Below are positions 1 through 64,000 of a DNA stretch of 64,000 nucleotides, one piece after another. Made by a program: the position numbers and the translations under genes. The notes beneath the pieces are model-generated. The model made no database searches, was not told the origin of the DNA, and worked only from the letters and a program-made list of their open reading frames with translations. Position 1 is the stretch's first letter, and each line of letters starts with the position of its first letter. The stretch comes from Telluria beijingensis (GTDB lineage: Bacteria; Pseudomonadota; Gammaproteobacteria; Burkholderiales; Burkholderiaceae_D), in assembly GCF_030770395.1 (NCBI RefSeq), contig NZ_CP132480.1:1537335-1601334 (forward strand), read 5' to 3'.

Positions 1-417
1 GAAGGCGAAGAAATCGTGGGCGACTACCGCGCGCAGGGCCTGACCCTGGGCCGCCACCCGCTGGCGCTGCTGCGCGAACGCCTGCTCAAGCAGCGCTTCA
101 TGCCGGCGTCGGATCTGATGCATTTCCAGGACGGCCAGCTGGCGCGCGCCTGCGGCCTGGTCACGGTGCGCCAGCGGCCCGGCACGGCCAAGGGCGTGCT
201 GTTCATGACGCTGGAAGACGAGACCGGCAATATCAATGTGATCGTGTGGCCGACCCTGGTCGAGCAGCAGCGGCGCGAGGTACTCAATGCGCCGCTGCTG
301 GGGGTGTATGGTGTCTGGCAGCGCCAGGGGGAGGTGCGCCACCTGGTGGCCAAGCGGCTGGTGGATATGTCGCATTTGCTGGGCGGGCTGGATGCGCGCA
401 GCAGGGATTTTTGTTGA
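1..417 (+). CDS. dnaE2: Error-prone DNA polymerase DnaE2, C-terminal fragment
   Basis: The open frame enters from the left edge, so only the last 138 residues of a protein usually over 1000 aa long are present. The fragment carries the C-terminal OB-fold region of DnaE2 polymerases: the stretch around VTVRQRPGTAKGVLFMTLED, the following INVIVWP, and the closing DARSRDF tail are hallmarks of DnaE2 rather than replicative DnaE. DnaE2 is the SOS-inducible translesion polymerase that works with ImuA and ImuB; those genes would lie upstream, outside the window. It ends three bases before the convergently transcribed chemoreceptor gene, and no terminator is visible between them. Confidence 0.93.
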   Translation, partial: EGEEIVGDYRAQGLTLGRHPLALLRERLLKQRFMPASDLMHFQDGQLARACGLVTVRQRPGTAKGVLFMTLEDETGNINVIVWPTLVEQQRREVLNAPLLGVYGVWQRQGEVRHLVAKRLVDMSHLLGGLDARSRDFC

Positions 418-420
418 TGG

Positions 421-2067
421 TTATGCGGTGGTTGGACGCGTGGACGGCAAAGCCGTCCACCCCACGGTGCTTATTGCGGTCGCTTCACGCGCTGCCCGAC
501 CCGGCGCGCTTGCCTGCAACTGGAACACCTGCAAGGCCTGCGACACCTCGTCGGTCTGCCTTGCCAGCGTGGCCGCCGCGGCGGCCGCTTCTTCCACCAG
601 CGCCGCGTTCTGCTGCGTGATCGCGTCGAGCTGCGTCACTGCCTGGTTGACCTGGCCGATGCCTCCCGACTGCTCGCGCGTGCTGCTTGCGATCTCGTCC
701 ATCACGCGGGTGACCTGGTCGACCGCGCCCACCACTTCCTGGATCGCCGCGCCGGCCGCCACGCTCAGGCGGTTGCCGTTGCCGACGTCCACGATCGAGG
801 CGTCGATCAGCGCCTTGATCTCCTTGGCCGCGACCGCGCTGCGCTGGGCCAGCGTGCGCACTTCGCCCGCCACCACCGCGAAACCGCGGCCCTGCTCACC
901 GGCGCGCGCCGCTTCCACGGCGGCGTTCAGGGCCAGGATATTGGTCTGGAAGGCGATGCCGTCGATCATGCCGACGATGTCGAGCACCTTGTGCGACGAG
1001 GCGCTGATCGCTTCCATCGTGCTCACCACCTGGTCGACTGTGCGCTGGCCGTTGCTGGCCGTCGTGGCGGCGCGGCGCGCCAGGTCGCTGGCTCCATTGA
1101 CGCTTTCGGCGCTCTGCGCCACGTTGTGGGTCAGCTGTTCCATGCTGGCCGCCGTCTGTTGCAGGTTGGACGATTGGGTCTCGGTGCGGCTCGACAGGTC
1201 CAGGTTGCCGGTCGCGATTTCCCCGGTCGCGTGGCGGATCTCGTCGAAGTTGGCGCGCACGTCGCCGATCACGCTGAACAGGTTGACCGCCGACTGGCGC
1301 AGGGCCGCCACCAGCTGGCCCATTTCGTCGTCGCGGCGCGGCGCCAGGCGGCAGGTGAGGTCGCCGCCGGCCAGGCGGCGCGCGAAGCGCGAGGCGTCGG
1401 CCAGCGGCGCCAGCACGTTGCGGCGCAGGCTGGACCACAGGCCCAGCACCATGGCCAGCGAAGCTGCCAGCGACAGCAAGGTCCACGCCGGCAGGCCATC
1501 GCGCCAGCATTCGACCGTGATCGCCGCCAGCAGCACGGCCAGCAGGCCCATGCCGCCGTCGACCTGCGCGCGCAGCGACAGTCGGCCCAGCGCCGCCAGG
1601 CGCCCGCGCAGGCCGCCGTGTTCGACGCGGCCATTGCGCAGCACCAGGCCACGTGGATTGCCGGCCTTGAATTCGGCGTACAGCGCCGCCGCTTCGCGCA
1701 CCTGCCCGCGGGCCGGCTTGGTGCGCACCGACATATAGCCGACCGCCTGGCCGTTCTCGAGCACCGGCGTCACGTTCGCATACACCCAGTAATAATCGCC
1801 GTTCTTGCAGCGGTTCTTGACCATGCCGCTCCACGGCTGGCCGGCGCGGATCGTCCGCCACATGTCGGCGAAGGCCTCGGCCGGCATGTCCGGATGGCGC
1901 AGGATGTTCTGCGGCGCGCCGATCAGCTCTTTTTCGGTAAAGCCGCTGACCTGCATGAAATACGGGTTCGCATAGCGAATATTGCCCTGCAAATCGGTGG
2001 TGGAGACGATGGTCTTGTCGCCGGCGAGCTGGTATTCGTTATCGGTGATCGGCGTGTTCAGGCGCAT
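421..2067 (-). CDS. Aer-like methyl-accepting chemotaxis protein with N-terminal PAS domain
   Basis: This 548-residue receptor starts with a PAS domain (about residues 15-115, with the [13 protein letters not shown] segment typical of Aer-type redox-sensing PAS). A hydrophobic segment (about 165-205), a HAMP linker and a full signalling domain follow. The hairpin tip is conserved ([20 protein letters not shown]). It should sense the redox or energy state and signal to CheA/CheW. The ATG was chosen because GAAAGAA lies 6 bases upstream; a TTG seven codons earlier has no ribosome site. The C-terminus ends without a CheR-docking pentapeptide, unlike the second receptor in this window. No chemotaxis genes adjoin it. 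Confidence 0.9.
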
Positions 2068-2286
2068 ACGGTTCTTTCGACAGGGCAATGGGTCAGAAAA
2101 GTATAGCCATAGCCGATGAGGCCGTCTGCGGTTGAAAGCGCAAATTCAGTAAAAAACAACGAAAAATCAGCAAAATCACTAACTGACTTTCGGGCCGGTT
2201 TCTCTGCTGGCAAGGGTGACCACAAACAGGCTGTTCATTGTTGATAGAATGGAACCAGGGATGAAGAACGCCACGACAGGATGACC

Positions 2287-3315
2287 ATGGATAAAACGGG
2301 CCGCAGCAGGGGCAGGGGAACGGGGCGCGCGACGCTCGAGCAGGTGGCGGGCATGGCCGGGGTGTCGATCATGACCGCCTCGCGCGCGCTGAGCCAGCCG
2401 CAGATGGTCTCCGAAGCCACCCGGGTCAAGGTGGAGCGCGCGGTGGCGGAGCTGGGCTATGTGCCCAACCGCGCGGCGCGCGCGCTGGCCTCGTCGCAGT
2501 CGCACGTGATCGTGGTGCTGGTGCCGTCCCTGTCCAACGCCGTGTTCACCGCCGTCCTCGAAGGCATCCACGACGCCGTCGCGCCGGGCCAGTACCAGCT
2601 CCTGATCGGCAACACCTATTATTCGCAGGCCGAAGAAGAAAAGCTGCTGCGCACCTACCTGCAATCGAGCCCGGACGGCATCCTGTTCTCGAGCCAGGCG
2701 CACAGCCCGGCCGTGGCGAAGATGCTGGAGGCGTCGCAGGTGCCGGCGGTATCGATGATGGACCTGTCCGACGCCCCCGGCGACCTGTCGGTCGGCTTCT
2801 CGCAATTCGAGGCCGGCATGGAGATGACGCGCCACCTGCTCAGGAAGGGCTACCGCCGCATCGGCTTCATGGGCGCCCAGCTCGACGAGCGCACCTTGCG
2901 CCGCGCCGACGGCTACCGCGCCGCGATGGTCGAGGCGGGCCTGGCCGACCCAAGGCTCGAGATGATGGTGCCCGACCGTTCCACGATCGCGCTCGGCGCC
3001 GAATTGATGGGGCAGATGATGACGAACATGCCCGACTGCGACGCCGTCTTCTGTTGCAACGACGACCTGGCCCACGGCGCCGTCTTTCACTGCCAGCGCC
3101 ACGGCATCCGCATCCCGCAGGACATCGCCGTCAGCGGCTTCAACGACCTTCCGGCATCGGCATGGATGATGCCGTCCCTGACCACCATCGACACGCCGCG
3201 CTACCAGATCGGCTTCGAGGCCGCCGGCCTGCTGCTGCAGGTGATCAAGGGCCAGCAACCCGAACGCAAGCGCATCGACCTCGGCTTCACCTTGCGCGAG
3301 CGCGAGAGCGCCTGA
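2287..3315 (+). CDS. gntR: LacI-family transcriptional repressor, GntR (gluconate) type
   Basis: This 342-residue regulator has an N-terminal LacI helix-turn-helix (ATLEQVAGMAGVSIMTASRAL) and hinge followed by a periplasmic-binding-protein-like effector domain. Several blocks match E. coli GntR as I recall it, notably GAQLDERT, DAVFCCNDDLAHGAVFHCQR and the closing LDLGFTL-like segment, so gluconate or 6-phosphogluconate is the likely inducer. The second ATG is preferred because AGGA sits five bases before it and directly abuts the first ATG six bases upstream. The gluconokinase gene follows on the same strand. A dyad matching the GntR operator pattern lies in that promoter and another in the MFS-GH94 promoter, so it probably represses both. 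Confidence 0.88.
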   Translation: MDKTGRSRGRGTGRATLEQVAGMAGVSIMTASRALSQPQMVSEATRVKVERAVAELGYVPNRAARALASSQSHVIVVLVPSLSNAVFTAVLEGIHDAVAPGQYQLLIGNTYYSQAEEEKLLRTYLQSSPDGILFSSQAHSPAVAKMLEASQVPAVSMMDLSDAPGDLSVGFSQFEAGMEMTRHLLRKGYRRIGFMGAQLDERTLRRADGYRAAMVEAGLADPRLEMMVPDRSTIALGAELMGQMMTNMPDCDAVFCCNDDLAHGAVFHCQRHGIRIPQDIAVSGFNDLPASAWMMPSLTTIDTPRYQIGFEAAGLLLQVIKGQQPERKRIDLGFTLRERESA

Positions 3316-3327
3316 TGCCTGACGGCC

Positions 3328-3357
3328 TTTACATCGCTCCTCCATCGGGGCTACAAT
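3328..3357 (+). promoter_or_regulatory. Gluconokinase promoter
   Basis: A -35 TTTACA and a -10 TACAAT are separated by 18 bp in the gap between gntR and gntK. Transcription would start near 3364, placing the dyad at 3368-3383 at about +5 to +20. gntK can therefore be transcribed independently of the regulator gene. Confidence 0.6.
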
Positions 3358-3367
3358 CGGCACTTCG

Positions 3368-3383
3368 ATGTTAGCGTTAACAT
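3368..3383. promoter_or_regulatory. GntR-type operator in front of gntK
   Basis: ATGTTAGCGTTAACAT is a 16-bp dyad with seven of eight half-site positions symmetrical. It resembles the E. coli GntR operator (ATGTTACCGGTAACAT from memory) and lies just downstream of the predicted transcription start, a repressing position. It ends one base before the GAGG ribosome binding site. A 14-of-16 match lies in the MFS-GH94 promoter. Confidence 0.72.
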
Positions 3384-3389
3384 GAGGAA

Positions 3390-3905
3390 ATGACGACACA
3401 AGCGCACGAGGACAAGGGGACCGCCTGGGTGGTGATGGGCGTGAGCGGCTGCGGCAAGAGCAAGATCGGCTCGATGCTGGCGGACGCCCTCGGCATCCCC
3501 TTCATCGAAGGCGATGCCTTCCACTCCGAGACCAATGTCGCCAAGATGTCGGCCGGCACCGCGCTGACCGACGACGACCGCCGCGACTGGCTGCTGTCCT
3601 TGCGCGACAAGCTGGCCGCGCGCGAGGGCGGGGCGGTGCTGTCGTGCTCCTCGCTCAAGCGCGCCTACCGCGACCTGCTGCGCGGCGCCGGCGGCGACGT
3701 GCGCTTCGTGCACCTGGCCGGAGAGCGCAGCCTGCTGGAACAGCGCGTCAGCAACCGCCCCGGCCACTACATGCCGCCGTCGCTGCTCGACAGCCAGCTG
3801 TGCACGCTCGAACCCCTGCAGCCGGACGAAGCCGGCATCACGCTCGATATTCGCGACACGCCCGAACGACTGGTCGCGCAAATCCTCGCCACCATCCCCG
3901 CCTGA
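3390..3905 (+). CDS. gntK: Gluconokinase
   Basis: This enzyme (171 aa, the usual size for the GntK/IdnK family) phosphorylates D-gluconate to 6-phosphogluconate with ATP, feeding the Entner-Doudoroff and pentose phosphate routes. The P-loop GVSGCGKS is at residues 17-24. The family segments EGDAFHSETNVAKMSAGTALTDDDR and CSSLKRAYRD are present, as is the late SNRPGHYMPPSLLDSQ lid region. It is cytoplasmic. No gluconate permease gene is adjacent; the only nearby transporter is the MFS carrier of the GH94 operon, so the gluconate may arise inside the cell from a disaccharide acid. Confidence 0.95.
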   Translation: MTTQAHEDKGTAWVVMGVSGCGKSKIGSMLADALGIPFIEGDAFHSETNVAKMSAGTALTDDDRRDWLLSLRDKLAAREGGAVLSCSSLKRAYRDLLRGAGGDVRFVHLAGERSLLEQRVSNRPGHYMPPSLLDSQLCTLEPLQPDEAGITLDIRDTPERLVAQILATIPA

Positions 3906-3918
3906 TCCGCACCGCCGG

Positions 3919-3939
3919 CCCCGCCGTATGCCGGCGGGG
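3919..3939 (+). terminator. Hairpin after gntK
   Basis: A perfect 8-bp GC stem (CCCCGCCG paired with CGGCGGGG) closes a 5-base loop 13 bases after the gntK stop. No U-tract follows, so intrinsic termination would be weak. Confidence 0.5.
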
Positions 3940-3967
3940 TAATCGCGCGCACGCCATCCACACTGTA

Positions 3968-3996
3968 TGGACACGCTCCACAAATCGGACTATATT
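3968..3996 (+). promoter_or_regulatory. Promoter of the GH16 glucanase gene
   Basis: A -35 TGGACA and a -10 TATATT are separated by exactly 17 bp. The start would fall near 4003, leaving a long 140-base leader to the GTG start codon. The operator at 4009-4024 lies at about +7 to +22. Confidence 0.62.
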
Positions 3997-4008
3997 TTAC
4001 GTTCCTGA

Positions 4009-4024
4009 TTGGAAAGGTTTCCAA
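4009..4024. promoter_or_regulatory. LacI-type operator O1 of the GH16 gene
   Basis: TTGGAAAGGTTTCCAA is a 16-bp dyad with one central asymmetry, directly downstream of the predicted start. Its sequence differs from the gntK operator, so a different LacI-family regulator, not encoded in this window, is expected to bind it. Confidence 0.65.
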
Positions 4025-4142
4025 CTCCGCATTCCGCCCGAATCTGCACGACATCATTCGAGACCAACGCACAGTTGGCGAGGCGCGGCACGGCCATCCG
4101 GCATGGGCTGCATTTTCTTGTAGTGAGAACCGAGGAGTCGAC

Positions 4143-5924
4143 GTGAATCAACAGATCCAACATCATCGCTCGATATGGAAACCTTTCCAAATGCTCATGG
4201 CAGGTGCGCTGCTGGCGTGCGGCGCGCAGGCCACGGCCAGCGTCACCAATCCGGTCATCGGCCAGTTGCTATGGTCCGACGAGTTCAACGGCAGCAGCGT
4301 GAACACCGGCGTGTGGAACCTGCAGGACGGGAATGGCTGCCAGATCGGCCTGTGCGGCTATGGCAACGCCGAGCTGCAATACTACAGCCCCAATAACGCC
4401 AGCATCGTCAACGTGCCCTTCGAATCGGGCACGCGCGCGCTGGCGATCCAGGCGCGCAGCCAGACGATCGGTAGCAATGTGTTCACCTCGGCCCGCCTCG
4501 ACACGAAGAACAAGGTGCAGGTGCAGTACGGGATGATCGAGGTGCGCATGGCCGCACCGAACCTCGGCACCGGCTTGTGGCCGGCCGCGTGGATGCTGGG
4601 CGTGAGCCCGCAGACCTGGCCGCGCAACGGCGAGATCGACATCATGGAGGCGGGGCACCGGGCGTCCGAACGGGCGCATGGCGGCGCGCCGTCGTCGAAC
4701 CACTTCGTCGGCTCGAACGTCATTACCTGGCAGCAGGCGGCCTGCGTGCCGGGCAACGAGAGCTGCGCCGCGTCGACCGCATGGCAGACCAAGAACTGGT
4801 ACGTGCCCCAGAATTCGCTGGCGAACCGTTTCGTCATCTACCGCTTCTACTGGGACGAGAGCCAGATGCGCTTCACGACGGTCGACAACGGCGTCGAGCA
4901 CAATATGTACAACGCGCCGCTGCCGGTCAATTCGACTGCGCTGCAGGCGCCGTTCTACCTGCTGCTGAACATGGCCGTGGGCGGCAACTTCACGGACGCC
5001 GCCAATCCGGGGCAGGTGACGGCGCCGCTGCCGGGCACCATGTACGTCGATTACGTCCGCGTGTACCAGCTCGACGGCAAGGGCCAAGTCAAGCTGGGCG
5101 ACCAGACCGTGCCCGAAGTGGCCGGCAAGTTCGGCGTGTTCACCGACACCACGGCGGTCAACGACAAGCTGGTGGCGGGCACCAGTTCCGACATCTTCCT
5201 GTGGAATGCCGGGTCCACCGGCGCCGGCACTACCGCGCCGTTCGAAGGCAATAACGTCATTGCCTGGAGCTACAACACGCCGGGCCAGTGGTTCGGCGGC
5301 GGCATCCAGGCGCGCCAGGCGCGCAACCTGAGTAACTACCGCGCCAACGGCACCGTGAAATTCCGCATCCGGATCCCGGCCAATGTCGGCTTCAGGATCG
5401 GCATCGGCGACACCTATACGAACCAGAACTGGGTCAACTTCCCGGCCAACGCCACGACCCATGGCCTGGTGCGTAACGGCCAGTGGGCCCAGGCGTCGAT
5501 CCCGGTCTCGACCCTGCTCGGACCATTGGTCGCGGCCCAGTCGATCCACGACATCTTCATGATCTCGAGCATCGACGGCGCTCTGCCATCATCGACTTTC
5601 CAGTTCGCGATCGACGACATCGTGTGGGAGTCGGGCGGTGGCGGCACCACGCCGCCACCCGAGCCGAGCGGACCGACCTCGGTCAGCCAGACCTCGTCGA
5701 CGATGCTGCAGTTCCGCACCACCACCGGCGGCTGGGCCGACGTGCACTACACCGTCAACAACGGGCCGCAGCAGAACGTGCGCATGCAGCTCGCCGGCGG
5801 GACCAACACGTACACGGCGGGCGGGCTGAAGATCGGCGACGTGGTGCGCTACTGGTTCACTTACTGGGATACGCAGCGCAGTTTTGCGGTCGATACCCAG
5901 CAGCAGGCGCACACGATGCAATAG
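4143..5924 (+). CDS. Secreted GH16 beta-glucanase (laminarinase type) with C-terminal CBM56-like domain
   Basis: This 593-residue secreted enzyme has a signal peptide (hydrophobic core about residues 17-30) and a GH16 catalytic domain to about residue 310. The active-site motif GEIDIMEAG supplies nucleophile E164 and acid/base E169. A jelly-roll-like glucan-binding module (about 320-495, starting VFTDTTAVNDKL) and a Gly/Pro linker follow. The final ~85 residues resemble CBM56, a beta-1,3-glucan binding module (QFRTTTGGWADVHYTVN). It should cleave laminarin-like or mixed-linkage beta-glucans outside the cell. The GTG start has AGGAG five bases upstream. It converges on the GH94 gene with only 20 bases between stops. 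Confidence 0.92.
   Translation: MNQQIQHHRSIWKPFQMLMAGALLACGAQATASVTNPVIGQLLWSDEFNGSSVNTGVWNLQDGNGCQIGLCGYGNAELQYYSPNNASIVNVPFESGTRALAIQARSQTIGSNVFTSARLDTKNKVQVQYGMIEVRMAAPNLGTGLWPAAWMLGVSPQTWPRNGEIDIMEAGHRASERAHGGAPSSNHFVGSNVITWQQAACVPGNESCAASTAWQTKNWYVPQNSLANRFVIYRFYWDESQMRFTTVDNGVEHNMYNAPLPVNSTALQAPFYLLLNMAVGGNFTDAANPGQVTAPLPGTMYVDYVRVYQLDGKGQVKLGDQTVPEVAGKFGVFTDTTAVNDKLVAGTSSDIFLWNAGSTGAGTTAPFEGNNVIAWSYNTPGQWFGGGIQARQARNLSNYRANGTVKFRIRIPANVGFRIGIGDTYTNQNWVNFPANATTHGLVRNGQWAQASIPVSTLLGPLVAAQSIHDIFMISSIDGALPSSTFQFAIDDIVWESGGGGTTPPPEPSGPTSVSQTSSTMLQFRTTTGGWADVHYTVNNGPQQNVRMQLAGGTNTYTAGGLKIGDVVRYWFTYWDTQRSFAVDTQQQAHTMQ
4176..4189. promoter_or_regulatory. Second copy of the GH16 operator inside the coding sequence (O2)
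   Basis: TGGAAACCTTTCCA is the exact reverse complement of the 14-bp core of the upstream operator. It encodes residues 12-16 of the pre-protein. The centres are 166 bp apart, close to 16 helical turns, compatible with a looped tetrameric LacI-type repressor. Confidence 0.55.
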
Positions 5925-5944
5925 CGTTGCCCCGCATGTAACGG

Positions 5945-8314
5945 TCAAGGAACGGTGACGGCCAGCCGATAGCTGCGGCCTGCCTCGATGTTGTCGATGC
6001 GGGCCGCGGGCAGCGCCACGCCATCGCATTCGACCGTGACCCGATCGACCGCGCCACGCTTGATCTCGACTTCGAACACCGCGCCGCGGAAGCGCCGCGT
6101 CACCGACATGCCGTCCCAGCTCGATGGCAGTTGCGGCGCCACCGTCAGGCCTTTCGCATCGCCCTTCAGGCCGCACAGGCCTTCGACCAGGCAGCGGTAG
6201 ACCCAGGCCACGGTGCCGGTGTTGAACAGCTGGCTCGAACGCCCAGCGGTGCGTGGATATTCCTTCCAGGCGCCGCGGTAGTAATTGGGGATGAATACCG
6301 GCAGCTGGCCGCGCTGCAGGTAGTCGTCCAGGCCCGGGCCGGGGATCATCTTGCGCAGCGCGTCGAAGGCGCGGTCGGCCTCGCCGATCGTGTACAGGCT
6401 GTAGATGTAGAACACCGAGGCGTGGTTGTACACCGCGCCGTTCTCAGCCGAGCCGGGATGCTTTTGCGTGACGCGGCCGACGTCTTCGCGCATGGCGCTG
6501 TAGGGCGGGGCGAACATCTGCACGCCGAACGGCGTGCGCAACTGTTCGTCGATCGCCCGCAGCATCAGGGCGCGTTGCGCCTCGCTGGCGGCGCCCGACA
6601 GGAAGGCCCAGCTTTGCGGGTTCAGGTAGATGCGGCCTTCGGTGTCGCTGGCGACGCCGAACTTGACGTCGTCGTCCGTGATGCCGCGCGCGAACCAGGC
6701 GCCATCCCACAGGTGGGCCTCGGCTGCGCCGTTCATCGCTTCGGCGCCGGCGCGATAGTGGGTCAGCGACTGGGCGTCGCCGCGCGCTGCGCATACCTCG
6801 GCCCACAGCTTGAGCGCATAGGCTGCCGCCACCGTCAGCCAGCCCGAGACGCCGCGGCCTTTATAGCCGACCATATTCATCGGATCGCACCAGTCGCCCT
6901 GCTCGATGTACGACAGGCCGCGCGGGTCGCGCCGCTGCAGGAGCCAGTCCATCGCCAGCGAGATGCGTTCGAACACGCTTTTCACCTGGCCGTCGTGGCT
7001 CGCGACCGGGACGTCGAGGATGGCGTCGTCGCCGGTCTCGTCGAGATAGGCGCGCAGGCAGACCGGCAGCCAGACGCAGTGGTCGGTGTGCGGGATCTGG
7101 TTGATGTACTTCAGTTCCGCGCCTTCGAACAGCAGGATCCCGTCCGGCATCGCGCCATTGGCCTCCTGCTGGCTCAGCGCATGCAGGAAGGCGGCGCGCG
7201 CCACGGCCGGCTTGATGAAGGCCATGCCCATATTGTCCTGCAGGTAGTTGCGGGTCTGCGGGTCGGTGCTCAGGCGGTTGACGTCGCCGTGGTAATACAC
7301 CTGGCGCGCCAGCCAGGTGTTGACGAAGTTGTCGAGTTCGCGGTCCGGCGTCCTGACCTGGATGACGCCTTCGCCTTGCGCGATATAGGCCGCGTAGTCG
7401 CGCGCGGCGGCGGCGAAGCCTTCTTCGCTCAGGTAGCGCGCGCGCAGCGCTTCGATCTCGGCATCGTCGAAGGCGGGGCCGAACAGGAAGCGGCGCGTCG
7501 TCGCTTCGCTCGGCGCCAGCGCCAGCCGGTACTGGACCACGGCGGCCGGCGTCTCGTAGCGCGCGTCGCCGCATCCCAGGCGTTCGTTCGCCAACGCCGA
7601 CGGCGCGTGCAGGCCGCCTTCGCCTTCGAAGGCGATCTGCCCCGTCTCCCAGGCGTCCGGCGCCTGCTCGCACAGCAGCACGGTGCGGTCCTTGAACAGG
7701 CGGTTCTTGAAATAGTCTTCGAGTTTCTGGTAGGGCGTGACGCTCGACGCCACGATGCCACCCAGGTCGTGCCGGTACTCGCTTGATTGGTTCATCCACG
7801 ACATGTAGCCGATCGTGAAATACGGGTAGACGCTGATGCGGCGCGGGCGTTCCGACAGGTTCGTCACCTGCATCGACCACAGCTCGGCGACGTCGTCGAC
7901 CGGCAGCGACAGCACCAGTTCGATGCGGATGCCGAATTTTTCGACGGTCCAGCGCAGGTCGTGGCGGCCGACCGAGAATTCGAACAGGTCGACCCCGCCG
8001 CGCACCGGCTCGTAGGGCGCCGAGAACAGTTCGCCCGTGTCTTCGTCCTTCACGTAGAAGAAGCGGCCCGGATGGTGGGCGTAGTAGTGCTGCTCCGGCT
8101 GCATGAAGGACTTGGCCTGCATGTTCGGCGCATGCGAATACTTGCTCGGCTCCGGCTGCATGAACTGGGCGGTGGCGTAGCCGCGGCAGGTCGACTGGAT
8201 CATCATCCTGCGGTTCCACAGGAAGCCGCCGGCCTGCGGCATCGCGGTGGGGCTGGTCAGCACATAGCGGTCGTCTTGCGGGTACAGCATGGATGGAATC
8301 TCCAGTGAGTTCAT
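5945..8314 (-). CDS. GH94 glycoside phosphorylase, probable cellobionic (aldobionic) acid phosphorylase
   Basis: This cytoplasmic enzyme (789 aa) has GH94 architecture: an N-terminal beta-sandwich, an (alpha/alpha)6 catalytic barrel and a C-terminal sheet. The general acid is predicted to be D474 in [12 protein letters not shown]94 enzymes phosphorolyse beta-glucosides to glucose 1-phosphate plus the reducing-end unit. The length, and R614 and K618 four residues apart, fit the gluconate-binding pair I recall from cellobionic acid phosphorylase. The neighbourhood (gluconokinase, GntR-like repressor, shared operator) supports gluconate as product. Laminaribiose or cellobiose phosphorylase remain alternatives. 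The start overlaps the transporter stop (ATGA) with AAGG upstream; an ATG at 8290 with GGAG is also possible. Confidence 0.85.
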
Positions 8315-9687
8315 GGCGCCGCCTTGCGCGCCGCCAGCTCGAGCTGCACGCGCGCCAGCAGTTTGCCGTCGAGGTTATAGAAGCACATCACCAGCACCGC
8401 CAGCAGGGCGAAGGCGGCCGGCACGAAGGACATCAGCCACACGATGCCGGCCTGCGAGCCGGTGGTCTGGGCCGCATTGGGCACGTAGCCGAGCGCCGTG
8501 AAGACGGCGCCGATCACGCTCACCGCGACCGCGGTGCCGAGCTTTTGCGAGAAGGTGGCGGCGGCGAAGGTCATGGCGGTGGCGCGGCGGCCGGTGGTCC
8601 ATTCGTTGTAGTCGGCGGTGTCGGCATACATCGAGAACGCCAGCGGCGACTTGGGGCCGAGCACGAAACCGGTGGCGGCCTGCAGCACGAACATCAGGTC
8701 GATGCGGTCGGCCGGGACCAGGAAGAAGGCGCTTGACAACACGGCGGTCGCGCTCATCAGGATAATCATGAGCAGCTTCTTGTCGACGAAGCGCGTCATG
8801 AGCGGCGTGCAGGCGGCGCCGATGGCGGCGAAGACCATATAGGTCGGCACGAAGCTCGCCATCAGCTCGGGGCGTTCGACCACGTACTTGAAGTAATAGG
8901 CCGAGGTGGTGGTGCGCAGGGTGATGGTCACCATGATCACCAGGGCCAGCACGAACAGCACCACCCACGGACGGTTGGCGGCCAGGTCGCGGATGTCGCG
9001 CCACACGTCGCTCTTCTGGCCGGGCGGCGGCGCGATGCGCTCGCGCGTGCCCACGAAGGTAACCAGGAACATCAGCGCGGCCGCGACGCTCCAGGCCACC
9101 ATGGTCAGTTGCCAGCCGCGGGCGTCGTCGCCGGCGCCGAACCAGTTCACCATGGCCGGGGTGGCGGCCGTCACCAGGGTACTGCCGCCGAAGGCGAAGA
9201 TGAAGCGCAGGCCGTTGATGGTCGAGCGTTCCTGCGGGTCGGCCGACATCACGCCGGACAGCGCGTTATACGGGATGTTGACGCAGGTGTAGAACACCAT
9301 CATCGCGAGGTAGCTGGCGTAGGCCCAGATGAGCTTGCCGTCGGCGTCGAGGTCGGGTGTGGTGTAGGTGAGCACGGCGGCGGCGCCGAGCGGGATCGAC
9401 ATCCACACCAGGTAGGGGCGGAACTTGCCGAAGCGGGTGCTGGTGCGGTCGGCGGCGGCGCCGATCAGCGGGTCGGTGAAGGCGTTGATCAGCTTGATCG
9501 AGGCGAGCAGGGTGGCGGCCTGGGCCGCCGAGATGCCGAAGGTGTCGGTGTAGAAGATCAGCAGGAAGGTCGCGATATTGGCCCAATAAAAATTGAAGCC
9601 CATGTCGGCCACGCCATAGCTGAGCTTTTCGCGCCAGCCAAGGGGGGCGTTCGCTGCCGCAGGTGTCTCGGGCCCGCGTTTGAACAT
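8311..9687 (-). CDS. MFS sugar transporter of the glycoside-pentoside-hexuronide (GPH) family
   Basis: This is a 458-residue inner-membrane symporter with about twelve hydrophobic segments. GPH landmarks are present: [22 protein letters not shown] near the N-terminus, [25 protein letters not shown] after helix 2, and [21 protein letters not shown] in the second half. It is the first gene of an operon with the GH94 phosphorylase and overlaps it by four bases, so it most likely imports that enzyme's substrate, a beta-linked glucosyl disaccharide or its aldonic acid. GGAGA is six bases before the ATG. The promoter and a GntR-type dyad lie immediately upstream. Confidence 0.92.
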
Positions 9688-9713
9688 GCTTGTCTCCAGA
9701 TCTGTTTGGTATT

Positions 9714-9729
9714 ATGTGAGCGCTAACAT
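9714..9729. promoter_or_regulatory. GntR-type operator of the MFS-GH94 operon
   Basis: On the transcribed (minus) strand this reads ATGTTAGCGCTCACAT, identical to the gntK operator at 14 of 16 positions and sharing its first nine bases exactly. It lies at about +2 to +17 of the predicted transcript, the same relative place as in gntK. Confidence 0.68.
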
Positions 9730-9737
9730 ATGCTGTA

Positions 9738-9766
9738 AGTATGCCGTCGAGTAGACTGTATGTCAA
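9738..9766 (-). promoter_or_regulatory. Promoter of the MFS-GH94 operon
   Basis: On the minus strand a consensus -35 TTGACA is followed after 17 bp by CATACT as -10. The start would be near 9731, with the operator directly downstream. Confidence 0.62.
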
Positions 9767-9795
9767 ATACCGAATCGATACACCGAGGTGATCAA

Positions 9796-10278
9796 TTGCT
9801 ACGTTCCATGAATAAGCCATTTGCCGCCACCGCGTTGTCCACCTTGGGACTGGCCCTCGCGGCGATCGTGGTTTCCGGCTGCAGCGCCGACACGCGCGTG
9901 AGCAAGACAATCGGCAAGCTGATCGATGAGGGCGGGGCGAACTCGATCCGCCTGGCCGACGCCACGTCGTTCGACTGGGACCAGGTTTACCTGTTCGGCC
10001 CTTACGCAGCGCGACGGGACATCTGCGCGACGCTGCGCATCGGGGAACGGGAATGTGAGCGCCAGGTGCCTTTCGAGTCGCAGGACGATGACGAGATGTC
10101 GATTGCGTTCCTGGCCAAGGGCCGCCTGGTGCATTACGTGCGGCATTCGCGCGCGAACGGCGACTTCACGCCGGTGCCTGCGCAACAGCCGATCTCCCGC
10201 GACCGCGCGGTATTTCGCAAGCCGCGCGGCGGGGAAGCGGAGGCGGGCCTCGCGCGGGGCAAACTCGTCCTCGAGTAA
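9796..10278 (+). CDS. Putative lipoprotein of unknown function
   Basis: This 160-residue protein has a lipoprotein signal peptide ending in VSGC, with the acylated cysteine at residue 29. The mature part is charged, has a DWDQVYLFGPYAARRDICATL segment and a Lys/Arg-rich C-terminus, and I do not recognise a named family. The TTG start is chosen because GAGGTGATC, a nine-base match to the 16S anti-Shine-Dalgarno end, lies just before it. An ATG four codons further in (9808) is the alternative and does not change the lipobox. It is divergent from the MFS operon and converges on a chemoreceptor gene across a bidirectional terminator. Confidence 0.75.
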   Translation: MLRSMNKPFAATALSTLGLALAAIVVSGCSADTRVSKTIGKLIDEGGANSIRLADATSFDWDQVYLFGPYAARRDICATLRIGERECERQVPFESQDDDEMSIAFLAKGRLVHYVRHSRANGDFTPVPAQQPISRDRAVFRKPRGGEAEAGLARGKLVLE

Positions 10279-10293
10279 GCCGCGACAATGAAA

Positions 10294-10326
10294 AAGCCGC
10301 CGTGGCCCGACAGGCAACGGCGGCTT
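10294..10326. terminator. Bidirectional terminator between the lipoprotein and MCP genes
   Basis: A perfect 10-bp stem (AAGCCGCCGT with ACGGCGGCTT) encloses a 13-base loop. The A-run on its left gives a good U-tract for the minus-strand MCP transcript. The U-tract on the plus side is weak. Confidence 0.85.
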
Positions 10327-10346
10327 CGTTCAGGCCAGGCGACCGG

Positions 10347-12086
10347 TTAGAACTCTTCCCACTCCGCGTCGTTCACCTTGGCTGGCTTGGCGGCCGGCTT
10401 TGCAGCCGCTTTCGCCGCTGGCTTCGAGGCCGGCTTCGAGGCCGGCTTGGCCGCCGCCTTCGGCGCCGGCTTGGCCAGCGCCGGACGTGCCGGCGGACGC
10501 TTCACCTCGACCACCGGCGCCGCCGGGGTCACATGCCGCGCATCGAGCTTGAACACGTCGACCACTTGCGCCAGGCGCTGGGCCTGGTCCTGCAGGGCCG
10601 CGGTAGCGGCGGTCGCTTCTTCTACCAGCGCCGCATTCTGCTGGGTCGCATTGTCCATCTGTCCCATGGCCTGGTTGACCTGGTCGATGCCGGTGATCTG
10701 CTCCTGGCTGGCCGACGAGATTTCGCCCATGATGTCGGTCACGCGCTGGATCGAATCGACCACTTCGCGCATCGTCGCGCCGGTGTGGTCGACCAGTTTG
10801 GTGCCGGTATCGACCTTCTCGACCGAGTCGCCGATCAGCTGCTTGATTTCCTTGGCGGCGGCGGCCGAGCGCTGCGCCAGGGTACGCACTTCCGACGCGA
10901 CCACCGCGAAGCCGCGGCCTTGCTCGCCGGCGCGCGCCGCTTCCACCGCCGCGTTGAGCGCCAGGATATTGGTCTGGAAGGCGATGCCGTCGATGACCGC
11001 GATGATGTCGACGATCTTGCGCGACGACTCGTTGATCGAGCCCATGGTGGCGACCACCTGGTCGACCGCCTGGCCGGCCTGCGACGCCACGCTCGAGGCG
11101 GCGATCGCCAGCTGGTTGGCCTGGCGCGCATTGTCCGCGTTCTGGCGCACGGTGCCGGTCAGTTCTTCCATCGAGGCGGCGGTTTCTTCCAGCGCCGCGG
11201 CCTGTTGTTCGGTGCGGCTCGACAGGTCGAAACTGCCGGCCGCGATCTCGCTCGAGGCGCCGCTGATGGTCTGGGTGCCGCTGCGCACTTCGTCGACGAT
11301 CTTCGACAGCGAGGTATTCATATTGCCCAGCGCGCGCAGCAGGGCGCCGGTTTCGTCGGTAGCCTTGCTGTCGATCGCCACCGTCAGGTCGCCGCTCGCC
11401 ACCTGCTCGGCGGCGTGCACCGCCTGGCGCAGCGGGCGCGTGATCGAGCGGGTCAGCAGCCAGGCGAACACGCCGCCCAGCAGCAGGGCGCCGGCGGCCA
11501 GCGTGCCGATCACCCAGTTGCCGCGGGCGGCGGTGCTGGCGATCAGGTCGGCGCTGGTGGCGATGCGCTTGTGCTGCAGGTTCACCAGTTCCTTCACCTT
11601 GTCCTGGTAGGCCTTGGCCGCAGGGTTGAACTGCTGGTTCAGGATCTGTTCGGCCAGTTCGACGTCGCCCTCCGACTTGGCCTTGACCGCGCCGTCGCGC
11701 GCCTTGCTGTAGGCGGTGCGGTGCTCCATCACCGATTTGAACAGGGCGGTTTCGTCGTCGCCGCTGATCAGCGGTTCGATCTGCTTGACCAGGTCGGCCG
11801 ACAGCTTGCCGGTGGCGGCCGAATCTTCCTTGAAGAATTCGGTCAGCGACGGGTCACTGCTCTTGACGATGGCGGCGGTGCGGCGCACGGCGGCAAAGAT
11901 CTGGGTGTACCACTCGGCGATCATGCGCTCCTTCGCCAGCGGTTCCGCGAGGATCGACGACGTCTCGTGGGCGACCTGGTTCAGGCGCCAGACGCCAACG
12001 GTAGCGATAATGACGGTCATCAGGAGCGTCAGGGCGAAGCCGGCGGCCAGGCGCGTACCGATATTGAGTTTGATGAAATTACCCAT
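10347..12086 (-). CDS. Methyl-accepting chemotaxis protein with four-helix-bundle sensor and EWEEF tail
   Basis: This is a 579-residue transmembrane receptor of Tsr/Tar layout: TM1 at about residues 11-33, a periplasmic four-helix-bundle sensor (about 35-190), TM2 (about 191-213), HAMP, then the cytoplasmic signalling hairpin with the conserved tip [20 protein letters not shown]. After the signalling domain comes an Ala/Lys/Pro-rich tether ([13 protein letters not shown] pattern) and the last five residues are EWEEF. This resembles the NWETF-type pentapeptide that docks CheR and CheB, so the receptor is probably a high-abundance, methylation-assisting type. The ligand is unknown. No clear ribosome binding site precedes the ATG. 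Confidence 0.93.
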
Positions 12087-12304
12087 GTTTTATGTAATCT
12101 AAGTAGGGGTGACCGCGTGGTTGGCGGCGTCTCGGAGGCATCTCTTGTACTGATGACACCAGAATTGTCTTTACATACATTGCCGGTAAAATAATGTGCG
12201 AACGCGGCGGTTACAATTATTGCCGAAGCGAAACCAAAATGCACTGAGAATAGTAGTTTTGTGAACGGGCAGCGACAGGCTCATCTGGAGTGTTGGCAGC
12301 CTGA

Positions 12305-16266
<3,962 letters not shown>

Positions 16267-16273
16267 TCTTCAA

Positions 16274-16332
16274 GGCCGGTGGATCGGCGATGGTGGGCTG
16301 TGCCGCCCATCGTCGGTCCACCGGTCGTTTTT
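16274..16332 (+). terminator. Intrinsic terminator after eno
   Basis: A long imperfect stem of about 25 bp, including G-U pairs, forms between GGCCGGTGG at the left and CCACCGGTC at the right. It is followed by TTTTT, a convincing Rho-independent terminator. Confidence 0.8.
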
Positions 16333-16347
16333 ATTCTTGGTTCCGTC

Positions 16348-16701
16348 ATGCGCCTGATCACGATCGCCCTTGCCGCCTTGCTCGTGCTGATCCAGTACCC
16401 ACTCTGGCTCGGCAAGGGTGGCTGGCTGTCCGTGGCCGACATGCAGGGCCAGGTCGAGGCCGTGCGCCTCAAGACCGAGCAGCTCACCGCGCGCAACGCC
16501 AAGCTCACTTCCGAGGTCGTGGACCTCAGGGACGGCACCGGCGCGGTCGAGGAGCGCGCGCGCTACGACCTGGGCATGATCAAGCAGAATGAAATCTTCG
16601 TGCAGGTGCTGCGCAAGGACGAGCAGCCGGTCGAGTCGATGACCGTGCCGCCGCCTCCACCGCCGCCGAAGAACGGCGCCGCGCCTGCGCCGACGCACTA
16701 G
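16348..16701 (+). CDS. ftsB: Cell division protein FtsB
   Basis: FtsB (117 aa) is a bitopic inner-membrane protein of the FtsQLB divisome complex. It has one N-terminal transmembrane helix ([20 protein letters not shown]), then the [15 protein letters not shown] segment, and a coiled coil (about residues 33-70) followed by the [16 protein letters not shown] block that is diagnostic of the family. The C-terminus is a poly-proline stretch (PPPPPPPK), longer than in E. coli. The ATG was chosen because the family's MRLITI-like N-terminus begins there. The location directly after eno is the standard FtsB position in proteobacteria. Confidence 0.95.
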
Positions 16702-16710
16702 TCGAATCTT

Positions 16711-16995
16711 ATGAGTGAACAGAATTCCCCGATCGATCCCGCCAGCCTCGATTCGCTCGATGCGATTGCGGACTGCCTGGCCGATGCCTTCGAAGATGGC
16801 GATGGCGCCGTGGTCGGTGCTGCCTTGAAAGCGGTGGCGCAGGCGCCGGGACTGGGTGCGCTGGCCGCCGCGGTCGGCGTGCCGCGCGAGCAGCTTGGCG
16901 CCGCCCTGGCGTCAGGCGAGTTCGACCTCGATCTCACGCTCGAGATCATGAAGGTGGTCGATTTGCATATGAGTGGTGGGCGTAGCGGCGATTGA
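16711..16995 (+). CDS. Small antitoxin-like protein (putative addiction-module antidote family, TIGR02684-like)
   Basis: This 94-residue acidic protein carries the pattern ADAFEDGDGAVVGAALKAVAQ then GLGALAAAVGVPREQLGAAL. It resembles the HigA-like addiction-module antidote family, in which a two-helix lead is followed by a Xre-type helix-turn-helix (LSRESLY-like, here VPREQLG). In such pairs the antitoxin neutralises a RelE/HigB-type toxin. No toxin gene is adjacent: ftsB lies nine bases upstream and a REP-pair hairpin downstream, so it is an orphan, perhaps used as a small DNA-binding protein. The family call is from pattern memory. Confidence 0.6.
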   Translation: MSEQNSPIDPASLDSLDAIADCLADAFEDGDGAVVGAALKAVAQAPGLGALAAAVGVPREQLGAALASGEFDLDLTLEIMKVVDLHMSGGRSGD

Positions 16996-17030
16996 GCCGC
17001 GGCAGGAGCATCACCACCGCCCTGAAACAA

Positions 17031-17136
17031 CGTCGTTCCCGCGAAGGCGGGAACCCAAGTTTCTTGGCGCACCGCTCACATCAAACGTAGTGGCAGTGCG
17101 TGCAAACTGGGGTTCCCGCCTGCGCGGGAACGACGT
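17031..17136. repeat. REP-pair hairpin element (REPIN-like), copy 1
   Basis: Two inverted copies of a REP-like unit face each other. The left arm starts CGTCGTTCCCGCG and runs into GGCGGGAACCCAAGT; the right arm is its near reverse complement, ending CGCGGGAACGACG. Each arm also folds on itself (TTCCCGC with GCGGGAA). A close relative lies at 31771-31874. Such elements are spread by RAYT transposases in trans and usually sit between genes, as here between the antitoxin-like gene and dps. Confidence 0.7.
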
Positions 17137-17198
17137 GCTGGCGTTAGCGATGCTAACGCACGACTCATGCGGCCCATGCAGGCCGCACAATCACATCA

Positions 17199-17714
17199 TC
17201 AGTTCTTCGAATCCGACGACGCCTCACCCTGGGTATGCCCCGCGCCTTGCTCCAGGAACGCGCGCAGCATCCACGCATTCTTCTCATGGATTTCCATGCG
17301 CGTCGCCAGCATGCCGGCGGTCGGCTGGTCGTCGGCGGCGTCGGCGATGCGGAAGGCCGCACGCGCGGTGCGGGCCACCGCTTCCTGGCCGGCGACCAGC
17401 TGGCGGATCATCTCTTGCGCGCCCGGCACGTTGGCTTCTTCCTTGATGGTCGACAGTTCGGCGTAGCGCTGGTAGGTGCCCGGTGCGAAGTGGCCCAGGG
17501 CGCGGATGCGCTCGGCGATGTCGTCCAGCGCGTTCCACAGCTCGGTGTACTGCTCCTGGAACATCACGTGCAGGGTCTGGAACATCGGACCGGTCACGTT
17601 CCAGTGGAAATTGTGGGTCTTCAGGTACAGCATATAGCTGTCGGCCAGCACGTGCGAGAGCGAGTCGACGATTTTTGCGCGGTCTTCGGTGCTGATGCCA
17701 ATATCGATATTCAT
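17199..17714 (-). CDS. dps: Dps-family DNA-binding ferritin-like protein
   Basis: This 171-residue ferritin-like subunit should assemble into a dodecamer that oxidises Fe(II) with hydrogen peroxide, stores iron and protects DNA. The dinuclear ferroxidase residues lie in YLKTHNFHWNVTGPMF and the following FQEQYTELWNALDDIAERIRALG helix, the Dps signature. GGAGG lies six bases before the chosen ATG; an in-frame upstream start has no ribosome site. The acidic, Ser-rich C-terminal tail (GEASSDSKN) lacks a Lys-rich DNA-binding patch. The 230-base region upstream contains the hslO terminators and otherwise no motif that I can assign. Confidence 0.95.
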   Translation of the reverse strand: MNIDIGISTEDRAKIVDSLSHVLADSYMLYLKTHNFHWNVTGPMFQTLHVMFQEQYTELWNALDDIAERIRALGHFAPGTYQRYAELSTIKEEANVPGAQEMIRQLVAGQEAVARTARAAFRIADAADDQPTAGMLATRMEIHEKNAWMLRAFLEQGAGHTQGEASSDSKN

Positions 17715-17879
17715 GTGCTTCCTCCGTAAGTTCAGTAAAACCAAGATGGTGATGCTGTCTGAAAATGCAACAGTGTCATAACAGCATCAGCTTATCATCC
17801 CGGACGAAACTCTGTAGTCCGCTAACCCGATTGGCAGAGGATGCCGACCAGGCGCAATGCACCGGCCGCAAAAAGAAAA

Positions 17880-17899
17880 GAGGGCGCCCAGGCGCCCTC
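17880..17899 (-). terminator. Intrinsic terminator of the hslO operon
   Basis: A perfect 9-bp stem (GAGGGCGCC with GGCGCCCTC, 2-base gap) is followed on the minus strand by a T-rich tract (complement of the run AAAAAGAAAA). It ends the gamma-carbonic anhydrase/hslO transcript. Confidence 0.88.
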
Positions 17900-17912
17900 A
17901 TCGGATACGGCA

Positions 17913-17933
17913 GCGCCGGCACATGGCCGGCGC
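17913..17933 (-). terminator. Second hairpin downstream of hslO
   Basis: A perfect 8-bp stem (GCGCCGGC with GCCGGCGC) with a 5-base loop lies between the hslO stop and the main terminator. Without its own U-tract it probably protects the 3' end. Confidence 0.5.
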
Positions 17934-17944
17934 AAACCATCAGC

Positions 17945-18913
17945 TCAATGCGTACTACCGCTCGGCGGCATCATCGTCTGCACCGGGCTGTCGCTGGCGA
18001 ACAGCTGCGCGCAGTCGACCTTGTCGAAGGCATAGTGCTTGCCGCAGAAATCGCAGTTGATGCCCAGTTCGCCCAGCTCGGCCAGCGCCGATTCGACTTC
18101 TTCCTGGCCCAGCATCTTGAGCATATTGCCGACCTTTTCGCGGTTGCAGCTGCAATGGAATTGCGGGTGCAGCGGGTCGAACACGCGGATGGTCTCTTCC
18201 CAGAACAGGCGGTGCAGCAGGGTCGAGATGTCGGTCGCCAGCAGCTCTTCGCGCTTGACGGTCTGGCCCAGCATGGCGGCGCGGTTCCAGGTCTCCAGGT
18301 CTTCGGCCTCGGTGGCCTGCTTGGTCTGGTCTTCCTTGCCGCTGTGGCGCGGCAGCTTTTGCAGCAGCAGGCCGCGCGCGACCCGGTCGTCGGCCGCCAG
18401 CCACAGGCGCGTGTCCATCTGCTCCGAGCGCAGCATGTAGTTCTCGATCACGGTCGCGATCTGGTCGCCGTCGAGCGGCACCACGCCCTGGTAGGGCTGC
18501 TGGCCCGGGACCTTGTCGGCCGGGTCGAGCGTGATCACGAAACGGCCCTTGCCGTTGACGTTGAACATGTCGGTCAGGCTGGCGTCGTCGGCGATCTCGA
18601 CGTCCGGCGCCAGCTTGGCGGTGGCGCGCATCTTCAGGTCGGCATCGCATTCGACCACCAGCAGGCGCACCGGGCCGTCGCCGTGGATCTGCATCACGAG
18701 CGCGCCGTTGAACTTGAGGTTGGCCGACAGCAGGGCGCCGGCCGCCACCATCTCGCCCAGCACCGCGCGCACCGCTTTCGGGTAGGCGTGGCGGGCCTGG
18801 ATTTCGCGCCAGGTGTCCGAGATCTCGACCAGCTCGCCGCGCACGGCCGCATTGTCGAAGATGAATTTTTGCAGGGTGTCCCTGCTGGTGGTGCCAGTAT
18901 CCGTAGTCGTCAT
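17945..18913 (-). CDS. hslO: Redox-regulated chaperone Hsp33
   Basis: Hsp33 (322 aa) is a cytosolic holdase switched on by oxidative unfolding. The C-terminal zinc switch is complete: C254 and C256 in HCSC, then C287 and C290 in CDFC, the CxC-X30-CxxC pattern. Under peroxide and heat, zinc loss and disulfide formation activate it. The N-terminal domain has NLKFNGALVMQIHGDGPVRLLVVEC, typical of the family. The protein is about 30 residues longer than E. coli Hsp33. It lies three bases after the gamma-carbonic anhydrase-like gene and is co-transcribed with it. Confidence 0.97.
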   Translation of the reverse strand: MTTTDTGTTSRDTLQKFIFDNAAVRGELVEISDTWREIQARHAYPKAVRAVLGEMVAAGALLSANLKFNGALVMQIHGDGPVRLLVVECDADLKMRATAKLAPDVEIADDASLTDMFNVNGKGRFVITLDPADKVPGQQPYQGVVPLDGDQIATVIENYMLRSEQMDTRLWLAADDRVARGLLLQKLPRHSGKEDQTKQATEAEDLETWNRAAMLGQTVKREELLATDISTLLHRLFWEETIRVFDPLHPQFHCSCNREKVGNMLKMLGQEEVESALAELGELGINCDFCGKHYAFDKVDCAQLFASDSPVQTMMPPSGSTH

Positions 18914-18916
18914 TCT

Positions 18917-19441
18917 TTATCCGATTTTCTTGAGCTGCGTCTTGAACAGCTGGCCGCGCGCCACATAGCTCGCGGCGCTGGCCTCGAGGCGCAGCAGGTC
19001 TTCTTGTGTCAGTGTCCGCACCACCTTCGCGGGCGAACCCAGGATCAGCGAGTGGTCGGGAAATTCCTTGCCTTCCGTGACCAGGGCGCCGGCGCCGACC
19101 AGGCAGCCCTTGCCGATTCGCGCGCCGTTGAGCACCACGGCCTGGATGCCGATCAGCGAGCCGTCACCCACCGTGCAGCCGTGCAGCATGGCCTGGTGGC
19201 CGATCGTCACGTTGCTGCCGATGTCGAGCGGGTAACCCATATCGGTGTGCATCACGGTGCCTTCCTGAACATTGCTGTTCGCGCCGATCGTGATGCGCTC
19301 GTTGTCGCCGCGCAGCGTGGCGCCGAACCATACCGAGGCATTCGCCTCGAGCGTCACCTTGCCCACCAGGGTGGCCGTGTCGGCGACGAACGCCGACGGG
19401 TCGATCTCGGGCGCATGCTCGCCCAACTGGTAAATCGCCAT
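18917..19441 (-). CDS. Gamma-carbonic anhydrase-family hexapeptide-repeat protein
   Basis: This 174-residue left-handed beta-helix protein is built from hexapeptide repeats (for example [40 protein letters not shown]). Three histidines in the gamma-carbonic anhydrase positions, H65, H82 and H87, could bind a catalytic metal between subunits of a trimer. Most bacterial members of this YrdA/PaaY-like group have weak or no measured anhydrase activity, so the reaction is uncertain. It is the first gene of a two-gene operon with hslO. Confidence 0.9.
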
Positions 19442-19604
19442 GGATGTGCTCGCAAAGGGTGGAAATGGCGCTATTTTACCGTTCCCGACGCCCGGCCATG
19501 CCGCCCTGGTATCTTCCGAAGACGGGCAGATGGGGCCGCGGCGGGCGAATTCAACCGCCCGCCTATATAATCTTTCGAACGACTGTACTTATTTCAGGGG
19601 CAGC

Positions 19605-20486
19605 ATGACACCTTCACGTTCCGAATTCCTCACACTGCGCGGCCTGCGCATGCACGTGCGCCACTGGGGCTCGCCCGACGCGCCCAAGCTGTTCATGCTG
19701 CACGGCTGGATGGACGTGTCGGCTTCGTTCCAGTTCATCGTCGATTGCCTGCAGGGCGACTGGCACGTGATCGCGCCCGACTGGCGCGGCTTCGGCCAGA
19801 GCGCGCGTTCGGGCGCCGACACGTACTGGTTCCCCGACTACGTGGCCGATCTCGACGCGCTGCTCGACCACCATGCGCCGGGAGAGGCGATCAACCTGCT
19901 CGGCCACAGCATGGGCGGCAATATCGCCGGCATCTATGCCGGCGTGCGGCCGCAGCGCATCGCGAAACTGGTCAACCTGGAAGGCTTTGGCCTGCCGACC
20001 ACGCATGCGAAGCAGTATCCGGGCCGCGTCGCCACATGGCTGGACGAGTTGCGCGAGCCGCCCGTCATGCGCGGCTATGCCAGCCTGGACGAGGTGGCGG
20101 CGCGCCTGCGCAAGACCAATCCGCGCCTGGCGCCCGAGCGCGCGGCCTTCCTGGCGGCGCATTGGGCCGAGCAGGACCGCGACGGCCAGTGGCAGATCCT
20201 GGGCGATCCGGCGCACAAGATGAGCTCGCCGCTGCTGTACCACGTCGACGAGATCATGGCCTGCTGGAGCGCCATCACGGCGCCGGTGTTGTGGGTCGAG
20301 GCGGCGGAGACCGATATGTGGCGCTGGATGGGGGCGAGGGACCAGGCACGCGCCGAAGTCGACCGCCGCATGACGTACCTGAAGAACGTGACGCCGCGCA
20401 TGGTGCCGGAGGCCGGCCACATGCTGCACCATGACCAGCCGGAACTGCTGGCGGCAATGGTCGAGGAATTCCTCGCCGCAGGCTAA
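19605..20486 (+). CDS. Alpha/beta-fold hydrolase
   Basis: This 293-residue cytoplasmic alpha/beta hydrolase has the nucleophile elbow LLGHSMGGN (S102), the oxyanion segment LHGWMD, and the catalytic histidine in AGHMLHHDQP (H272). The DWRGFGQSARS stretch is typical of the epoxide hydrolase/esterase-like group, so an ester or epoxide substrate is plausible but unknown. The start was placed at MTPSRSEF because AGGGG lies just upstream; a TATAAT box is at 19566-19571. It is divergent from the hslO operon. Confidence 0.88.
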   Translation: MTPSRSEFLTLRGLRMHVRHWGSPDAPKLFMLHGWMDVSASFQFIVDCLQGDWHVIAPDWRGFGQSARSGADTYWFPDYVADLDALLDHHAPGEAINLLGHSMGGNIAGIYAGVRPQRIAKLVNLEGFGLPTTHAKQYPGRVATWLDELREPPVMRGYASLDEVAARLRKTNPRLAPERAAFLAAHWAEQDRDGQWQILGDPAHKMSSPLLYHVDEIMACWSAITAPVLWVEAAETDMWRWMGARDQARAEVDRRMTYLKNVTPRMVPEAGHMLHHDQPELLAAMVEEFLAAG

Positions 20487-20527
20487 AGGATTGTCGTTGT
20501 ATCCACACCGCATCCACGTCAGATAAA

Positions 20528-20556
20528 TTGCCGGTAGGCAACTCGTGTGCTACAGT
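20528..20556 (+). promoter_or_regulatory. Promoter of the lipoprotein pair
   Basis: A -35 TTGCCG and a -10 TACAGT are separated by exactly 17 bp. The predicted start is about 50 bases before the first lipoprotein gene. Confidence 0.55.
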
Positions 20557-20611
20557 CGGTTCCCAAGCGTGCGCCCAGTCCGGCCGCACCATAGACCGAA
20601 CAGGAATGACG

Positions 20612-21304
20612 ATGGGTATTCGAGCCGCCGGCGCGCTCGCCGCCGGCCTGCTGCTCGCAGGTTGTGGCACTCCGTATAGCCCGGTCCCCGTGGCCACCAA
20701 CTTCCCCAGCACCCAGCAGCCGAAGGTGCAGGCCGCGGCCCACTGGGCCGTGATCGCGCGCCATATGGCCACCGAGATGGGGCCGACCCTGCGCACGGCG
20801 CCCAGCCGCTCGCTGTACGTGGAGCCGCTGCAATCGTCGGTCTTCGGCAAGGGCGTCAAGTCGCACCTGGTCACGGCCCTGGTCAACGACGGTTTCGTCG
20901 TCGTCAAGAATCCCGTGCCCGGCGCGCTTAAGATCGAGCTCGACACCCAGGTGGTCGCGTTCTCGGCCGACCGTCCGCAGTACCGCTACAACGGCTTGCC
21001 GACCGCGCTGGCCAGCGGCGCCTGGGTGCTGACCAGCATTCAGCACAGCCCGGAGTGGCTGCTCACGGCCGGCCTGTATGGCTACGACGCCCATCGCTGG
21101 TTCACCGCTCAGTTCGCGCCGGGCGCCACGCCGAAGACCGAGATGATCGTCACCGTGTCGGTGGCGGACGAGCAGCGCTACTACGCGCGCAATACCTCGG
21201 TGTACTACACCAGCGACGAGGACTTGGCGCTGTACGACGCCGCCCTGGCCGCCAGACTGGCGCCGGCGCCGGCATCGAAAACCTTCGCCGTCAAGGACCA
21301 TTGA
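20612..21304 (+). CDS. Putative outer-membrane lipoprotein of unknown function
   Basis: This 230-residue protein has a short lipoprotein signal with the lipobox LAGC (C18). The mature part alternates strands and helices; the segment SRSLYVEPLQSSVFGKGVKSHLVTALVNDGFVVV resembles the strand-helix-strand unit of FlgO/CsgG-type lipoproteins, but overall I do not recognise a named family. The second of two ATGs was chosen because AGGA is six bases before it and abuts the first. It is co-transcribed with the FlgO-like lipoprotein gene seven bases downstream, and the two probably act together at the envelope. Confidence 0.75.
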   Translation: MGIRAAGALAAGLLLAGCGTPYSPVPVATNFPSTQQPKVQAAAHWAVIARHMATEMGPTLRTAPSRSLYVEPLQSSVFGKGVKSHLVTALVNDGFVVVKNPVPGALKIELDTQVVAFSADRPQYRYNGLPTALASGAWVLTSIQHSPEWLLTAGLYGYDAHRWFTAQFAPGATPKTEMIVTVSVADEQRYYARNTSVYYTSDEDLALYDAALAARLAPAPASKTFAVKDH

Positions 21305-21311
21305 ACCCACC

Positions 21312-21851
21312 ATGCGCGCATTGAAACTCCCCGCCTGTGTCCTGGGCCTGGCGGTGCTGCTGGGCGGCTGCGCCCTCGAACCCGTCAATTACACCTCGGT
21401 GGCCGCGAACGATTTCGTCGCCGCCAACTACCGCGCCGCCGATGCCCTGCAGGCCCAGTTGCGGGGCAAGCTGCCCGGCGGCCAGCCCGTGATCATGGCG
21501 ACCCTGGTCAATATCGATGCGCTCGAGCACAGCTCGATGCTGGGCCGCGTGGTGTCGGAACAGATCGCCACCCGGCTGGCCCAGGGCGGCTTGCCGGTGC
21601 TGGAAATGAAGCTGCGCAACAGCGTCTACCTGAAGCGCAACCAGGGCGAACTGATGCTCACCCGCGAACTGGGCGAAGTGGCCGGCACGCACAATGCGCA
21701 GGCGGTCGTCGTAGGTTCGTATGCCGAGACACGCGACACCATCTTCATCAACGTCAAGGTGATCCAGCCGACGACCAACCTGGTGCTGGCGGGTCATGAC
21801 TACGTGCTGGCGAAGCAGGGCACGATCCGTTCGATGCTGGCGCCGGACTGA
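21312..21851 (+). CDS. FlgO-like lipoprotein
   Basis: This 179-residue lipoprotein (lipobox LGGC, C20) contains a FlgO-type domain: VIMATLVNIDALEHSSMLGRVVSEQIATRLAQGGLPVLEMKLR, then ELGEVAGTHNAQAVVVGSYAETRDTIFINVKVIQPTTNLVLAG. In Vibrio, FlgO is an outer-membrane protein needed for flagellar stability, but the same domain occurs in non-flagellar envelope proteins. No flagellar gene is present in this window, so a motility role is unproven. Its 3' end overlaps the tail of a possible minus-strand gene. Confidence 0.85.
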   Translation: MRALKLPACVLGLAVLLGGCALEPVNYTSVAANDFVAANYRAADALQAQLRGKLPGGQPVIMATLVNIDALEHSSMLGRVVSEQIATRLAQGGLPVLEMKLRNSVYLKRNQGELMLTRELGEVAGTHNAQAVVVGSYAETRDTIFINVKVIQPTTNLVLAGHDYVLAKQGTIRSMLAPD

Positions 21852-22113
21852 GCAGGGCCAGCCGGCGCACGATTTCCGGCAGCTGATTGCGTATCCAGCG
21901 CTGCTCGGCCTCGTCCAGCGGCCCGGGCGCCCGCGCTAGCGCGGCGAGCCGCGCCTCCACGTCGGGCTCGATCCGGACCCCGGCGGCGTCGAGCTCGCGC
22001 ACGAAGCGTTCTGCCACCGGCTTGACCGGCCCGCCGTGCGCGCGATAGCGCTGCAGCTCGCCCATCAGGACCAGGGCGAGGGCAGGCGGCTCGGCATCAG
22101 GTGGAGCTTGCAT
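21754..22113 (-). CDS. Hypothetical protein coupled to nitronate monooxygenase (uncertain)
   Basis: A 119-residue frame starts inside the last codons of the nitronate monooxygenase gene and reads through to overlap the FlgO-like gene by about 98 bases on the opposite strand. Residues 1-90 look protein-like (LALVLMGELQRYRAHGG, FVRELDAAGVRIEPDVEARLAALA, EAEQRWIRNQLPEIVRRLALL), while the overlapping tail is Ser/Pro-rich and less convincing. No family is recognised. Overlap with the gene above suggests translational coupling, but the frame could also be chance in GC-rich DNA. Confidence 0.45.
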   Translation of the reverse strand: MQAPPDAEPPALALVLMGELQRYRAHGGPVKPVAERFVRELDAAGVRIEPDVEARLAALARAPGPLDEAEQRWIRNQLPEIVRRLALLSPAPASNGSCPASPARSHDPPAPGWSSAGSP

Positions 22114-23158
22114 GCAGTTCGCGCACCAGCGTCTCCACCAGCTCGGCCGCCGGCAGTGCCCGCGCCAGCGGCGCGCCCTGACCTGCCCAGTGCGCCGCAT
22201 ACTCATGGTCGCCGGCTTTCGACGCCGCGGCGTGCAGCTGCTTGGCGGCGTCGTAGGCCACCGGGTAGGCGGCCGGGGTGCCCGAGGCGCCGTGCGCGAT
22301 CAGGCGGTTGACAATGCCGCGCGCCGGCCGTCCCGAGACTGCCGCGGTAAGCGCCGTGACGGCGGCGCGTTCGCTCTGCAGGTTGGCGCGGTAGGCCTCG
22401 TTGGCCGACGATTCCGGGCTCAGGATGAAGGCCGTGCCCAGTTGCGCGCCGGCGGCGCCCAGGTCCAATGCCGCCTTGATGCCGGCGCCGTCCATGATGC
22501 CGCCGGCGGCGATCACCGGCAATCCCGTGCGCTTGACCAGCAAACGCACCAGCACCGCCATGCTCAGCCGCTCATCACGCACGTCCGGGTCGAACATGCC
22601 GCGGTGGCCGCCGGCCTCGATGCCTTGCGCCACGATCGCATCCAGTCCCGCTTTCTCGATCAGCAGCGCTTCGTGCAGATTGGTCGCCGTCGCCATGGTG
22701 TGGATGCCGGCCGCGCGCAGGGCCGCCAGGCGCTCGCCTGACGGCAGGCCGAAGTGGAAGCTGACGATCTCGGGACGCAGGTCGAGCAGCACCCGGAAGC
22801 TCTCTTCGTCATCGTTGAACGTGCGATAGATTTCGTCGAGCGAGGAGGGCAGCGCGGCGCCGGTGTCGGCGAACAGTGGCGCCAGATGGGACAGCCAGGC
22901 CGCTTCGAGTGCTGCGTCGCGCCGGGCCGGTGCGTGGCAGAACACGTTGACGTTGATCGGCTTGTCCGTCAGCGCCCGCGTTTCTTCGATCATGGCGCGC
23001 GCCTGCGCAGCCGTGCTCGCGCCGATGCCCAGCGAACCGAGTGCGCCGGCATTCGACACCGCCGCCGCCAGCCGGGGCGTGCCGACACCCGCCATCGGCG
23101 CCTGCACGATCGGATACTCCAGCCCCAGCTGGGACAGGAATGGGTGATAAGGTTGCAT
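22097..23158 (-). CDS. Nitronate monooxygenase (2-nitropropane dioxygenase-like)
   Basis: This FMN-dependent TIM-barrel enzyme (353 aa) oxidises alkyl nitronates to carbonyl compounds and nitrite. The family blocks are present: PIVQAPMAGVGTPRLAAAVSNAGALGSLG, IVAQGIEAGGHRG with the catalytic histidine, and PVIAAGGIMDGAGIKAALDLGAAGAQLGTAFI for phosphate binding. The physiological substrate may be propionate 3-nitronate or another toxic nitro compound. A strong AAAGGAGGAG ribosome site precedes the ATG. It is transcribed divergently from a LysR gene over a 79-base gap with a symmetric operator, so that regulator probably controls it. Confidence 0.93.
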   Translation of the reverse strand: MQPYHPFLSQLGLEYPIVQAPMAGVGTPRLAAAVSNAGALGSLGIGASTAAQARAMIEETRALTDKPINVNVFCHAPARRDAALEAAWLSHLAPLFADTGAALPSSLDEIYRTFNDDEESFRVLLDLRPEIVSFHFGLPSGERLAALRAAGIHTMATATNLHEALLIEKAGLDAIVAQGIEAGGHRGMFDPDVRDERLSMAVLVRLLVKRTGLPVIAAGGIMDGAGIKAALDLGAAGAQLGTAFILSPESSANEAYRANLQSERAAVTALTAAVSGRPARGIVNRLIAHGASGTPAAYPVAYDAAKQLHAAASKAGDHEYAAHWAGQGAPLARALPAAELVETLVRELHASST

Positions 23159-23185
23159 GGCTCCTCCTTTCGCGTTTGACTAACG

Positions 23186-23200
23186 TTCTCAATATGAGAA
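23186..23200. promoter_or_regulatory. LysR-type operator between the nitronate monooxygenase and lysR genes
   Basis: TTCTCAATATGAGAA is a perfect 6-3-6 inverted repeat that contains the LysR T-N11-A pattern. A related, imperfect site (TTCTGTTTTGAGAA) follows at 23217-23230 next to the lysR ribosome region. Confidence 0.65.
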
Positions 23201-23237
23201 TGAAGTGATGGTATCATTCTGTTTTGAGAAAAGATAT

Positions 23238-24101
23238 ATGGAAACTGAATCTTTACGGATTTTTTGTGCGGCGGCCGCGGAACTGAGCGTCACCCAGGCC
23301 GCCGCGCGGTTGGGGCGAGCGCCGTCGAACGTGACCACCCGCATCCAGCAGCTCGAAGCCGACCTCGGCGCCGACCTGTTCGTCCGCGTCGGTAAACGTA
23401 TCGCACTGTCGAGCGCAGGAGAACAGTTCCTGTCCTATGCCGAAAGGCTGCTGGCGCTGGAGGACGAGGCGCGCCAGGTCGTCTCCGGCGGCGCGCAGGG
23501 CGGCGTCCTGCGCATCGGCAGCATGGAGAGCACGGCGGCCAGCCGGCTGCCAGGCGTGCTGGCCGCCTACCACCTCGATCACCCCCTCACGCGGCTGGTG
23601 CTCAGCACCGGTCCGTCTCGCCAGACCATCGAACAGGTCAGGACCGGCGCCCTCGATTGCGCATTCGCCGCCTTGCCCGGTGACGATGGCGCCGAGCTGG
23701 CTGCGATGGGATTGCAATCGATGCCGGTCTGGGTCGAGGAGCTGCTGTTGCTGCTGCCGCCCGGCGAGCCGGCGACCACTGATGCGCGTTTGGTAGAGGC
23801 GCGTTCGCTGGCCGCCTTCCCGCAGGGGTGCAGCTACCGTCGCCTGGCGGAGGAAGCGCTCGGCATCGCTGCAACCCCGGCCTGGCGCGTGCAAGAGATG
23901 AATTCGTATCACGCGATGGTCGCCTGCGTGGCTGCCGGCGCCTGCGTGACGGTGCTGCCCGCCAGCGTGCTGGCGCTGGCCGCTGCGCCGAGCGCGTTGA
24001 CGACCCTGTCCCTGGGCCGGGTCGATACGTGTTTGGTATGGCGCGAAGGCTTCGCGACGCCGGCTTTCCTCGACCTCGTGGCGCAGTTAAGAGCAGCGTG
24101 A
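23238..24101 (+). CDS. LysR-family transcriptional regulator (divergent to nitronate monooxygenase)
   Basis: This 287-residue regulator has an N-terminal winged helix-turn-helix (SLRIFCAAAAELSVTQAAARLGRAPSNVTTRIQQLEADLG) and a LysR substrate-binding domain in which GGVLRIGSMESTAASRLPGVL begins the effector fold. It resembles the PutR/YbhD-type group that starts METESLRIF. The ATG is chosen because the family N-terminus begins there. The divergent layout and the symmetric site in the gap suggest autoregulation and control of the nitronate monooxygenase gene. Confidence 0.92.
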   Translation: METESLRIFCAAAAELSVTQAAARLGRAPSNVTTRIQQLEADLGADLFVRVGKRIALSSAGEQFLSYAERLLALEDEARQVVSGGAQGGVLRIGSMESTAASRLPGVLAAYHLDHPLTRLVLSTGPSRQTIEQVRTGALDCAFAALPGDDGAELAAMGLQSMPVWVEELLLLLPPGEPATTDARLVEARSLAAFPQGCSYRRLAEEALGIAATPAWRVQEMNSYHAMVACVAAGACVTVLPASVLALAAAPSALTTLSLGRVDTCLVWREGFATPAFLDLVAQLRAA

Positions 24102-24164
24102 GGCCCCGGTAAGGAGCGTGCAAATCCGCGTACAATGTCCGTTCACGCCAACGCCATTCGCCCC

Positions 24165-24998
24165 ATGCTGAAAGTCGACCTGCACTGCCATTCCACCGTC
24201 TCCGACGGCGTACTCGCCCCTTCCGACGTGGCTGCCTATGCGCGCAAGGGCGGGGTCGACGTGTGGGCGCTCACCGATCACGATGAGGTCAGCGGCATCA
24301 AGGCTGCGCGCAAGGCTGCGGGCGAACTCGGCATGCGCTTCGTGGCTGGCGTGGAGATCTCGGTCACCTGGGCCAACGAGACGGTACACGTGGTCGGCCT
24401 GCAGGTCGACGAAGACCATCCGGCGCTGGTGACCGGCCTGGCCGCCACCCGCAATGGCCGCGAACAACGGGCGCGCGAGATGGCGGCCCAGCTGGAGCAG
24501 GCCGGCATTCCCGATGCCTACGAAGGCGCGCTGCGCTACGTCGCCAATCCCGACCTGATGTCGCGCACCCACTTCGCACGCTACCTGTGCGAGATCGGCG
24601 TGTGCGCTTCCACGCCCGAAGTGTTCCGCCGCTTCCTGACCGAGGGCCGGCCCGGCTATGTGCCGCACCGCTGGGCCACGCTGGCGGAGGCGATGGGGTG
24701 GATCGTCAGCGCGGGCGGCATTCCCGTCATCGCGCATCCGGGCCGCTACCGCTTCAGCGAGACGGCCGAGGGCATCCTGTTCGACGAGTTCCGCCAGCTG
24801 GGCGGCAAGACCATCGAGGTCGTCACCGGCAGCCATACGCCTGACCAGTACCAGGTCTATGCCGAGAAAGCGCGGCGCTACGGCTTCATGGCCTCACGCG
24901 GGACCGACTTCCATGCGCCGGGCGAGGCGCGGGTGGAGTTTGCCGAACTGCCGCCGCTGCCGTCGAACCTGACGCCGGTGTGGCATGACTGGTTTTAA
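24165..24998 (+). CDS. rnm: PHP-domain phosphoesterase (RNase AM/YciV type)
   Basis: This 277-residue PHP-fold metal phosphoesterase has HxH (H7, H9 in DLHCHSTVSDG), TDHDEVSG, GVEISV and the late GTDFHAPG metal motif. E. coli YciV/RNase AM is a 5'-3' exonuclease trimming rRNA ends and hydrolysing 3',5'-nucleoside bisphosphates; the same reaction is likely here. An earlier in-frame ATG (24135) overlaps a TACAAT -10-like box and has no ribosome site, so MLKVDLHCH is preferred as start. An intrinsic terminator follows. Confidence 0.88.
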   Translation: MLKVDLHCHSTVSDGVLAPSDVAAYARKGGVDVWALTDHDEVSGIKAARKAAGELGMRFVAGVEISVTWANETVHVVGLQVDEDHPALVTGLAATRNGREQRAREMAAQLEQAGIPDAYEGALRYVANPDLMSRTHFARYLCEIGVCASTPEVFRRFLTEGRPGYVPHRWATLAEAMGWIVSAGGIPVIAHPGRYRFSETAEGILFDEFRQLGGKTIEVVTGSHTPDQYQVYAEKARRYGFMASRGTDFHAPGEARVEFAELPPLPSNLTPVWHDWF

Positions 24999-25017
24999 CT
25001 GGCCAAGAATCACGACC

Positions 25018-25039
25018 AACCCGCTGCGGCGGGTTTTTT
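25018..25039 (+). terminator. Intrinsic terminator after the PHP gene
   Basis: A compact 7-bp stem (AACCCGC with GCGGGTT, TGCG loop) is followed by a run of six T, twenty bases after the PHP stop. Confidence 0.9.
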
Positions 25040-25090
25040 GTTGTCTGCAGCAAAAATACGACAACACCGGCACGCATGTATGAATCGGTT

Positions 25091-25121
25091 TATACTCCAG
25101 TCAGAGTATATAGGGAGTATA
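25091..25121. promoter_or_regulatory. Operator array of the RHH regulator-esterase operon
   Basis: TATACTC and GAGTATA form a perfect 7-bp inverted repeat with a 6-bp spacer. A third half-site, GAGTATA, recurs exactly 11 bp after the second, on the same face of the helix. The first half-site contains a TATACT -10-like box and the last overlaps the GGAG ribosome site, so binding would block both transcription and translation start. Confidence 0.7.
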
Positions 25122-25125
25122 AGTC

Positions 25126-25545
25126 ATGAAGTTGAGCACCCAGCAACAGAAATTGCCCGATAGCGACAAAGTGACGGTCAACGTTGGCCTGGTCGACCTT
25201 GCCCAGCTCGACCTGCTGGTCGAAGAGGGTTTTTATTCGAACCGCACCGACTTCGTACGCACCGCGATCCGCAACCAGTTGCAGGTGCATGCGGACGCCA
25301 TCCGCCAGACAGTAACCCGCAAGCGCTATGTGATGGGCATGCACCGCTATGGACGGCGCGAACTGGAGCAGGTCGCCGCAAGCGGTGAGCAGCTCGAGAT
25401 CCACGTGCTCGGCCTGGCCGTGATCGAGGACGACGTACCGGCCAGCCTGGCGCAGGAAACGATCGCCTCGATCCAGGTGCTGGGCGCCTTCATCGCCTCG
25501 CCGGCCGTGCGCGAAGCGCTGGCCGGGCGCCTCCAATCCCCATGA
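25126..25545 (+). CDS. CopG/ribbon-helix-helix transcriptional regulator
   Basis: This 139-residue regulator has a ribbon-helix-helix domain: the DNA-contacting strand VTVNVGLVDLAQL is followed by helices in LLVEEGFYSNRTDFVRTAIRNQL, close to the NikR/ParD pattern. A C-terminal domain of about 85 residues (RYVMGMHRYGRRELEQ..., LEIHVLGLAVIEDDV) shows no NikR nickel histidine set that I can recognise, so the effector is unknown. It overlaps the downstream esterase gene by four bases and most likely represses the pair through the half-site array just upstream. GGAG lies eight bases before the ATG. Confidence 0.88.
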   Translation: MKLSTQQQKLPDSDKVTVNVGLVDLAQLDLLVEEGFYSNRTDFVRTAIRNQLQVHADAIRQTVTRKRYVMGMHRYGRRELEQVAASGEQLEIHVLGLAVIEDDVPASLAQETIASIQVLGAFIASPAVREALAGRLQSP

Positions 25546-26642
25546 GAAAGCACACCATGAAACCATTCGAACAATTCATCGGCCAGATGATGGAATCGGC
25601 GCGCCGCGTACAGGCGCGCGACCCGAAGGCCGCCACCGACGTCATCCAGCAGGCGCTGGCCCAGGCCGGCCTGCTGGCGCCGCAGCAAAAGACCGGTGCG
25701 CCGCCGCCTGCGCCGGAATTCGTCGACCTCAACCCCCCGCCGGCCTGGAGCAAGCCCCGGCCGCGGCCTCGTCCGGCGCCCGGGGCGGATAGCGGCCTGC
25801 CTGGCCGCTTCATCGCCGGCAGCCACGCCTGCGAGGCGGGCAGCCGCCGCTATAAACTGTACGTTCCGGCGCACCTGCCGGCCGGGCGCAGGCCGTTGAT
25901 CGTCATGCTGCACGGCTGCACCCAGGATCCCGACGATTTTGCGACGGGCACCGGCATGAACGCGCTGGCCGAAGAAACCGGCTGCCTGGTGCTGTACCCC
26001 GAGCAGGATGGCCGCGCCAACCGTTCGCATTGCTGGAACTGGTTCGAGCCCGGCCACCAGGCGCGCGGTGCGGGCGAGCCGGGCATCCTCGCCGGCATGA
26101 CGCGCCAGGTGATGAAGGACCATGACGCCGAGCCGTCGCAGGTGTTCGTGGCCGGGATGTCGGCCGGCGGCGCGATGGCTGCGGTGCTGGGCGCCGAATA
26201 TCCCGAACTGTTCGCCGCGATCGGCGTGCATTCCGGCCTGCCGGCAGGGAGCGCGCGCGACATGATCTCGGGCCTGCAAGCCATGAAGAAGCCGGGTCGC
26301 GCGCGCAGCCTGCGCGAAGCGGTGCCGATCATCGTCTTCCATGGCGACGCCGACCATGTGGTCAATGCGGCCAATGGCGAGGCGGTCCTGAAGCAGTTCG
26401 TCGGCGCCCATGCCGGCCTGCGCGCGACGCCGCTGCATGCGAGTGAGGACGGGGCCAGCGCGGGCGGCCGCCGCAGCACGCGCCGCACCTGGCGCGACGA
26501 GGAAGGGCAAGTGATGGCCGAGCACTGGACCGTGCACGGCGCCGGCCACGCCTGGGCGGGCGGCAATCCGGCCGGTTCGCATACCGACGCACTCGGTCCA
26601 GACGCTTCGCGCGAGATGCTGCGCTTCTTCCTGAACCGGTAG
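25542..26642 (+). CDS. PHB depolymerase-family esterase
   Basis: This 366-residue alpha/beta hydrolase belongs to the esterase PHB depolymerase/feruloyl esterase family. The catalytic set is visible: S207 in GMSAGGAM, an aspartate in HGDADHVV (D269 or D271), and H336 in GAGHAWAGG, with the oxyanion segment LHGCTQDP. There is no signal peptide; instead a Pro/Arg-rich linker (about residues 60-85) follows an N-terminal helical part, which suggests an intracellular enzyme, perhaps acting on stored polyhydroxyalkanoate or its oligomers. It is translationally coupled to the RHH regulator. Confidence 0.9.
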   Translation: MRKHTMKPFEQFIGQMMESARRVQARDPKAATDVIQQALAQAGLLAPQQKTGAPPPAPEFVDLNPPPAWSKPRPRPRPAPGADSGLPGRFIAGSHACEAGSRRYKLYVPAHLPAGRRPLIVMLHGCTQDPDDFATGTGMNALAEETGCLVLYPEQDGRANRSHCWNWFEPGHQARGAGEPGILAGMTRQVMKDHDAEPSQVFVAGMSAGGAMAAVLGAEYPELFAAIGVHSGLPAGSARDMISGLQAMKKPGRARSLREAVPIIVFHGDADHVVNAANGEAVLKQFVGAHAGLRATPLHASEDGASAGGRRSTRRTWRDEEGQVMAEHWTVHGAGHAWAGGNPAGSHTDALGPDASREMLRFFLNR

Positions 26643-26741
26643 CGCCAGGAACGCAAGGCCCCGCTCACGGCTGGGTCTTGAATTTTTCCCGGTCCAGCCC
26701 AATCTTGGCATCCTGTCATCAACTCACTGGAGATGTCTGCC

Positions 26742-27617
26742 ATGAAGCGTGTTGTCCTGTTCCTTGCCACCAACCTTGCCGTCGTGCTGGTGCTGACACT
26801 GGTCATGAACCTGTTCGGCCTGGGGCGCGCCGTGTCGGCGCAGGGGATCGACGTCACGTCGCTGGCGGTCATGTCGGTCGTCATCGGTTTCACGGGCGCC
26901 TTCATCTCGCTGTTGATGAGTAAGCCAATGGCCAAGTGGTCGACCGGCGCGCGCGTCATCGAGCAGCCGGCCAATGCAACCGAGCAGTGGCTGGTGCAGA
27001 CCGTGCGCCGCCTGTCCGAGCGCGCCGGTATCGGCATGCCCGAAGTTGCTGTGTACGACGGCGAACCGAACGCCTTCGCCACCGGTGCCTTCAAGAATTC
27101 GGCGCTGGTCGCCGTCTCGACCGGCCTGCTGCAAAGCATGAATCAGGATGAGGTCGAAGCCGTCCTCGGCCACGAAGTGGCGCACATCGCCAACGGCGAC
27201 ATGGTCACCCTGACCCTGATCCAGGGCGTGGTGAATACCTTCGTCGTGTTCCTGGCGCGCGTGGTCGGCTTCTTCGTCGACAAGGTCCTGTTCCGCAAGG
27301 AGGGCGAGGGCCCCGGCATCGGCTATTACGCGAGCGTGTTCGTGCTCGAGATCGTGTTCGGCCTGCTGGCATCGATCATCGTCGCCTGGTTCTCGCGCCA
27401 GCGCGAATTCCGCGCCGACGCCGGCGCCGCGAAACTGATGGGCACTCCGGTGCCGATGCAGCACGCGCTCGCCCGCCTGGGCGGTTTCGCGCCGGGCGCG
27501 CTGCCACAGTCGATGGCCGCGTCGGGCATTTCCGGTAGCGGCGGCGGCTGGGGCGCGCTGTTCTCGACCCACCCGCCGATGGAACAACGGATCGCTGCGC
27601 TCCAGCAATTGCGATAA
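26742..27617 (+). CDS. htpX: Protease HtpX
   Basis: HtpX (291 aa) is an inner-membrane M48 zinc metalloprotease that degrades misfolded membrane proteins under envelope stress. Two N-terminal transmembrane helices are followed by the zinc motif HEVAH (H144, E145, H148) in [15 protein letters not shown], two further hydrophobic segments, and the third ligand region [12 protein letters not shown]. The closing [15 protein letters not shown] is typical. The start is placed at MKRVVLF because GGAG lies nine bases before it; the ATG nine bases earlier abuts that site. Confidence 0.96.
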
Positions 27618-27642
27618 TAGCCACAAGAATGAGAGAGTCCCG

Positions 27643-28266
27643 ATGGGCCAATATTTCCAGATCCACCCTGACAACCCCCAGGCCCGCCTGATCAAGCAGG
27701 CGGCGCAGATCGTCAGCAGCGGCGGCATCGTCGCGCTGCCGACCGATTCCGCCTATGCGCTGGTGTGCCGCCTGGACGACAAGTCCGCGGTCGACCGGCT
27801 GCGCCGCATCCGCGGCGTCGACGACAAGCACCACCTGACCCTGATGGTGCGCGACCTGTCCGAGGTGGCGCAGTATGCGCGCGTCGACAATGCGCAATAC
27901 CGCCTGCTCAAGGCCACCATGCCGGGCCCGTACACGGTGATCCTGGAAGCGACGCGCGAACTGCCGCGCCGCCTGTCGCACCCGTCGCGCAAGACCATCG
28001 GCCTGCGCGTGCCCGAAAACAAGATTACGCTGGCGCTGCTCGAAGAACTGGGCGAGCCCCTGATCGGCACCACCCTGCAACTGCCGGGCGACGACCATAT
28101 GCTGTCCGACCCCGACGAAGTGCGCGAGCGCCTGGAAAAGCAGATCGAGCTGATCGTCGACGGCGGCGCCGGCATGCTGGAGGCGACCACGGTGATCGAC
28201 TTGACCGGCCCCGAACCGGAGCTGGTGCGCGAGGGCAGGGGCGACCCCGCTGCATTCGGCCTGTAA
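27643..28266 (+). CDS. Sua5/YciO/YrdC-family protein (threonylcarbamoyl-AMP synthase-like)
   Basis: This 207-residue YrdC-fold protein has GGIVALPTDSAYALVCRLDD and the following RRIRGVDDKHHLTLMVRDLSE nucleotide-binding surface. It is closer to YciO than to TsaC, judging from the ELPRRLSHPSRKTIGLRVPEN block. TsaC/Sua5 makes threonylcarbamoyl-AMP for tRNA t6A; YciO has only weak activity in that reaction, so its role is open. It lies between htpX and the M50 protease gene on the same strand. Confidence 0.9.
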   Translation: MGQYFQIHPDNPQARLIKQAAQIVSSGGIVALPTDSAYALVCRLDDKSAVDRLRRIRGVDDKHHLTLMVRDLSEVAQYARVDNAQYRLLKATMPGPYTVILEATRELPRRLSHPSRKTIGLRVPENKITLALLEELGEPLIGTTLQLPGDDHMLSDPDEVRERLEKQIELIVDGGAGMLEATTVIDLTGPEPELVREGRGDPAAFGL

Positions 28267-28323
28267 TACCGGTGCACGAAGCGGCTTAAGAATTCCACAG
28301 GACAAGTGCGTAGCGGCCTCTGA

Positions 28324-28329
28324 TAGAAT
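28324..28329 (+). promoter_or_regulatory. -10 box directly in front of the M50 gene
   Basis: TAGAAT ends seven bases before the ATG and no ribosome binding site is visible between them. If this is the real -10, the message would start at or within a base or two of the ATG, giving a leaderless transcript. Confidence 0.4.
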
Positions 28330-28336
28330 CCCCCTT

Positions 28337-28990
28337 ATGGATGAAACGATACGCAACATCGCCGTCTACGCGCTGCCCGTCCTTTTTGCGATTACCCTGC
28401 ACGAAGCCGCCCACGCCTACGCTGCCAAATATTTCGGTGACAACACCGCCTATTCCCAGGGCCGCATGAGCCTGAACCCGCTGGTGCACGTCGACATCTG
28501 GGGCACCATCGTGATTCCGATCATGATGTACCTGTTCACGCCCTTCGTGTTCGGCTACGCCAAGCCGGTGCCGGTCGAGTTCGGCCGCCTGCGCAATCCG
28601 AAGCGCGACATGGCCTGGGTGGCGCTGGCCGGCCCGATCGCCAACCTGATCATGGCGGCATTGTGGCTGCTGTTCGCGGCGCTGCTGGTGTTCTTCGGCG
28701 TCAGCGAGGCCTTCCCGCGCAAGATGGCCGAGGCCGGCATCGTCACGAACCTGTTGATCATGGCCTTCAACCTGTTGCCGATCCCGCCGCTCGACGGCGG
28801 CCGGGTGATGACCAGCATGCTCCCCAATACCCTGGCCTGGAAGTTCGCGCGCATCGAGCCGTACGGCTTCTTCATCGTGCTGGGCCTGGTGTTCCTGCAA
28901 CTGGTCGGCTACTGGGTGGTGCCGGTCATGCAGCTGGGCCGCTGGATCGTGGACCTGATGGTCTTGCCGTTCACCTTCATCCTGTTCTGA
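28337..28990 (+). CDS. Site-2 protease-family (M50) membrane metalloprotease
   Basis: This 217-residue membrane protein has the zinc motif HEAAH (H22, E23, H26) at the end of the first helix. The second metal motif, NLLPIPPLDGGRV, lies later in another helix, the rhomboid-unrelated S2P arrangement. Five or six hydrophobic segments are evident and no PDZ domain, so it is a minimal S2P like those often found beside Sua5/YciO genes. Its substrate is unknown. The lack of a ribosome binding site before the ATG is notable. Confidence 0.92.
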   Translation: MDETIRNIAVYALPVLFAITLHEAAHAYAAKYFGDNTAYSQGRMSLNPLVHVDIWGTIVIPIMMYLFTPFVFGYAKPVPVEFGRLRNPKRDMAWVALAGPIANLIMAALWLLFAALLVFFGVSEAFPRKMAEAGIVTNLLIMAFNLLPIPPLDGGRVMTSMLPNTLAWKFARIEPYGFFIVLGLVFLQLVGYWVVPVMQLGRWIVDLMVLPFTFILF

Positions 28991-28997
28991 GGCGATG

Positions 28998-29591
28998 ATG
29001 TACGACCGGCCGCCTGTCGACCTGCAACACCTGCCGCCATCGCCCTGGGTGGCGCGCTTCGCGCCGCTGGCGCCAGGCGGCGAGGCGCTGGACCTGGCCT
29101 GCGGCAACGGCCGCCACACGCACCTGCTGGCGGCGCGCGGCCTGCACGTGCTGGCGCTGGACCGCAAGCCCGAGGCGCTGGCTGCCAGCGCTGGCGAGAA
29201 CGTGACCACGATGGAATACGACCTGGAGGCCGAGGGCGCGCCCTGGCCATTCGCGGCCGGGCGTTTCGCCGCGATCGTGGTCACCAACTACCTGCACCGG
29301 CCCCTGTTTGCCGCGCTGGCGGCGAGCCTGCGCCCGGACGGGATCCTGATCTATGAAACCTTCGCGCAGGGGAACCAGGTGTACGGAAAACCGTCCAATC
29401 CTGCCTTCCTGCTGGCGCCCGGCGAGCTGCTGGGGCTGGCGCGCGATGGTGGCCTGCAGGTGCTGGCCTATGAAGACGGCCATGTGGAACGGCCGCATCC
29501 GGCCCAGGTGCAGCGCCTGTGCGCGGCCGGCCCCGCATTTGTCAAAACCGAGGCGCAGCTCGACCATATTGTGGTCAGGAATGAACCATAG
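28998..29591 (+). CDS. Class I SAM-dependent methyltransferase
   Basis: This 197-residue protein has methyltransferase motif I as ALDLACGNGRHTHLLAARG and motif II LALDRKPEAL. FAAIVVTNYLHRPLFAAL and LRPDGILIYETFAQGNQ match the TehB-like/rRNA-type small methyltransferases. The substrate cannot be inferred. Of two adjacent ATG codons the second is preferred, because the GAGG ribosome site, which overlaps the upstream stop codon, is five bases from it and only two from the first. It is probably co-transcribed with the M50 protease gene. Confidence 0.88.
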   Translation: MYDRPPVDLQHLPPSPWVARFAPLAPGGEALDLACGNGRHTHLLAARGLHVLALDRKPEALAASAGENVTTMEYDLEAEGAPWPFAAGRFAAIVVTNYLHRPLFAALAASLRPDGILIYETFAQGNQVYGKPSNPAFLLAPGELLGLARDGGLQVLAYEDGHVERPHPAQVQRLCAAGPAFVKTEAQLDHIVVRNEP

Positions 29592-29645
29592 GGGCGGGCT
29601 ATCCGCTACAATCAGATTTTTTATTGAATGGCACGGCCAAAGATT

Positions 29646-30524
29646 ATGATTAAGGGCAGTATCGTTGCAATCGTCACCCCGATGTTCGAAGACGGCAGTC
29701 TTGACCGCGATTCCCTGCGCAAGCTGCTCGACTGGCACATCGCGGAAGGCACGGACGGGATCGTTATCGTTGGCACGACGGGCGAATCCGCCACCGTGTC
29801 ACCAGAGGAACATTGCGAACTCGTCAAGCTGGCCGTCGACCACATCGCCGGCCGCATCCCGGTCATCGCCGGTACCGGCGGCAACTCGACCGCCGAAGCG
29901 ATCGCGCTGACCCGTCACGCGAAGGAAGTCGGCGCCGACGCCTCGTTGCAGGTCGTTCCCTATTACAACCGTCCGACGCAAGAAGGCATGTACCGCCACT
30001 TCCGCACCATCGCGGAAGCCGTCGACCTGCCGATCATCCTGTACAACGTGCCCGGCCGCACCGTGGCCGACATGGCCAACGAGACCGTCGCGCGCCTGGC
30101 GCCTATCGACAATATCGTGGGCATCAAGGACGCCACCGGCAATATCGGACGCGGCATCGAACTGCTCAAGATGGTCGACAAATCGTTCGCCGTCTATTCG
30201 GGCGACGATCCGACCGCGATGGCCCTGATGTTCTGCGGCGGCGCCGGCAATATCTCGGTGACGGCCAACGTCGCCCCGCGCGCCATGCGCGAGCTGTGCG
30301 CGGCCGCGATGGCCGGCGACATCGCCCGTGCGGTCGAGATCAACAACCGCGTGCTGGGCCTGCACGGCAAGCTGTTCGTCGAACCGAACCCGGTGCCGGT
30401 GAAATGGGCGCTGGCCGAGATGGGCAAGATGCCGGCCGGACTGCGCCTGCCGCTCGCGCCGCTGTCCGCTTCCTTCCACGAAACCGTGCGCACCGCCCTG
30501 GTGGAAGCCGGCGTTCATTCCTAA
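29646..30524 (+). CDS. dapA: 4-hydroxy-tetrahydrodipicolinate synthase
   Basis: DapA (292 aa) condenses pyruvate and aspartate semialdehyde, the first step of the lysine/diaminopimelate branch. It is a TIM barrel with the Schiff-base lysine K161 in [11 protein letters not shown]133 in ILYNVPGRT, and GTTGES near residue 45. The start at MIKGSIVA matches the family; an ATG six codons earlier is unlikely. A TACAAT -10-like box is at 29607-29612. The dapA-bamC order is conserved in proteobacteria. Confidence 0.98.
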
Positions 30525-30570
30525 TCCCGGGCCCGCAAGGGTTCGGGTTCCTGACCTGATATCGAACGAC

Positions 30571-31743
30571 ATGACTAATAGCAAGAATTCGGGCTTCAAT
30601 TCTTCGGCTCCCGCCGCCGTGCGCGTGCTGACACTGACCGCGATCGCGTTCAGCCTGGCGGCCTGCACCACTATCTTCGAAGGCGACAAGGTCGACTACA
30701 AGGGGGCCAAGAAAGCGGCGCCGCTGGACGTGCCGCCCGACCTGACCAAGCTGCAGCGCGACAACCGCTATGCGATCCCCGACGGCCGTGGCGTCGCCAC
30801 CGCTTCCGGCCAGGCGGCCGCGGCGGCCGGCGGCGGCGGCTTCGTGCCCGGCATGGCCGCGAGCAACCAGCAGATCGGCCCGATCTCGACCGACGCCATC
30901 AGCGTGCAGCGCAATGGCGACCAGCGCTGGCTGGTGGTCAAGCAGACCCCTGAACAACTGTGGCCGCAACTGCGCCAGTTCTGGGAAGAGCAGGGCTTCG
31001 CCATCGAGACCGAGTCGGTCACTACCGGCACCATGGAAACCGCGTGGGTCGAAGACCGTTCGAAGATCCCGCAAGACTTCCTGCGCAATGCCATCGGCCG
31101 CGTGTTCGACCGCCTCTATTCGACCGGCGAACGCGACAAGTTCCGCACCCGCCTCGAGCGCCTGCCGGACGGCTCGACCGAAATCTGGGTCAGCCACCGC
31201 GGCGCCGAGGAAGTGCTGACCGGCTCGCAGAACGACTCCACCACCTGGACCACCCGCGCCAACGATCCTGGCCTGGAAGCGCAGTACCTGAGCCGCATCG
31301 TGGCAATGCTGACCGGCACCAAGGAAGTGGCGGGGGCCGAAGCGACTGTCGCCAACGCGCCGCTGGCGCCGCAGCACGCCAAGCTGGTGGGCGACACTGT
31401 GGAAGTCGACGAAGGCTTCGACCGCGCCTGGCGCCGCGTCGGCCTGGCGCTGGACCGCGTCGGCTTCACCGTCGAAGACCGCGACCGCGTGCAGGGCGTT
31501 TATTTCGTGCGCTATGTCGATCCGGACCTGGCCGAGAACAAGGATGGCTTCTTCAAGCGCCTGTTCTCGTGGGGCGGCAAGTCGGAAGACGAGCTCAAGG
31601 AAGCCCAGCGCTACCGCGTGCTGGTCAAGACCGAGCAGGGCGCCAACGTCAGCAAAGTCACGGTGCAGAACAACGAAGGCCAGGCGGATACCTCGCCGAC
31701 CGCGACCAAGATCCTGAATCTGCTGCATACCGAGCTGAAGTAA
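30571..31743 (+). CDS. bamC: Outer membrane protein assembly factor BamC
   Basis: BamC (390 aa) is a lipoprotein of the BAM complex that folds beta-barrel proteins into the outer membrane. The signal peptide ends in the lipobox SLAAC (C32). An unstructured stretch (KAAPLDVPPDLTKLQRDNRYAIP) that wraps BamD in E. coli follows, then two helix-grip domains (about 110-230 and 280-390). The PPDL and RWLVV segments are typical. A Gly/Ala-rich insert (about residues 83-98) follows the N-terminal extension. No Shine-Dalgarno site is clear; coupling to dapA is likely across 46 bases. Confidence 0.95.
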   Translation: MTNSKNSGFNSSAPAAVRVLTLTAIAFSLAACTTIFEGDKVDYKGAKKAAPLDVPPDLTKLQRDNRYAIPDGRGVATASGQAAAAAGGGGFVPGMAASNQQIGPISTDAISVQRNGDQRWLVVKQTPEQLWPQLRQFWEEQGFAIETESVTTGTMETAWVEDRSKIPQDFLRNAIGRVFDRLYSTGERDKFRTRLERLPDGSTEIWVSHRGAEEVLTGSQNDSTTWTTRANDPGLEAQYLSRIVAMLTGTKEVAGAEATVANAPLAPQHAKLVGDTVEVDEGFDRAWRRVGLALDRVGFTVEDRDRVQGVYFVRYVDPDLAENKDGFFKRLFSWGGKSEDELKEAQRYRVLVKTEQGANVSKVTVQNNEGQADTSPTATKILNLLHTELK

Positions 31744-31770
31744 TCTTCGAGCTGGCCAGCCAGCTACCAC

Positions 31771-31874
31771 CGTCGTCCCCGCGCAGGCGGGGACCCAAGT
31801 TTTCACGCAAACCACATAGGCAGATTTATGTGGTTGTGCAAGCAACTTGGGTCCCCGCCTGCGCGGGGACGACG
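31771..31874. repeat. REP-pair hairpin element (REPIN-like), copy 2
   Basis: The element has near-perfect inverted arms beginning CGTCGTCCCCGCGCAGGCGG and ending CCGCCTGCGCGGGGACGACG. Inner arms (CCCAAGTT... and ...AACTTGGG, CCACATA and TATGTGG) extend the hairpin to almost the full length. A TTTTT run follows directly, so it may also terminate bamC transcription. It is related to the copy at 17031-17136, differing mainly by CCCC for TTCCC in the arms. Confidence 0.75.
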
Positions 31875-31937
31875 TTTTTGCGCTAGCGGCACATATTCAA
31901 CCAACGAACTGGTCGCCGATAAAAGCGATGGACGTAA

Positions 31938-31963
31938 AAAAACCGGCCCGCAGGCCGGTTTTT
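31938..31963. terminator. Bidirectional intrinsic terminator
   Basis: AAAACCGGCC pairs with GGCCGGTTTT around a CGCA loop, with A- and T-runs on both sides. It ends the minus-strand Ala-rich lipoprotein gene and also backs up bamC termination. Confidence 0.9.
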
Positions 31964-31980
31964 CTTACCGAAGTAACGAA

Positions 31981-32256
31981 TTACTTGGTGGTAGCAGCAG
32001 CGTCAGCAGCTTGCTCAGCCGAACCTTGAGCAGCAGCAGCTGCGTCGGTTGCGGTAGCAGCAGCGGCAGCAGCGTCAGCGGCAGCAGCGTCAGCAGCAAC
32101 TGGTGCGGTTGCGTCAGCAGCTGGGGTTGCGGTGACGTCAGCTGGTGCGGCAGCAGCTGGGGTTTCGGTCACTGGAGCGACTGGTGCTTCTTCTTTCTTT
32201 GCGCAAGCAGCCAGGGTCACAGCGAACAGGGAGGCGATCAGCAGGGATTTTTTCAT
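31981..32256 (-). CDS. Small alanine-rich lipoprotein
   Basis: This 91-residue protein has a textbook lipoprotein signal (KKSLLIASLFAVTLAAC, C18) followed by KKEEAPVAPVTET. The mature part of about 70 residues is almost only Ala with periodic Asp, Thr and Pro (ADAAAADAAAAAATATDAAA). This low-complexity tail could be a rod-like or disordered tether between the membrane and peptidoglycan. I do not recognise a named family. Its ATG is preceded by AAGGAAAAATC. It has its own terminator and is not part of an operon. The 268-base gap upstream is AT-richer than the rest of the window and holds its promoter, which I cannot place exactly. Confidence 0.8.
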   Translation of the reverse strand: MKKSLLIASLFAVTLAACAKKEEAPVAPVTETPAAAAPADVTATPAADATAPVAADAAAADAAAAAATATDAAAAAQGSAEQAADAAATTK

Positions 32257-32524
32257 GATTTTTCCTTAGTATGTACAAGAGTCGAACACTTGTTGCGAAT
32301 AATAATTACCGGTAATTATTTCTCGGTGGAATTCTCGTGCCTTACAAATAGCGTTAACGCCATAGACGCAACGGAACCTTCCTGATTGATATTATAGACA
32401 ATTTTACAGTTTCGCAATAGCGAACACATGCTCTAGCGAAAGAAATTTGCGCCCGAATAAGCTTCATATTGTTACAAGATGCAACGCGGCCAAGAAACAC
32501 GGGTTTATGTAACTTTTTGGCGCT

Positions 32525-33004
32525 TTATAAACCTGTTTTGGATATTTGCAAGGTGGTGCGTGACTCTTGCCAGATCGCCTCGAAACGGAGTCGCGCCAGT
32601 TCGCAGGCCGGCGGCTGGTCGAATGCGGCTTCGCCGCGCGGGTGGTCACTATGGAAGCGGCGCACGATATGTCGGTCGTCGGCGATGCAAAAGGAATCGG
32701 TGAGCTGGCGCAGGCCGCGCGGCGTTTGCCGGCACTCGCACAGGTGGCCGTAGTCGCGCAGCAGGCGGAGGAAGCGCGGCGCATGGCGCTCGATGTGCAC
32801 CGTGTCGTGCAGCGCCAGGCGCAGCCGGCCGCCGCGGACCAGGAAGGCCCGCAGCGCCGTATCGGCCTCGAGGGTTCCGAGGGGAAAGATCGAGAAATCC
32901 GGATCGAAGGTATCCAGGGTGCCACTGGCCGCTTCCACGCAGGCGAGGAACTGCGTAGCGCACGCCAGCCGGGTGTCGAAGGGAAACGTGCGTGGCTCGT
33001 TCAT
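32525..33004 (-). CDS. Hypothetical protein downstream of the RoxA-like gene (DUF7931-like)
   Basis: This 159-residue cytoplasmic protein has DPDFSIFPLGTLEADTALRAFLVRGGRLRLALHDTVHIERHAPRFLRLLRDYGHLCECR. The pattern resembles small beta-proteobacterial proteins with a phospholipase D-like half-fold (DUF7931), but no HKD motif is present, so no activity is assigned. A GGGG-type ribosome site precedes the ATG. It lies 15 bases after the RoxA-like oxygenase gene on the same strand, so the two form an operon and may share a ribosome-linked role. Confidence 0.75.
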   Translation of the reverse strand: MNEPRTFPFDTRLACATQFLACVEAASGTLDTFDPDFSIFPLGTLEADTALRAFLVRGGRLRLALHDTVHIERHAPRFLRLLRDYGHLCECRQTPRGLRQLTDSFCIADDRHIVRRFHSDHPRGEAAFDQPPACELARLRFEAIWQESRTTLQISKTGL

Positions 33005-33019
33005 CGGCACCCCTTGTCG

Positions 33020-34141
33020 TCAACCCAGCTCGACCCAGCCGTCCTGGTACCAGGTGTACAGGGCTTCGAGCACGTCGTCGGTGGCCTGGTCGAGCGCCTC
33101 GCCATCGATGCGGCGCGCATTGGCCAGCAGGTCCAGCACGGCCTTGTCGGCGCGGCCGACGGCGAACGATTCGCCATTGATGAACACGTGCTTGCCGCGG
33201 TACAGCATCAGGGTCTTGCTGGACAGCTTGATGCCGCGCTTGGCCGCGGTCTCCATGAAGCGGCCGACCGTCAGCGGCTTGGCCGGACCGGTGAAGAACA
33301 CATTGTGTTTCGGTTCGGACATGTATTCGCCCAGGAAGACGGTCACGTCTTCGGCATCCCAGCGCACCTTGTTCAATTCGTCGGCGACGGTGTCGAGCAT
33401 TTCGCGCGGAATCTCGGCCGGGTTCTTGGCCGGCTTCAATTCTGGATCGCCATAGCGGCCTGGCAAATCGATCGAGTCGGCCATGAATTGCAGGAAGGCC
33501 TCGCCCAGTTCCTGGAACGAAGGCGAGCGGAAGCCGATCGAATACGTCATGCATTCGCCTTCGGCAATGCCGTCGTGGGCATAGTGCGGCGGCAGGTACA
33601 GCATATCGCCCGGCTCGAGCACGAATTCTTCTTCCGGCTTGAAATTGGCCAGGATCTTGAGCGGCAAGCCCTCGACCAGGGTCAGGTCTTGCTGCGCGCC
33701 GATTTTCCAGCGGCGCTTGCCGTGGGCCTGCAGCAAAAAGACATCGTAGGAATCGTAGTGCGGGCCGACGCCGGCGCCATCGGTGGCAAAGCTGATCATC
33801 AGGTCGTCGAGCCGGGCATCCGGCACGAAACGGAACTGGCGCAGCAGTTCGTCGGCGCGCTCGTCGTAGAGGTTCACGCCCTGGACCAGCATCGTCCAGT
33901 TGGCTTCGGTGCGTGCCGGAAGCTCGGCCAGGGGACCATGCTGCATGTCCCAGTTGCCGTCGCGCTGGGTCACCAGGCGCGACTCGACGTGGTTCAGGCG
34001 GGCCAGTTCCGCCAGCTTGTCGAACTTGAGCAAAGGCTTGAATCCGGGAATGGCGCCACGGATCAGGAGCGGTTTCTTGTGCCAGTAATCGCGCAGAAAC
34101 TCGGCGGGAGTGATATTCCCCAGAAGCGGTAATTTTTTCAT
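33020..34141 (-). CDS. roxA: JmjC-domain ribosomal-protein oxygenase, RoxA/YcfD-like
   Basis: This 373-residue Fe(II)/2-oxoglutarate oxygenase has the metal triad H128, D130 (GPHYDSYDVFLLQ) and H188 (PPHYAHDG). E. coli YcfD/RoxA hydroxylates arginine 81 of ribosomal protein uL16; the N-terminal PAEFLRDYWHKKPLLIRGAI block and the C-terminal winged-helix region fit that family. No ribosome binding site precedes the ATG, and a perfect TATAAT lies five bases upstream, so the message may be leaderless. It is transcribed divergently from the FKBP-type isomerase. Confidence 0.93.
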   Translation of the reverse strand: MKKLPLLGNITPAEFLRDYWHKKPLLIRGAIPGFKPLLKFDKLAELARLNHVESRLVTQRDGNWDMQHGPLAELPARTEANWTMLVQGVNLYDERADELLRQFRFVPDARLDDLMISFATDGAGVGPHYDSYDVFLLQAHGKRRWKIGAQQDLTLVEGLPLKILANFKPEEEFVLEPGDMLYLPPHYAHDGIAEGECMTYSIGFRSPSFQELGEAFLQFMADSIDLPGRYGDPELKPAKNPAEIPREMLDTVADELNKVRWDAEDVTVFLGEYMSEPKHNVFFTGPAKPLTVGRFMETAAKRGIKLSSKTLMLYRGKHVFINGESFAVGRADKAVLDLLANARRIDGEALDQATDDVLEALYTWYQDGWVELG

Positions 34142-34146
34142 GCGCC

Positions 34147-34152
34147 ATTATA
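34147..34152 (-). promoter_or_regulatory. -10 box of roxA, abutting the start codon
   Basis: On the minus strand TATAAT is followed by GGCGC and the ATG. A start 5-7 bases past the box would coincide with the ATG. Confidence 0.5.
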
Positions 34153-34185
34153 ACCAGCCGTACAAGTCGCGGAACCCATCAAGGG

Positions 34186-34191
34186 TATAAT
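34186..34191 (+). promoter_or_regulatory. -10 box of the FKBP isomerase gene
   Basis: A perfect TATAAT lies 27 bases before the ATG and upstream of an AAAGGA ribosome site, giving a normal short leader. No good -35 is visible. Confidence 0.5.
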
Positions 34192-34218
34192 CCGAGCCTT
34201 ACAACGAAAGGATGTGCG

Positions 34219-34752
34219 ATGAAGATTGCCAAAGACACGGTCGTGACGGTTAACTACAAACTGTCGGATGCCCAGAACAACCTGATCGAAGAAGGCGTGC
34301 AGCCGATGGTCTACCTGCACGGCGGCTACGAAAACACCCTGCCGAAGATCGAAGAAGAACTCGACGGCAAGGAAGTCGGCTATGCGTCGACGATCCAGGT
34401 CGAACCGGACGATGCGTTTGGCGACTACGAGCCAGAACTCGTCAAGGTCGAAGACCGCGCACGCCTGCCGGAACCGATCGAAGTCGGCATGCAGTTCGAA
34501 GGCGTGGCCGAAGGCGGCGACGACGAGCCGGTGATTTTCACCGTCACCGAGATCGCCGAAGATAAAGTGGTCCTGGACGGCAACCATCCGCTGGCCGGCA
34601 TGGCACTGCGTTTCGAGCTGTCGGTGATCGACGTACGCGCGGCCACCGCCGAGGAAATCCAGCATGGCCACGTGCACGGCGCGGGCGGCCATCACCACGA
34701 GATGGACGACAGCGAAGAAGGTGACCACTTCCGTAGCCAGCCGCTGCAGTAA
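34219..34752 (+). CDS. slyD: FKBP-type peptidyl-prolyl isomerase, SlyD-like
   Basis: This 177-residue cytoplasmic isomerase and metallochaperone has an FKBP domain interrupted by an IF chaperone domain (VEPDDAFGDYEPELVKVEDRA... through ...HPLAGMALRFELSVIDVRAAT), the SlyD layout. The active-site strand is TVVTVNYKLSDAQNNLIEEG. The C-terminal tail is histidine-rich (HGHVHGAGGHHH), suited to nickel or other metal binding, though shorter than the E. coli tail. In E. coli SlyD supports hydrogenase nickel insertion and Tat substrate folding; no hydrogenase genes are present here. Confidence 0.94.
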   Translation: MKIAKDTVVTVNYKLSDAQNNLIEEGVQPMVYLHGGYENTLPKIEEELDGKEVGYASTIQVEPDDAFGDYEPELVKVEDRARLPEPIEVGMQFEGVAEGGDDEPVIFTVTEIAEDKVVLDGNHPLAGMALRFELSVIDVRAATAEEIQHGHVHGAGGHHHEMDDSEEGDHFRSQPLQ

Positions 34753-34802
34753 TCATCGTATCGTTAGTGGCCCGTGGCGTCAGGCCACCGGCCGCGAACG
34801 CC

Positions 34803-35780
34803 TCATTGCTTCGCGTCCTCGACCGCGAACGTCGCTTCTTTTCCCAGTTTCACATTCACCTCGACCGCCATCGATCCCACCGATAGCTGTCCCAGGTTGC
34901 CCTTCCATTCGATCTCCGGCTTGCGTCCATGCGGCTTGCCGCCGTCGACCAGCAACACCTTGCCGTCGAATTTGACTGCCTGACCCTGGATCTGGCGCCG
35001 CACCGCCTCGAAGCCATCTTTTTCCACCGGATCGCGCCGCAGCAGGCCGCGCAGCCCCGCCGGTTCGTCCAGGTAGAACGGCCGCACCGCGCCTTCCGAG
35101 AACAGCACCAGCGCCTCGGCCTTGTCGCTGCGCGCGATCGCGAACAGGCGGTTCAGCCAGAAGCGGTTGGCGACGGTGCGGTCTTCGTATTCGCTGTTGC
35201 GGCCGGCCGCCTCCAGGTAGTGGTTGTTGGCGGCCGGGAGATTGATGGTGGCGTACAGCACCTTGCCGACCTTCCAGTGCGCGTTCTCGGCATAGCTGCG
35301 AAAACGCGGGCTGGCCGAGAGCTGGGTCAGGTGGATTTTCTCGCGGCCCAGCGACTCCGGCTCGCCATGGAACAGTTCGCGCAGTCGGTTGAGGCGTTCG
35401 ATCGCATTGGTGCGGTTGGCCGAGTTGCGGCAGGCAGTCCAGTCGCTGCCGGCCAGCGACACGATGGTCGGCCGCCGGGCGCGTTCCACGATGTCGCGCC
35501 GCGCCTGGTACAGGCGGTCGCCGCAGCTTTCCTTTTCTCCCTTGATGCCGTTGATGACCACGAAGGCCAGCGACTTCTCGGACGAATCGGCCAGCGCCTG
35601 CTTGAGGCGCGCTTCGCCGTCCTCGTTCGCCTTGCCGTTCGCATGGTCGGCGCCATTGCCGATCACCGCGAACCGGTGCGCGCGATCGTCCTCCTTGTCC
35701 TTCGCACCGGCAAGCGGTGCAATGGACAGGAGGGCGGCCATCAGGCCCGCCAGCAGGAGCGAACGGCGCGGCGCGGGCAT
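34803..35780 (-). CDS. Secreted protein of unknown function, coupled to mutS
   Basis: This 325-residue protein has a cleavable signal peptide (LLLAGLMAALLSIAPLAGA). The mature sequence, RFAVIGNGADHANGKANEDGEARLKQALADS... followed by FVVINGIKGEKESCGDRLYQARRDIVE and TIVSLAGSDWTAC, looks like a calcineurin-type metallophosphoesterase scaffold. However, the usual GDxHG and GNHE metal motifs are not recognisable, so activity is not claimed. The start overlaps the mutS stop by one base (TGATG), implying translational coupling to a DNA repair gene, which is an odd partnership for an exported protein. Confidence 0.78.
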   Translation of the reverse strand: MPAPRRSLLLAGLMAALLSIAPLAGAKDKEDDRAHRFAVIGNGADHANGKANEDGEARLKQALADSSEKSLAFVVINGIKGEKESCGDRLYQARRDIVERARRPTIVSLAGSDWTACRNSANRTNAIERLNRLRELFHGEPESLGREKIHLTQLSASPRFRSYAENAHWKVGKVLYATINLPAANNHYLEAAGRNSEYEDRTVANRFWLNRLFAIARSDKAEALVLFSEGAVRPFYLDEPAGLRGLLRRDPVEKDGFEAVRRQIQGQAVKFDGKVLLVDGGKPHGRKPEIEWKGNLGQLSVGSMAVEVNVKLGKEATFAVEDAKQ

Positions 35781-38446
35781 CAGGCGGCCAGGCGCTTGAG
35801 CTCGTAGAGGCGTTCGAGCGCTTCGCGCGGCGTGAGCGCATCCGGATCGATGGCGTCGAGCGCGTCGCGCAGTCCATCGTCCTGCTCCGCCGGGGCGGGG
35901 GGCGGCGCCTCGCCGATCTCGTCTTCCCCGACCGGGGCCGCGAACAGGTCGAGCTGCGGCGTGGCGTCCAGCGCCTGCGCCTCGAGGCGCGCGAGGTGCT
36001 TGCGCGCGGCCTTGATCACCTGCGGCGGCACGCCGGCCAGCTGCGCCACTTGCAGGCCGTAGCTTTGCGAGGCCGGCCCGTCCTGCACCGCGTGCAGGAA
36101 CACGATGCTGTCCTTGTGCTCGACCGCCGACAGGTGCACGTTCGATGCGCTCGGGTACGATTCGGGCAGCTGGGTCAGCTCGAAGTAGTGGGTGGCGAAC
36201 AGCGTGAAGCTGCGGCTGGTGTCGATCAGGTGGCGCGCGATGGCCCAGGCCAGCGCCAGGCCGTCGAAGGTCGAGGTGCCGCGGCCCACTTCGTCCATCA
36301 GCACCAGCGAATGCTCGGTGGCGCCATTCAGGATCGCCGCCGATTCGGTCATCTCGACCATGAAGGTCGAGCGGCCGTTGGCCAGGTCGTCGCTGGCGCC
36401 GATGCGGGTGAAGATGCGGTCGATCGGGCCGATCGTGGCGCTCGTCGCCGGCACGTAGCTGCCGACATAGGCCAGTAGCGTGATCAGGGCCACCTGGCGC
36501 ATGAAGGTCGATTTACCGCCCATGTTCGGGCCGGTAATCAGCAACAAGCGCCGGTCGTTGGACAGCTTGCAGTCGTTGGCGATGAAGCGTTCGATCTGGT
36601 TTTCCACCACCGGGTGGCGGCCTTCGACGATCGTCAGGCACGGCGCATCGGTGAGCTCCGGGGCGCACCAGTTGTGGCGCAGCGCGTGGCTGGCCAGGGC
36701 CACCAGCACGTCGACCTGGGCCAGCGCGCGCGCGATCGTCTGCAGGCATCCGATGTGCGGCGCCAGGTCGCCCAGCAGCTGGTCGTACAGCATCTTCTCG
36801 CGCGCCAGCGCGCGGTCCTGCGCCGACAGCGCCTTGTCTTCGAAGGCCTTCAGTTCGGGCGTGATGTAGCGTTCGCAGTTCTTGAGGGTCTGGCGGCGGC
36901 GGTAGTCGTCCGGCACCTTGTCGGCCTGGCCGTTGGTGACCTCGATATAGAAGCCGTGCACCTTGTTGTACTCGACCCGCAGGTTGGCGATGCCGGTGCG
37001 GGCGCGCTCGCGCGTCTCGAGGTCGACCAGGAACTGGCCGGCGTTCTCGGACAGCGCGCGCAACTCATCCAGCTCGGCGTCGAAGCCGCGCGCGAACACG
37101 CCGCCGTCGCGCACCATCGCGGCCGGCTCTTCCATCACGGCGCGCGTCAACAGCTCGACGCATGCGTCCGGCGTGGCCAGGTCGTCGTGGATCTCGCGCA
37201 GCAGGCAGGTGTCGCCCGGGACGAAGCAGCGCGCCACCTGTTCGCGCACGACCGGCAAGGCTTTCAGGCCATCCCGCAGGCTGGCCAGGTCGCGCGGCCG
37301 CGCGGTGAGCAGGGCCACGCGGGTGGTGATGCGTTCGATGTCCGGCACTTGCGCCAGGGTCGGCGACAGCACGTCGCTGGCCTCGGCCTGCAGCAGCGCC
37401 GCGATCGACTGGTGGCGGCTGCGCGCGCTTGATTGGTCGCGGCGCGCATGGTGCAGCCAGTGGCGCAGCAGGCGCGAGCCCATCGCCGTGCGGCAGCCGT
37501 CGAGCAGCGAGAACAGGGTGGGCGATTCCTGGCCGCGGATGGTCTCGGTCAGTTCCAGGTTGCGGCGGGTGGCGGCGTCCAGGCCGATGTATTCATTTTC
37601 AAGTTCGCAGGCCAGGCCGCGCACGTGCTGCAGGCCGCGGCCTTGCGTCGATTGCGCATAGCGCAGCAGCGCGCCGGCCGCGCCGAAGGCGGCGCCCAGG
37701 CCATCGGCGCCGAAGCCGGTGAGGGTGGCCACGCCCAGCTGCTCGAGCAGGGCGCCGTGGCCCTTGATGACGTCGAAATGCCATTCCGGGACGCGCTGGG
37801 TGTGCGCATGCGCGCCATCGCCCTCGAACATGTCGGCGCAATCGGCGCGCAGGATCTCGGCCGGCGCGATGCGTTCGAGTTCGTGCGCCAGGCGCTGTTC
37901 GACGGCGCGCGCATCGCCCGAGAATTCCATCAGGCGCAGGTTGCCGCTGGCGAGCGACAGCCAGGCCAGGCCGGCGGTAACGGTCTTGCGGCTGGCGATC
38001 AGGCACAGCGCCAGCAGCGGGCGTTCGGCTTTCTCGGGCAGCAGGTCGGAATCGGTCAGGGTGCCGGGCGTGACCACGCGCACCACCTTGCGCTCGACCG
38101 GGCCTTTCGACAGGGCCGGGTCGCCGATCTGTTCGCAGATCGCGCACGATTCGCCCAGCTTGACCAGCTTGGCCAGGTAGCCGTCCAGCGAGTGGAAGGG
38201 CACGCCGGCCATCTTGATCGGATTGCCCTCGGACTTGCCGCGCGCGGTCAGGGTGATGCCGAGCACGCGCGAGGCTTTTTCGGCGTCTTCGAAGAACAGT
38301 TCGTAGAAGTCGCCCATGCGGTAGAACACCAGCATGGTGGGGTAGTCGGCCTTGATGCTCATGTATTGCTGCATCATGGGGGTGAGCTTTTCGGTCGCGC
38401 TGTTCTTGATGGCGGCGGCGTTGATTTCTTTGGGGGCGGTGGTCAT
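35780..38446 (-). CDS. mutS: DNA mismatch repair protein MutS
   Basis: MutS (888 aa) recognises mismatches and licenses strand-specific repair with MutL. The N-terminal mismatch-binding domain contains the [16 protein letters not shown] block with the phenylalanine wedge and glutamate (F-x-E motif in FYELF). The ATPase has Walker A in [15 protein letters not shown] and Walker B near [16 protein letters not shown], with the following ATHYFELT. The start is placed at [10 protein letters not shown]; an upstream ATG adds 16 unlikely residues, and neither has a clear ribosome site. Confidence 0.97.
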
Positions 38447-38547
38447 GTCGGTCAAATCGGTACGGCTTGGCGCGTGCGGGCCAGGACTTGCCATTTTACC
38501 GCGTTCGACCCGTCAGTTTGCTGCAAACTTCGTCCGCGCCTGCGCGA

Positions 38548-39348
38548 TCAGCGCCTGGCATCGATGCGCCAGGCGCCCGGCGCCACGCCCACATGCTTGC
38601 GGAAGATCCGTCCAAAATGCACGGCATCGGCAAAGCCGGTGGCCAAGGCGATCTCGCCCAGGGCATCGCCCGAATTGGCCAGCATGGCCTGGGCACGCCG
38701 GATCCGGACATCGAGCTGCCACCGGTACGGCGCCATGCCCGTCGATATCTTGAATGCACGGCAGAAATGCGACTGCGATACATTGATCAGCGACGACAGT
38801 GTTCCCAGCTCTACTCGCTCCGGGAATGTTTCTTCCATATACTCCGTTACGCGGCGCAACTGCCAGGGTGCGAGTCCGCCAGCCTTGCAGGCGGCGCTGC
38901 GCGGACCGGCAAACAGTTGCGAGGTAATCGCCGCAATGATGCCGTCGCCATACAACTGCATCGATGGGTCGGGATTGTCGATCGCTTCCGTCAACAACCT
39001 GGTCAGGTTCCAGATGCGGTCGTTCGAAAAACGCGGCAGCGGCGAATCGATTCGATGCGCAGCGAAATCGGTGGATAGATGCGCGCCCAGGAGCGCGAAA
39101 TCGAAGGTGAGCGTGGCATCGATGACACGCCGCACGCTTTTCGAATAGCCCCACATTTCCATGCCGGCCGGCGCGAAATGGATATGCCGGGGGATATGGT
39201 CGGACACGTCCGGCTTGCCCGGTCGCGGACAGGGTTGGCACACGCCGCCGCTTTCTTCCAGCACGACCGTCAGGCGCGCCTTGTCGCGGTGCGGCAGCAG
39301 ATGTACGCCTTCGCCCTGGCACCGGTAGCCGGTGACGTCGAGTGCCAC
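38548..39348 (-). CDS. AraC-family transcriptional regulator
   Basis: This 266-residue regulator has a C-terminal double helix-turn-helix: LSSLINVSQSHFCRAFKISTGMAPYRWQLDVRIRRAQAML and EIALATGFADAVHFGRIFRKHVGVAPGAWR. The N-terminal part (DVTGYRCQGEGVHLLPHRDKARLTVVLEESGG) is the ligand-binding cupin-like sensor of the group with Cys-rich CQPCPRPGK; the effector is unknown. The start is a GTG with GGAGAGG upstream. It is divergent from the small leader frame and lysR over a long, repeat-rich gap. Confidence 0.88.
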   Translation of the reverse strand: MALDVTGYRCQGEGVHLLPHRDKARLTVVLEESGGVCQPCPRPGKPDVSDHIPRHIHFAPAGMEMWGYSKSVRRVIDATLTFDFALLGAHLSTDFAAHRIDSPLPRFSNDRIWNLTRLLTEAIDNPDPSMQLYGDGIIAAITSQLFAGPRSAACKAGGLAPWQLRRVTEYMEETFPERVELGTLSSLINVSQSHFCRAFKISTGMAPYRWQLDVRIRRAQAMLANSGDALGEIALATGFADAVHFGRIFRKHVGVAPGAWRIDARR

Positions 39349-39448
39349 GCCTCTCCAGGCCCGCCGCGACCGGGTCGCGCCAATGACATTGTCCGGCAGG
39401 GATTGCGGAGTATCCGGTTTCGCAAGAATGTCGTTCTCCTCGGGCTGG

Positions 39449-39480
39449 GATCATGGCACTGTTCATTCTACCGATCATGG
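39449..39480. promoter_or_regulatory. Direct repeat in the araC-lysR gap
   Basis: GATCATGG occurs at 39449-39456 and again at 39473-39480, starts 24 bp apart. Direct repeats spaced two or more helical turns apart are typical of AraC-family half-sites, so this may be the araC autoregulatory site. Confidence 0.45.
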
Positions 39481-39522
39481 ACCAGCGATGCATCTCCGCG
39501 TACCCGATAGCAAGAATGAACA
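39460..39522. repeat. 10-bp inverted repeat spanning the araC-lysR intergenic region
   Basis: TGTTCATTCT at 39460-39469 is perfectly complementary to AGAATGAACA at 39513-39522, with 43 bp between. The arms bracket the likely divergent promoters, and may be two binding sites of one regulator in opposite orientation. Confidence 0.5.
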
Positions 39523-39540
39523 ATCATGAGCAAAAACGAT

Positions 39541-39598
39541 CATTGCCGCACCCTTATCGCATTGATATCGTTCGGTCTCCCGCGCACATCCCGTCGCG
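39541..39598. repeat. Duplicated control segment, copy A (before lysR)
   Basis: This 58-bp segment recurs at 40663-40720 with about 76% identity by eye, including the exact core TATCGTTCGGTCT. It contains TATCGCATTGATA (39555-39567), a perfect TATC/GATA dyad with the LysR T-N11-A spacing. The 359-base gap between araC and lysR holds this, the repeats above and a small leader frame. Confidence 0.65.
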
Positions 39599-39622
39599 TT
39601 CAAAGTGAAAAAGGACAGAATC

Positions 39623-39694
39623 ATGAGCAAGAATGGACTCGACGCGACGTCCACCGGGGTGGTGAATGTCCTGGCCCGCCGCCACGGCAGCTGA
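39623..39694 (+). CDS. Possible 23-codon leader peptide upstream of lysR
   Basis: The frame encodes 23 residues beginning MSKNGLDATS and ending ARRHGS. AGGA lies eight bases before the ATG and the stop is 13 bases before the lysR GTG. Its first 12 bases and upstream context (AATCATGAGCAA) are repeated 97 bp upstream at 39522-39533. It could be a translated upstream frame or a remnant of a duplicated control region. No family is recognised. Confidence 0.35.
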   Translation: MSKNGLDATSTGVVNVLARRHGS

Positions 39695-39707
39695 GACCGG
39701 AGCCGGC

Positions 39708-40637
39708 GTGGATATCGAAGAACTGCGCACATTCGTCGAGATCGCCGATGCCGGCGGGATTTCGCCCGCCGCGCTGCGGCTGGGCGTCTCGAAGTCCATC
39801 GTCAGCCGCCGCTTGCTGCGGCTGGAAACGGAGCTGGGCGTGCAGTTGCTGTCGCGCTCGACCCGCGGCGCGGCGCTCACCGAAGCCGGCGCCACGTTCC
39901 GGGGGCATGCGCTGAGGGCCTGCGTCGAGATCGACATCGCCAGGGAAGCGACCCAGCCCACCGAACACCTGCGCGGCCGCCTGCGCATCGCCGCGCCGTA
40001 TTCCCTCGGCCCGACGCATATCGCGCCGGCGCTCGCGGAGATGGCGCGCCGCCATCCCCAGCTGCAGATTCACGCCAGCTACAGCGACCATGTCGTCGAT
40101 CTCATCGGCGAAGGCTTCGACTGCGCGATCCGGCTCGGCGTCCTTCCGGATTCCAACCTGGTGGCGCGCCGGATCGGATCGGTGCGCGGGACGCTCGTCG
40201 CGAGCCCGGCGTATATCGCGGCGCGCGGGGCGCCGGAGACGCCCGGCGAACTGCTGGTCCATGAAGCGCTGATGAAGGGAACCGAGTGCTGGCAGTTCGT
40301 CGACGGCGGCCAGCCCGTCGCGATCCGTCCGCAGGGGCGCTTCAAGGCCGACAGTGGCGCGGCGCTGGTCGCGGCGGCCCTGGCCGGCCTGGGCATCGCC
40401 TGTCTTCCTGACTGTCTTGTGCGCGCACAGATCGATGCGGGCGCGCTGGTTCCCCTGATGCCCCGCTATCCGGTCGCGCCCGCCGGCGCCTATGTGGTGC
40501 ATTCGATGGGACGGCATCCGCCCTCGAAGATACGGGTGCTGGCCGACTTGCTCGCCGAGTATCTCGGCCAGGCGCCGGCGGGAGCGGGTATGGCGAAATC
40601 CGCGGCAGAGCTGGTTGTGGAGCGATGCTACCGGTGA
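39708..40637 (+). CDS. LysR-family transcriptional regulator (azoR-pirin locus)
   Basis: This 309-residue LysR regulator has the helix-turn-helix FVEIADAGGISPAALRLGVSKSIVSRRLLRLETELGVQLLSRSTR and an effector domain (LRGRLRIAAPYSLGPTHIAPALAEM). It belongs to the large CrgA/DsdC-like group typically found beside quinone or NAD(P)H oxidoreductase genes. The GTG start is supported by GGAG five bases upstream; an earlier ATG has none. Duplicated T-N11-A boxes upstream of this gene and of the azoreductase point to autoregulation and control of azoR-pirin. Confidence 0.9.
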   Translation: MDIEELRTFVEIADAGGISPAALRLGVSKSIVSRRLLRLETELGVQLLSRSTRGAALTEAGATFRGHALRACVEIDIAREATQPTEHLRGRLRIAAPYSLGPTHIAPALAEMARRHPQLQIHASYSDHVVDLIGEGFDCAIRLGVLPDSNLVARRIGSVRGTLVASPAYIAARGAPETPGELLVHEALMKGTECWQFVDGGQPVAIRPQGRFKADSGAALVAAALAGLGIACLPDCLVRAQIDAGALVPLMPRYPVAPAGAYVVHSMGRHPPSKIRVLADLLAEYLGQAPAGAGMAKSAAELVVERCYR

Positions 40638-40662
40638 GGCAGCAACAAACCGCAGGAATATA

Positions 40663-40720
40663 CAATGCCGCGCCGATATCGCCTTGGTATCGTTCGGTCT
40701 TCCATGCGCATTCCACCACG
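40663..40720. repeat. Duplicated control segment, copy B (before azoR)
   Basis: This is the second copy of the segment at 39541-39598. The T-N11-A element here is TATCGCCTTGGTA (40677-40689). It lies about 130 bases before the azoreductase start, in the 215-base gap after lysR, which shows no other recognisable motif. Confidence 0.65.
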
Positions 40721-40852
40721 GTCCAGGCCTGGTTCGCCGGCTTCACCACAGGCGTTCCAGTTCACGCGACATAGCTGCACCCCGGCCGGCACTACCGTGC
40801 ACGACACGGACGGTCTATTTTCATGCACACCATCGACACTACGGAGAACGAT

Positions 40853-41479
40853 TTGAGTCACATCCTGGTCATCAATAGCAGCGTTTCGGGCGATGCTTCC
40901 GTTTCGCGCACCCTGGTCGGGGACATCGTGCGCGGCCTGATCGAAGCGCAACCCGACGTCCGCCTGACCTGCCGCGACGTCGACGAAGAGGGCATCCCGC
41001 ACCTGAGCGCCGTCACCGTCGCCGGCGTGCGTGGCGTCGCCGCGACCGCCGCCGAACTGGCTACGCGCGACCTGTCGGATGAACTGATCGCCGAATTGCA
41101 GGCGGCCGACATCGTCGTGATCGGCGCACCCATGTACAATTTCAGCATCCCTTCGAGCCTGCGCGCCTGGTTCGACCATGTGCTGCGCCCGCGCGTCACG
41201 TTCGCCTACAGCGCCGCCGGCCCGCAGGGACTGTTGACGGGCAAGCGCGCCATCGTGGTCCAATCGCGCGGCGGCTTGTATTCGGAAGGGCCGGGCAAGG
41301 CCAGCGACTTCCAGGAGCCCTACCTGAAGCAGCTCCTGGGATTCATCGGCATTGACGACGTGACCTTCATCCACGCTGAAAAAATCGGATTCGGACCGGA
41401 GGCGCGCGAACTCGCACTGGCTGGCGCCCGCGAGCGGATCGCACATCTGGTGGCCGAGCTGGCCGCGGATCCGGCCTGA
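40853..41479 (+). CDS. azoR: FMN-dependent NADH-azoreductase-like (NAD(P)H:quinone oxidoreductase family) protein
   Basis: This 208-residue flavodoxin-fold protein has ILVINSSVSGDASVSRTLVGDIV binding FMN phosphate, APMYNFSIPSSLRAWFDHVLRPRVTFAY contacting the flavin ring, and IVVQSRGGLYSEGP. AzoR-type enzymes reduce quinones and azo compounds by two electrons and protect against thiol and quinone stress. The TTG start has GGAG six bases upstream; an ATG ten codons earlier has none. The pirin gene follows after 13 bases in the same operon. Confidence 0.92.
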   Translation: MSHILVINSSVSGDASVSRTLVGDIVRGLIEAQPDVRLTCRDVDEEGIPHLSAVTVAGVRGVAATAAELATRDLSDELIAELQAADIVVIGAPMYNFSIPSSLRAWFDHVLRPRVTFAYSAAGPQGLLTGKRAIVVQSRGGLYSEGPGKASDFQEPYLKQLLGFIGIDDVTFIHAEKIGFGPEARELALAGARERIAHLVAELAADPA

Positions 41480-41492
41480 CAGGGAGACAAGC

Positions 41493-42386
41493 ATGATAGA
41501 CATGATCATCGAGCAGCGCCGCCGCAGCCTGGGCGGCGGTTTCGAAGTCGGCCGCGTACTGCCGTTCGCCAAGCGGCGCATGGTGGGGCCGTTCATCTTC
41601 TTCGACCATATGGGCCCGCTCGACCTGGCGCCGGGCATCGACCGCAGCGTCGACGTGCGCGCGCATCCGCACATCGGCCTGTCGACCGTCACTTACCTGT
41701 TCTCGGGCGAGATCATGCACCGCGACAGCCTGGGCTACGAGCTGCCGGTGCGGCCGCATGAAGTCAACTGGATGACGGCGGGGAGCGGCATCACGCACAG
41801 CGAGCGTTTCGAGCATGCACGCGCCCATGGCGACCATCTGCACGGCATCCAGGCGTGGGTCGCGCTTCCGGATGGAATGGAAGAAATCGATCCATCGTTC
41901 TCGCACCATTCCGGCGCCGACCTGCCGCAGTGGGAGGAAGCCGGTGTCACCGGCCAGCTGATCGCCGGCAGCGCCTATGGCCTGACCGCCGGCGCCGCGA
42001 CGCATTCGCCGCTGTTCTACGCGCACCTCGACATGGCGCCGGGTTCGACCGCCGAAATCCCGGGCGGCTACACCGAGCGCGCGCTGTACATCGCGACCGG
42101 CGCGGTCGAGATGGATGGCATGCGCCACGAGAGCGGCCGCATGCTGGTGCTGGGAGCGGGCGCTTCGCGGGTCAAGGCGCTGGAGCATGCGAAGGTGATG
42201 GTGCTGGGCGGGGAACCGGTCGGCGAGCGCCACCTGTACTGGAATTTCGTGTCGTCGTCGAAAGACCGGCTGGCGCAGGCGGCGGCCGACTGGAAGGCGG
42301 GCCGGATGAAGCTGCCGGACGCGGACGACAAGGAGTTCACTCCGCTGCCGGACGAGCCGAAACCGCCGGCGCCGGCGATGTCGTAG
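41493..42386 (+). CDS. Pirin family protein
   Basis: This 297-residue bicupin has the pirin metal ligands in the first cupin: H58 and H60 (AHPHIGLSTVTYLFSG), H102 and E104 (GSGITHSERF). Some bacterial pirins dioxygenate quercetin (YhhW); others bind pyruvate dehydrogenase or act as regulators. Co-transcription with an azoreductase under a LysR regulator favours a role in quinone or flavonoid handling. GGGAGA lies before the ATG. The last 50 bases overlap the end of the convergent MaoC-like gene. Confidence 0.93.
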   Translation: MIDMIIEQRRRSLGGGFEVGRVLPFAKRRMVGPFIFFDHMGPLDLAPGIDRSVDVRAHPHIGLSTVTYLFSGEIMHRDSLGYELPVRPHEVNWMTAGSGITHSERFEHARAHGDHLHGIQAWVALPDGMEEIDPSFSHHSGADLPQWEEAGVTGQLIAGSAYGLTAGAATHSPLFYAHLDMAPGSTAEIPGGYTERALYIATGAVEMDGMRHESGRMLVLGAGASRVKALEHAKVMVLGGEPVGERHLYWNFVSSSKDRLAQAAADWKAGRMKLPDADDKEFTPLPDEPKPPAPAMS

Positions 42387-43224
42387 ACTCGCTCCTGCCC
42401 TCGATGGCGAGACGGCCGTTGCATACGGCTGCGAACCCGCCATCGTCTTCTCCTGCGAACAGTGCAAGGTCGGAGCCCAGCGCTACGGGCTGGCGAAATC
42501 GGCACCAGACCGAGGTGATGGCGCTGCCCGATCGTGCCTGTAGCAGCGCGCATGCCCTGGCCAGCGTGTGCGCCCCATGGATGATGGGCGCGCGCACGCC
42601 CATCAGGCGCGCCGACCACGGCCACAGGTGGATCGGGTTCCAGTCGCCGGACAATGCCGCGTAGCGGCGGCCGGCATCGTGCGCAACAGTCCAGGCGCCG
42701 AGCGCCTCGCCGGATGGCAGCGCGGCCTGTGCCGCGGCAGGACGGCCCTCGCGGCTGCCGCGCTTGACCAGATACGTGCTGTCGCACGAAAAAGCCAGGC
42801 GCTCGCCATCGAAGGCGCGCGTCTCGAGCACGCAATAGCGCGCGCCGTTCGCGGCAGGAGGCGGCAACCGCAGGGTGGTGCTCAAGGCCAGCGGAACGTC
42901 GGGCCACACCGGGCCACGCATCGCCAGGCTGTTCTCCACGTGGATCAGCCCCGGAATGCGAAAAGGGATCGGCCGCGCGACCATCGTCGCCAATTGCGCG
43001 CGCTGCGCGAGCAGGTACAGGAAGGTGAGCGGCACCGCATCGCCGGGAAAGCCGAACGCCGTGTTATAGCGGCGCACGTGGTCGCGGTCGATCCGGTCGA
43101 GGAGAAAGGTGGCGCTGACCGACGCGGCCGAGGAAGGCACGCGGCGCTTGAACAGCGCCCGCAACAGCAGCGTGATGCCGAGCGGTGGAAGAGAAGAGTA
43201 GGAATCGCGGGGCGGAATGCTCAT
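42337..43224 (-). CDS. MaoC-like dehydratase domain protein
   Basis: This 295-residue double hot-dog protein has the hydratase-2 motif in its second half: RRYAALSGDWNPIHLWPWSARLMGVRAPIIHGAHTLARACALL. The first half (VSATFLLDRIDRDHVRRYNTAFGFPGDAVPLTFLYLLAQRAQLATM) is a degenerate hot dog. It probably hydrates or binds an enoyl-CoA or related thioester, but the substrate is unknown. It runs convergent to pirin with a 50-base overlap of the coding ends. Confidence 0.85.
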   Translation of the reverse strand: MSIPPRDSYSSLPPLGITLLLRALFKRRVPSSAASVSATFLLDRIDRDHVRRYNTAFGFPGDAVPLTFLYLLAQRAQLATMVARPIPFRIPGLIHVENSLAMRGPVWPDVPLALSTTLRLPPPAANGARYCVLETRAFDGERLAFSCDSTYLVKRGSREGRPAAAQAALPSGEALGAWTVAHDAGRRYAALSGDWNPIHLWPWSARLMGVRAPIIHGAHTLARACALLQARSGSAITSVWCRFRQPVALGSDLALFAGEDDGGFAAVCNGRLAIEGRSESTTSPAPAVSARPAAE

Positions 43225-43261
43225 CCGTGCAGGATAGCATTCCGCCCTGGAGAGCAGGACG

Positions 43262-45841
43262 TCAGGCCGCCTTGGCCTGGGTCACGCGGCGGGTGATGTG
43301 GGCCAGCGCCGCATCGACCTGGTCGATCAGGATCAGGCACAGGTCGCCTTCGTCCAGGCGGTCGAGCGCGCGGTCGATGGCCACGAATTCGCCATTGATC
43401 TCTTCCACGTGCGCGGTGCGCGTGGCGCCTTCCAGGCCGGCGCGCAGCAGCGCGATCACTTCGCCATCGGCGCGGCCGCGCTGGCACTGGTCCTGGTACA
43501 GCAGCACGTCGTCGAAGGCCTTGCCGAGGATTTCGGTCTGCTGGCGGATGTCCTGGTCGCGGCGGTCGCCCGCGCCGCTGATCACCACCGAGCGGTGCTT
43601 GCCCGGCATGCTCTCGACCGCATTGACCAGCGCCGCGATCGCATCCGGATTGTGGCCGTAGTCGGCGATGACGGTCGCGCCGCGGTGCTCGAACACATTG
43701 AAGCGGCCCGGCGCATTGTCGCTCTCGCCGACAAAAGTCTTCAGGCCCAGGCGAATCGCATCCCAAGAGGTACCCACCGCCCAAGCCGCGGCGACCGAGG
43801 CCATCGCGTTCTCGACCTGGAAGCCCACCACGCCGCCGCGGGTGATCGGCACTTCCTTCATGTCGATGCGTTCGACGAACGTGCCCTGCGCAGCGACCAG
43901 GAAGCCTTCCTCGACGAAGACGACGCGGCGGCCCTGGGCGCGGTGCATCGCCATGACCGGATTGCCGACGTCCTGGGCGAAGAAGGTGACTTCGCCGCGG
44001 GTCTTCTCGGCCATCGCCGCCACGGTCGGGTCGGCGGCATTGAGCACCGCCATGCCGCCCACGGCCACGTTCTGCACGATCACGCGTTTCAGCACCGCCA
44101 GGTCTTCCAGCGTGGTGATGTAGTTCAGGCCCAGGTGGTCGCCGGCGCCGATATTGGTCACCACCGCCACCTGGCATTTGTCGAAGGCCAGGCCTTCGCG
44201 CAGCAGGCCGCCGCGCGCCGTCTCGAACACGGCGGCGTCGACGTCCGGGTGCAGCAGCACGTTGCGCGCGCTGCGCGGGCCGCTGCAGTCGCCGCTGTCG
44301 ATGCGGCGGCCTTCGATGTAGACGCCGTCGGTATTGGTCATGCCGGTGCGCAGGCCGGAGGCGGTGAGCAGGTGCGCGATCAGGCGCACCGTGGTGGTCT
44401 TGCCATTGGTGCCGGTCACGGCCACCACCGGGATGCGGCCGTCGTCGCCATCCTTGAACAGGGTGTCGATGACGGCGTCGCCGATCGCGCGCGGCTTGCC
44501 GAACGAGGGGGCAAGATGCATGCGCAGGCCGGGCGCGGCATTGACTTCGACGATGCCGCCGCCCGTTTCTTCCATCGGTTTCAGGACGCTGTCGGCCACC
44601 AGGTCGACGCCGCAGATGTCCAGGCCGATCATGTGGGCGGCGGCGATCGCGCGCTCGGCTACTTCCGGATGCACGTCGTCGGTGACGTCGGTGGCGGTGC
44701 CGCCGGTCGACAGGTTGGCGTTGTTGCGCAAGACCACGCGCTGGCCCAGGCTTGGGACCGAATCGGCGTTCATCCCTTGCTGCACCAGGGTGCCCAGGGC
44801 GATGTCGTCGAAGCGGATCTTGGTCAGCGACGTCGCGTGGCCATCGCCGCGGCGCGGGTCGCGGTTGACGGTGTCGACCAGTTCGCGCACGGTGTGCTTG
44901 CCGTCGCCGATCACCTGCGGCGGCTCGCGCCGCGCGGCGGCGACCAGCTTGTCGCCGACCACCAACAGGCGGTAGTCGTGGCCCGGCAGGTAGCGCTCCA
45001 CCAGGATGTCGTCGCGGAATTCGCTGGCGGCCTTGAAGCCGGCATCCAGTTGCTCGCGGGTGGTCACATTGACCGTGACGCCCTTGCCCTGGTTGCCGTC
45101 CTTCGGCTTGATCACGACCGGCAGGCCGATTTCCATGGCCGCGGCCCAGGCATCGTCGGGGTCGACCACGCTGCGGCCCTGCGGCACCGGCACGCCGGCC
45201 GCGTCCAGCAGCTTCTTGCTCAATTCCTTGTCCTGCGCGATCGATTCGGCGATCGCGCCGGTGGCGTCGATCTCGGCGGCCTGGATGCGGCGCTGGCGGC
45301 TGCCCCAGCCGAACATCACCATGCTGCCTTCGGTCAGGCGGCGAAACGGGATGTTGCGGGCCACGGCGGCCTGTACGATCGAGCCGGTCGATGGGCCGAG
45401 GCGGACGTCTTCGTCCGTGTCGCGCAGCTGCTTGAGCGCGGCGGCCAGGTCGAACGGGGTGTCATCACGGGCGGAAACGATGAGTTGCTGGGCCAGGTCG
45501 AGCGCCTGGCGGCCGACGTCTTCCTCGCTGTATTCGACAACCACCTGGTAGATGCCGGTTTCCAGCGTCGCCGTGGTGCGGCTGAAGCTGACCGGGCAGC
45601 CGGCTTCGGCCTGCAGGGTCAGCGCCACCAGTTCGAGCACGTGCGCCATCGGCACCGTGTCGTCGTGGCCGAACGGCTGCAGGGCGCCGATCTGCGGGAA
45701 GCGCACGCGCAGGCGCGATTCGAAACCCGCCAGCGTGGCGATCGATTCTTCTTCAGGCGTGCACGCCACGATGGCCTCGATCGAGGTGTGGTGGCTCCAG
45801 AGATTGGGGCCACGCAGGGCCCGTACGCGAGATACTTCCAT
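43262..45841 (-). CDS. cphA: Cyanophycin synthetase CphA
   Basis: CphA (859 aa) builds multi-L-arginyl-poly-L-aspartate, a nitrogen and carbon store. The N-domain opens with SRVRALRGPNLWSHHTSIEA. An ATP-grasp domain (about residues 200-455, with PVVIKPKDGNQGKGVTVNV and GGIVEVNAAPGLR) adds aspartate. The C-terminal Mur-ligase-like domain, with an intact P-loop GTNGKTT at 477-483 and late ADYGHNPDAIAALV, adds arginine. It lies 24 bases after the cphA-like paralogue in the same direction. No cyanophycinase gene is in this window, so depolymerisation must be encoded elsewhere. Confidence 0.96.
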   Translation of the reverse strand: MEVSRVRALRGPNLWSHHTSIEAIVACTPEEESIATLAGFESRLRVRFPQIGALQPFGHDDTVPMAHVLELVALTLQAEAGCPVSFSRTTATLETGIYQVVVEYSEEDVGRQALDLAQQLIVSARDDTPFDLAAALKQLRDTDEDVRLGPSTGSIVQAAVARNIPFRRLTEGSMVMFGWGSRQRRIQAAEIDATGAIAESIAQDKELSKKLLDAAGVPVPQGRSVVDPDDAWAAAMEIGLPVVIKPKDGNQGKGVTVNVTTREQLDAGFKAASEFRDDILVERYLPGHDYRLLVVGDKLVAAARREPPQVIGDGKHTVRELVDTVNRDPRRGDGHATSLTKIRFDDIALGTLVQQGMNADSVPSLGQRVVLRNNANLSTGGTATDVTDDVHPEVAERAIAAAHMIGLDICGVDLVADSVLKPMEETGGGIVEVNAAPGLRMHLAPSFGKPRAIGDAVIDTLFKDGDDGRIPVVAVTGTNGKTTTVRLIAHLLTASGLRTGMTNTDGVYIEGRRIDSGDCSGPRSARNVLLHPDVDAAVFETARGGLLREGLAFDKCQVAVVTNIGAGDHLGLNYITTLEDLAVLKRVIVQNVAVGGMAVLNAADPTVAAMAEKTRGEVTFFAQDVGNPVMAMHRAQGRRVVFVEEGFLVAAQGTFVERIDMKEVPITRGGVVGFQVENAMASVAAAWAVGTSWDAIRLGLKTFVGESDNAPGRFNVFEHRGATVIADYGHNPDAIAALVNAVESMPGKHRSVVISGAGDRRDQDIRQQTEILGKAFDDVLLYQDQCQRGRADGEVIALLRAGLEGATRTAHVEEINGEFVAIDRALDRLDEGDLCLILIDQVDAALAHITRRVTQAKAA

Positions 45842-45865
45842 GAATCGTCTTCCTTTACGAATGGA

Positions 45866-48034
45866 TTACTTCTTCGGCGTCGCGTCGAACGCGCGCAGGC
45901 CGCCGCACAGCAGGTCGCTCGGCACGCCGAGGGCCCAGGCCGCGGCCACCGCCGCCAGCACGTTTTCGGGGTACTTCACGGTCGACGGCTTCATCGTCGA
46001 CAGCGCGATCAGCGGCGTTTCCTGCTCGCCCGCGGCCAGCACGATGCGGCCGTCGCGCGCGAACACGACACGTTCGCCCTGCTGGCGGTGGGCCGCCAGG
46101 ACCGGGTTGGCCTCGTCGGCCGCGTAATAGATCACGCCGCCGTCGCACAGGTCGGCCAGGCCGGCCACCGCCTCGTCGGCCGCGTTCAGCACTGCCACGC
46201 CGTCCGGCAGGATCACGTCGACCTGGCTGCGGATCACGTTGCGCATCGCATCCTGGTCGCGGATATGGAACTCGGCGACGTCTTCGATGCCCTTCATGTC
46301 GGTGACCACGCCCACCGTGCAGCGGTCGTAGGGCAGGCCGTCCTGCAGGATCGAGCGCGCATGCGATTCGAACACCGCGGTCTGCACATTGCGGTTGATG
46401 AGGATGCGCTGGGCGGCGTCGACGCCGGTCGAGTCGCGGTTGGAGATCGCGCGCGCATTCAGGTACAGGCCTTCGCCGTTGGCGACGCCGACTTCCTTGC
46501 GCGTGATGTTGACCAGGCAGCCGACCAGGCGCGTGATCAGGCTGCAGCCCTGCGAGCCGGTCACGCCGACCACCGGGATGCGGCCTGTTTCTTCAGGAGA
46601 GAACAGGTGGTCGACGATGTCCTTGCCGACGTTGCGCGGCGTGCCGCTGGCCGGTTTCATATGGGCCAGCAGGCCCGGGCTGGCATTGACCTCGATGATG
46701 GCGCCGCGCTGCTCGGCCAGGGGCCGCGCGATGTCTTCGCACACCAGGTCGATGCCGGCGATGTCCAGGCCGACGATGCGCGCGGCCAAGGCGGCGGCGT
46801 GGGCGACGTCCGGGTGCACCAGGTCGGTGACGTCGTCGGCGACGTTGCCGTTCACCTGGATCAGCACCTTCTGGCCTTCGGACGGAACCGACTCGGGAGT
46901 CAGGCCCTGGCGCTGCAGCTGCAGCTGGTTTTCCTCGCTCTCGCGCGGCTTGACGGGGCTGAGCGGGAATTCCTCGCTCTCGCCGCGGCGCGGGTCGGTG
47001 TTGATCTGGGTCTCGCACAACTCGGCCACGCTCTGGCGGCCGTCGCCGGTCACCCACACCGATTCGCCGCGGGCGGCGGCGACCACCTTGCGGCCGACCA
47101 CCAGCAGGCGGTGTTCACTGCCGGTGACGAAGCGCTCGACCAGCACGGATTTGCTTTCGCCCTCTACCGAAGCGATGGTGTAGGCGGCCTTCACTTCAGC
47201 CTCGGTCGTCAGGTTGAGCGACACGCCGCGGCCGTGGTTGGCGTCGATCGGTTTGACGACCACCGGCAGGCCGATGTCCTGCGCTTCGTCCCAGGCATCG
47301 TCCGCGCTGCGCGCGATCGCGCCTTCCGGCACCGGTACGCCGCAGGAAGAGAGCAGCGACTTGGTCATGTCCTTGTCGCTGGCGATGCCTTCGGCAATCG
47401 CGCTGGTGCGGTCGGTCTCGGCGGTCCAGATGCGGCGCTGGGCTGCGCCGTAGCCGAGCTGCACCAGGTTGCCGTCGGTCAGGCGGATCGACGGGATGCG
47501 GCGGTCGGTGGCGGCGTCCACGATGTGGGCGGTCGACGGGCCCAGGCAGTGGCGGTCGACCATGTCGGTCAGGCGCGCGACTTCGCCGGCGAGGTCGAAG
47601 GGCTCATCGTTGATCGCGGCCATCATCAGGCGGTGGGCGACGTCCAGCGCGGCGCGGCCGACGGTCTCGTCGCGGGTGCGGAAGGCCATCTTGTAGATGG
47701 CGTGCTCGCCAGTCGAGCGGGTCTTGCCGAAGCCGGTCTTCATGCCGGCCAGGTTCTGCACTTCGAGCACGATGTGTTCGAGGATGTGGCCGGCCCAGGT
47801 GCCCTCGACCAGGCGCTCGTTGAAACCGCCGCGGTAACCGACGCCGCAGTGGTGCTCGACCAGGCCGGGCAGCCACGCCGTCAGGCGCTCGGTGAAGCCG
47901 GGAAGAAGGTTCGAGGGGTAGTCTTCCAGCTCGCCGATGTCGAGCCAGGCCTCGAGCACCGGACGGTAGGTCCAGATATTCGGTCCGCGCAGGTAAGTCA
48001 CGCGCAGGAATTTGATGTCGTTCTTCTTGGTCAT
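45866..48034 (-). CDS. Cyanophycin synthetase-like protein CphA' with degenerate Mur P-loop (CphA2-like)
   Basis: This 722-residue paralogue is 137 residues shorter than CphA beside it. The N-domain (FLRVTYLRGPNIWTYRPVLEAW) and ATP-grasp core (PVVVKPIDANHGRGVSLNL, AIIEVNASPGLL) are conserved. In the Mur-like domain the P-loop reads GSQGCSL (493-499) where CphA has GTNGKTT: the nucleotide-binding lysine and threonine are lost, and the C-terminal Mur lobe is missing. This matches the CphA2 idea of one remaining ligase site, in which beta-Asp-Arg dipeptides are polymerised, but that activity is inferred. It is the first gene of the cph operon. Confidence 0.92.
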   Translation of the reverse strand: MTKKNDIKFLRVTYLRGPNIWTYRPVLEAWLDIGELEDYPSNLLPGFTERLTAWLPGLVEHHCGVGYRGGFNERLVEGTWAGHILEHIVLEVQNLAGMKTGFGKTRSTGEHAIYKMAFRTRDETVGRAALDVAHRLMMAAINDEPFDLAGEVARLTDMVDRHCLGPSTAHIVDAATDRRIPSIRLTDGNLVQLGYGAAQRRIWTAETDRTSAIAEGIASDKDMTKSLLSSCGVPVPEGAIARSADDAWDEAQDIGLPVVVKPIDANHGRGVSLNLTTEAEVKAAYTIASVEGESKSVLVERFVTGSEHRLLVVGRKVVAAARGESVWVTGDGRQSVAELCETQINTDPRRGESEEFPLSPVKPRESEENQLQLQRQGLTPESVPSEGQKVLIQVNGNVADDVTDLVHPDVAHAAALAARIVGLDIAGIDLVCEDIARPLAEQRGAIIEVNASPGLLAHMKPASGTPRNVGKDIVDHLFSPEETGRIPVVGVTGSQGCSLITRLVGCLVNITRKEVGVANGEGLYLNARAISNRDSTGVDAAQRILINRNVQTAVFESHARSILQDGLPYDRCTVGVVTDMKGIEDVAEFHIRDQDAMRNVIRSQVDVILPDGVAVLNAADEAVAGLADLCDGGVIYYAADEANPVLAAHRQQGERVVFARDGRIVLAAGEQETPLIALSTMKPSTVKYPENVLAAVAAAWALGVPSDLLCGGLRAFDATPKK

Positions 48035-48287
48035 GGTTTCACTCTTGCCACTTGGCGCTTTCCTCGCGCTGGCGGCTTGTCCTTGTATGCCTGACTACCC
48101 ATATAGCAGCCTGCTGCGCTGCAACATTCCCATTTACACGTTTTCCGTGTCATCCAAACGATACGCACAAACGTTCTAGCGCTCTGTGGAGCGTTTCACG
48201 CAATGGCGTAACGACGGTCCTTCGTGCTTCGCCAAGTCGGCGCGCATTGCCACCCTTACAAAAACAGCCTGCCAGCGGGCGCAATAC

Positions 48288-50567
48288 ATGACAACTCAAC
48301 AACCTGCTATTCCTTCGTCGCTAGCACTTGCCGCCAGTTCGGTCCCTGATCGGTGGCAAAGTGACGTCGCGAAACAGCTTGCACCAGGGGAAAACGTTTT
48401 AAGCAGCGTGGAGGTTGACCTCGACGCGAAATTACATTTTTCGAAGGGCCTGGTGCTGGTCACCGACCGCCGCCTGCTGGCGCGCGCACCGGGCGAAGCG
48501 CAATGGCGCGCCTGGGAGCACCGTGCCGGCACCGCGCTGCGCCACCACGACCACGCCGGCGTCGGCCACCTCGAACTGGTCGACGAGCAGGGCTTGCTGG
48601 CCGGCTGGCGCTTCACCCTGGGCCAGAACCTGCACGCGATCCGTGTGAGCGATCACTTCCGCGACCAGGTAGAGAGCGTCGCGACCGGCGTCGCCGTCCG
48701 GCCGCCCGACCAGCACACGTGCCCGAGCTGCAAGGCGCCGCTGGAGCCGGACCAGGAAGACTGCCCGATCTGCGAAAAGGTGCTGCACACGCCACCGTCG
48801 ACCTGGACCCTGTTCCGCCTGTGGCGCTTCGCCCAGCCATATAAAGGGCAGTTGCTGCTGGGCTTCCTGCTGATGCTGGGCTCGACCGGCGCGCACATGA
48901 TTCCGCCCTACCTGACGATGCCGCTGATGGACAATGTCCTGATCCCGTACCAGAACGGGCAGGCCATCGATACCAGTCTTGTCTATTTATACATGGGCGG
49001 GCTGTTTGCCGCCGCACTGCTGGCCTGGCTGCTGGGCTGGGCCAAGACCTATGTGCTGGCGCTGGCGTCCGAACGGATCGGCGCCGACCTGCGCTCGACG
49101 ACGTATGAACACCTGATGCGCCTGTCGCTGGAATTTTTTGGCGGCAAGCGCACCGGCGACCTGATGGCGCGCATCGGCAGTGGCTCGGACCGGATTTGCG
49201 TCTTCCTGTCGCTACACCTGCTCGACTTCCTGTCGGATGTGCTGATGATCGTGATGACGGGCGTGATCCTGTTCACCATCAACCCGTGGCTGGCCGTGGT
49301 GACCCTGCTGCCGCTGCCCTTCATCGCCTGGATGATCCACATCGTGCGCGACAAACTGCGCACCGGCTTCGAGAAGATCGACCGCGTCTGGGGCGAGGTG
49401 ACCAATGTGCTGGCCGACACCATTCCCGGCATCCGGGTGGTGAAAGCCTTTGCCCAGGAAAAACGCGAAGCGGCGCGTTTCCGCGAGGCCAACAAGCACA
49501 ACCTGGCCGTCAACGATAAATTGAACCGGGTGTGGTCGCTGTTCTCGCCGACGGTGTCGTTCCTGACCGAGCTCGGTCTGCTCGTGATCTGGTGCTTCGG
49601 CATCTGGCAGGTGTCGCGCGGCGACATCACGGTGGGCACGCTGTCGGCCTTCATCGCCTATAGCGGCCGTTTCTACGTGCGCCTGGATTCGATGAGCCGC
49701 ATCGTGTCGGTGACGCAGAAGTCGGCCTCGGCCGCCAAGCGCATCTTCGACATCCTCGACCATGTGTCGAGCGTGCCGGACCCGGTCAATCCGGTCAAGG
49801 TGGACAAGATCGAGGGCAATATCGAGCTGCGCGAAGTCGGTTTCCGCTACGGCAACCGCGCGGTGAACCGCGGCATCTCGCTCAAGATCAAGGCCGGCGA
49901 GATGGTCGGCCTGGTCGGCCACAGCGGCTCGGGCAAGAGCACGCTGGTCAACCTGATCTGCCGCTTCTACGACGTGGCCGAGGGCGCGATCCTGCTCGAC
50001 GGCCAGGACATCCGCTCGTTCGCGGTGGCCGACTATCGCCGCAATATCGGCCTGGTGCTGCAGGAACCCTTCCTGTTCTTCGGCACCATCGCAGACAATA
50101 TCGCCTACGGCAAGCCGCATGCGACGCGCGAAGAGATCATCGCGGCGGCGCGCGCCGCCCACGCCCATGAATTCATCCTGCGCCTGCCGCAGGGCTACGA
50201 TTCGATGGTGGGCGAGCGCGGCCAGGGCCTGTCGGGCGGCGAGCGCCAGCGCATCTCGATCGCGCGCGCGCTGCTGATCGATCCGCCGATCCTGATCCTG
50301 GACGAAGCCACGTCGTCGGTGGACTCGGAAACCGAGAAAGAGATCCAGAAGGCGCTCGACAATCTGGTGCAGGGCCGCACCACGATCGCCATCGCGCACC
50401 GCCTGTCCACCCTGCACCGGGCCGACCGCCTGGTGGTGCTGGACCGCGGCGTGGTGGTCGAAGAAGGCAATCACGATGAATTGATGGCGCGCGAAGGCGC
50501 CTACCACCGGTTGTACGAGGCGCAGGCGCGCAACGTGGACCAGGACCTGGACGACAAGGACGCATGA
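48288..50567 (+). CDS. Cyanophycin-associated ABC transporter with N-terminal zinc ribbon
   Basis: This 759-residue exporter-type half-transporter fuses four parts. An N-terminal beta-rich domain (residues 1-135) resembles a PH-like sensing domain. A zinc ribbon follows (C145/C148 and C159/C162 in [18 protein letters not shown]). Then comes a six-helix ABC membrane domain (about 175-470) and an ATPase with Walker [10 protein letters not shown] at 544-552, the LSGGERQR signature, and [14 protein letters not shown]. Its place divergent to cphA'-cphA and coupled to a DUF1854 gene matches the cyanophycin-associated ABC transporter I recall from Burkholderiales. The substrate is unknown. The start is taken at MTTQQPA. 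Confidence 0.9.
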
Positions 50568-51043
50568 TGCAAGCACCGACCATCCCCTTCCAGCTGCGCC
50601 GCGACAGCTTCGGCAAGCTGGTGATCACCCTCGAAAACGGGGAAGAGTGGGTCGGCGTGACGCCGGTGCGCGCCTTCCCGATCCAGGCCCCGACCAGGGG
50701 AATCTCGCTGGTGCGCGACGGCGGCAAGGAAGTCGCCTGGATCGACGACCTGGACGAGGTTCCCGAGGCTGTCCGCGCCTTGATCGGCGAAGAGATCGAA
50801 GGCCGCGAATTCATCCCCGAGATCCTGGCGATCAAGGACGTGTCGAGCTTCGCTACGCCGTGCACCTGGACGGTGAAGACCGACCGCGGCGACACCGAGT
50901 TCGTGCTCAAGGTCGACGAGGACATCCGCCGTATCGGCGAGGCGTCGCTGCTCATCGCGGACAACCACGGCATCAATTTTTTGGTGCGCGATATGTTCAG
51001 GATCGACAAGCATAGCCGCAAGATCCTCGACCGCTTCCTGTGA
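50564..51043 (+). CDS. DUF1854 family protein, partner of the cyanophycin ABC transporter
   Basis: This 159-residue cytoplasmic protein has the DUF1854 pattern: LVITLENGEEWVGVTPVRAFPIQAPTRGISLV, EVAWIDDLDEVPEAVRALIGEEIEGREFIPEI and the closing DKHSRKILDRFL. Its function is unknown. It overlaps the ABC transporter stop (ATGATG junction), so the two are translated together and probably form a complex. The gene is not essential for the core CphA reaction, and may regulate or gate the transporter. Confidence 0.9.
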   Translation: MMQAPTIPFQLRRDSFGKLVITLENGEEWVGVTPVRAFPIQAPTRGISLVRDGGKEVAWIDDLDEVPEAVRALIGEEIEGREFIPEILAIKDVSSFATPCTWTVKTDRGDTEFVLKVDEDIRRIGEASLLIADNHGINFLVRDMFRIDKHSRKILDRFL

Positions 51044-51073
51044 ACCTGCATTGAACCGGGCGCCGGGCGTTTC

Positions 51074-51116
51074 GATCGCCCAGCGTTCGGCCGCCCACAT
51101 ACCCGCGTGGGCGATC
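51074..51116. repeat. Inverted repeat after DUF1854
   Basis: GATCGCCCA and TGGGCGATC are perfect 9-bp arms 25 bp apart, and an inner GCCCAC/GTGGGC stem lies between them. A terminator-like or regulatory hairpin is possible; no U-run follows. Confidence 0.45.
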
Positions 51117-51166
51117 GGGCTACAGTCTTCCCATCGGCCGCATGGCCATGCTTTCAGGAGAAGACG

Positions 51167-51703
51167 ATGGATTCCATCAACCGCAACCAACCCGAAGAAA
51201 ACCGCCGCGACCTGGCCGGCGTGGATGCCATCGAGCGCATCAAGGACATGATCGACGACGCCGATTCGTGCTTCTTCTGCACCGGCGACGGCCACGGCCC
51301 GAGCCGCGGCGTGCGGCCGATGAGCGTGCGCGAGACCGACGACGCCGGCGCCATCTGGTTCCTGAGCAGCATCGACAGCCACAAGAACCAGGAGCTGCAG
51401 GCCAATCCGACCGTCAAGCTGTTCTTCCAGTCGGGCAAGCATTCCGGCTTCCTGGAACTGGACGGCCTGGCCGAGATCTCGCAGGACAAGGCGCGCATCA
51501 AGCAGTTGTGGAACTCGATGCTCAAGACCTGGTTCACCGAGGGCGAAGACGATCCGCGCATCACCGTCATCAAGGTCGTGCCCAAGATCGGCTATTACTG
51601 GGACAACAAGCATGGCGATGCGGTGGCCGGCGTCAAGGTGGCAGTCGGCGCCGTGATCGGCAAGACGCTCGACGATTCGATCGAGGGTACACTGTCCTTC
51701 TAA
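51167..51703 (+). CDS. Pyridoxamine 5'-phosphate oxidase-fold protein (general stress protein 26-like)
   Basis: This 178-residue split-barrel flavin-binding protein has IKDMIDDADSCFFCTGDGHGPSRGVRPMSVRETDDAGAIWFLSS, then NPTVKLFFQSGKHSGFLELDGLAEI and the late WFTEGEDDPRITVIKVVPKIGYYWD. These are hallmarks of the YdaG/Gsp26 group. Such proteins bind FMN or FAD and respond to general stress; the reaction is not known. AGGAGA lies seven bases before the ATG. It follows the DUF1854 gene but with a 123-base gap holding an inverted repeat. Confidence 0.9.
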   Translation: MDSINRNQPEENRRDLAGVDAIERIKDMIDDADSCFFCTGDGHGPSRGVRPMSVRETDDAGAIWFLSSIDSHKNQELQANPTVKLFFQSGKHSGFLELDGLAEISQDKARIKQLWNSMLKTWFTEGEDDPRITVIKVVPKIGYYWDNKHGDAVAGVKVAVGAVIGKTLDDSIEGTLSF

Positions 51704-51725
51704 TCAAAGAGAAGGGGAGGGCGGG

Positions 51726-52970
51726 TTGCAGTTCATCCTGGTGACGTTCGGCTCGGCCGGCGACCTGTTCCCCTTCCTCTGGATGGGCCGCTGCCTGCGC
51801 GCGCGCGGGCACCGGGTCGACCTGCTCGGCCCGGAGCAGCATGCGCCGTTCGTCGAGTCGGCCGGGCTCACCTTCCACGGCCTGCCGGCCGATCCGGCGG
51901 TGCTCGACCATCCCGACCTGTGGCATCCGACCCGCGGCCTGGCCGTGGTGTGGCAAGCCACGCGGCCGGCAATGGCGCATCTGCCCCAACTGGTCGAGGC
52001 GCTTGCCGGCGACAAGCAGTGCGTACTGCTGGTCCATCCGCTGGCCTTGCCCGAGGCCGACCTGTGCCGGCTTGCCTCGCCAGGCATGAAGATCGCCACC
52101 ACCTACCTCGCGCCCGCCAACCTGCCGACCGTGCACGATCCGCTGCTGCTGGGACCGTGGAAGGTGCCGCGCTGGCTGCCGCATGGCGGGCGCCGCTGGC
52201 TGTGGCGCAGCCTTGCCGCGCGCTTCATCGATCCGGTGGCCTTGCCCAGCCTGAACGCGGCGCGCCGGCAGCATGGCCTGGCGCCGGTGCGCCGGCTGAT
52301 CGAGTACGTCCCCGCCGTGGCCGACCTGTCGCTGGCGCTGTTCCCCGACTGGTTCGCGGCGCCGCCGCTCGACTGGCCGCAGCCGCTGTTCCAGGCCGGC
52401 TTTCCGCTGTACGACCCCGATCCGGATGCGGCGCCGAGCTGTGAACTGCGGACCTTCCTGGCGGCAGGCATGGCGCCGGTGGTGTTCACGCCCGGCACCG
52501 GCAACCGCCAGGCGCGCGCCTACTTCGAGGCTGCGGCGCATGCAGTGGGTGCGCTCGGCCTGCGCGCGGTGTTCCTGACGCCGTACCGCGACCAACTGCC
52601 GCCCATCCTCCCGCCGGGCGTGTGCTGGCAGGAATACGTGCCCTTGAAAGCCTTGCTGCCGCACGTCGCGGCCCTGGTCCACCACGGCGGGATCGGCACC
52701 ACGGCCGAAGCCATGCGCGCCGGCCGGCCGCAACTGGTGGTGCCGCTGGCGCACGACCAGTTCGATAACGCGGCGCGGGTCGAGTCGCTGGGCGTCGGGG
52801 CCAGCCTGCATGCGCGGCGGGTGACGCCGGCGCGGATGGTCGAGGCCTTGCAGCGGGTGGTCGGCATTGAGGCCATGCAGGCGCGCTGCGCCGCCGTCGC
52901 CATCCGGTTCAATGGCGCCGGCAGCGCCGACCCGTTGTGCGACCGGCTGGAAGCGTTGGCCAGCGGCTAG
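51726..52970 (+). CDS. GT1-family glycosyltransferase (UGT/RhlB-like)
   Basis: This 414-residue GT-B fold glycosyltransferase has the N-terminal QFILVTFGSAGDLFPFLWMGRCLRARGHRV and the donor-binding signature HHGGIGTTAEAMRAGRPQLVVPLAHDQFDNA near residue 320. The closest pattern is the family of RhlB rhamnosyltransferases and sterol/flavonoid glucosyltransferases. The acceptor is unknown, perhaps a lipid or hydroxy-acid. The TTG start has a strong GGGAGG site upstream. Confidence 0.9.
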   Translation: MQFILVTFGSAGDLFPFLWMGRCLRARGHRVDLLGPEQHAPFVESAGLTFHGLPADPAVLDHPDLWHPTRGLAVVWQATRPAMAHLPQLVEALAGDKQCVLLVHPLALPEADLCRLASPGMKIATTYLAPANLPTVHDPLLLGPWKVPRWLPHGGRRWLWRSLAARFIDPVALPSLNAARRQHGLAPVRRLIEYVPAVADLSLALFPDWFAAPPLDWPQPLFQAGFPLYDPDPDAAPSCELRTFLAAGMAPVVFTPGTGNRQARAYFEAAAHAVGALGLRAVFLTPYRDQLPPILPPGVCWQEYVPLKALLPHVAALVHHGGIGTTAEAMRAGRPQLVVPLAHDQFDNAARVESLGVGASLHARRVTPARMVEALQRVVGIEAMQARCAAVAIRFNGAGSADPLCDRLEALASG

Positions 52971-53047
52971 CGCACTGTTGGAAAGCGCACCGACGCCGGC
53001 CTGCGCAAGGCGTCCAATGACGTTTCCAAGATCACGCTGGAGGGCAG

Positions 53048-55579
53048 ATGCCCGGCAAGAAGCCCCATCATGACGCCGCCGCAGACGGCTACGTCCACGT
53101 GCGCGGCGCGCGCGAACACAATCTGAAGAACGTCGACCTCGACATCCCGCGCGGGCAGCTGGTGGTGTTCACCGGCGTCTCGGGTTCCGGTAAATCGTCG
53201 CTGGCCTTCGGCACCCTGTATGCCGAGGCCCAGCGGCGCTACCTGGAATCGGTGTCGCCCTATGCGCGCCGCCTGTTCCACCAGATGCCAGTGCCCGAGG
53301 TCGACGAGATCGAGGGCCTGCCGCCGGCCGTCGCCCTGCAGCAGCAGCGCGGCACGCCGACTGCGCGCTCGTCGGTCGGCAGCGTCAGCACGCTCTCCAA
53401 CTCGCTGCGCATGCTGTACTCGCGCGCCGGCGATTATCCGAAAGGGCAGGAGCTGCTGTTTGCCGAGTCGTTCTCGCCCAACACCCCGCAAGGCGCCTGC
53501 CCGCGCTGCTCGGGCCTGGGCCGCATCTACGACGTGACCGAACAGTCGATGGTGCCGGACGACAGCCTCACGATCCGCGAGCGGGCGGTCGCCGCCTGGC
53601 CGCCGGCCTGGCATGGCCAGAACCTGCGCGACATCCTGGTCACTCTCGGCTACGACGTCGATACCCCGTGGCGCGACTTGCCGAAGAAGGACCGCGACTG
53701 GATCCTGTACACGGACGAGAGCCCGACGGTGCCGGTGTATGCCGGCTTGACCCCGAAAGAGACGAAAGCGGCCCTCAAGCGCAAGGATCCGCCCAGCTAC
53801 CAGGGCACGTTTACCGGCGTGCGGCGCTACGTGATGCAGACCTTCGCCAATACCGAAAGCGCGTCGATGAAGAAGCGCGTGGCGCGCTATATGGTCAGCA
53901 ACGCCTGTCCGGAGTGCGAAGGCAAGCGCCTGCGGCGCGAATCGCTGTCGGTGACCTTCGCCGGCCACGATATCGCCGAGATCTCGCGCCTGCCGCTGGC
54001 AAGGCTGGCCGAACTGCTCCAGCCCTACGCCGAAGGCAAGGACAAGCCAGGCAAGCAGCTGCACGCCGAGCAGCTGATCGTGCGCCGCCGCATCGCCGCC
54101 GACCTGGCCGCGCGCCTGGAGGTATTGCTGGCGCTGGGCCTGGGCTACCTGGCGCTCGAACGCAGCACGCCGACCCTGTCGCCGGGCGAATTGCAGCGCC
54201 TGCGCCTGGCCACGCAGGTGCGTTCGAGCCTGTTCGGCGTGGTGTACGTGCTCGACGAACCGTCGAGCGGCCTGCATCCGGCCGACACCGAAGCCTTGCT
54301 CGACGCGCTGGCCCAGCTGAAGGCGGCCGGCAATTCGCTGTTCGTGGTCGAGCATGCGCTGGACGTGATCCGCCAGGCCGACTGGCTGGTCGACGTCGGC
54401 CCGCTGGCCGGCGAGCGCGGCGGCCAGGTGCTGTATAGCGGGGTGCCGGAGGGCCTGCGCAAGGTCGAACGGTCGCAGACCCGGCGCTACCTGTTCGGCG
54501 AGGCGCCGCTGCCCCAGCGCACGCCGCGCGAGCCGACCGGCTGGCTGAAGCTCGAGGGCGTCCACCGAAACAACCTGCGCGACCTGGCCGTCGATTTTCC
54601 GCTCGGTGTGTTGACGAGTGTGACGGGCGTGTCGGGCTCCGGCAAGTCGAGCCTGGTGAGCCAGGTGCTGGTCGAGCTGGTCGGCCAGGCCCTGGGGCAG
54701 GGCGGTGCGGCGCTTGACGAACAACCGGAGGAACCCGACCTGGAACGCGACGAAGCACTGCCGCTGGAAGGCCGCATCGTGTCCGGCATGGAGGGTGTGC
54801 GGCGCCTGGTGCGGGTCGACCAGAAGCCGATCGGCCGCACGCCGCGCTCGAACCTGGCCACGTACACAGGCCTGTTCGACCAGGTGCGCAAGCTGTTCGC
54901 CGCCACCCCGGATGCGAAGAAGCGCCGCTACGACGCCGGGCGCTTCTCGTTCAATGTCGCCAAGGGCCGCTGCGAACACTGCGCCGGCGAGGGCTTCGTG
55001 ATGGTCGAGCTGTTGTTCCTGCCCAGCGTGTATGCGCCATGCCCGACCTGCGAAGGTGCGCGCTACAACGCGCAAACGCTCGAGGTGACGTATCGCGGCA
55101 AGAATATCGCCGAAGTGCTGCGCATGACGGTGGGCGAGGCGATCGACTTTTTCAGGGACGAAGCGCTGGTCGAGCGCTCGCTGGAAGTGCTGGACGAGGT
55201 GGGTCTCGACTACCTGCGCCTGGGCCAGCCGGCCACCGAGCTGTCGGGCGGCGAGGCGCAGCGCATCAAGCTGGCGTCCGAGCTGCAGCGCGCCACCCGC
55301 GGTAATGCGCTGTACGTGCTGGACGAACCGACCACCGGCCTGCATCCGGTCGACGCAGACCGCCTGATGGTGCAACTGAACCGCCTGGTCGATGCCGGCA
55401 ATACGGTGATCGTCGTCGAGCACACGATGCGGGTGGTGGCCGGCAGCGACTGGGTGATCGACGTCGGACCGGGCGCGGGCGACGAGGGCGGGAAGGTGGT
55501 GGCATCCGGCCCGCCGATGACTGTGGCGCGCAACAGGGCCAGCCGCACTGCGCCGTATCTGAAGCCGCACCTGGACTAG
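53048..55579 (+). CDS. UvrA-like ABC ATPase (UvrA2 type, without UvrB-binding domain)
   Basis: This 843-residue tandem ABC ATPase resembles UvrA, but is about 100 residues shorter than the usual excinuclease subunit. The first P-loop is GVSGSGKS (43-50), the second [13 protein letters not shown]. Zinc-module cysteines remain in CPRCSGLG and in CEHCAGEG...CPTCEGARY. The second signature is normal (LSGGEAQR), while the first is degenerate (LSPGELQR). The full UvrB-interaction domain appears absent. Such paralogues may scan DNA for adducts, export drugs or antagonise repair; the role here is open. Confidence 0.9.
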
Positions 55580-55597
55580 CGCACACCGGGCGTACAG

Positions 55598-55615
55598 GCG
55601 CACTGAACAGTGCGC
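55598..55615 (+). terminator. Short palindromic hairpin after the uvrA-like gene
   Basis: GCGCACTG and CAGTGCGC are perfect 8-bp arms with only AA between them, 19 bases after the stop. No U-run follows. It may be a weak terminator or an operator. Confidence 0.4.
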
Positions 55616-55647
55616 GCATTCCGTATGCATTTTGATAAGATCGTGCC

Positions 55648-55674
55648 TGCGCAAGCTGGCGGCGTGCTTGCGCA
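55648..55674. repeat. Stem-loop in front of the hybrid kinase gene
   Basis: TGCGCAAGC and GCTTGCGCA are perfect 9-bp arms around a 9-base loop, about 80 bases before the kinase start. It could be a leader RNA structure or a binding site. Confidence 0.4.
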
Positions 55675-55754
55675 CGACCGTGCGTCTTTCGTGTGCGCTT
55701 GAATTCACATTTGCGTTACACTTAGGATATTTTTTTTCTATCAAAACAACAGGC

Positions 55755-58700
55755 ATGGCCGCTCCCACTATCGAAAACAGCGAGTTTCGCCGCATTCTTA
55801 CGCGCAATGTCGCATTGCCTTTAGGCATGAGTATCGTCAGCGCGATCGTCTTCGTCGGCATCATCGCCTACCTGATCAACAGCCTGACCTGGGTCGAGCA
55901 TTCCCAGAAGGTGATCGGCGGCGCCCATGAGATTCGCAAGCTGTCGGCCGAGATGGAATCGGGCATGCGCGGCTACCTGCTGGCGGGTGACGAGGAGTTC
56001 CTGGCGCCGTACCTGCTGTCGTCGCAGCGCATGTCGGTCAGCCTGGATGGCCTGGCCGACCTGGTCAAGGACAATATTGCCCAGGCCGAGCGCGTGACCC
56101 GGATCGCCCAGATCCAGAAGCAGTGGCAGGACTTCGCCCAGAACATGATCGAGCGTCGCCGTGCCAACGACATCAGTTATATCGACGCCGTGAGCAGTGG
56201 CCGCGGCAAGACGCTGACCGATGAAATGCGGCGCAACTTCGACCTGGTGCTGGCATCCGAAATGCGCCTGCTGCAAGAGCGCAGCGATGCCGCGCGCAGC
56301 ACCACGTTCTGGTCGGTGGCCGCCTTCCTGCTGCTCTCCGCGATCGTCGGCGCCAGCCTGGCCGCCTTCGGCCGGCGCCAGCTGGTGCGCCTGTCCGACA
56401 CCTATAACGAGGTGCTGGCGCACGAAGCCGAAAACAATGACAAGTTGCGCCACCAGGACTGGCTGCGTACCGGCCAAAACGAACTCAATGTGCGCAGCGC
56501 CGGCCAGATCAACCTCGAGCCGCTGGCCGACGCCGTGCTGCCCTATGTGGTGAAATACCTCGACGGCGTGATCGGCGCCATGTACGTGCGCAGCGACGAC
56601 GGTGCCATGCGCCGCATCGGCGCCTATGGCTTCACCCATACCGAGACCGAGCGCGCCGAGATCATCGCGCCGGGTTCCACGCTGGCCAGCAAGGCGGCCG
56701 AAGAAAACCGCCTGATGGTGCTCGACCAGCTCCCGGAGGGCTATATCAAGGTCAGCAGCAGCCTGGGCGAGGCGCCGCCGCGCGCCCTGGTCATCGCCCC
56801 GTTCCACAACCACGGCAAGGTCAAGGGCGTGTTCGAGATCGCCTTCCTGCGTCCGGTGGAGCTGCGCGACCGCGAATTCCTGGGCTTTATCGCGCAATCG
56901 GTCGGCGCCGCCATGGCGTCCGTGCTGTATCGCCAGCGCCTGCAGGACGCGCTGGAAGAAAGCCAGACCCTGAACGAGGAACTGCAGGTGCAGCAGGAAG
57001 AGCTGCGCACCGCCAACGAAGAGCTGGAAGAGCAGTCGCGCGCGCTGGAAGAATCGCAGTCGGCGCTGGAAAACCAGCAGGCCGAGCTGCGCACTACCAA
57101 CGACCAGCTGGCCGAGCAGGCGCTGAACCTCGACATGAAGAACTCGGCCCTGCAGTCGGCCCAGGAACAGCTGCACCAGCGCGCCGTGGAGCTCGAGAGC
57201 GCCAGCCGTTATAAATCCGAATTCCTGGCCAATATGTCGCACGAGCTGCGCACGCCGCTGAACAGCTCCCTGATCCTGGCCAAGCTGTTGGCCGACAACA
57301 GCGGCGGCAACCTCTCCGACGAACAGGTGCGCTTCGCCCAGACCATCTATTCGGCCGGCAACGACCTGCTCCAGCTGATCAACGACATCCTCGACATCTC
57401 GAAGGTGGAGGCGGGCAAGCTGGAACTGGTGCCCGAGGACGTGCCGGTGCGGCGCGTGGTCGAGGGCCTGGTGCGCACCTTCGAACCGTTGGCGCGCCAG
57501 AAGTCGCTCGAGTTCAAGATCAATGTCGACCCGGGCGTGCCGGCCAGCCTGCACACCGACCGCCAGCGCATGGAACAGATCCTCAAGAACCTGCTGTCGA
57601 ACGCCGTCAAGTTTACCGAGACCGGTTCGGTGAGCCTGTCGGTCTTGAGCACGCCGGAAGGCGACGTCGCGTTCCGGGTGCAGGACACCGGCATCGGCAT
57701 CGCGCAAGACCAGCAGGACAAGATCTTCGACGCCTTCCATCAGGCCGACGGCACCACCAGCCGCCGCTTCGGCGGCACCGGCCTGGGCCTGTCGATCACG
57801 CGCGACCTGACCCGCCTGCTGGGCGGCAGCGTGGCCGTGTCGAGCGCGCCGAACGAGGGCAGCGTGTTTACTCTCACCCTGCCGCGCGGGATTCCGGACG
57901 TGCCGGCGCCGGCCGAGCTGCCGACGACGTCGGCGCCGGTGCAGTTGCCGCCACCGGCGCCGCTGGCCGCTGCGCCAGCGCCGGTCCAGGCCGCGGCGCC
58001 GGCGGCGAGCGCCGAACCGCTGTCGACCTTCCCGGACGACCGCGACCAATCGGCGGCGGGGCGCCGCACCGTGCTGGTGGTCGAGGACGAGATGGCGTTC
58101 GCGCGCATCCTGTACGACCTGGCGCGCGAACTCGATTACCGCTGCCTGGTGGCGATGAGCGCCGACGAGGGCCTGGCGCTGGCCGTCAGCCAGCGTCCCG
58201 ACGCCGTGCTGCTGGACGTGCGCCTGCCGGACCGCTCGGGCCTGACCGTGCTGCAGCAAATGAAGGACAATCCGTCGACCCGCCACATCCCGGTGCACGT
58301 CATTTCGAGCATCGAGAGCGGCGGCGAAGCCCTGCACCTGGGCGCCATCGGCTATGCGCTGAAACCGACCAGCCGCGAAGACCTGGAAGAGGTGTTCCGC
58401 AAGCTGCAGGAAAAATCGAGCCAGAAAATCAAGCGCGTGCTGCTGGTCGAGGACGACGAGCGCCAGCGCGACAGCGTGGTGGCCCTGATCGCCGACGACG
58501 ACGTCGAGATCGCGGCCGTGGGCACCGCCAGCGAGGCGCTCACGCACCTCAAGAACGAGGTCTTCGATTGCATGATCATCGACCTCAAGCTGCCCGACAT
58601 GCAGGGCGGCGAGCTGCTCGAACGCATGTCGCACGAGGAGCTGTGCTCCTTCCCGCCGGTGATCGTGTACACCGGCCGCAACCTCACGCGCGACGAAGAA

Positions 58701-59246
58701 TCCCAGCTGCTGCGCTATTCGCGCTCGATCATCATCAAGGGCGCCCGCTCGCCGGAGCGACTGCTGGACGAAGTCACGCTGTTCCTGCACAAGGTGGAGT
58801 CCGAGCTGTCGACCGAGCGCCAGAGCATGTTGAAAGCCGTGCGCGGGCGCGACCGCGTGTTCGAGGGCCGCACCATCCTGCTGGTCGACGACGACGTGCG
58901 CAATGTGTTCGCCCTGACGTCGGCGCTGGAGCAGCGCGGGGCCCGGGTCGAAGTCGGCCGCAACGGCTTCGAAGCGATCGCCAAGCTGGATGAAGTGCCG
59001 GGCATCGACCTGGTGCTGATGGATATCATGATGCCGGGCATGGACGGCCTGGAAGCGACGCGCCGCATTCGCGCCGACGGACGCTTCGACCGCCTGCCGA
59101 TCATCGCCATCACCGCCAAGGCCATGAAGGACGACCAGGAACAGTGCCTGGCCGCGGGCGCCAACGATTACCTGGCCAAGCCGATTGACCTGAGCCGCCT
59201 GTACTCGCTGCTGCGGGTCTGGATGCCGACCCTGGAGAGAATTTGA
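55755..59246 (+). CDS. Hybrid sensor histidine kinase with CHASE3, GAF and three receiver domains
   Basis: This 1163-residue membrane kinase has TM1 near residues 15-38 and a CHASE3 periplasmic domain (ESGMRGYLLAGDEEFL). TM2 lies near 195-215, then a GAF-like domain (about 260-410) and a long coiled coil. The kinase core has phospho-acceptor H496 in MSHELRTPLN and G boxes in DTGIGIAQ and GTGLGLSI. A Pro/Ala linker leads to three receivers with phospho-aspartates D821, D943 and D1090. It is the first gene of a four-gene operon with CheR, CheB and another kinase, linked by four-base overlaps. The stimulus is unknown. Confidence 0.93.
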   Translation: MAAPTIENSEFRRILTRNVALPLGMSIVSAIVFVGIIAYLINSLTWVEHSQKVIGGAHEIRKLSAEMESGMRGYLLAGDEEFLAPYLLSSQRMSVSLDGLADLVKDNIAQAERVTRIAQIQKQWQDFAQNMIERRRANDISYIDAVSSGRGKTLTDEMRRNFDLVLASEMRLLQERSDAARSTTFWSVAAFLLLSAIVGASLAAFGRRQLVRLSDTYNEVLAHEAENNDKLRHQDWLRTGQNELNVRSAGQINLEPLADAVLPYVVKYLDGVIGAMYVRSDDGAMRRIGAYGFTHTETERAEIIAPGSTLASKAAEENRLMVLDQLPEGYIKVSSSLGEAPPRALVIAPFHNHGKVKGVFEIAFLRPVELRDREFLGFIAQSVGAAMASVLYRQRLQDALEESQTLNEELQVQQEELRTANEELEEQSRALEESQSALENQQAELRTTNDQLAEQALNLDMKNSALQSAQEQLHQRAVELESASRYKSEFLANMSHELRTPLNSSLILAKLLADNSGGNLSDEQVRFAQTIYSAGNDLLQLINDILDISKVEAGKLELVPEDVPVRRVVEGLVRTFEPLARQKSLEFKINVDPGVPASLHTDRQRMEQILKNLLSNAVKFTETGSVSLSVLSTPEGDVAFRVQDTGIGIAQDQQDKIFDAFHQADGTTSRRFGGTGLGLSITRDLTRLLGGSVAVSSAPNEGSVFTLTLPRGIPDVPAPAELPTTSAPVQLPPPAPLAAAPAPVQAAAPAASAEPLSTFPDDRDQSAAGRRTVLVVEDEMAFARILYDLARELDYRCLVAMSADEGLALAVSQRPDAVLLDVRLPDRSGLTVLQQMKDNPSTRHIPVHVISSIESGGEALHLGAIGYALKPTSREDLEEVFRKLQEKSSQKIKRVLLVEDDERQRDSVVALIADDDVEIAAVGTASEALTHLKNEVFDCMIIDLKLPDMQGGELLERMSHEELCSFPPVIVYTGRNLTRDEESQLLRYSRSIIIKGARSPERLLDEVTLFLHKVESELSTERQSMLKAVRGRDRVFEGRTILLVDDDVRNVFALTSALEQRGARVEVGRNGFEAIAKLDEVPGIDLVLMDIMMPGMDGLEATRRIRADGRFDRLPIIAITAKAMKDDQEQCLAAGANDYLAKPIDLSRLYSLLRVWMPTLERI

Positions 59247-60073
59247 GCCAACCCCCGAGCGACTTCGACATCGAGCTGCGGATGCTCGTCGAAGCCGTGT
59301 ACCTGAAATATAACTATGACTTCCGCGACTACACCGGCGCTTCGCAAAAGCGCCGGGTGCTGGTGGCCATGCGCGAGATGGAGTGCGCGACGGTCTCCGA
59401 ACTGCAGTCGCGCGTGCTGCACGAGCCGAACGGCTTCGCCCAGCTGCTGCAATACCTGACGATTCCCGTCACCGAGATGTTCCGCGACCCCGACTACTTC
59501 CTGGCGGTGCGCGAGCAGGTGGCGCCTTTCCTCAAGACGTATCCGTCGCTGAAGATCTGGGTGGCCGGCTGCAGCACCGGCGAAGAGGTGTATTCTCTGG
59601 CCATCCTGCTCAAGGAGGAAGGGCTGCTCGAGCGCAGCATCATCTACGCCACCGACATCAACCCCGAATCGCTGGAGGCGGCGCGGCGCGGCGTGTTCCC
59701 GCTGGACCGCATGCGCCTGTACACCGAGAACTACCAGAAATCGGGCGGCAAGGCCGCGTTCTCGGACTATTACACGGCGGCCTATGGCGGCGCGCTGTTC
59801 GAGCGCAGCCTGATGGAGAACGTGACCTTCGCCGACCACAGCCTGTCGACCGATAGCGTGTTCTCTGAAACGCACTTCGTCAGCTGCCGCAATGTGCTGA
59901 TCTACTTTAACCGGCGCCTGCAGGACCGCGTGCTCGGCCTGTTCCACGACTCGCTGTGCCATCGCGGCTTTCTGGGCCTGGGCAGCAAGGAGAGCATCGA
60001 CTTTTCCAGCTACGCCGAGCGCTTCGAGCCGCTGGCGCGGCGCGAGCGCGTCTTCCGCAAGGTGTCGCCGTGA
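59243..60073 (+). CDS. cheR: CheR-type protein-glutamate O-methyltransferase
   Basis: This 276-residue SAM-dependent methyltransferase has the CheR motif I region VAGCSTGEEVYSLAILLKEEG, the ATDINPESLEAARRGVF acidic loop, and HFVSCRNVLIYFNRRLQ. The N-terminal helical domain is short. It would methylate receptor glutamates or, in this operon context, another target. The start is a TTG four bases inside the end of the kinase gene, with GGAG six bases upstream. No receptor gene is in the operon; the closest is about 44 kb away. Confidence 0.92.
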   Translation: MSQPPSDFDIELRMLVEAVYLKYNYDFRDYTGASQKRRVLVAMREMECATVSELQSRVLHEPNGFAQLLQYLTIPVTEMFRDPDYFLAVREQVAPFLKTYPSLKIWVAGCSTGEEVYSLAILLKEEGLLERSIIYATDINPESLEAARRGVFPLDRMRLYTENYQKSGGKAAFSDYYTAAYGGALFERSLMENVTFADHSLSTDSVFSETHFVSCRNVLIYFNRRLQDRVLGLFHDSLCHRGFLGLGSKESIDFSSYAERFEPLARRERVFRKVSP

Positions 60074-60675
60074 GCCTCGAAGCGCGACTGGGCGCGGCGC
60101 TCGGCGCGCGCCGCATCGAGATGGTCGTCATCGGCGGCTCGGCCGGTGGCGTCGACGCCCTGGTCGGGCTGCTGCCGGCGCTGCCGGCGGGCTTCGGGCC
60201 GGCGGTGACCTGCATCCTGCACGTGCCGCCGGACCGCGATAGCCGCCTGGCGGAGCTGTTCGCGGCGCGCGCGCTGCTGCCGGTGCGCGAGGCGCAGGAT
60301 AAAGAACCGATCCAGCCGGGGACCGTGTATTTCGCCGGTTCCGGCTACCACCTGTCGGTCGAGCAGGATCGCAGCTTCTCGCTCAGCTGCGAGCCGCCGG
60401 TGCAGTTTGCGCGGCCGGCGATCGACATCCTGATGGAATCCGCCGCCGACGTCTATGGTCCGGCGCTTGCAGGTATACTGCTGACCGGCGCCAATTTCGA
60501 TGGCGCCGACGGCATGTGCCGCATTCGCGAGCGGGGCGGCCTGACCATCGTCCAAGACCCTGAAGAAGCACAGGCCAGGTCCATGCCCGAAGAGGCAATC
60601 CGGCGCTGTGCCCCGCACCTGGTGCTGCCGCTGTCCGCGATCCGCACCGTGCTGCCCCTGTTGGAGACCCCATGA
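60070..60675 (+). CDS. CheB-type methylesterase domain protein without receiver domain
   Basis: This 201-residue protein is only the catalytic domain of CheB: S24 in IGGSAGGVDAL, H51 in CILHVPPDRDS and D144 in LLTGANFDGADGM form the triad. The usual N-terminal receiver domain is absent, so its activity cannot be switched by its own phosphorylation. The GTG start overlaps the cheR stop by four bases. It should reverse CheR methylation or deamidate glutamine, presumably in the kinase pathway encoded around it. Confidence 0.92.
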   Translation: MSLEARLGAALGARRIEMVVIGGSAGGVDALVGLLPALPAGFGPAVTCILHVPPDRDSRLAELFAARALLPVREAQDKEPIQPGTVYFAGSGYHLSVEQDRSFSLSCEPPVQFARPAIDILMESAADVYGPALAGILLTGANFDGADGMCRIRERGGLTIVQDPEEAQARSMPEEAIRRCAPHLVLPLSAIRTVLPLLETP

Positions 60676-61886
60676 GCGTCAAGGAACCAAGCAAGATTCT
60701 GATCGTCGACGACCTGCCCGAGAACCTGCAGGCGCTCGAGGCGCTGCTGCGCCACGATCAGCGCGCCATCTACCAGGCCGGCTCCGGCGAACAGGCGCTG
60801 GCGCTGCTGCTCGAGCATGAGTTCGCGCTGGCCATCCTCGACGTGCAGATGCCGGGCATGGACGGCTTCGAGCTGGCCGAGGTGATGCGCTCGACCACGC
60901 GCACCCGGCACATCCCGATCGTGTTCGTGTCGGCGGCGGGGCGCGAGCTCGATTACGCCTTCAAGGGCTACGAGAGCGGGGCGGTGGACTTCATGTACAA
61001 GCCGCTCGATGCCGATGCGGTGCGCAGCAAGGTCAATGTCTTCGTCGCGCTCGACCAGCAGCGGCGCGAGACCCGGCGCCAGATGCTGGCGCTGGAGCAG
61101 AGCCGGCAAGAGCAGGAGGTGCTGCTGCGCGAGCTGAACCAGACCCAGCAGGAGCTGCAACGCTCGCTGCGCATGCGCGACGAATTCATGTCGCTGGTGG
61201 CGCACGAACTGCGCACGCCGCTCAACACGCTGTTCCTGGAAACGCAGATGCGCAGCCTGCAGCTCAAGCGCGGCAACACGGCGGCCTTCGGCGGGCAGCA
61301 GATGGAGGCGATGATCCAGCGCGACGAGCGCCAGATCAAGTCGATGATCCGCCTGATCGACGACATGCTCGACGTCTCGCGCATGCGCAGCGGGAAGTTG
61401 TCGATCCGCCCGGCCCAGGTCGAGCTGATATCGCTGCTGGAGCGGGTGGTGAGCGACCTGTCGCTGCAGGCAGCCACGACCGGCAGTTCCCTGGCCTTGC
61501 GCCCGCACGAGGGCGTGACCGGCTGCTGGGACGAGTTCCGCGTCGAGCAGGTGATCGTCAACCTGCTCACGAATGCGCTGCGCTACGGCTGCGGCCAGCC
61601 GGTGGAAGTGAGCGTGGAGCGCAATGGCGACATGGTCCGCATCGACGTGCGCGACCAGGGCAAGGGCATCGCCCCGTCCGACCTGGAGCGCATCTTCGAA
61701 CCGTACGAACGCGGCGCCCGCAACGGCGAACCGAAGGGCCTGGGCCTGGGCCTGTACATCTCGCGCCAGCTCGCCATCTCGCACGGCGGCGAACTGCGCG
61801 TGTCGAGCAAGCCGGGCGAAGGCTCCGTCTTCAGCCTGGTGCTCCCATGCACCGACGTCCCGGTCTGCGCCGAAGCCGACGTCTGA
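60672..61886 (+). CDS. Response regulator-histidine kinase fusion
   Basis: This 404-residue soluble protein starts with a receiver domain (phospho-aspartate D57 in AILDVQMPGMDG, K110 in YKPLDADAV). It continues through a coiled coil (about 125-170) into a kinase core with H178 in VAHELRTPLN, N box VNLLTNALRYG, and G boxes in DQGKGIAP and GLGLGLYIS. This order, receiver first, suits a relay from the upstream hybrid kinase. The start overlaps the cheB stop (ATGA). No output domain is present in any of the four proteins. Confidence 0.93.
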   Translation: MSVKEPSKILIVDDLPENLQALEALLRHDQRAIYQAGSGEQALALLLEHEFALAILDVQMPGMDGFELAEVMRSTTRTRHIPIVFVSAAGRELDYAFKGYESGAVDFMYKPLDADAVRSKVNVFVALDQQRRETRRQMLALEQSRQEQEVLLRELNQTQQELQRSLRMRDEFMSLVAHELRTPLNTLFLETQMRSLQLKRGNTAAFGGQQMEAMIQRDERQIKSMIRLIDDMLDVSRMRSGKLSIRPAQVELISLLERVVSDLSLQAATTGSSLALRPHEGVTGCWDEFRVEQVIVNLLTNALRYGCGQPVEVSVERNGDMVRIDVRDQGKGIAPSDLERIFEPYERGARNGEPKGLGLGLYISRQLAISHGGELRVSSKPGEGSVFSLVLPCTDVPVCAEADV

Positions 61887-61890
61887 GGCG

Positions 61891-61922
61891 GGCAAGCGAG
61901 ACGGCGGTTGCAGCCGCTTGCC
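61891..61922 (+). terminator. Hairpin after the signalling operon
   Basis: GGCAAGCG and CGCTTGCC pair perfectly across 16 bases just after the last stop. A short CATTT follows instead of a full U-run, so the terminator is only moderately convincing. Confidence 0.55.
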
Positions 61923-61993
61923 ATTTGCGACACACTGTCCGGGTTTGTTTCGAGCTCCTCCTGTCGCCAGGATGGGGAAGCCGCACTTGATTG

Positions 61994-62030
61994 ATAGCTA
62001 AAATCAATCAAGAATATCGAATCAATCAAT
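61994..62030. promoter_or_regulatory. Candidate OxyR tandem binding site upstream of ahpC
   Basis: Two 15-base units, ATAGCTAAAATCAAT and ATCGAATCAATCAAT, are separated by exactly 7 bp, the geometry of the OxyR consensus (ATAG-n-T-nnn-A-n-CTAT repeated). They keep the outer ATnG and CAAT positions. The site ends one base before the -35. A perfect inverted repeat TTGATTGAT/ATCAATCAA (61987-62011) overlaps it. Confidence 0.6.
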
Positions 62031-62059
62031 TTCACAAACGATGAGCAGGTCGGTACACT
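62031..62059 (+). promoter_or_regulatory. ahpC promoter
   Basis: A -35 TTCACA and a -10 TACACT lie exactly 17 bp apart, with the start near 62066 and a 34-base leader. The imperfect -35 next to an activator site is as expected for an OxyR-activated promoter. Confidence 0.62.
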
Positions 62060-62099
62060 GCTTGTCATACGCTTCATCAACCCCCAAACAGGAGATTAC

Positions 62100-62663
62100 A
62101 TGTCCCTCATCAACACCCAGATCAAGCCGTTCAAAGCAACCGCATACGCCAACGGCAAGTTCATCGACCTGACCGAAGAGAACTTCAAGGGCACCTGGTC
62201 GGTGGTGATGTTCTACCCGGCCGACTTCACCTTCGTCTGCCCGACTGAACTGGAAGATCTGGCCGCATTCCAGCCGGAATTCGAAAAACTGGGCGTCAAT
62301 GTCTACGGCGTGTCGACCGACAGCCACTTCGCCCACAAGGCATGGCACGACACCTCGGACGCGATCAAGAAAGTGAACTACCCGCTGATCGGCGACCCAA
62401 CCGGCGTCCTGTCGCGCAACTTCGAAGTCATGATCGAAGAAGAAGGCATGGCACTGCGCGGTACCTTCGTGATCAATCCTGAAGGCCAGATCAAGATCAT
62501 GGAAGTGCACGACAACGGCATCGGCCGCGATGCATCGGAACTGATGCGCAAAGTCAAGGCAGCCCAGTACGTTGCTTCGCACCCAGGCGAAGTCTGCCCA
62601 GCCAAGTGGACCGAAGGCGCCGAAACCCTGACCCCGTCGCTGGACCTGGTCGGCAAGATCTAA
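62100..62663 (+). CDS. ahpC: Alkyl hydroperoxide reductase subunit C (peroxiredoxin)
   Basis: AhpC (187 aa) reduces hydrogen peroxide, organic peroxides and peroxynitrite. It is a typical 2-Cys peroxiredoxin with the peroxidatic C47 in DFTFVCPTE and the resolving C166 in [18 protein letters not shown] and [11 protein letters not shown] complete the fold. AhpF, encoded next, reduces it. AGGAG lies six bases before the ATG. A strong terminator follows, so much of the message ends before ahpF, which fits the excess of AhpC in cells. Confidence 0.98.
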
Positions 62664-62693
62664 GCACTACGCAGTAGCTAAGTAGCACCCGAG

Positions 62694-62719
62694 AACGGGC
62701 CGCTGCGGCGGCCCGTTTT
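62694..62719 (+). terminator. Intrinsic terminator between ahpC and ahpF
   Basis: A perfect 10-bp stem (AACGGGCCGC with GCGGCCCGTT, TGCG loop) is followed by TTTT. It should stop most transcripts after ahpC, with read-through or a separate promoter serving ahpF. Confidence 0.9.
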
Positions 62720-62784
62720 ACGTCGGTCAGAAACGACCCCGGCCTGTATATAAGTCATTGTCATTAGAGTCAAAGGAAAAACAT

Positions 62785-64000
62785 CATGCTGGACGCAACC
62801 CTCAAGAAACAGTTGCAAGCCTATCTGGAAAAAGTGGTGCAGCCGATCGAGCTGGTTGCAGCGCTGGATGATTCGCCGAAATCGCGCGAAATGGATGAGC
62901 TGCTGAATGAGATCGCAGCCCTGTCCGACAAGATCACGGTTCGCCAGGAAGCCAACGAGCGCACCCCGTCGTTCGCCATCAACCGCGTCGGCACCGATAT
63001 CGGCGTGCGCTTCGCCGGCATCCCGCTGGGCCACGAATTCACCTCGCTGGTGCTGGCCCTGCTGCACGTCGGTGGCCACACCATCAAGCTGGAACAATCC
63101 GTCATCGACCAGATCGCAGCCCTGGACGGCGACTACGTCTTCGAGACCTACATCTCGCTGTCGTGCCATAACTGCCCTGAAGTAGTGCAGGCACTGAACA
63201 CGATGTCGGTCATCAACCCGCGCATCAAGGTCGTGACGATCGATGGCGGCGTCTTCAAGAAAGAAGTGGAAGACAAGCAGATCCTGGCCGTGCCGATGAT
63301 GTTCCTGAACGGCCAGCATTTCGGCCAGGGCCGTACCAACGTCGAGGAAATCCTGTCGAAGATCGACGTCAACGGCGGCGCCAGGAAAGCAGCCGAACTG
63401 AGCCAGAAAGACCCGTTCGACGTGCTGATCGTCGGCGGCGGCCCCGCCGGCGCGGCAGCCGCGATCTACGCGGCCCGCAAGGGTATCCGTACCGGCGTGC
63501 TGGCCGACCGCTTCGGCGGCCAGGTGCTCGATACGCTGGCAATCGAGAACTTCGTGTCACTCAAAGCGACCGATGGTCCGAAATTCGCCGTCGCCCTGGA
63601 AGAACACGTCAAGGAGTACGAGGTCGACATCATGAACACCCAGCGCGCCAACAAGCTGGTGGGCGGCAAGCTGATCGAGGTGCATACCGAGAGCGGCGCG
63701 GTGCTCAAGTCGAAATCGGTGATCGTCGCTACCGGCGCTCGCTGGCGCGAAATCAATGTGCCAGGCGAGAAAGAGTACAAGAACCATGGCGTGGCCTACT
63801 GCCCGCACTGCGACGGCCCGCTGTTCAAGGGCAAGCGCGTGTCGGTGATCGGCGGCGGCAACTCGGGCGTCGAAGCGGCGATCGACCTGGCGGGCATCGT
63901 CAAGGAAGTGACCCTGATCGAATTCGGCAATGAACTGCGCGCCGATGCGGTCTTGCAACGCAAGCTGTACTCGCTGCCGAACGTCAAGGTGATCAAGTCG
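62785..64000 (+). CDS. ahpF: Alkyl hydroperoxide reductase subunit F, 5' part
   Basis: The first 405 residues of a roughly 520-residue flavoprotein are present; the frame runs off the right edge without a stop. The N-terminal double-thioredoxin domain has C127 and C130 in SCHNC. The FAD-binding site is [12 protein letters not shown], the redox disulfide C339/C342 is in YCPHCDG, and the NAD(P)H site begins [14 protein letters not shown]. AhpF passes electrons from NADH to AhpC. AAAGGA precedes the ATG at about nine bases. Confidence 0.97.

What the first reader, a model, noticed from the sequence alone, without database searches (positions are those of the whole stretch)
3368..9729. Shared GntR-type operator links gluconokinase and the MFS-GH94 operon
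The dyad ATGTTAGCGTTAACAT before gntK and ATGTTAGCGCTCACAT before the divergent MFS-GH94 operon match at 14 of 16 positions. Each lies just downstream of a readable -10. A GntR-like LacI repressor is encoded next to gntK. This predicts one regulon in which a beta-glucosyl-gluconate is imported, phosphorolysed to glucose 1-phosphate and gluconate, and the gluconate phosphorylated. The sites are seen directly; the regulon is inferred.
Basis: partly seen in the sequence, partly recalled or inferred. Interest (0 to 1): 0.72.

Follow-up and report, generated by a model that had tools for sequence, protein, structure and literature searches.

The report
Gluconate repressor also governs cellobionate use
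A Massilia-like bacterium appears to use its ordinary gluconate repressor to switch on, together, the genes that import and split an oxidised cellulose sugar (cellobionate) and the kinase that consumes the gluconate released; many relatives carry these genes side by side, so the link is well supported by comparison but untested at the bench.

Summary
In detail: both dyads are where stated, agree at 14 of 16 positions, are the window's only places within 3 mismatches of the symmetric 16-mer, and each starts 9-11 bases past a sigma70-like -10. The regulator passes the GntR equivalog cutoff; the GH94 enzyme is a cellobionic acid phosphorylase by sequence; the 'MFS' is a GPH symporter. Of 46 related loci with GntR over 60% identical, 45 have a dyad before the phosphorylase or a gene upstream of it on its strand. 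Of 30 same-genus genomes with gntK, the dyad precedes it in 23 of 24 with gntR and 0 of 6 without. In three lineage groups operator and recognition helix are both altered. The regulon looks wider: gntK2-TonB receptor-GntP and an oxidoreductase/lactonase pair also carry dyads, and two relatives hold most of these genes in one cluster. Binding, inducer and substrate are inferred. No LPMO_10 was found, so the source of cellobionate is open. I found no description of this link in the papers searched.

The parts
2281..3315 (+). gntR: LacI-type gluconate repressor (344 aa), recognition helix GVSIMTASR
   Evidence: NCBIfam NF052440 GntR equivalog 511 bits, cutoff 400; LacI HTH and sugar-binding domain; next best match in the genome 35% identical
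3328..3357 (+). sigma70-like promoter of gntK: TTTACA-18-TACAAT
   Evidence: 10 of 12 matches; a consensus match only
3368..3383 (+). operator 1 ATGTTAGCGTTAACAT
   Evidence: dyads before gntK in relatives
3390..3905 (+). gntK1: gluconokinase (171 aa)
   Evidence: TIGR01313 176.6 bits, cutoff 113.75
5945..8314 (-). GH94 cellobionic acid phosphorylase (789 aa)
   Evidence: PDB 4zle (S. degradans CBAP) 1184.5 bits, next best 211.1; residues aligned with SdCBAP Q190, Q347, R609, K613 kept as Q196, Q353, R614, K618
8311..9687 (-). GPH-family cation symporter (458 aa), predicted aldobionate importer; overlaps the GH94 gene by 4 bases
   Evidence: TIGR00792 374.7 bits, cutoff 231.35; PF13347; substrate inferred
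9714..9729 (-). operator 2 ATGTTAGCGCTCACAT
   Evidence: a dyad precedes the symporter in 24 of 25 loci of the same arrangement
9738..9766 (-). sigma70-like promoter of the symporter-GH94 operon: TTGACA-17-CATACT
   Evidence: 10 of 12 matches; a weaker second pair (9739-9711) also matches; consensus matches only

Best explanation
A GntR-type LacI repressor (2281-3315) binds near-palindromic operators placed at the likely transcription starts of gntK1 and of the symporter-phosphorylase operon and holds both off. When gluconate or 6-phosphogluconate accumulates it leaves the DNA. An aldobionate, most likely cellobionate, enters through the symporter; the GH94 enzyme splits it with phosphate into glucose 1-phosphate and gluconate; gluconokinase turns gluconate into 6-phosphogluconate. 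Because the phosphorylase makes the inducer, the loop is self-reinforcing after a basal start. The same repressor probably also governs gntK2-TonB receptor-GntP and an aldose oxidoreductase/lactonase pair elsewhere in the genome. Shown by computation: sites, gene families, gene clustering, co-occurrence of regulator and site. Inferred: binding, repression, inducer, substrate.
For: Equivalog-level GntR. Dyad before the best gntK in 23 of 24 gntR+ and 0 of 6 gntR- genomes, Fisher 1.2e-5 (22 of 23 if the own genome is set aside). Genome-wide dyad counts: median 9 in 25 gntR+ and 1 in 16 gntR- genomes. Dyad within 2 mismatches before the phosphorylase or a same-strand gene upstream of it in 45 of 46 loci with GntR over 60% identical (before the symporter in 27, gntK in 16, the phosphorylase in 1, gntR in 1), against 1.75% of shuffled region sets of all 80 loci at 3 mismatches. 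gntR-gntK-symporter-phosphorylase in order on one strand in 16 of 80 loci; in four of these a same-strand gene of about 2.4 kb fills the gap between gntK and symporter. Three lineage groups have both an altered helix and an altered operator. L047 carries lactonase, symporter, phosphorylase, gntR, gntK, TonB receptor and GntP in one cluster with three dyads. CBAP-like phosphorylase. In Pseudomonas, GntR binds TAGCGCT/AGCGCT-core operators (PMC5902321, PMC12195362: passages) and is released by gluconate and 6-phosphogluconate (PMC5902321, passages).
Against: No binding or expression data. Genomes share ancestry, so the p-values overstate independence. The gntK genes of the six gntR- genomes are only 56-64% identical to the query, so part of the contrast may reflect the type of gntK. 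Exceptions: G042 has gntR and gntK but no dyad; L055 has none; G001's second gntK has none; none lies in the 3.5 kb around one of G043's two gntR genes (L223). Operators of the Ser/Ala-type helices ending in Met (SIM, STM, SAM, APM, ATM) overlap, so no fine helix-operator rule is shown. Three own LacI paralogs share helix residues (SAM, SPM, SAM), two of them beside related sites, and a fourth (L100) lies beside a site that keeps the AGCGCT core, so cross-binding is possible. No LPMO_10 gene in the genome.
Confidence: 0.8

Rival explanations
1. Another LacI paralog of the genome, for example that at C1:2447251, C1:5756329 or C1:3547778, controls the symporter-GH94 operon, and the likeness to the gntK operator reflects only the common LacI-family half-site.
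For: 14 LacI-family proteins in the genome; paralogs with helices SAM and SPM lie beside related sites, and one with helix SPA lies beside GTGAGAGCGCTAACAG, which keeps the AGCGCT core; SAM-type GntRs in L047, L052, L057 use the same operator as the window.
Against: At two mismatches the sites beside the first two paralogs break the core (AGCGCA, TGCGCT, AGCGCG, CGCGCT), while the window's sites keep AGCGCT or AGCGTT. A GntR over 60% identical lies in the same locus (10 kb either side at most) in 46 of 80 phosphorylase loci. Dyads before gntK are absent in the 6 gntR- genomes.
Confidence: 0.1
2. GntR controls gntK and the GH94 operon, but the natural substrate is a different glucosyl-acid, for example a beta-1,3-linked glucosyl-gluconate, in keeping with the secreted GH16-type enzyme between them.
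For: An enzyme with CBM56 and a SKN1/KRE6 match (GH16 by that match and by recall) lies between gntK and GH94; no LPMO_10 in the genome.
Against: That enzyme is found in only 6 of 80 loci, L016-L021, and no dyad within 3 mismatches lies before it in the window nor within 4 mismatches and 450 bases of it in those loci; the GH94 keeps the four SdCBAP residues examined.
Confidence: 0.12
3. The two dyads are a chance resemblance with no shared regulator.
For: With a degenerate pattern at 3 mismatches the window count is only marginal.
Against: 0 of 300 simulations reach two sites at 3 mismatches; conservation across loci at varying distance from the gene.
Confidence: 0.02

Closest known systems
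GntR (LacI type) gluconate regulon of Pseudomonas aeruginosa and P. plecoglossicida
   Same: Same equivalog family; operator with TAGCGCT or AGCGCT core over the promoter; GntP, and gluconokinase in P. plecoglossicida, as targets; gluconate and 6-phosphogluconate as effectors in P. aeruginosa (PMC5902321, PMC12195362: passages).
   Different: Those passages name no phosphorylase, aldobionate symporter, TonB receptor, aldose oxidoreductase or lactonase as GntR targets; operator flanks differ.
Cellobionic acid phosphorylases SdCBAP (4ZLE) and XCC4077
   Same: GH94; 1184 bits to 4zle. Enzyme names from PMC8950772 (passages).
   Different: Regulation of those genes by a GntR was not found in the papers searched; XAC4195 (Xanthomonas citri, annotated as the same enzyme) appears in a quorum-sensing expression table (PMC6337780, one passage).
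Neurospora crassa cellobionate pathway (CBT-1, CAP, GnK)
   Same: Same steps: transporter, phosphorylase, gluconokinase (PMC4537572, passages).
   Different: Fungal, a different MFS transporter; no GntR-type repressor in the passages seen.
E. coli cellobionate use through AscB
   Same: Bacterial growth on cellobionate.
   Different: Growth depends on AscB, proposed to act by hydrolysis, and its asc-operon regulator is AscG (PMC4403981, passages).

Membership tests
GntR equivalog (NF052440, LacI superfamily) | score above curated cutoff over whole length | tested here: met
   511 bits, cutoff 400, residues 12-344
GntR equivalog (NF052440, LacI superfamily) | linked to gluconokinase, with an operator at its promoter | tested here: met
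   gntK starts 74 bases after gntR, dyad between; dyad in 23 of 24 gntR+ genomes
GntR equivalog (NF052440, LacI superfamily) | released by gluconate or 6-phosphogluconate | not testable with these tools
   needs purified protein
Pseudomonas GntR operator | TAGCGCT core | tested here: met
   operator 2 reads TTAGCGCT on the - strand; operator 1 reads TTAGCGTT, one base off
Pseudomonas GntR operator | flank AC-N-AAG-N before the core (PMC5902321) | tested here: not met
   neither site has it; the window's flanks are ATGT
Cellobionic acid phosphorylase (GH94) | GH94 domains, closest to SdCBAP among solved structures | tested here: met
   PF17167 and PF06165; 1184.5 bits to 4zle, next 211.1
Cellobionic acid phosphorylase (GH94) | residues Q190, R609, K613 (role in gluconate binding recalled from Nam 2015, not read) | tested here: met
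   Q196, R614, K618 in the window; motifs for these and Q347 found in 78 of 80 loci, GR[VI]TQK missing in L092 and L094; paper not held
Cellobionic acid phosphorylase (GH94) | activity on cellobionate | not testable with these tools
   enzyme assay needed
GPH cation symporter | TIGR00792 over cutoff | tested here: met
   374.7 bits, cutoff 231.35
Gluconokinase GntK/IdnK type | TIGR01313 over cutoff | tested here: met
   176.6 bits, cutoff 113.75
E. coli-type GntR (PRK14987) or IdnR (NF047913) | score above cutoff | tested here: not met
   259.8 of 433 and 285.6 of 500 bits

The most novel reading that the evidence does not exclude
The GntR regulon is a complete aldobionate system that makes its own substrate without an LPMO: a periplasmic aldose-aldose oxidoreductase and lactonase oxidise cellobiose (or other aldoses) to the aldonate, the TonB receptor of the gntK2 operon brings aldobionates through the outer membrane, the symporter imports them, and the phosphorylase releases gluconate that feeds back as inducer. 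This would give an outer-membrane receptor for oxidised cello-sugars and an oxidative disaccharide route parallel to periplasmic glucose oxidation.
Probability: 0.22. Interest if true: 0.68.

Novelty: new variant of a known kind. Interest (0 to 1): 0.5.

Why it matters
Cellobionate is a product of oxidative cellulose breakdown, and I found little on how bacteria sense it. Here the predicted sensor is the ordinary gluconate repressor reading the product of the pathway, which would explain why gluconokinase and the phosphorylase are switched together. The altered operators and helices in three lineage groups give a ready series for testing how LacI-family repressors and their operators change together, and the TonB receptor found in several of these clusters is a concrete candidate for oxidised-sugar uptake across the outer membrane.

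Tried and rejected
Chance resemblance: rejected and by conservation. Control by another LacI paralog: considered and kept as a rival. GH16-type enzyme as a pathway member: not supported, 6 of 80 loci and no dyad before it. LPMO in the same genome as source of cellobionate: looked for, none found.

Script faults: a first count (47 of 80 loci) dropped the symporter wherever its hit touched the phosphorylase hit and stopped at gaps over 420 bases; (58 of 80) mends the first and takes in any same-strand gntR, gntK or symporter starting within 6.5 kb; its numbers are used. In four loci (L034, L036, L037, L053) the counted dyad is before gntK, 2.5-2.8 kb before the symporter; a same-strand gene of about 2.4 kb with a TonB-receptor-like N-terminus fills that gap and no dyad within 3 mismatches lies in the 500 bases before the symporter, so that they are one transcript is inferred. 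In one search the second gntK of G005 (L141) counts as lacking a site because the window ended short; one search shows TTGTTAGCGCTATCAT there. Counting it, 5 of the 6 second gntK copies looked at (L136-L141) have a dyad; second copies in other genomes were not tested.

Rows that do not fit: G042, L055, G001's second gntK, and one of the two gntR loci of G043 (L223). G003 and G035 lack gntR yet have 7 and 6 dyad-like places; G031, G032, G041, G042, G043 and G047 have gntR but 0 to 3 (forward strand). Of 12 phosphorylase loci without a full LacI match in reach, 3 have a dyad (2 within two mismatches) and 9 none. Of 22 loci with LacI at 38-60% identity, 10 match the generic motif within three mismatches (1 within two); the other 12 share TAGGATAGCG and GGATAGCGCT 10-mers instead. 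Lactonase loci L148 and L149 have no dyad; only the 8 best lactonase matches were examined. The match list was cut off; only its per-genome counts are used.

Literature: Nam 2015 on the CBAP structure is not held. Searches for a described link: 27 listed; 20 of 25 listed; 1; 1; 0. The single paper, PMC12076931, holds both words only in its reference list, apart from each other. PMC7564387 and PMC6337780 name the enzyme in annotation and expression tables (passages). Comparative studies PMC4052901 (one of 8 listed of 32) and PMC5343134 were seen by passages only. The other papers listed were not opened. Structure prediction, the large protein database and the RNA tools were not used.

Full report
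What is there. The window lies at C1:1537335-1601334 of a 6.02 Mb single-contig genome; the closest named phosphorylase loci are from Massilia arenae and M. timonae, 93% identical. On the + strand are a LacI-type regulator (2281-3315) and a gluconokinase (3390-3905). On the - strand a symporter (9687-8311) and a GH94 gene (8314-5945) overlap by four bases. A secreted enzyme with CBM56 and a SKN1/KRE6 match lies between (4143-5924).

The sites. Both dyads are as described. The window holds exactly two places within three mismatches of ATGTTAGCGCTAACAT, and none of 300 Markov simulations reached two. A looser degenerate pattern was only marginally above shuffles. Each dyad starts 9 or 11 bases past the -10 of a 10-of-12 sigma70-like pair, so it should cover the transcription start, a usual place for a repressor.

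The proteins. The regulator scores 511 bits to the NCBIfam GntR equivalog (cutoff 400); it misses the cutoffs of the E. coli GntR and IdnR models. Kinase and symporter (GPH family) pass their cutoffs. The GH94 enzyme matches 4zle with 1184.5 bits and the next structure with 211.1; 4ZLE is the cellobionic acid phosphorylase of Saccharophagus degradans (PMC8950772, passages). Residues Q190, R609 and K613 of that enzyme, which I recall as gluconate-binding (the paper is not held), and Q347 (named in PMC5309861, passages) are kept.

Test 1, gene neighbourhood. Of 80 phosphorylase loci from named records (the best 80 of 513 found), 46 carry a GntR over 60% identical. In 16 of them gntR, gntK, symporter and phosphorylase lie in that order on one strand within 6.5 kb; in 5 more gntR is upstream on the same strand; in 25 neither gntR nor gntK is upstream on the phosphorylase's strand, as in the window. 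In four of the 16 a same-strand gene with a TonB-receptor-like N-terminus fills the gap between gntK and symporter. More distant loci keep the set with a GntR of 41-48% identity: 9 of 10 with helix SAI (Cellvibrio-like) and 11 of 12 with helix SPI (Roseateles/Pelomonas-like) have all four genes; one sample of each, L063 and L066, passes the GntR equivalog cutoff (408.7 and 514 bits).

Test 2, the dyad before the phosphorylase unit. 45 of the 46 loci have a dyad within two mismatches before the phosphorylase or a same-strand gene upstream of it: the symporter in 27, gntK in 16, the phosphorylase in 1, gntR in 1. In the window's arrangement it is 24 of 25, before the symporter. Shuffled regions of all 80 loci reach three mismatches in 1.75% of trials. 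In that arrangement the dyad lies about 3 to 320 bases from the symporter, so it is not kept merely by overall similarity.

Test 3, regulator and site together. Of 41 same-genus genomes (own included) 25 have gntR and 30 have gntK. Taking the best gntK of each of the 30, a dyad within two mismatches lies upstream in 23 of 24 gntR+ genomes and 0 of 6 gntR- genomes (Fisher 1.2e-5). Genome-wide dyad counts have median 9 with gntR and 1 without. Shared ancestry inflates these figures, and the gntK genes of the six gntR- genomes are more diverged (56-64% identical to the query), so they may be another type. G003 and G035 lack gntR but have several dyad-like places; G031, G032, G041, G042, G043 and G047 have gntR but few. 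In the 13 genomes G000-G012, a phosphorylase at least 73% identical is in 6, all gntR+; 2 gntR+ genomes lack it, one of them 83% complete.

Test 4, helix and operator. Helices SIM, STM, SAM, APM and ATM go with overlapping operators of the form NTG[T/A]TAGCG[C/T]TANCAN (CTGTTAGCGCTATCAT in 12 of 21 ATM loci), so no fine rule shows there. Three groups differ clearly: GTM/GAM with TTGGTAGCGCTACCAA in G031, G043 and G047 and partial forms in G041, G006 and G030; SPI with AGGATAGCGCTATCCA (shared 10-mers in 12 of 12 loci, full form seen in 9); SAI with ATGATAGCGCAA[T/C]CAT in 9 of 10 loci. This is correlation by lineage, but it is what a cognate pair predicts.

The wider regulon. In the own genome 18 places lie within two mismatches of TGTTAGCGCTAACA, against 10 for the reversed pattern. 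Five lie at genes that fit together: gntK1, the symporter operon, two before gntK2, and one between an oxidoreductase and a lactonase. gntK2 (62% identical to gntK1) is followed on its strand by a TonB-receptor plug-domain protein, a GntP permease and a pectate-lyase-like/SGL protein. The oxidoreductase matches aldose-aldose oxidoreductase 5a02 with 440 bits; the lactonase is SGL-type. In 5 of 5 examined loci where this oxidoreductase adjoins the lactonase (own included) a dyad precedes it, 4 of 5 within two mismatches; of the other 3 lactonase loci 2 have none and one has a dyad before the adjoining symporter. In L047 (Massilia sp. IC2-477) lactonase, symporter, phosphorylase, gntR, gntK, TonB receptor, GntP and the SGL protein form one cluster with three dyads; L069 has the set without the lactonase; the oxidoreductase is in neither. 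In 9 Roseateles/Pelomonas-like loci a homologue of that TonB receptor (61-69% identical) sits beside gntR. So genes at three places in the window's genome are clustered in two relatives, and each place keeps a dyad. The remaining dyad-like places lie beside other LacI genes, inside genes, in a short repeat or beside genes with no evident link.

How it most likely works. GntR represses; gluconate or 6-phosphogluconate releases it, as in P. aeruginosa (PMC5902321, passages). Cellobionate enters through the symporter, the phosphorylase yields glucose 1-phosphate and gluconate, GntK phosphorylates gluconate. The pathway thus makes its own inducer. Sites, families, clustering and co-occurrence are computed; binding, effector and substrate are inferred.

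What is open. No LPMO_10 gene was found, so cellobionate must come from other organisms or from another oxidation. The oxidoreductase/lactonase pair could do this in the periplasm; its Caulobacter relative was tested on glucose with fructose and on xylose in the paper seen, whose text does not contain the word cellobiose (PMC4628093, passages). That is the boldest reading left open.

Novelty. The parts are known: GntR regulon, cellobionic acid phosphorylase, gluconokinase. I found no paper joining them under GntR, in the passages, nor in passages of two comparative regulon studies; the library holds only open-licence papers and most listed papers were not opened. I rate it a new variant of a known kind: the gluconate regulon extended to aldobionates.

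Noticed in passing
C1:3517483-3525523 (L112:484-8524): Second gluconokinase with two GntR-type dyads, followed by a TonB-receptor protein, GntP permease and a 1012-aa pectate-lyase-like/SGL protein; homologues of the receptor (61-69%) lie in 11 of 80 phosphorylase loci.
   Followed up: yes
C1:2764878-2767104 (L120:3879-6105): Divergent aldose-aldose oxidoreductase-like gene and SGL lactonase with a GntR-type dyad between them; a dyad precedes this oxidoreductase in 5 of 5 examined loci.
   Followed up: yes
window 4143-5924: Secreted GH16-type enzyme with CBM56 between gntK and GH94, found in only 6 of 80 loci (L016-L021); no dyad before it.
   Followed up: partly
L099, L100 and L101: Other LacI paralogs lie beside related dyads, mostly with an altered core (such as TGTTAGCGC[A/G]AACA), one (L100) with the AGCGCT core; cross-talk with GntR is possible.
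   Followed up: partly
L097 (C1:4925444-4926457): GntR-like paralog (300.9 bits, below the 400 cutoff) beside TTGATACCGGTAACAT, an ACCGGT-core site.
   Followed up: no
L034, L036, L037, L053: A gene of about 2.4 kb with a TonB-receptor-like N-terminus sits between gntK and the symporter on the same strand.
   Followed up: partly
L016, L017: About 4 kb separates gntR from gntK; the dyad stayed with gntK.
   Followed up: no
L023, L025-L030, L032: A different GFO/IDH/MocA-like gene (28-32% identical to the oxidoreductase) lies upstream of the symporter on the same strand.
   Followed up: no
window 9760-10278: Small gene without a family match, divergent from the symporter; operator 2 lies 30 bases before it and could also affect it.
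   Followed up: no
C1:5149194-5151041: Second GH94-type match, 29% identical, within a 2688-aa open frame, in size like cyclic glucan synthases (recalled).
   Followed up: no
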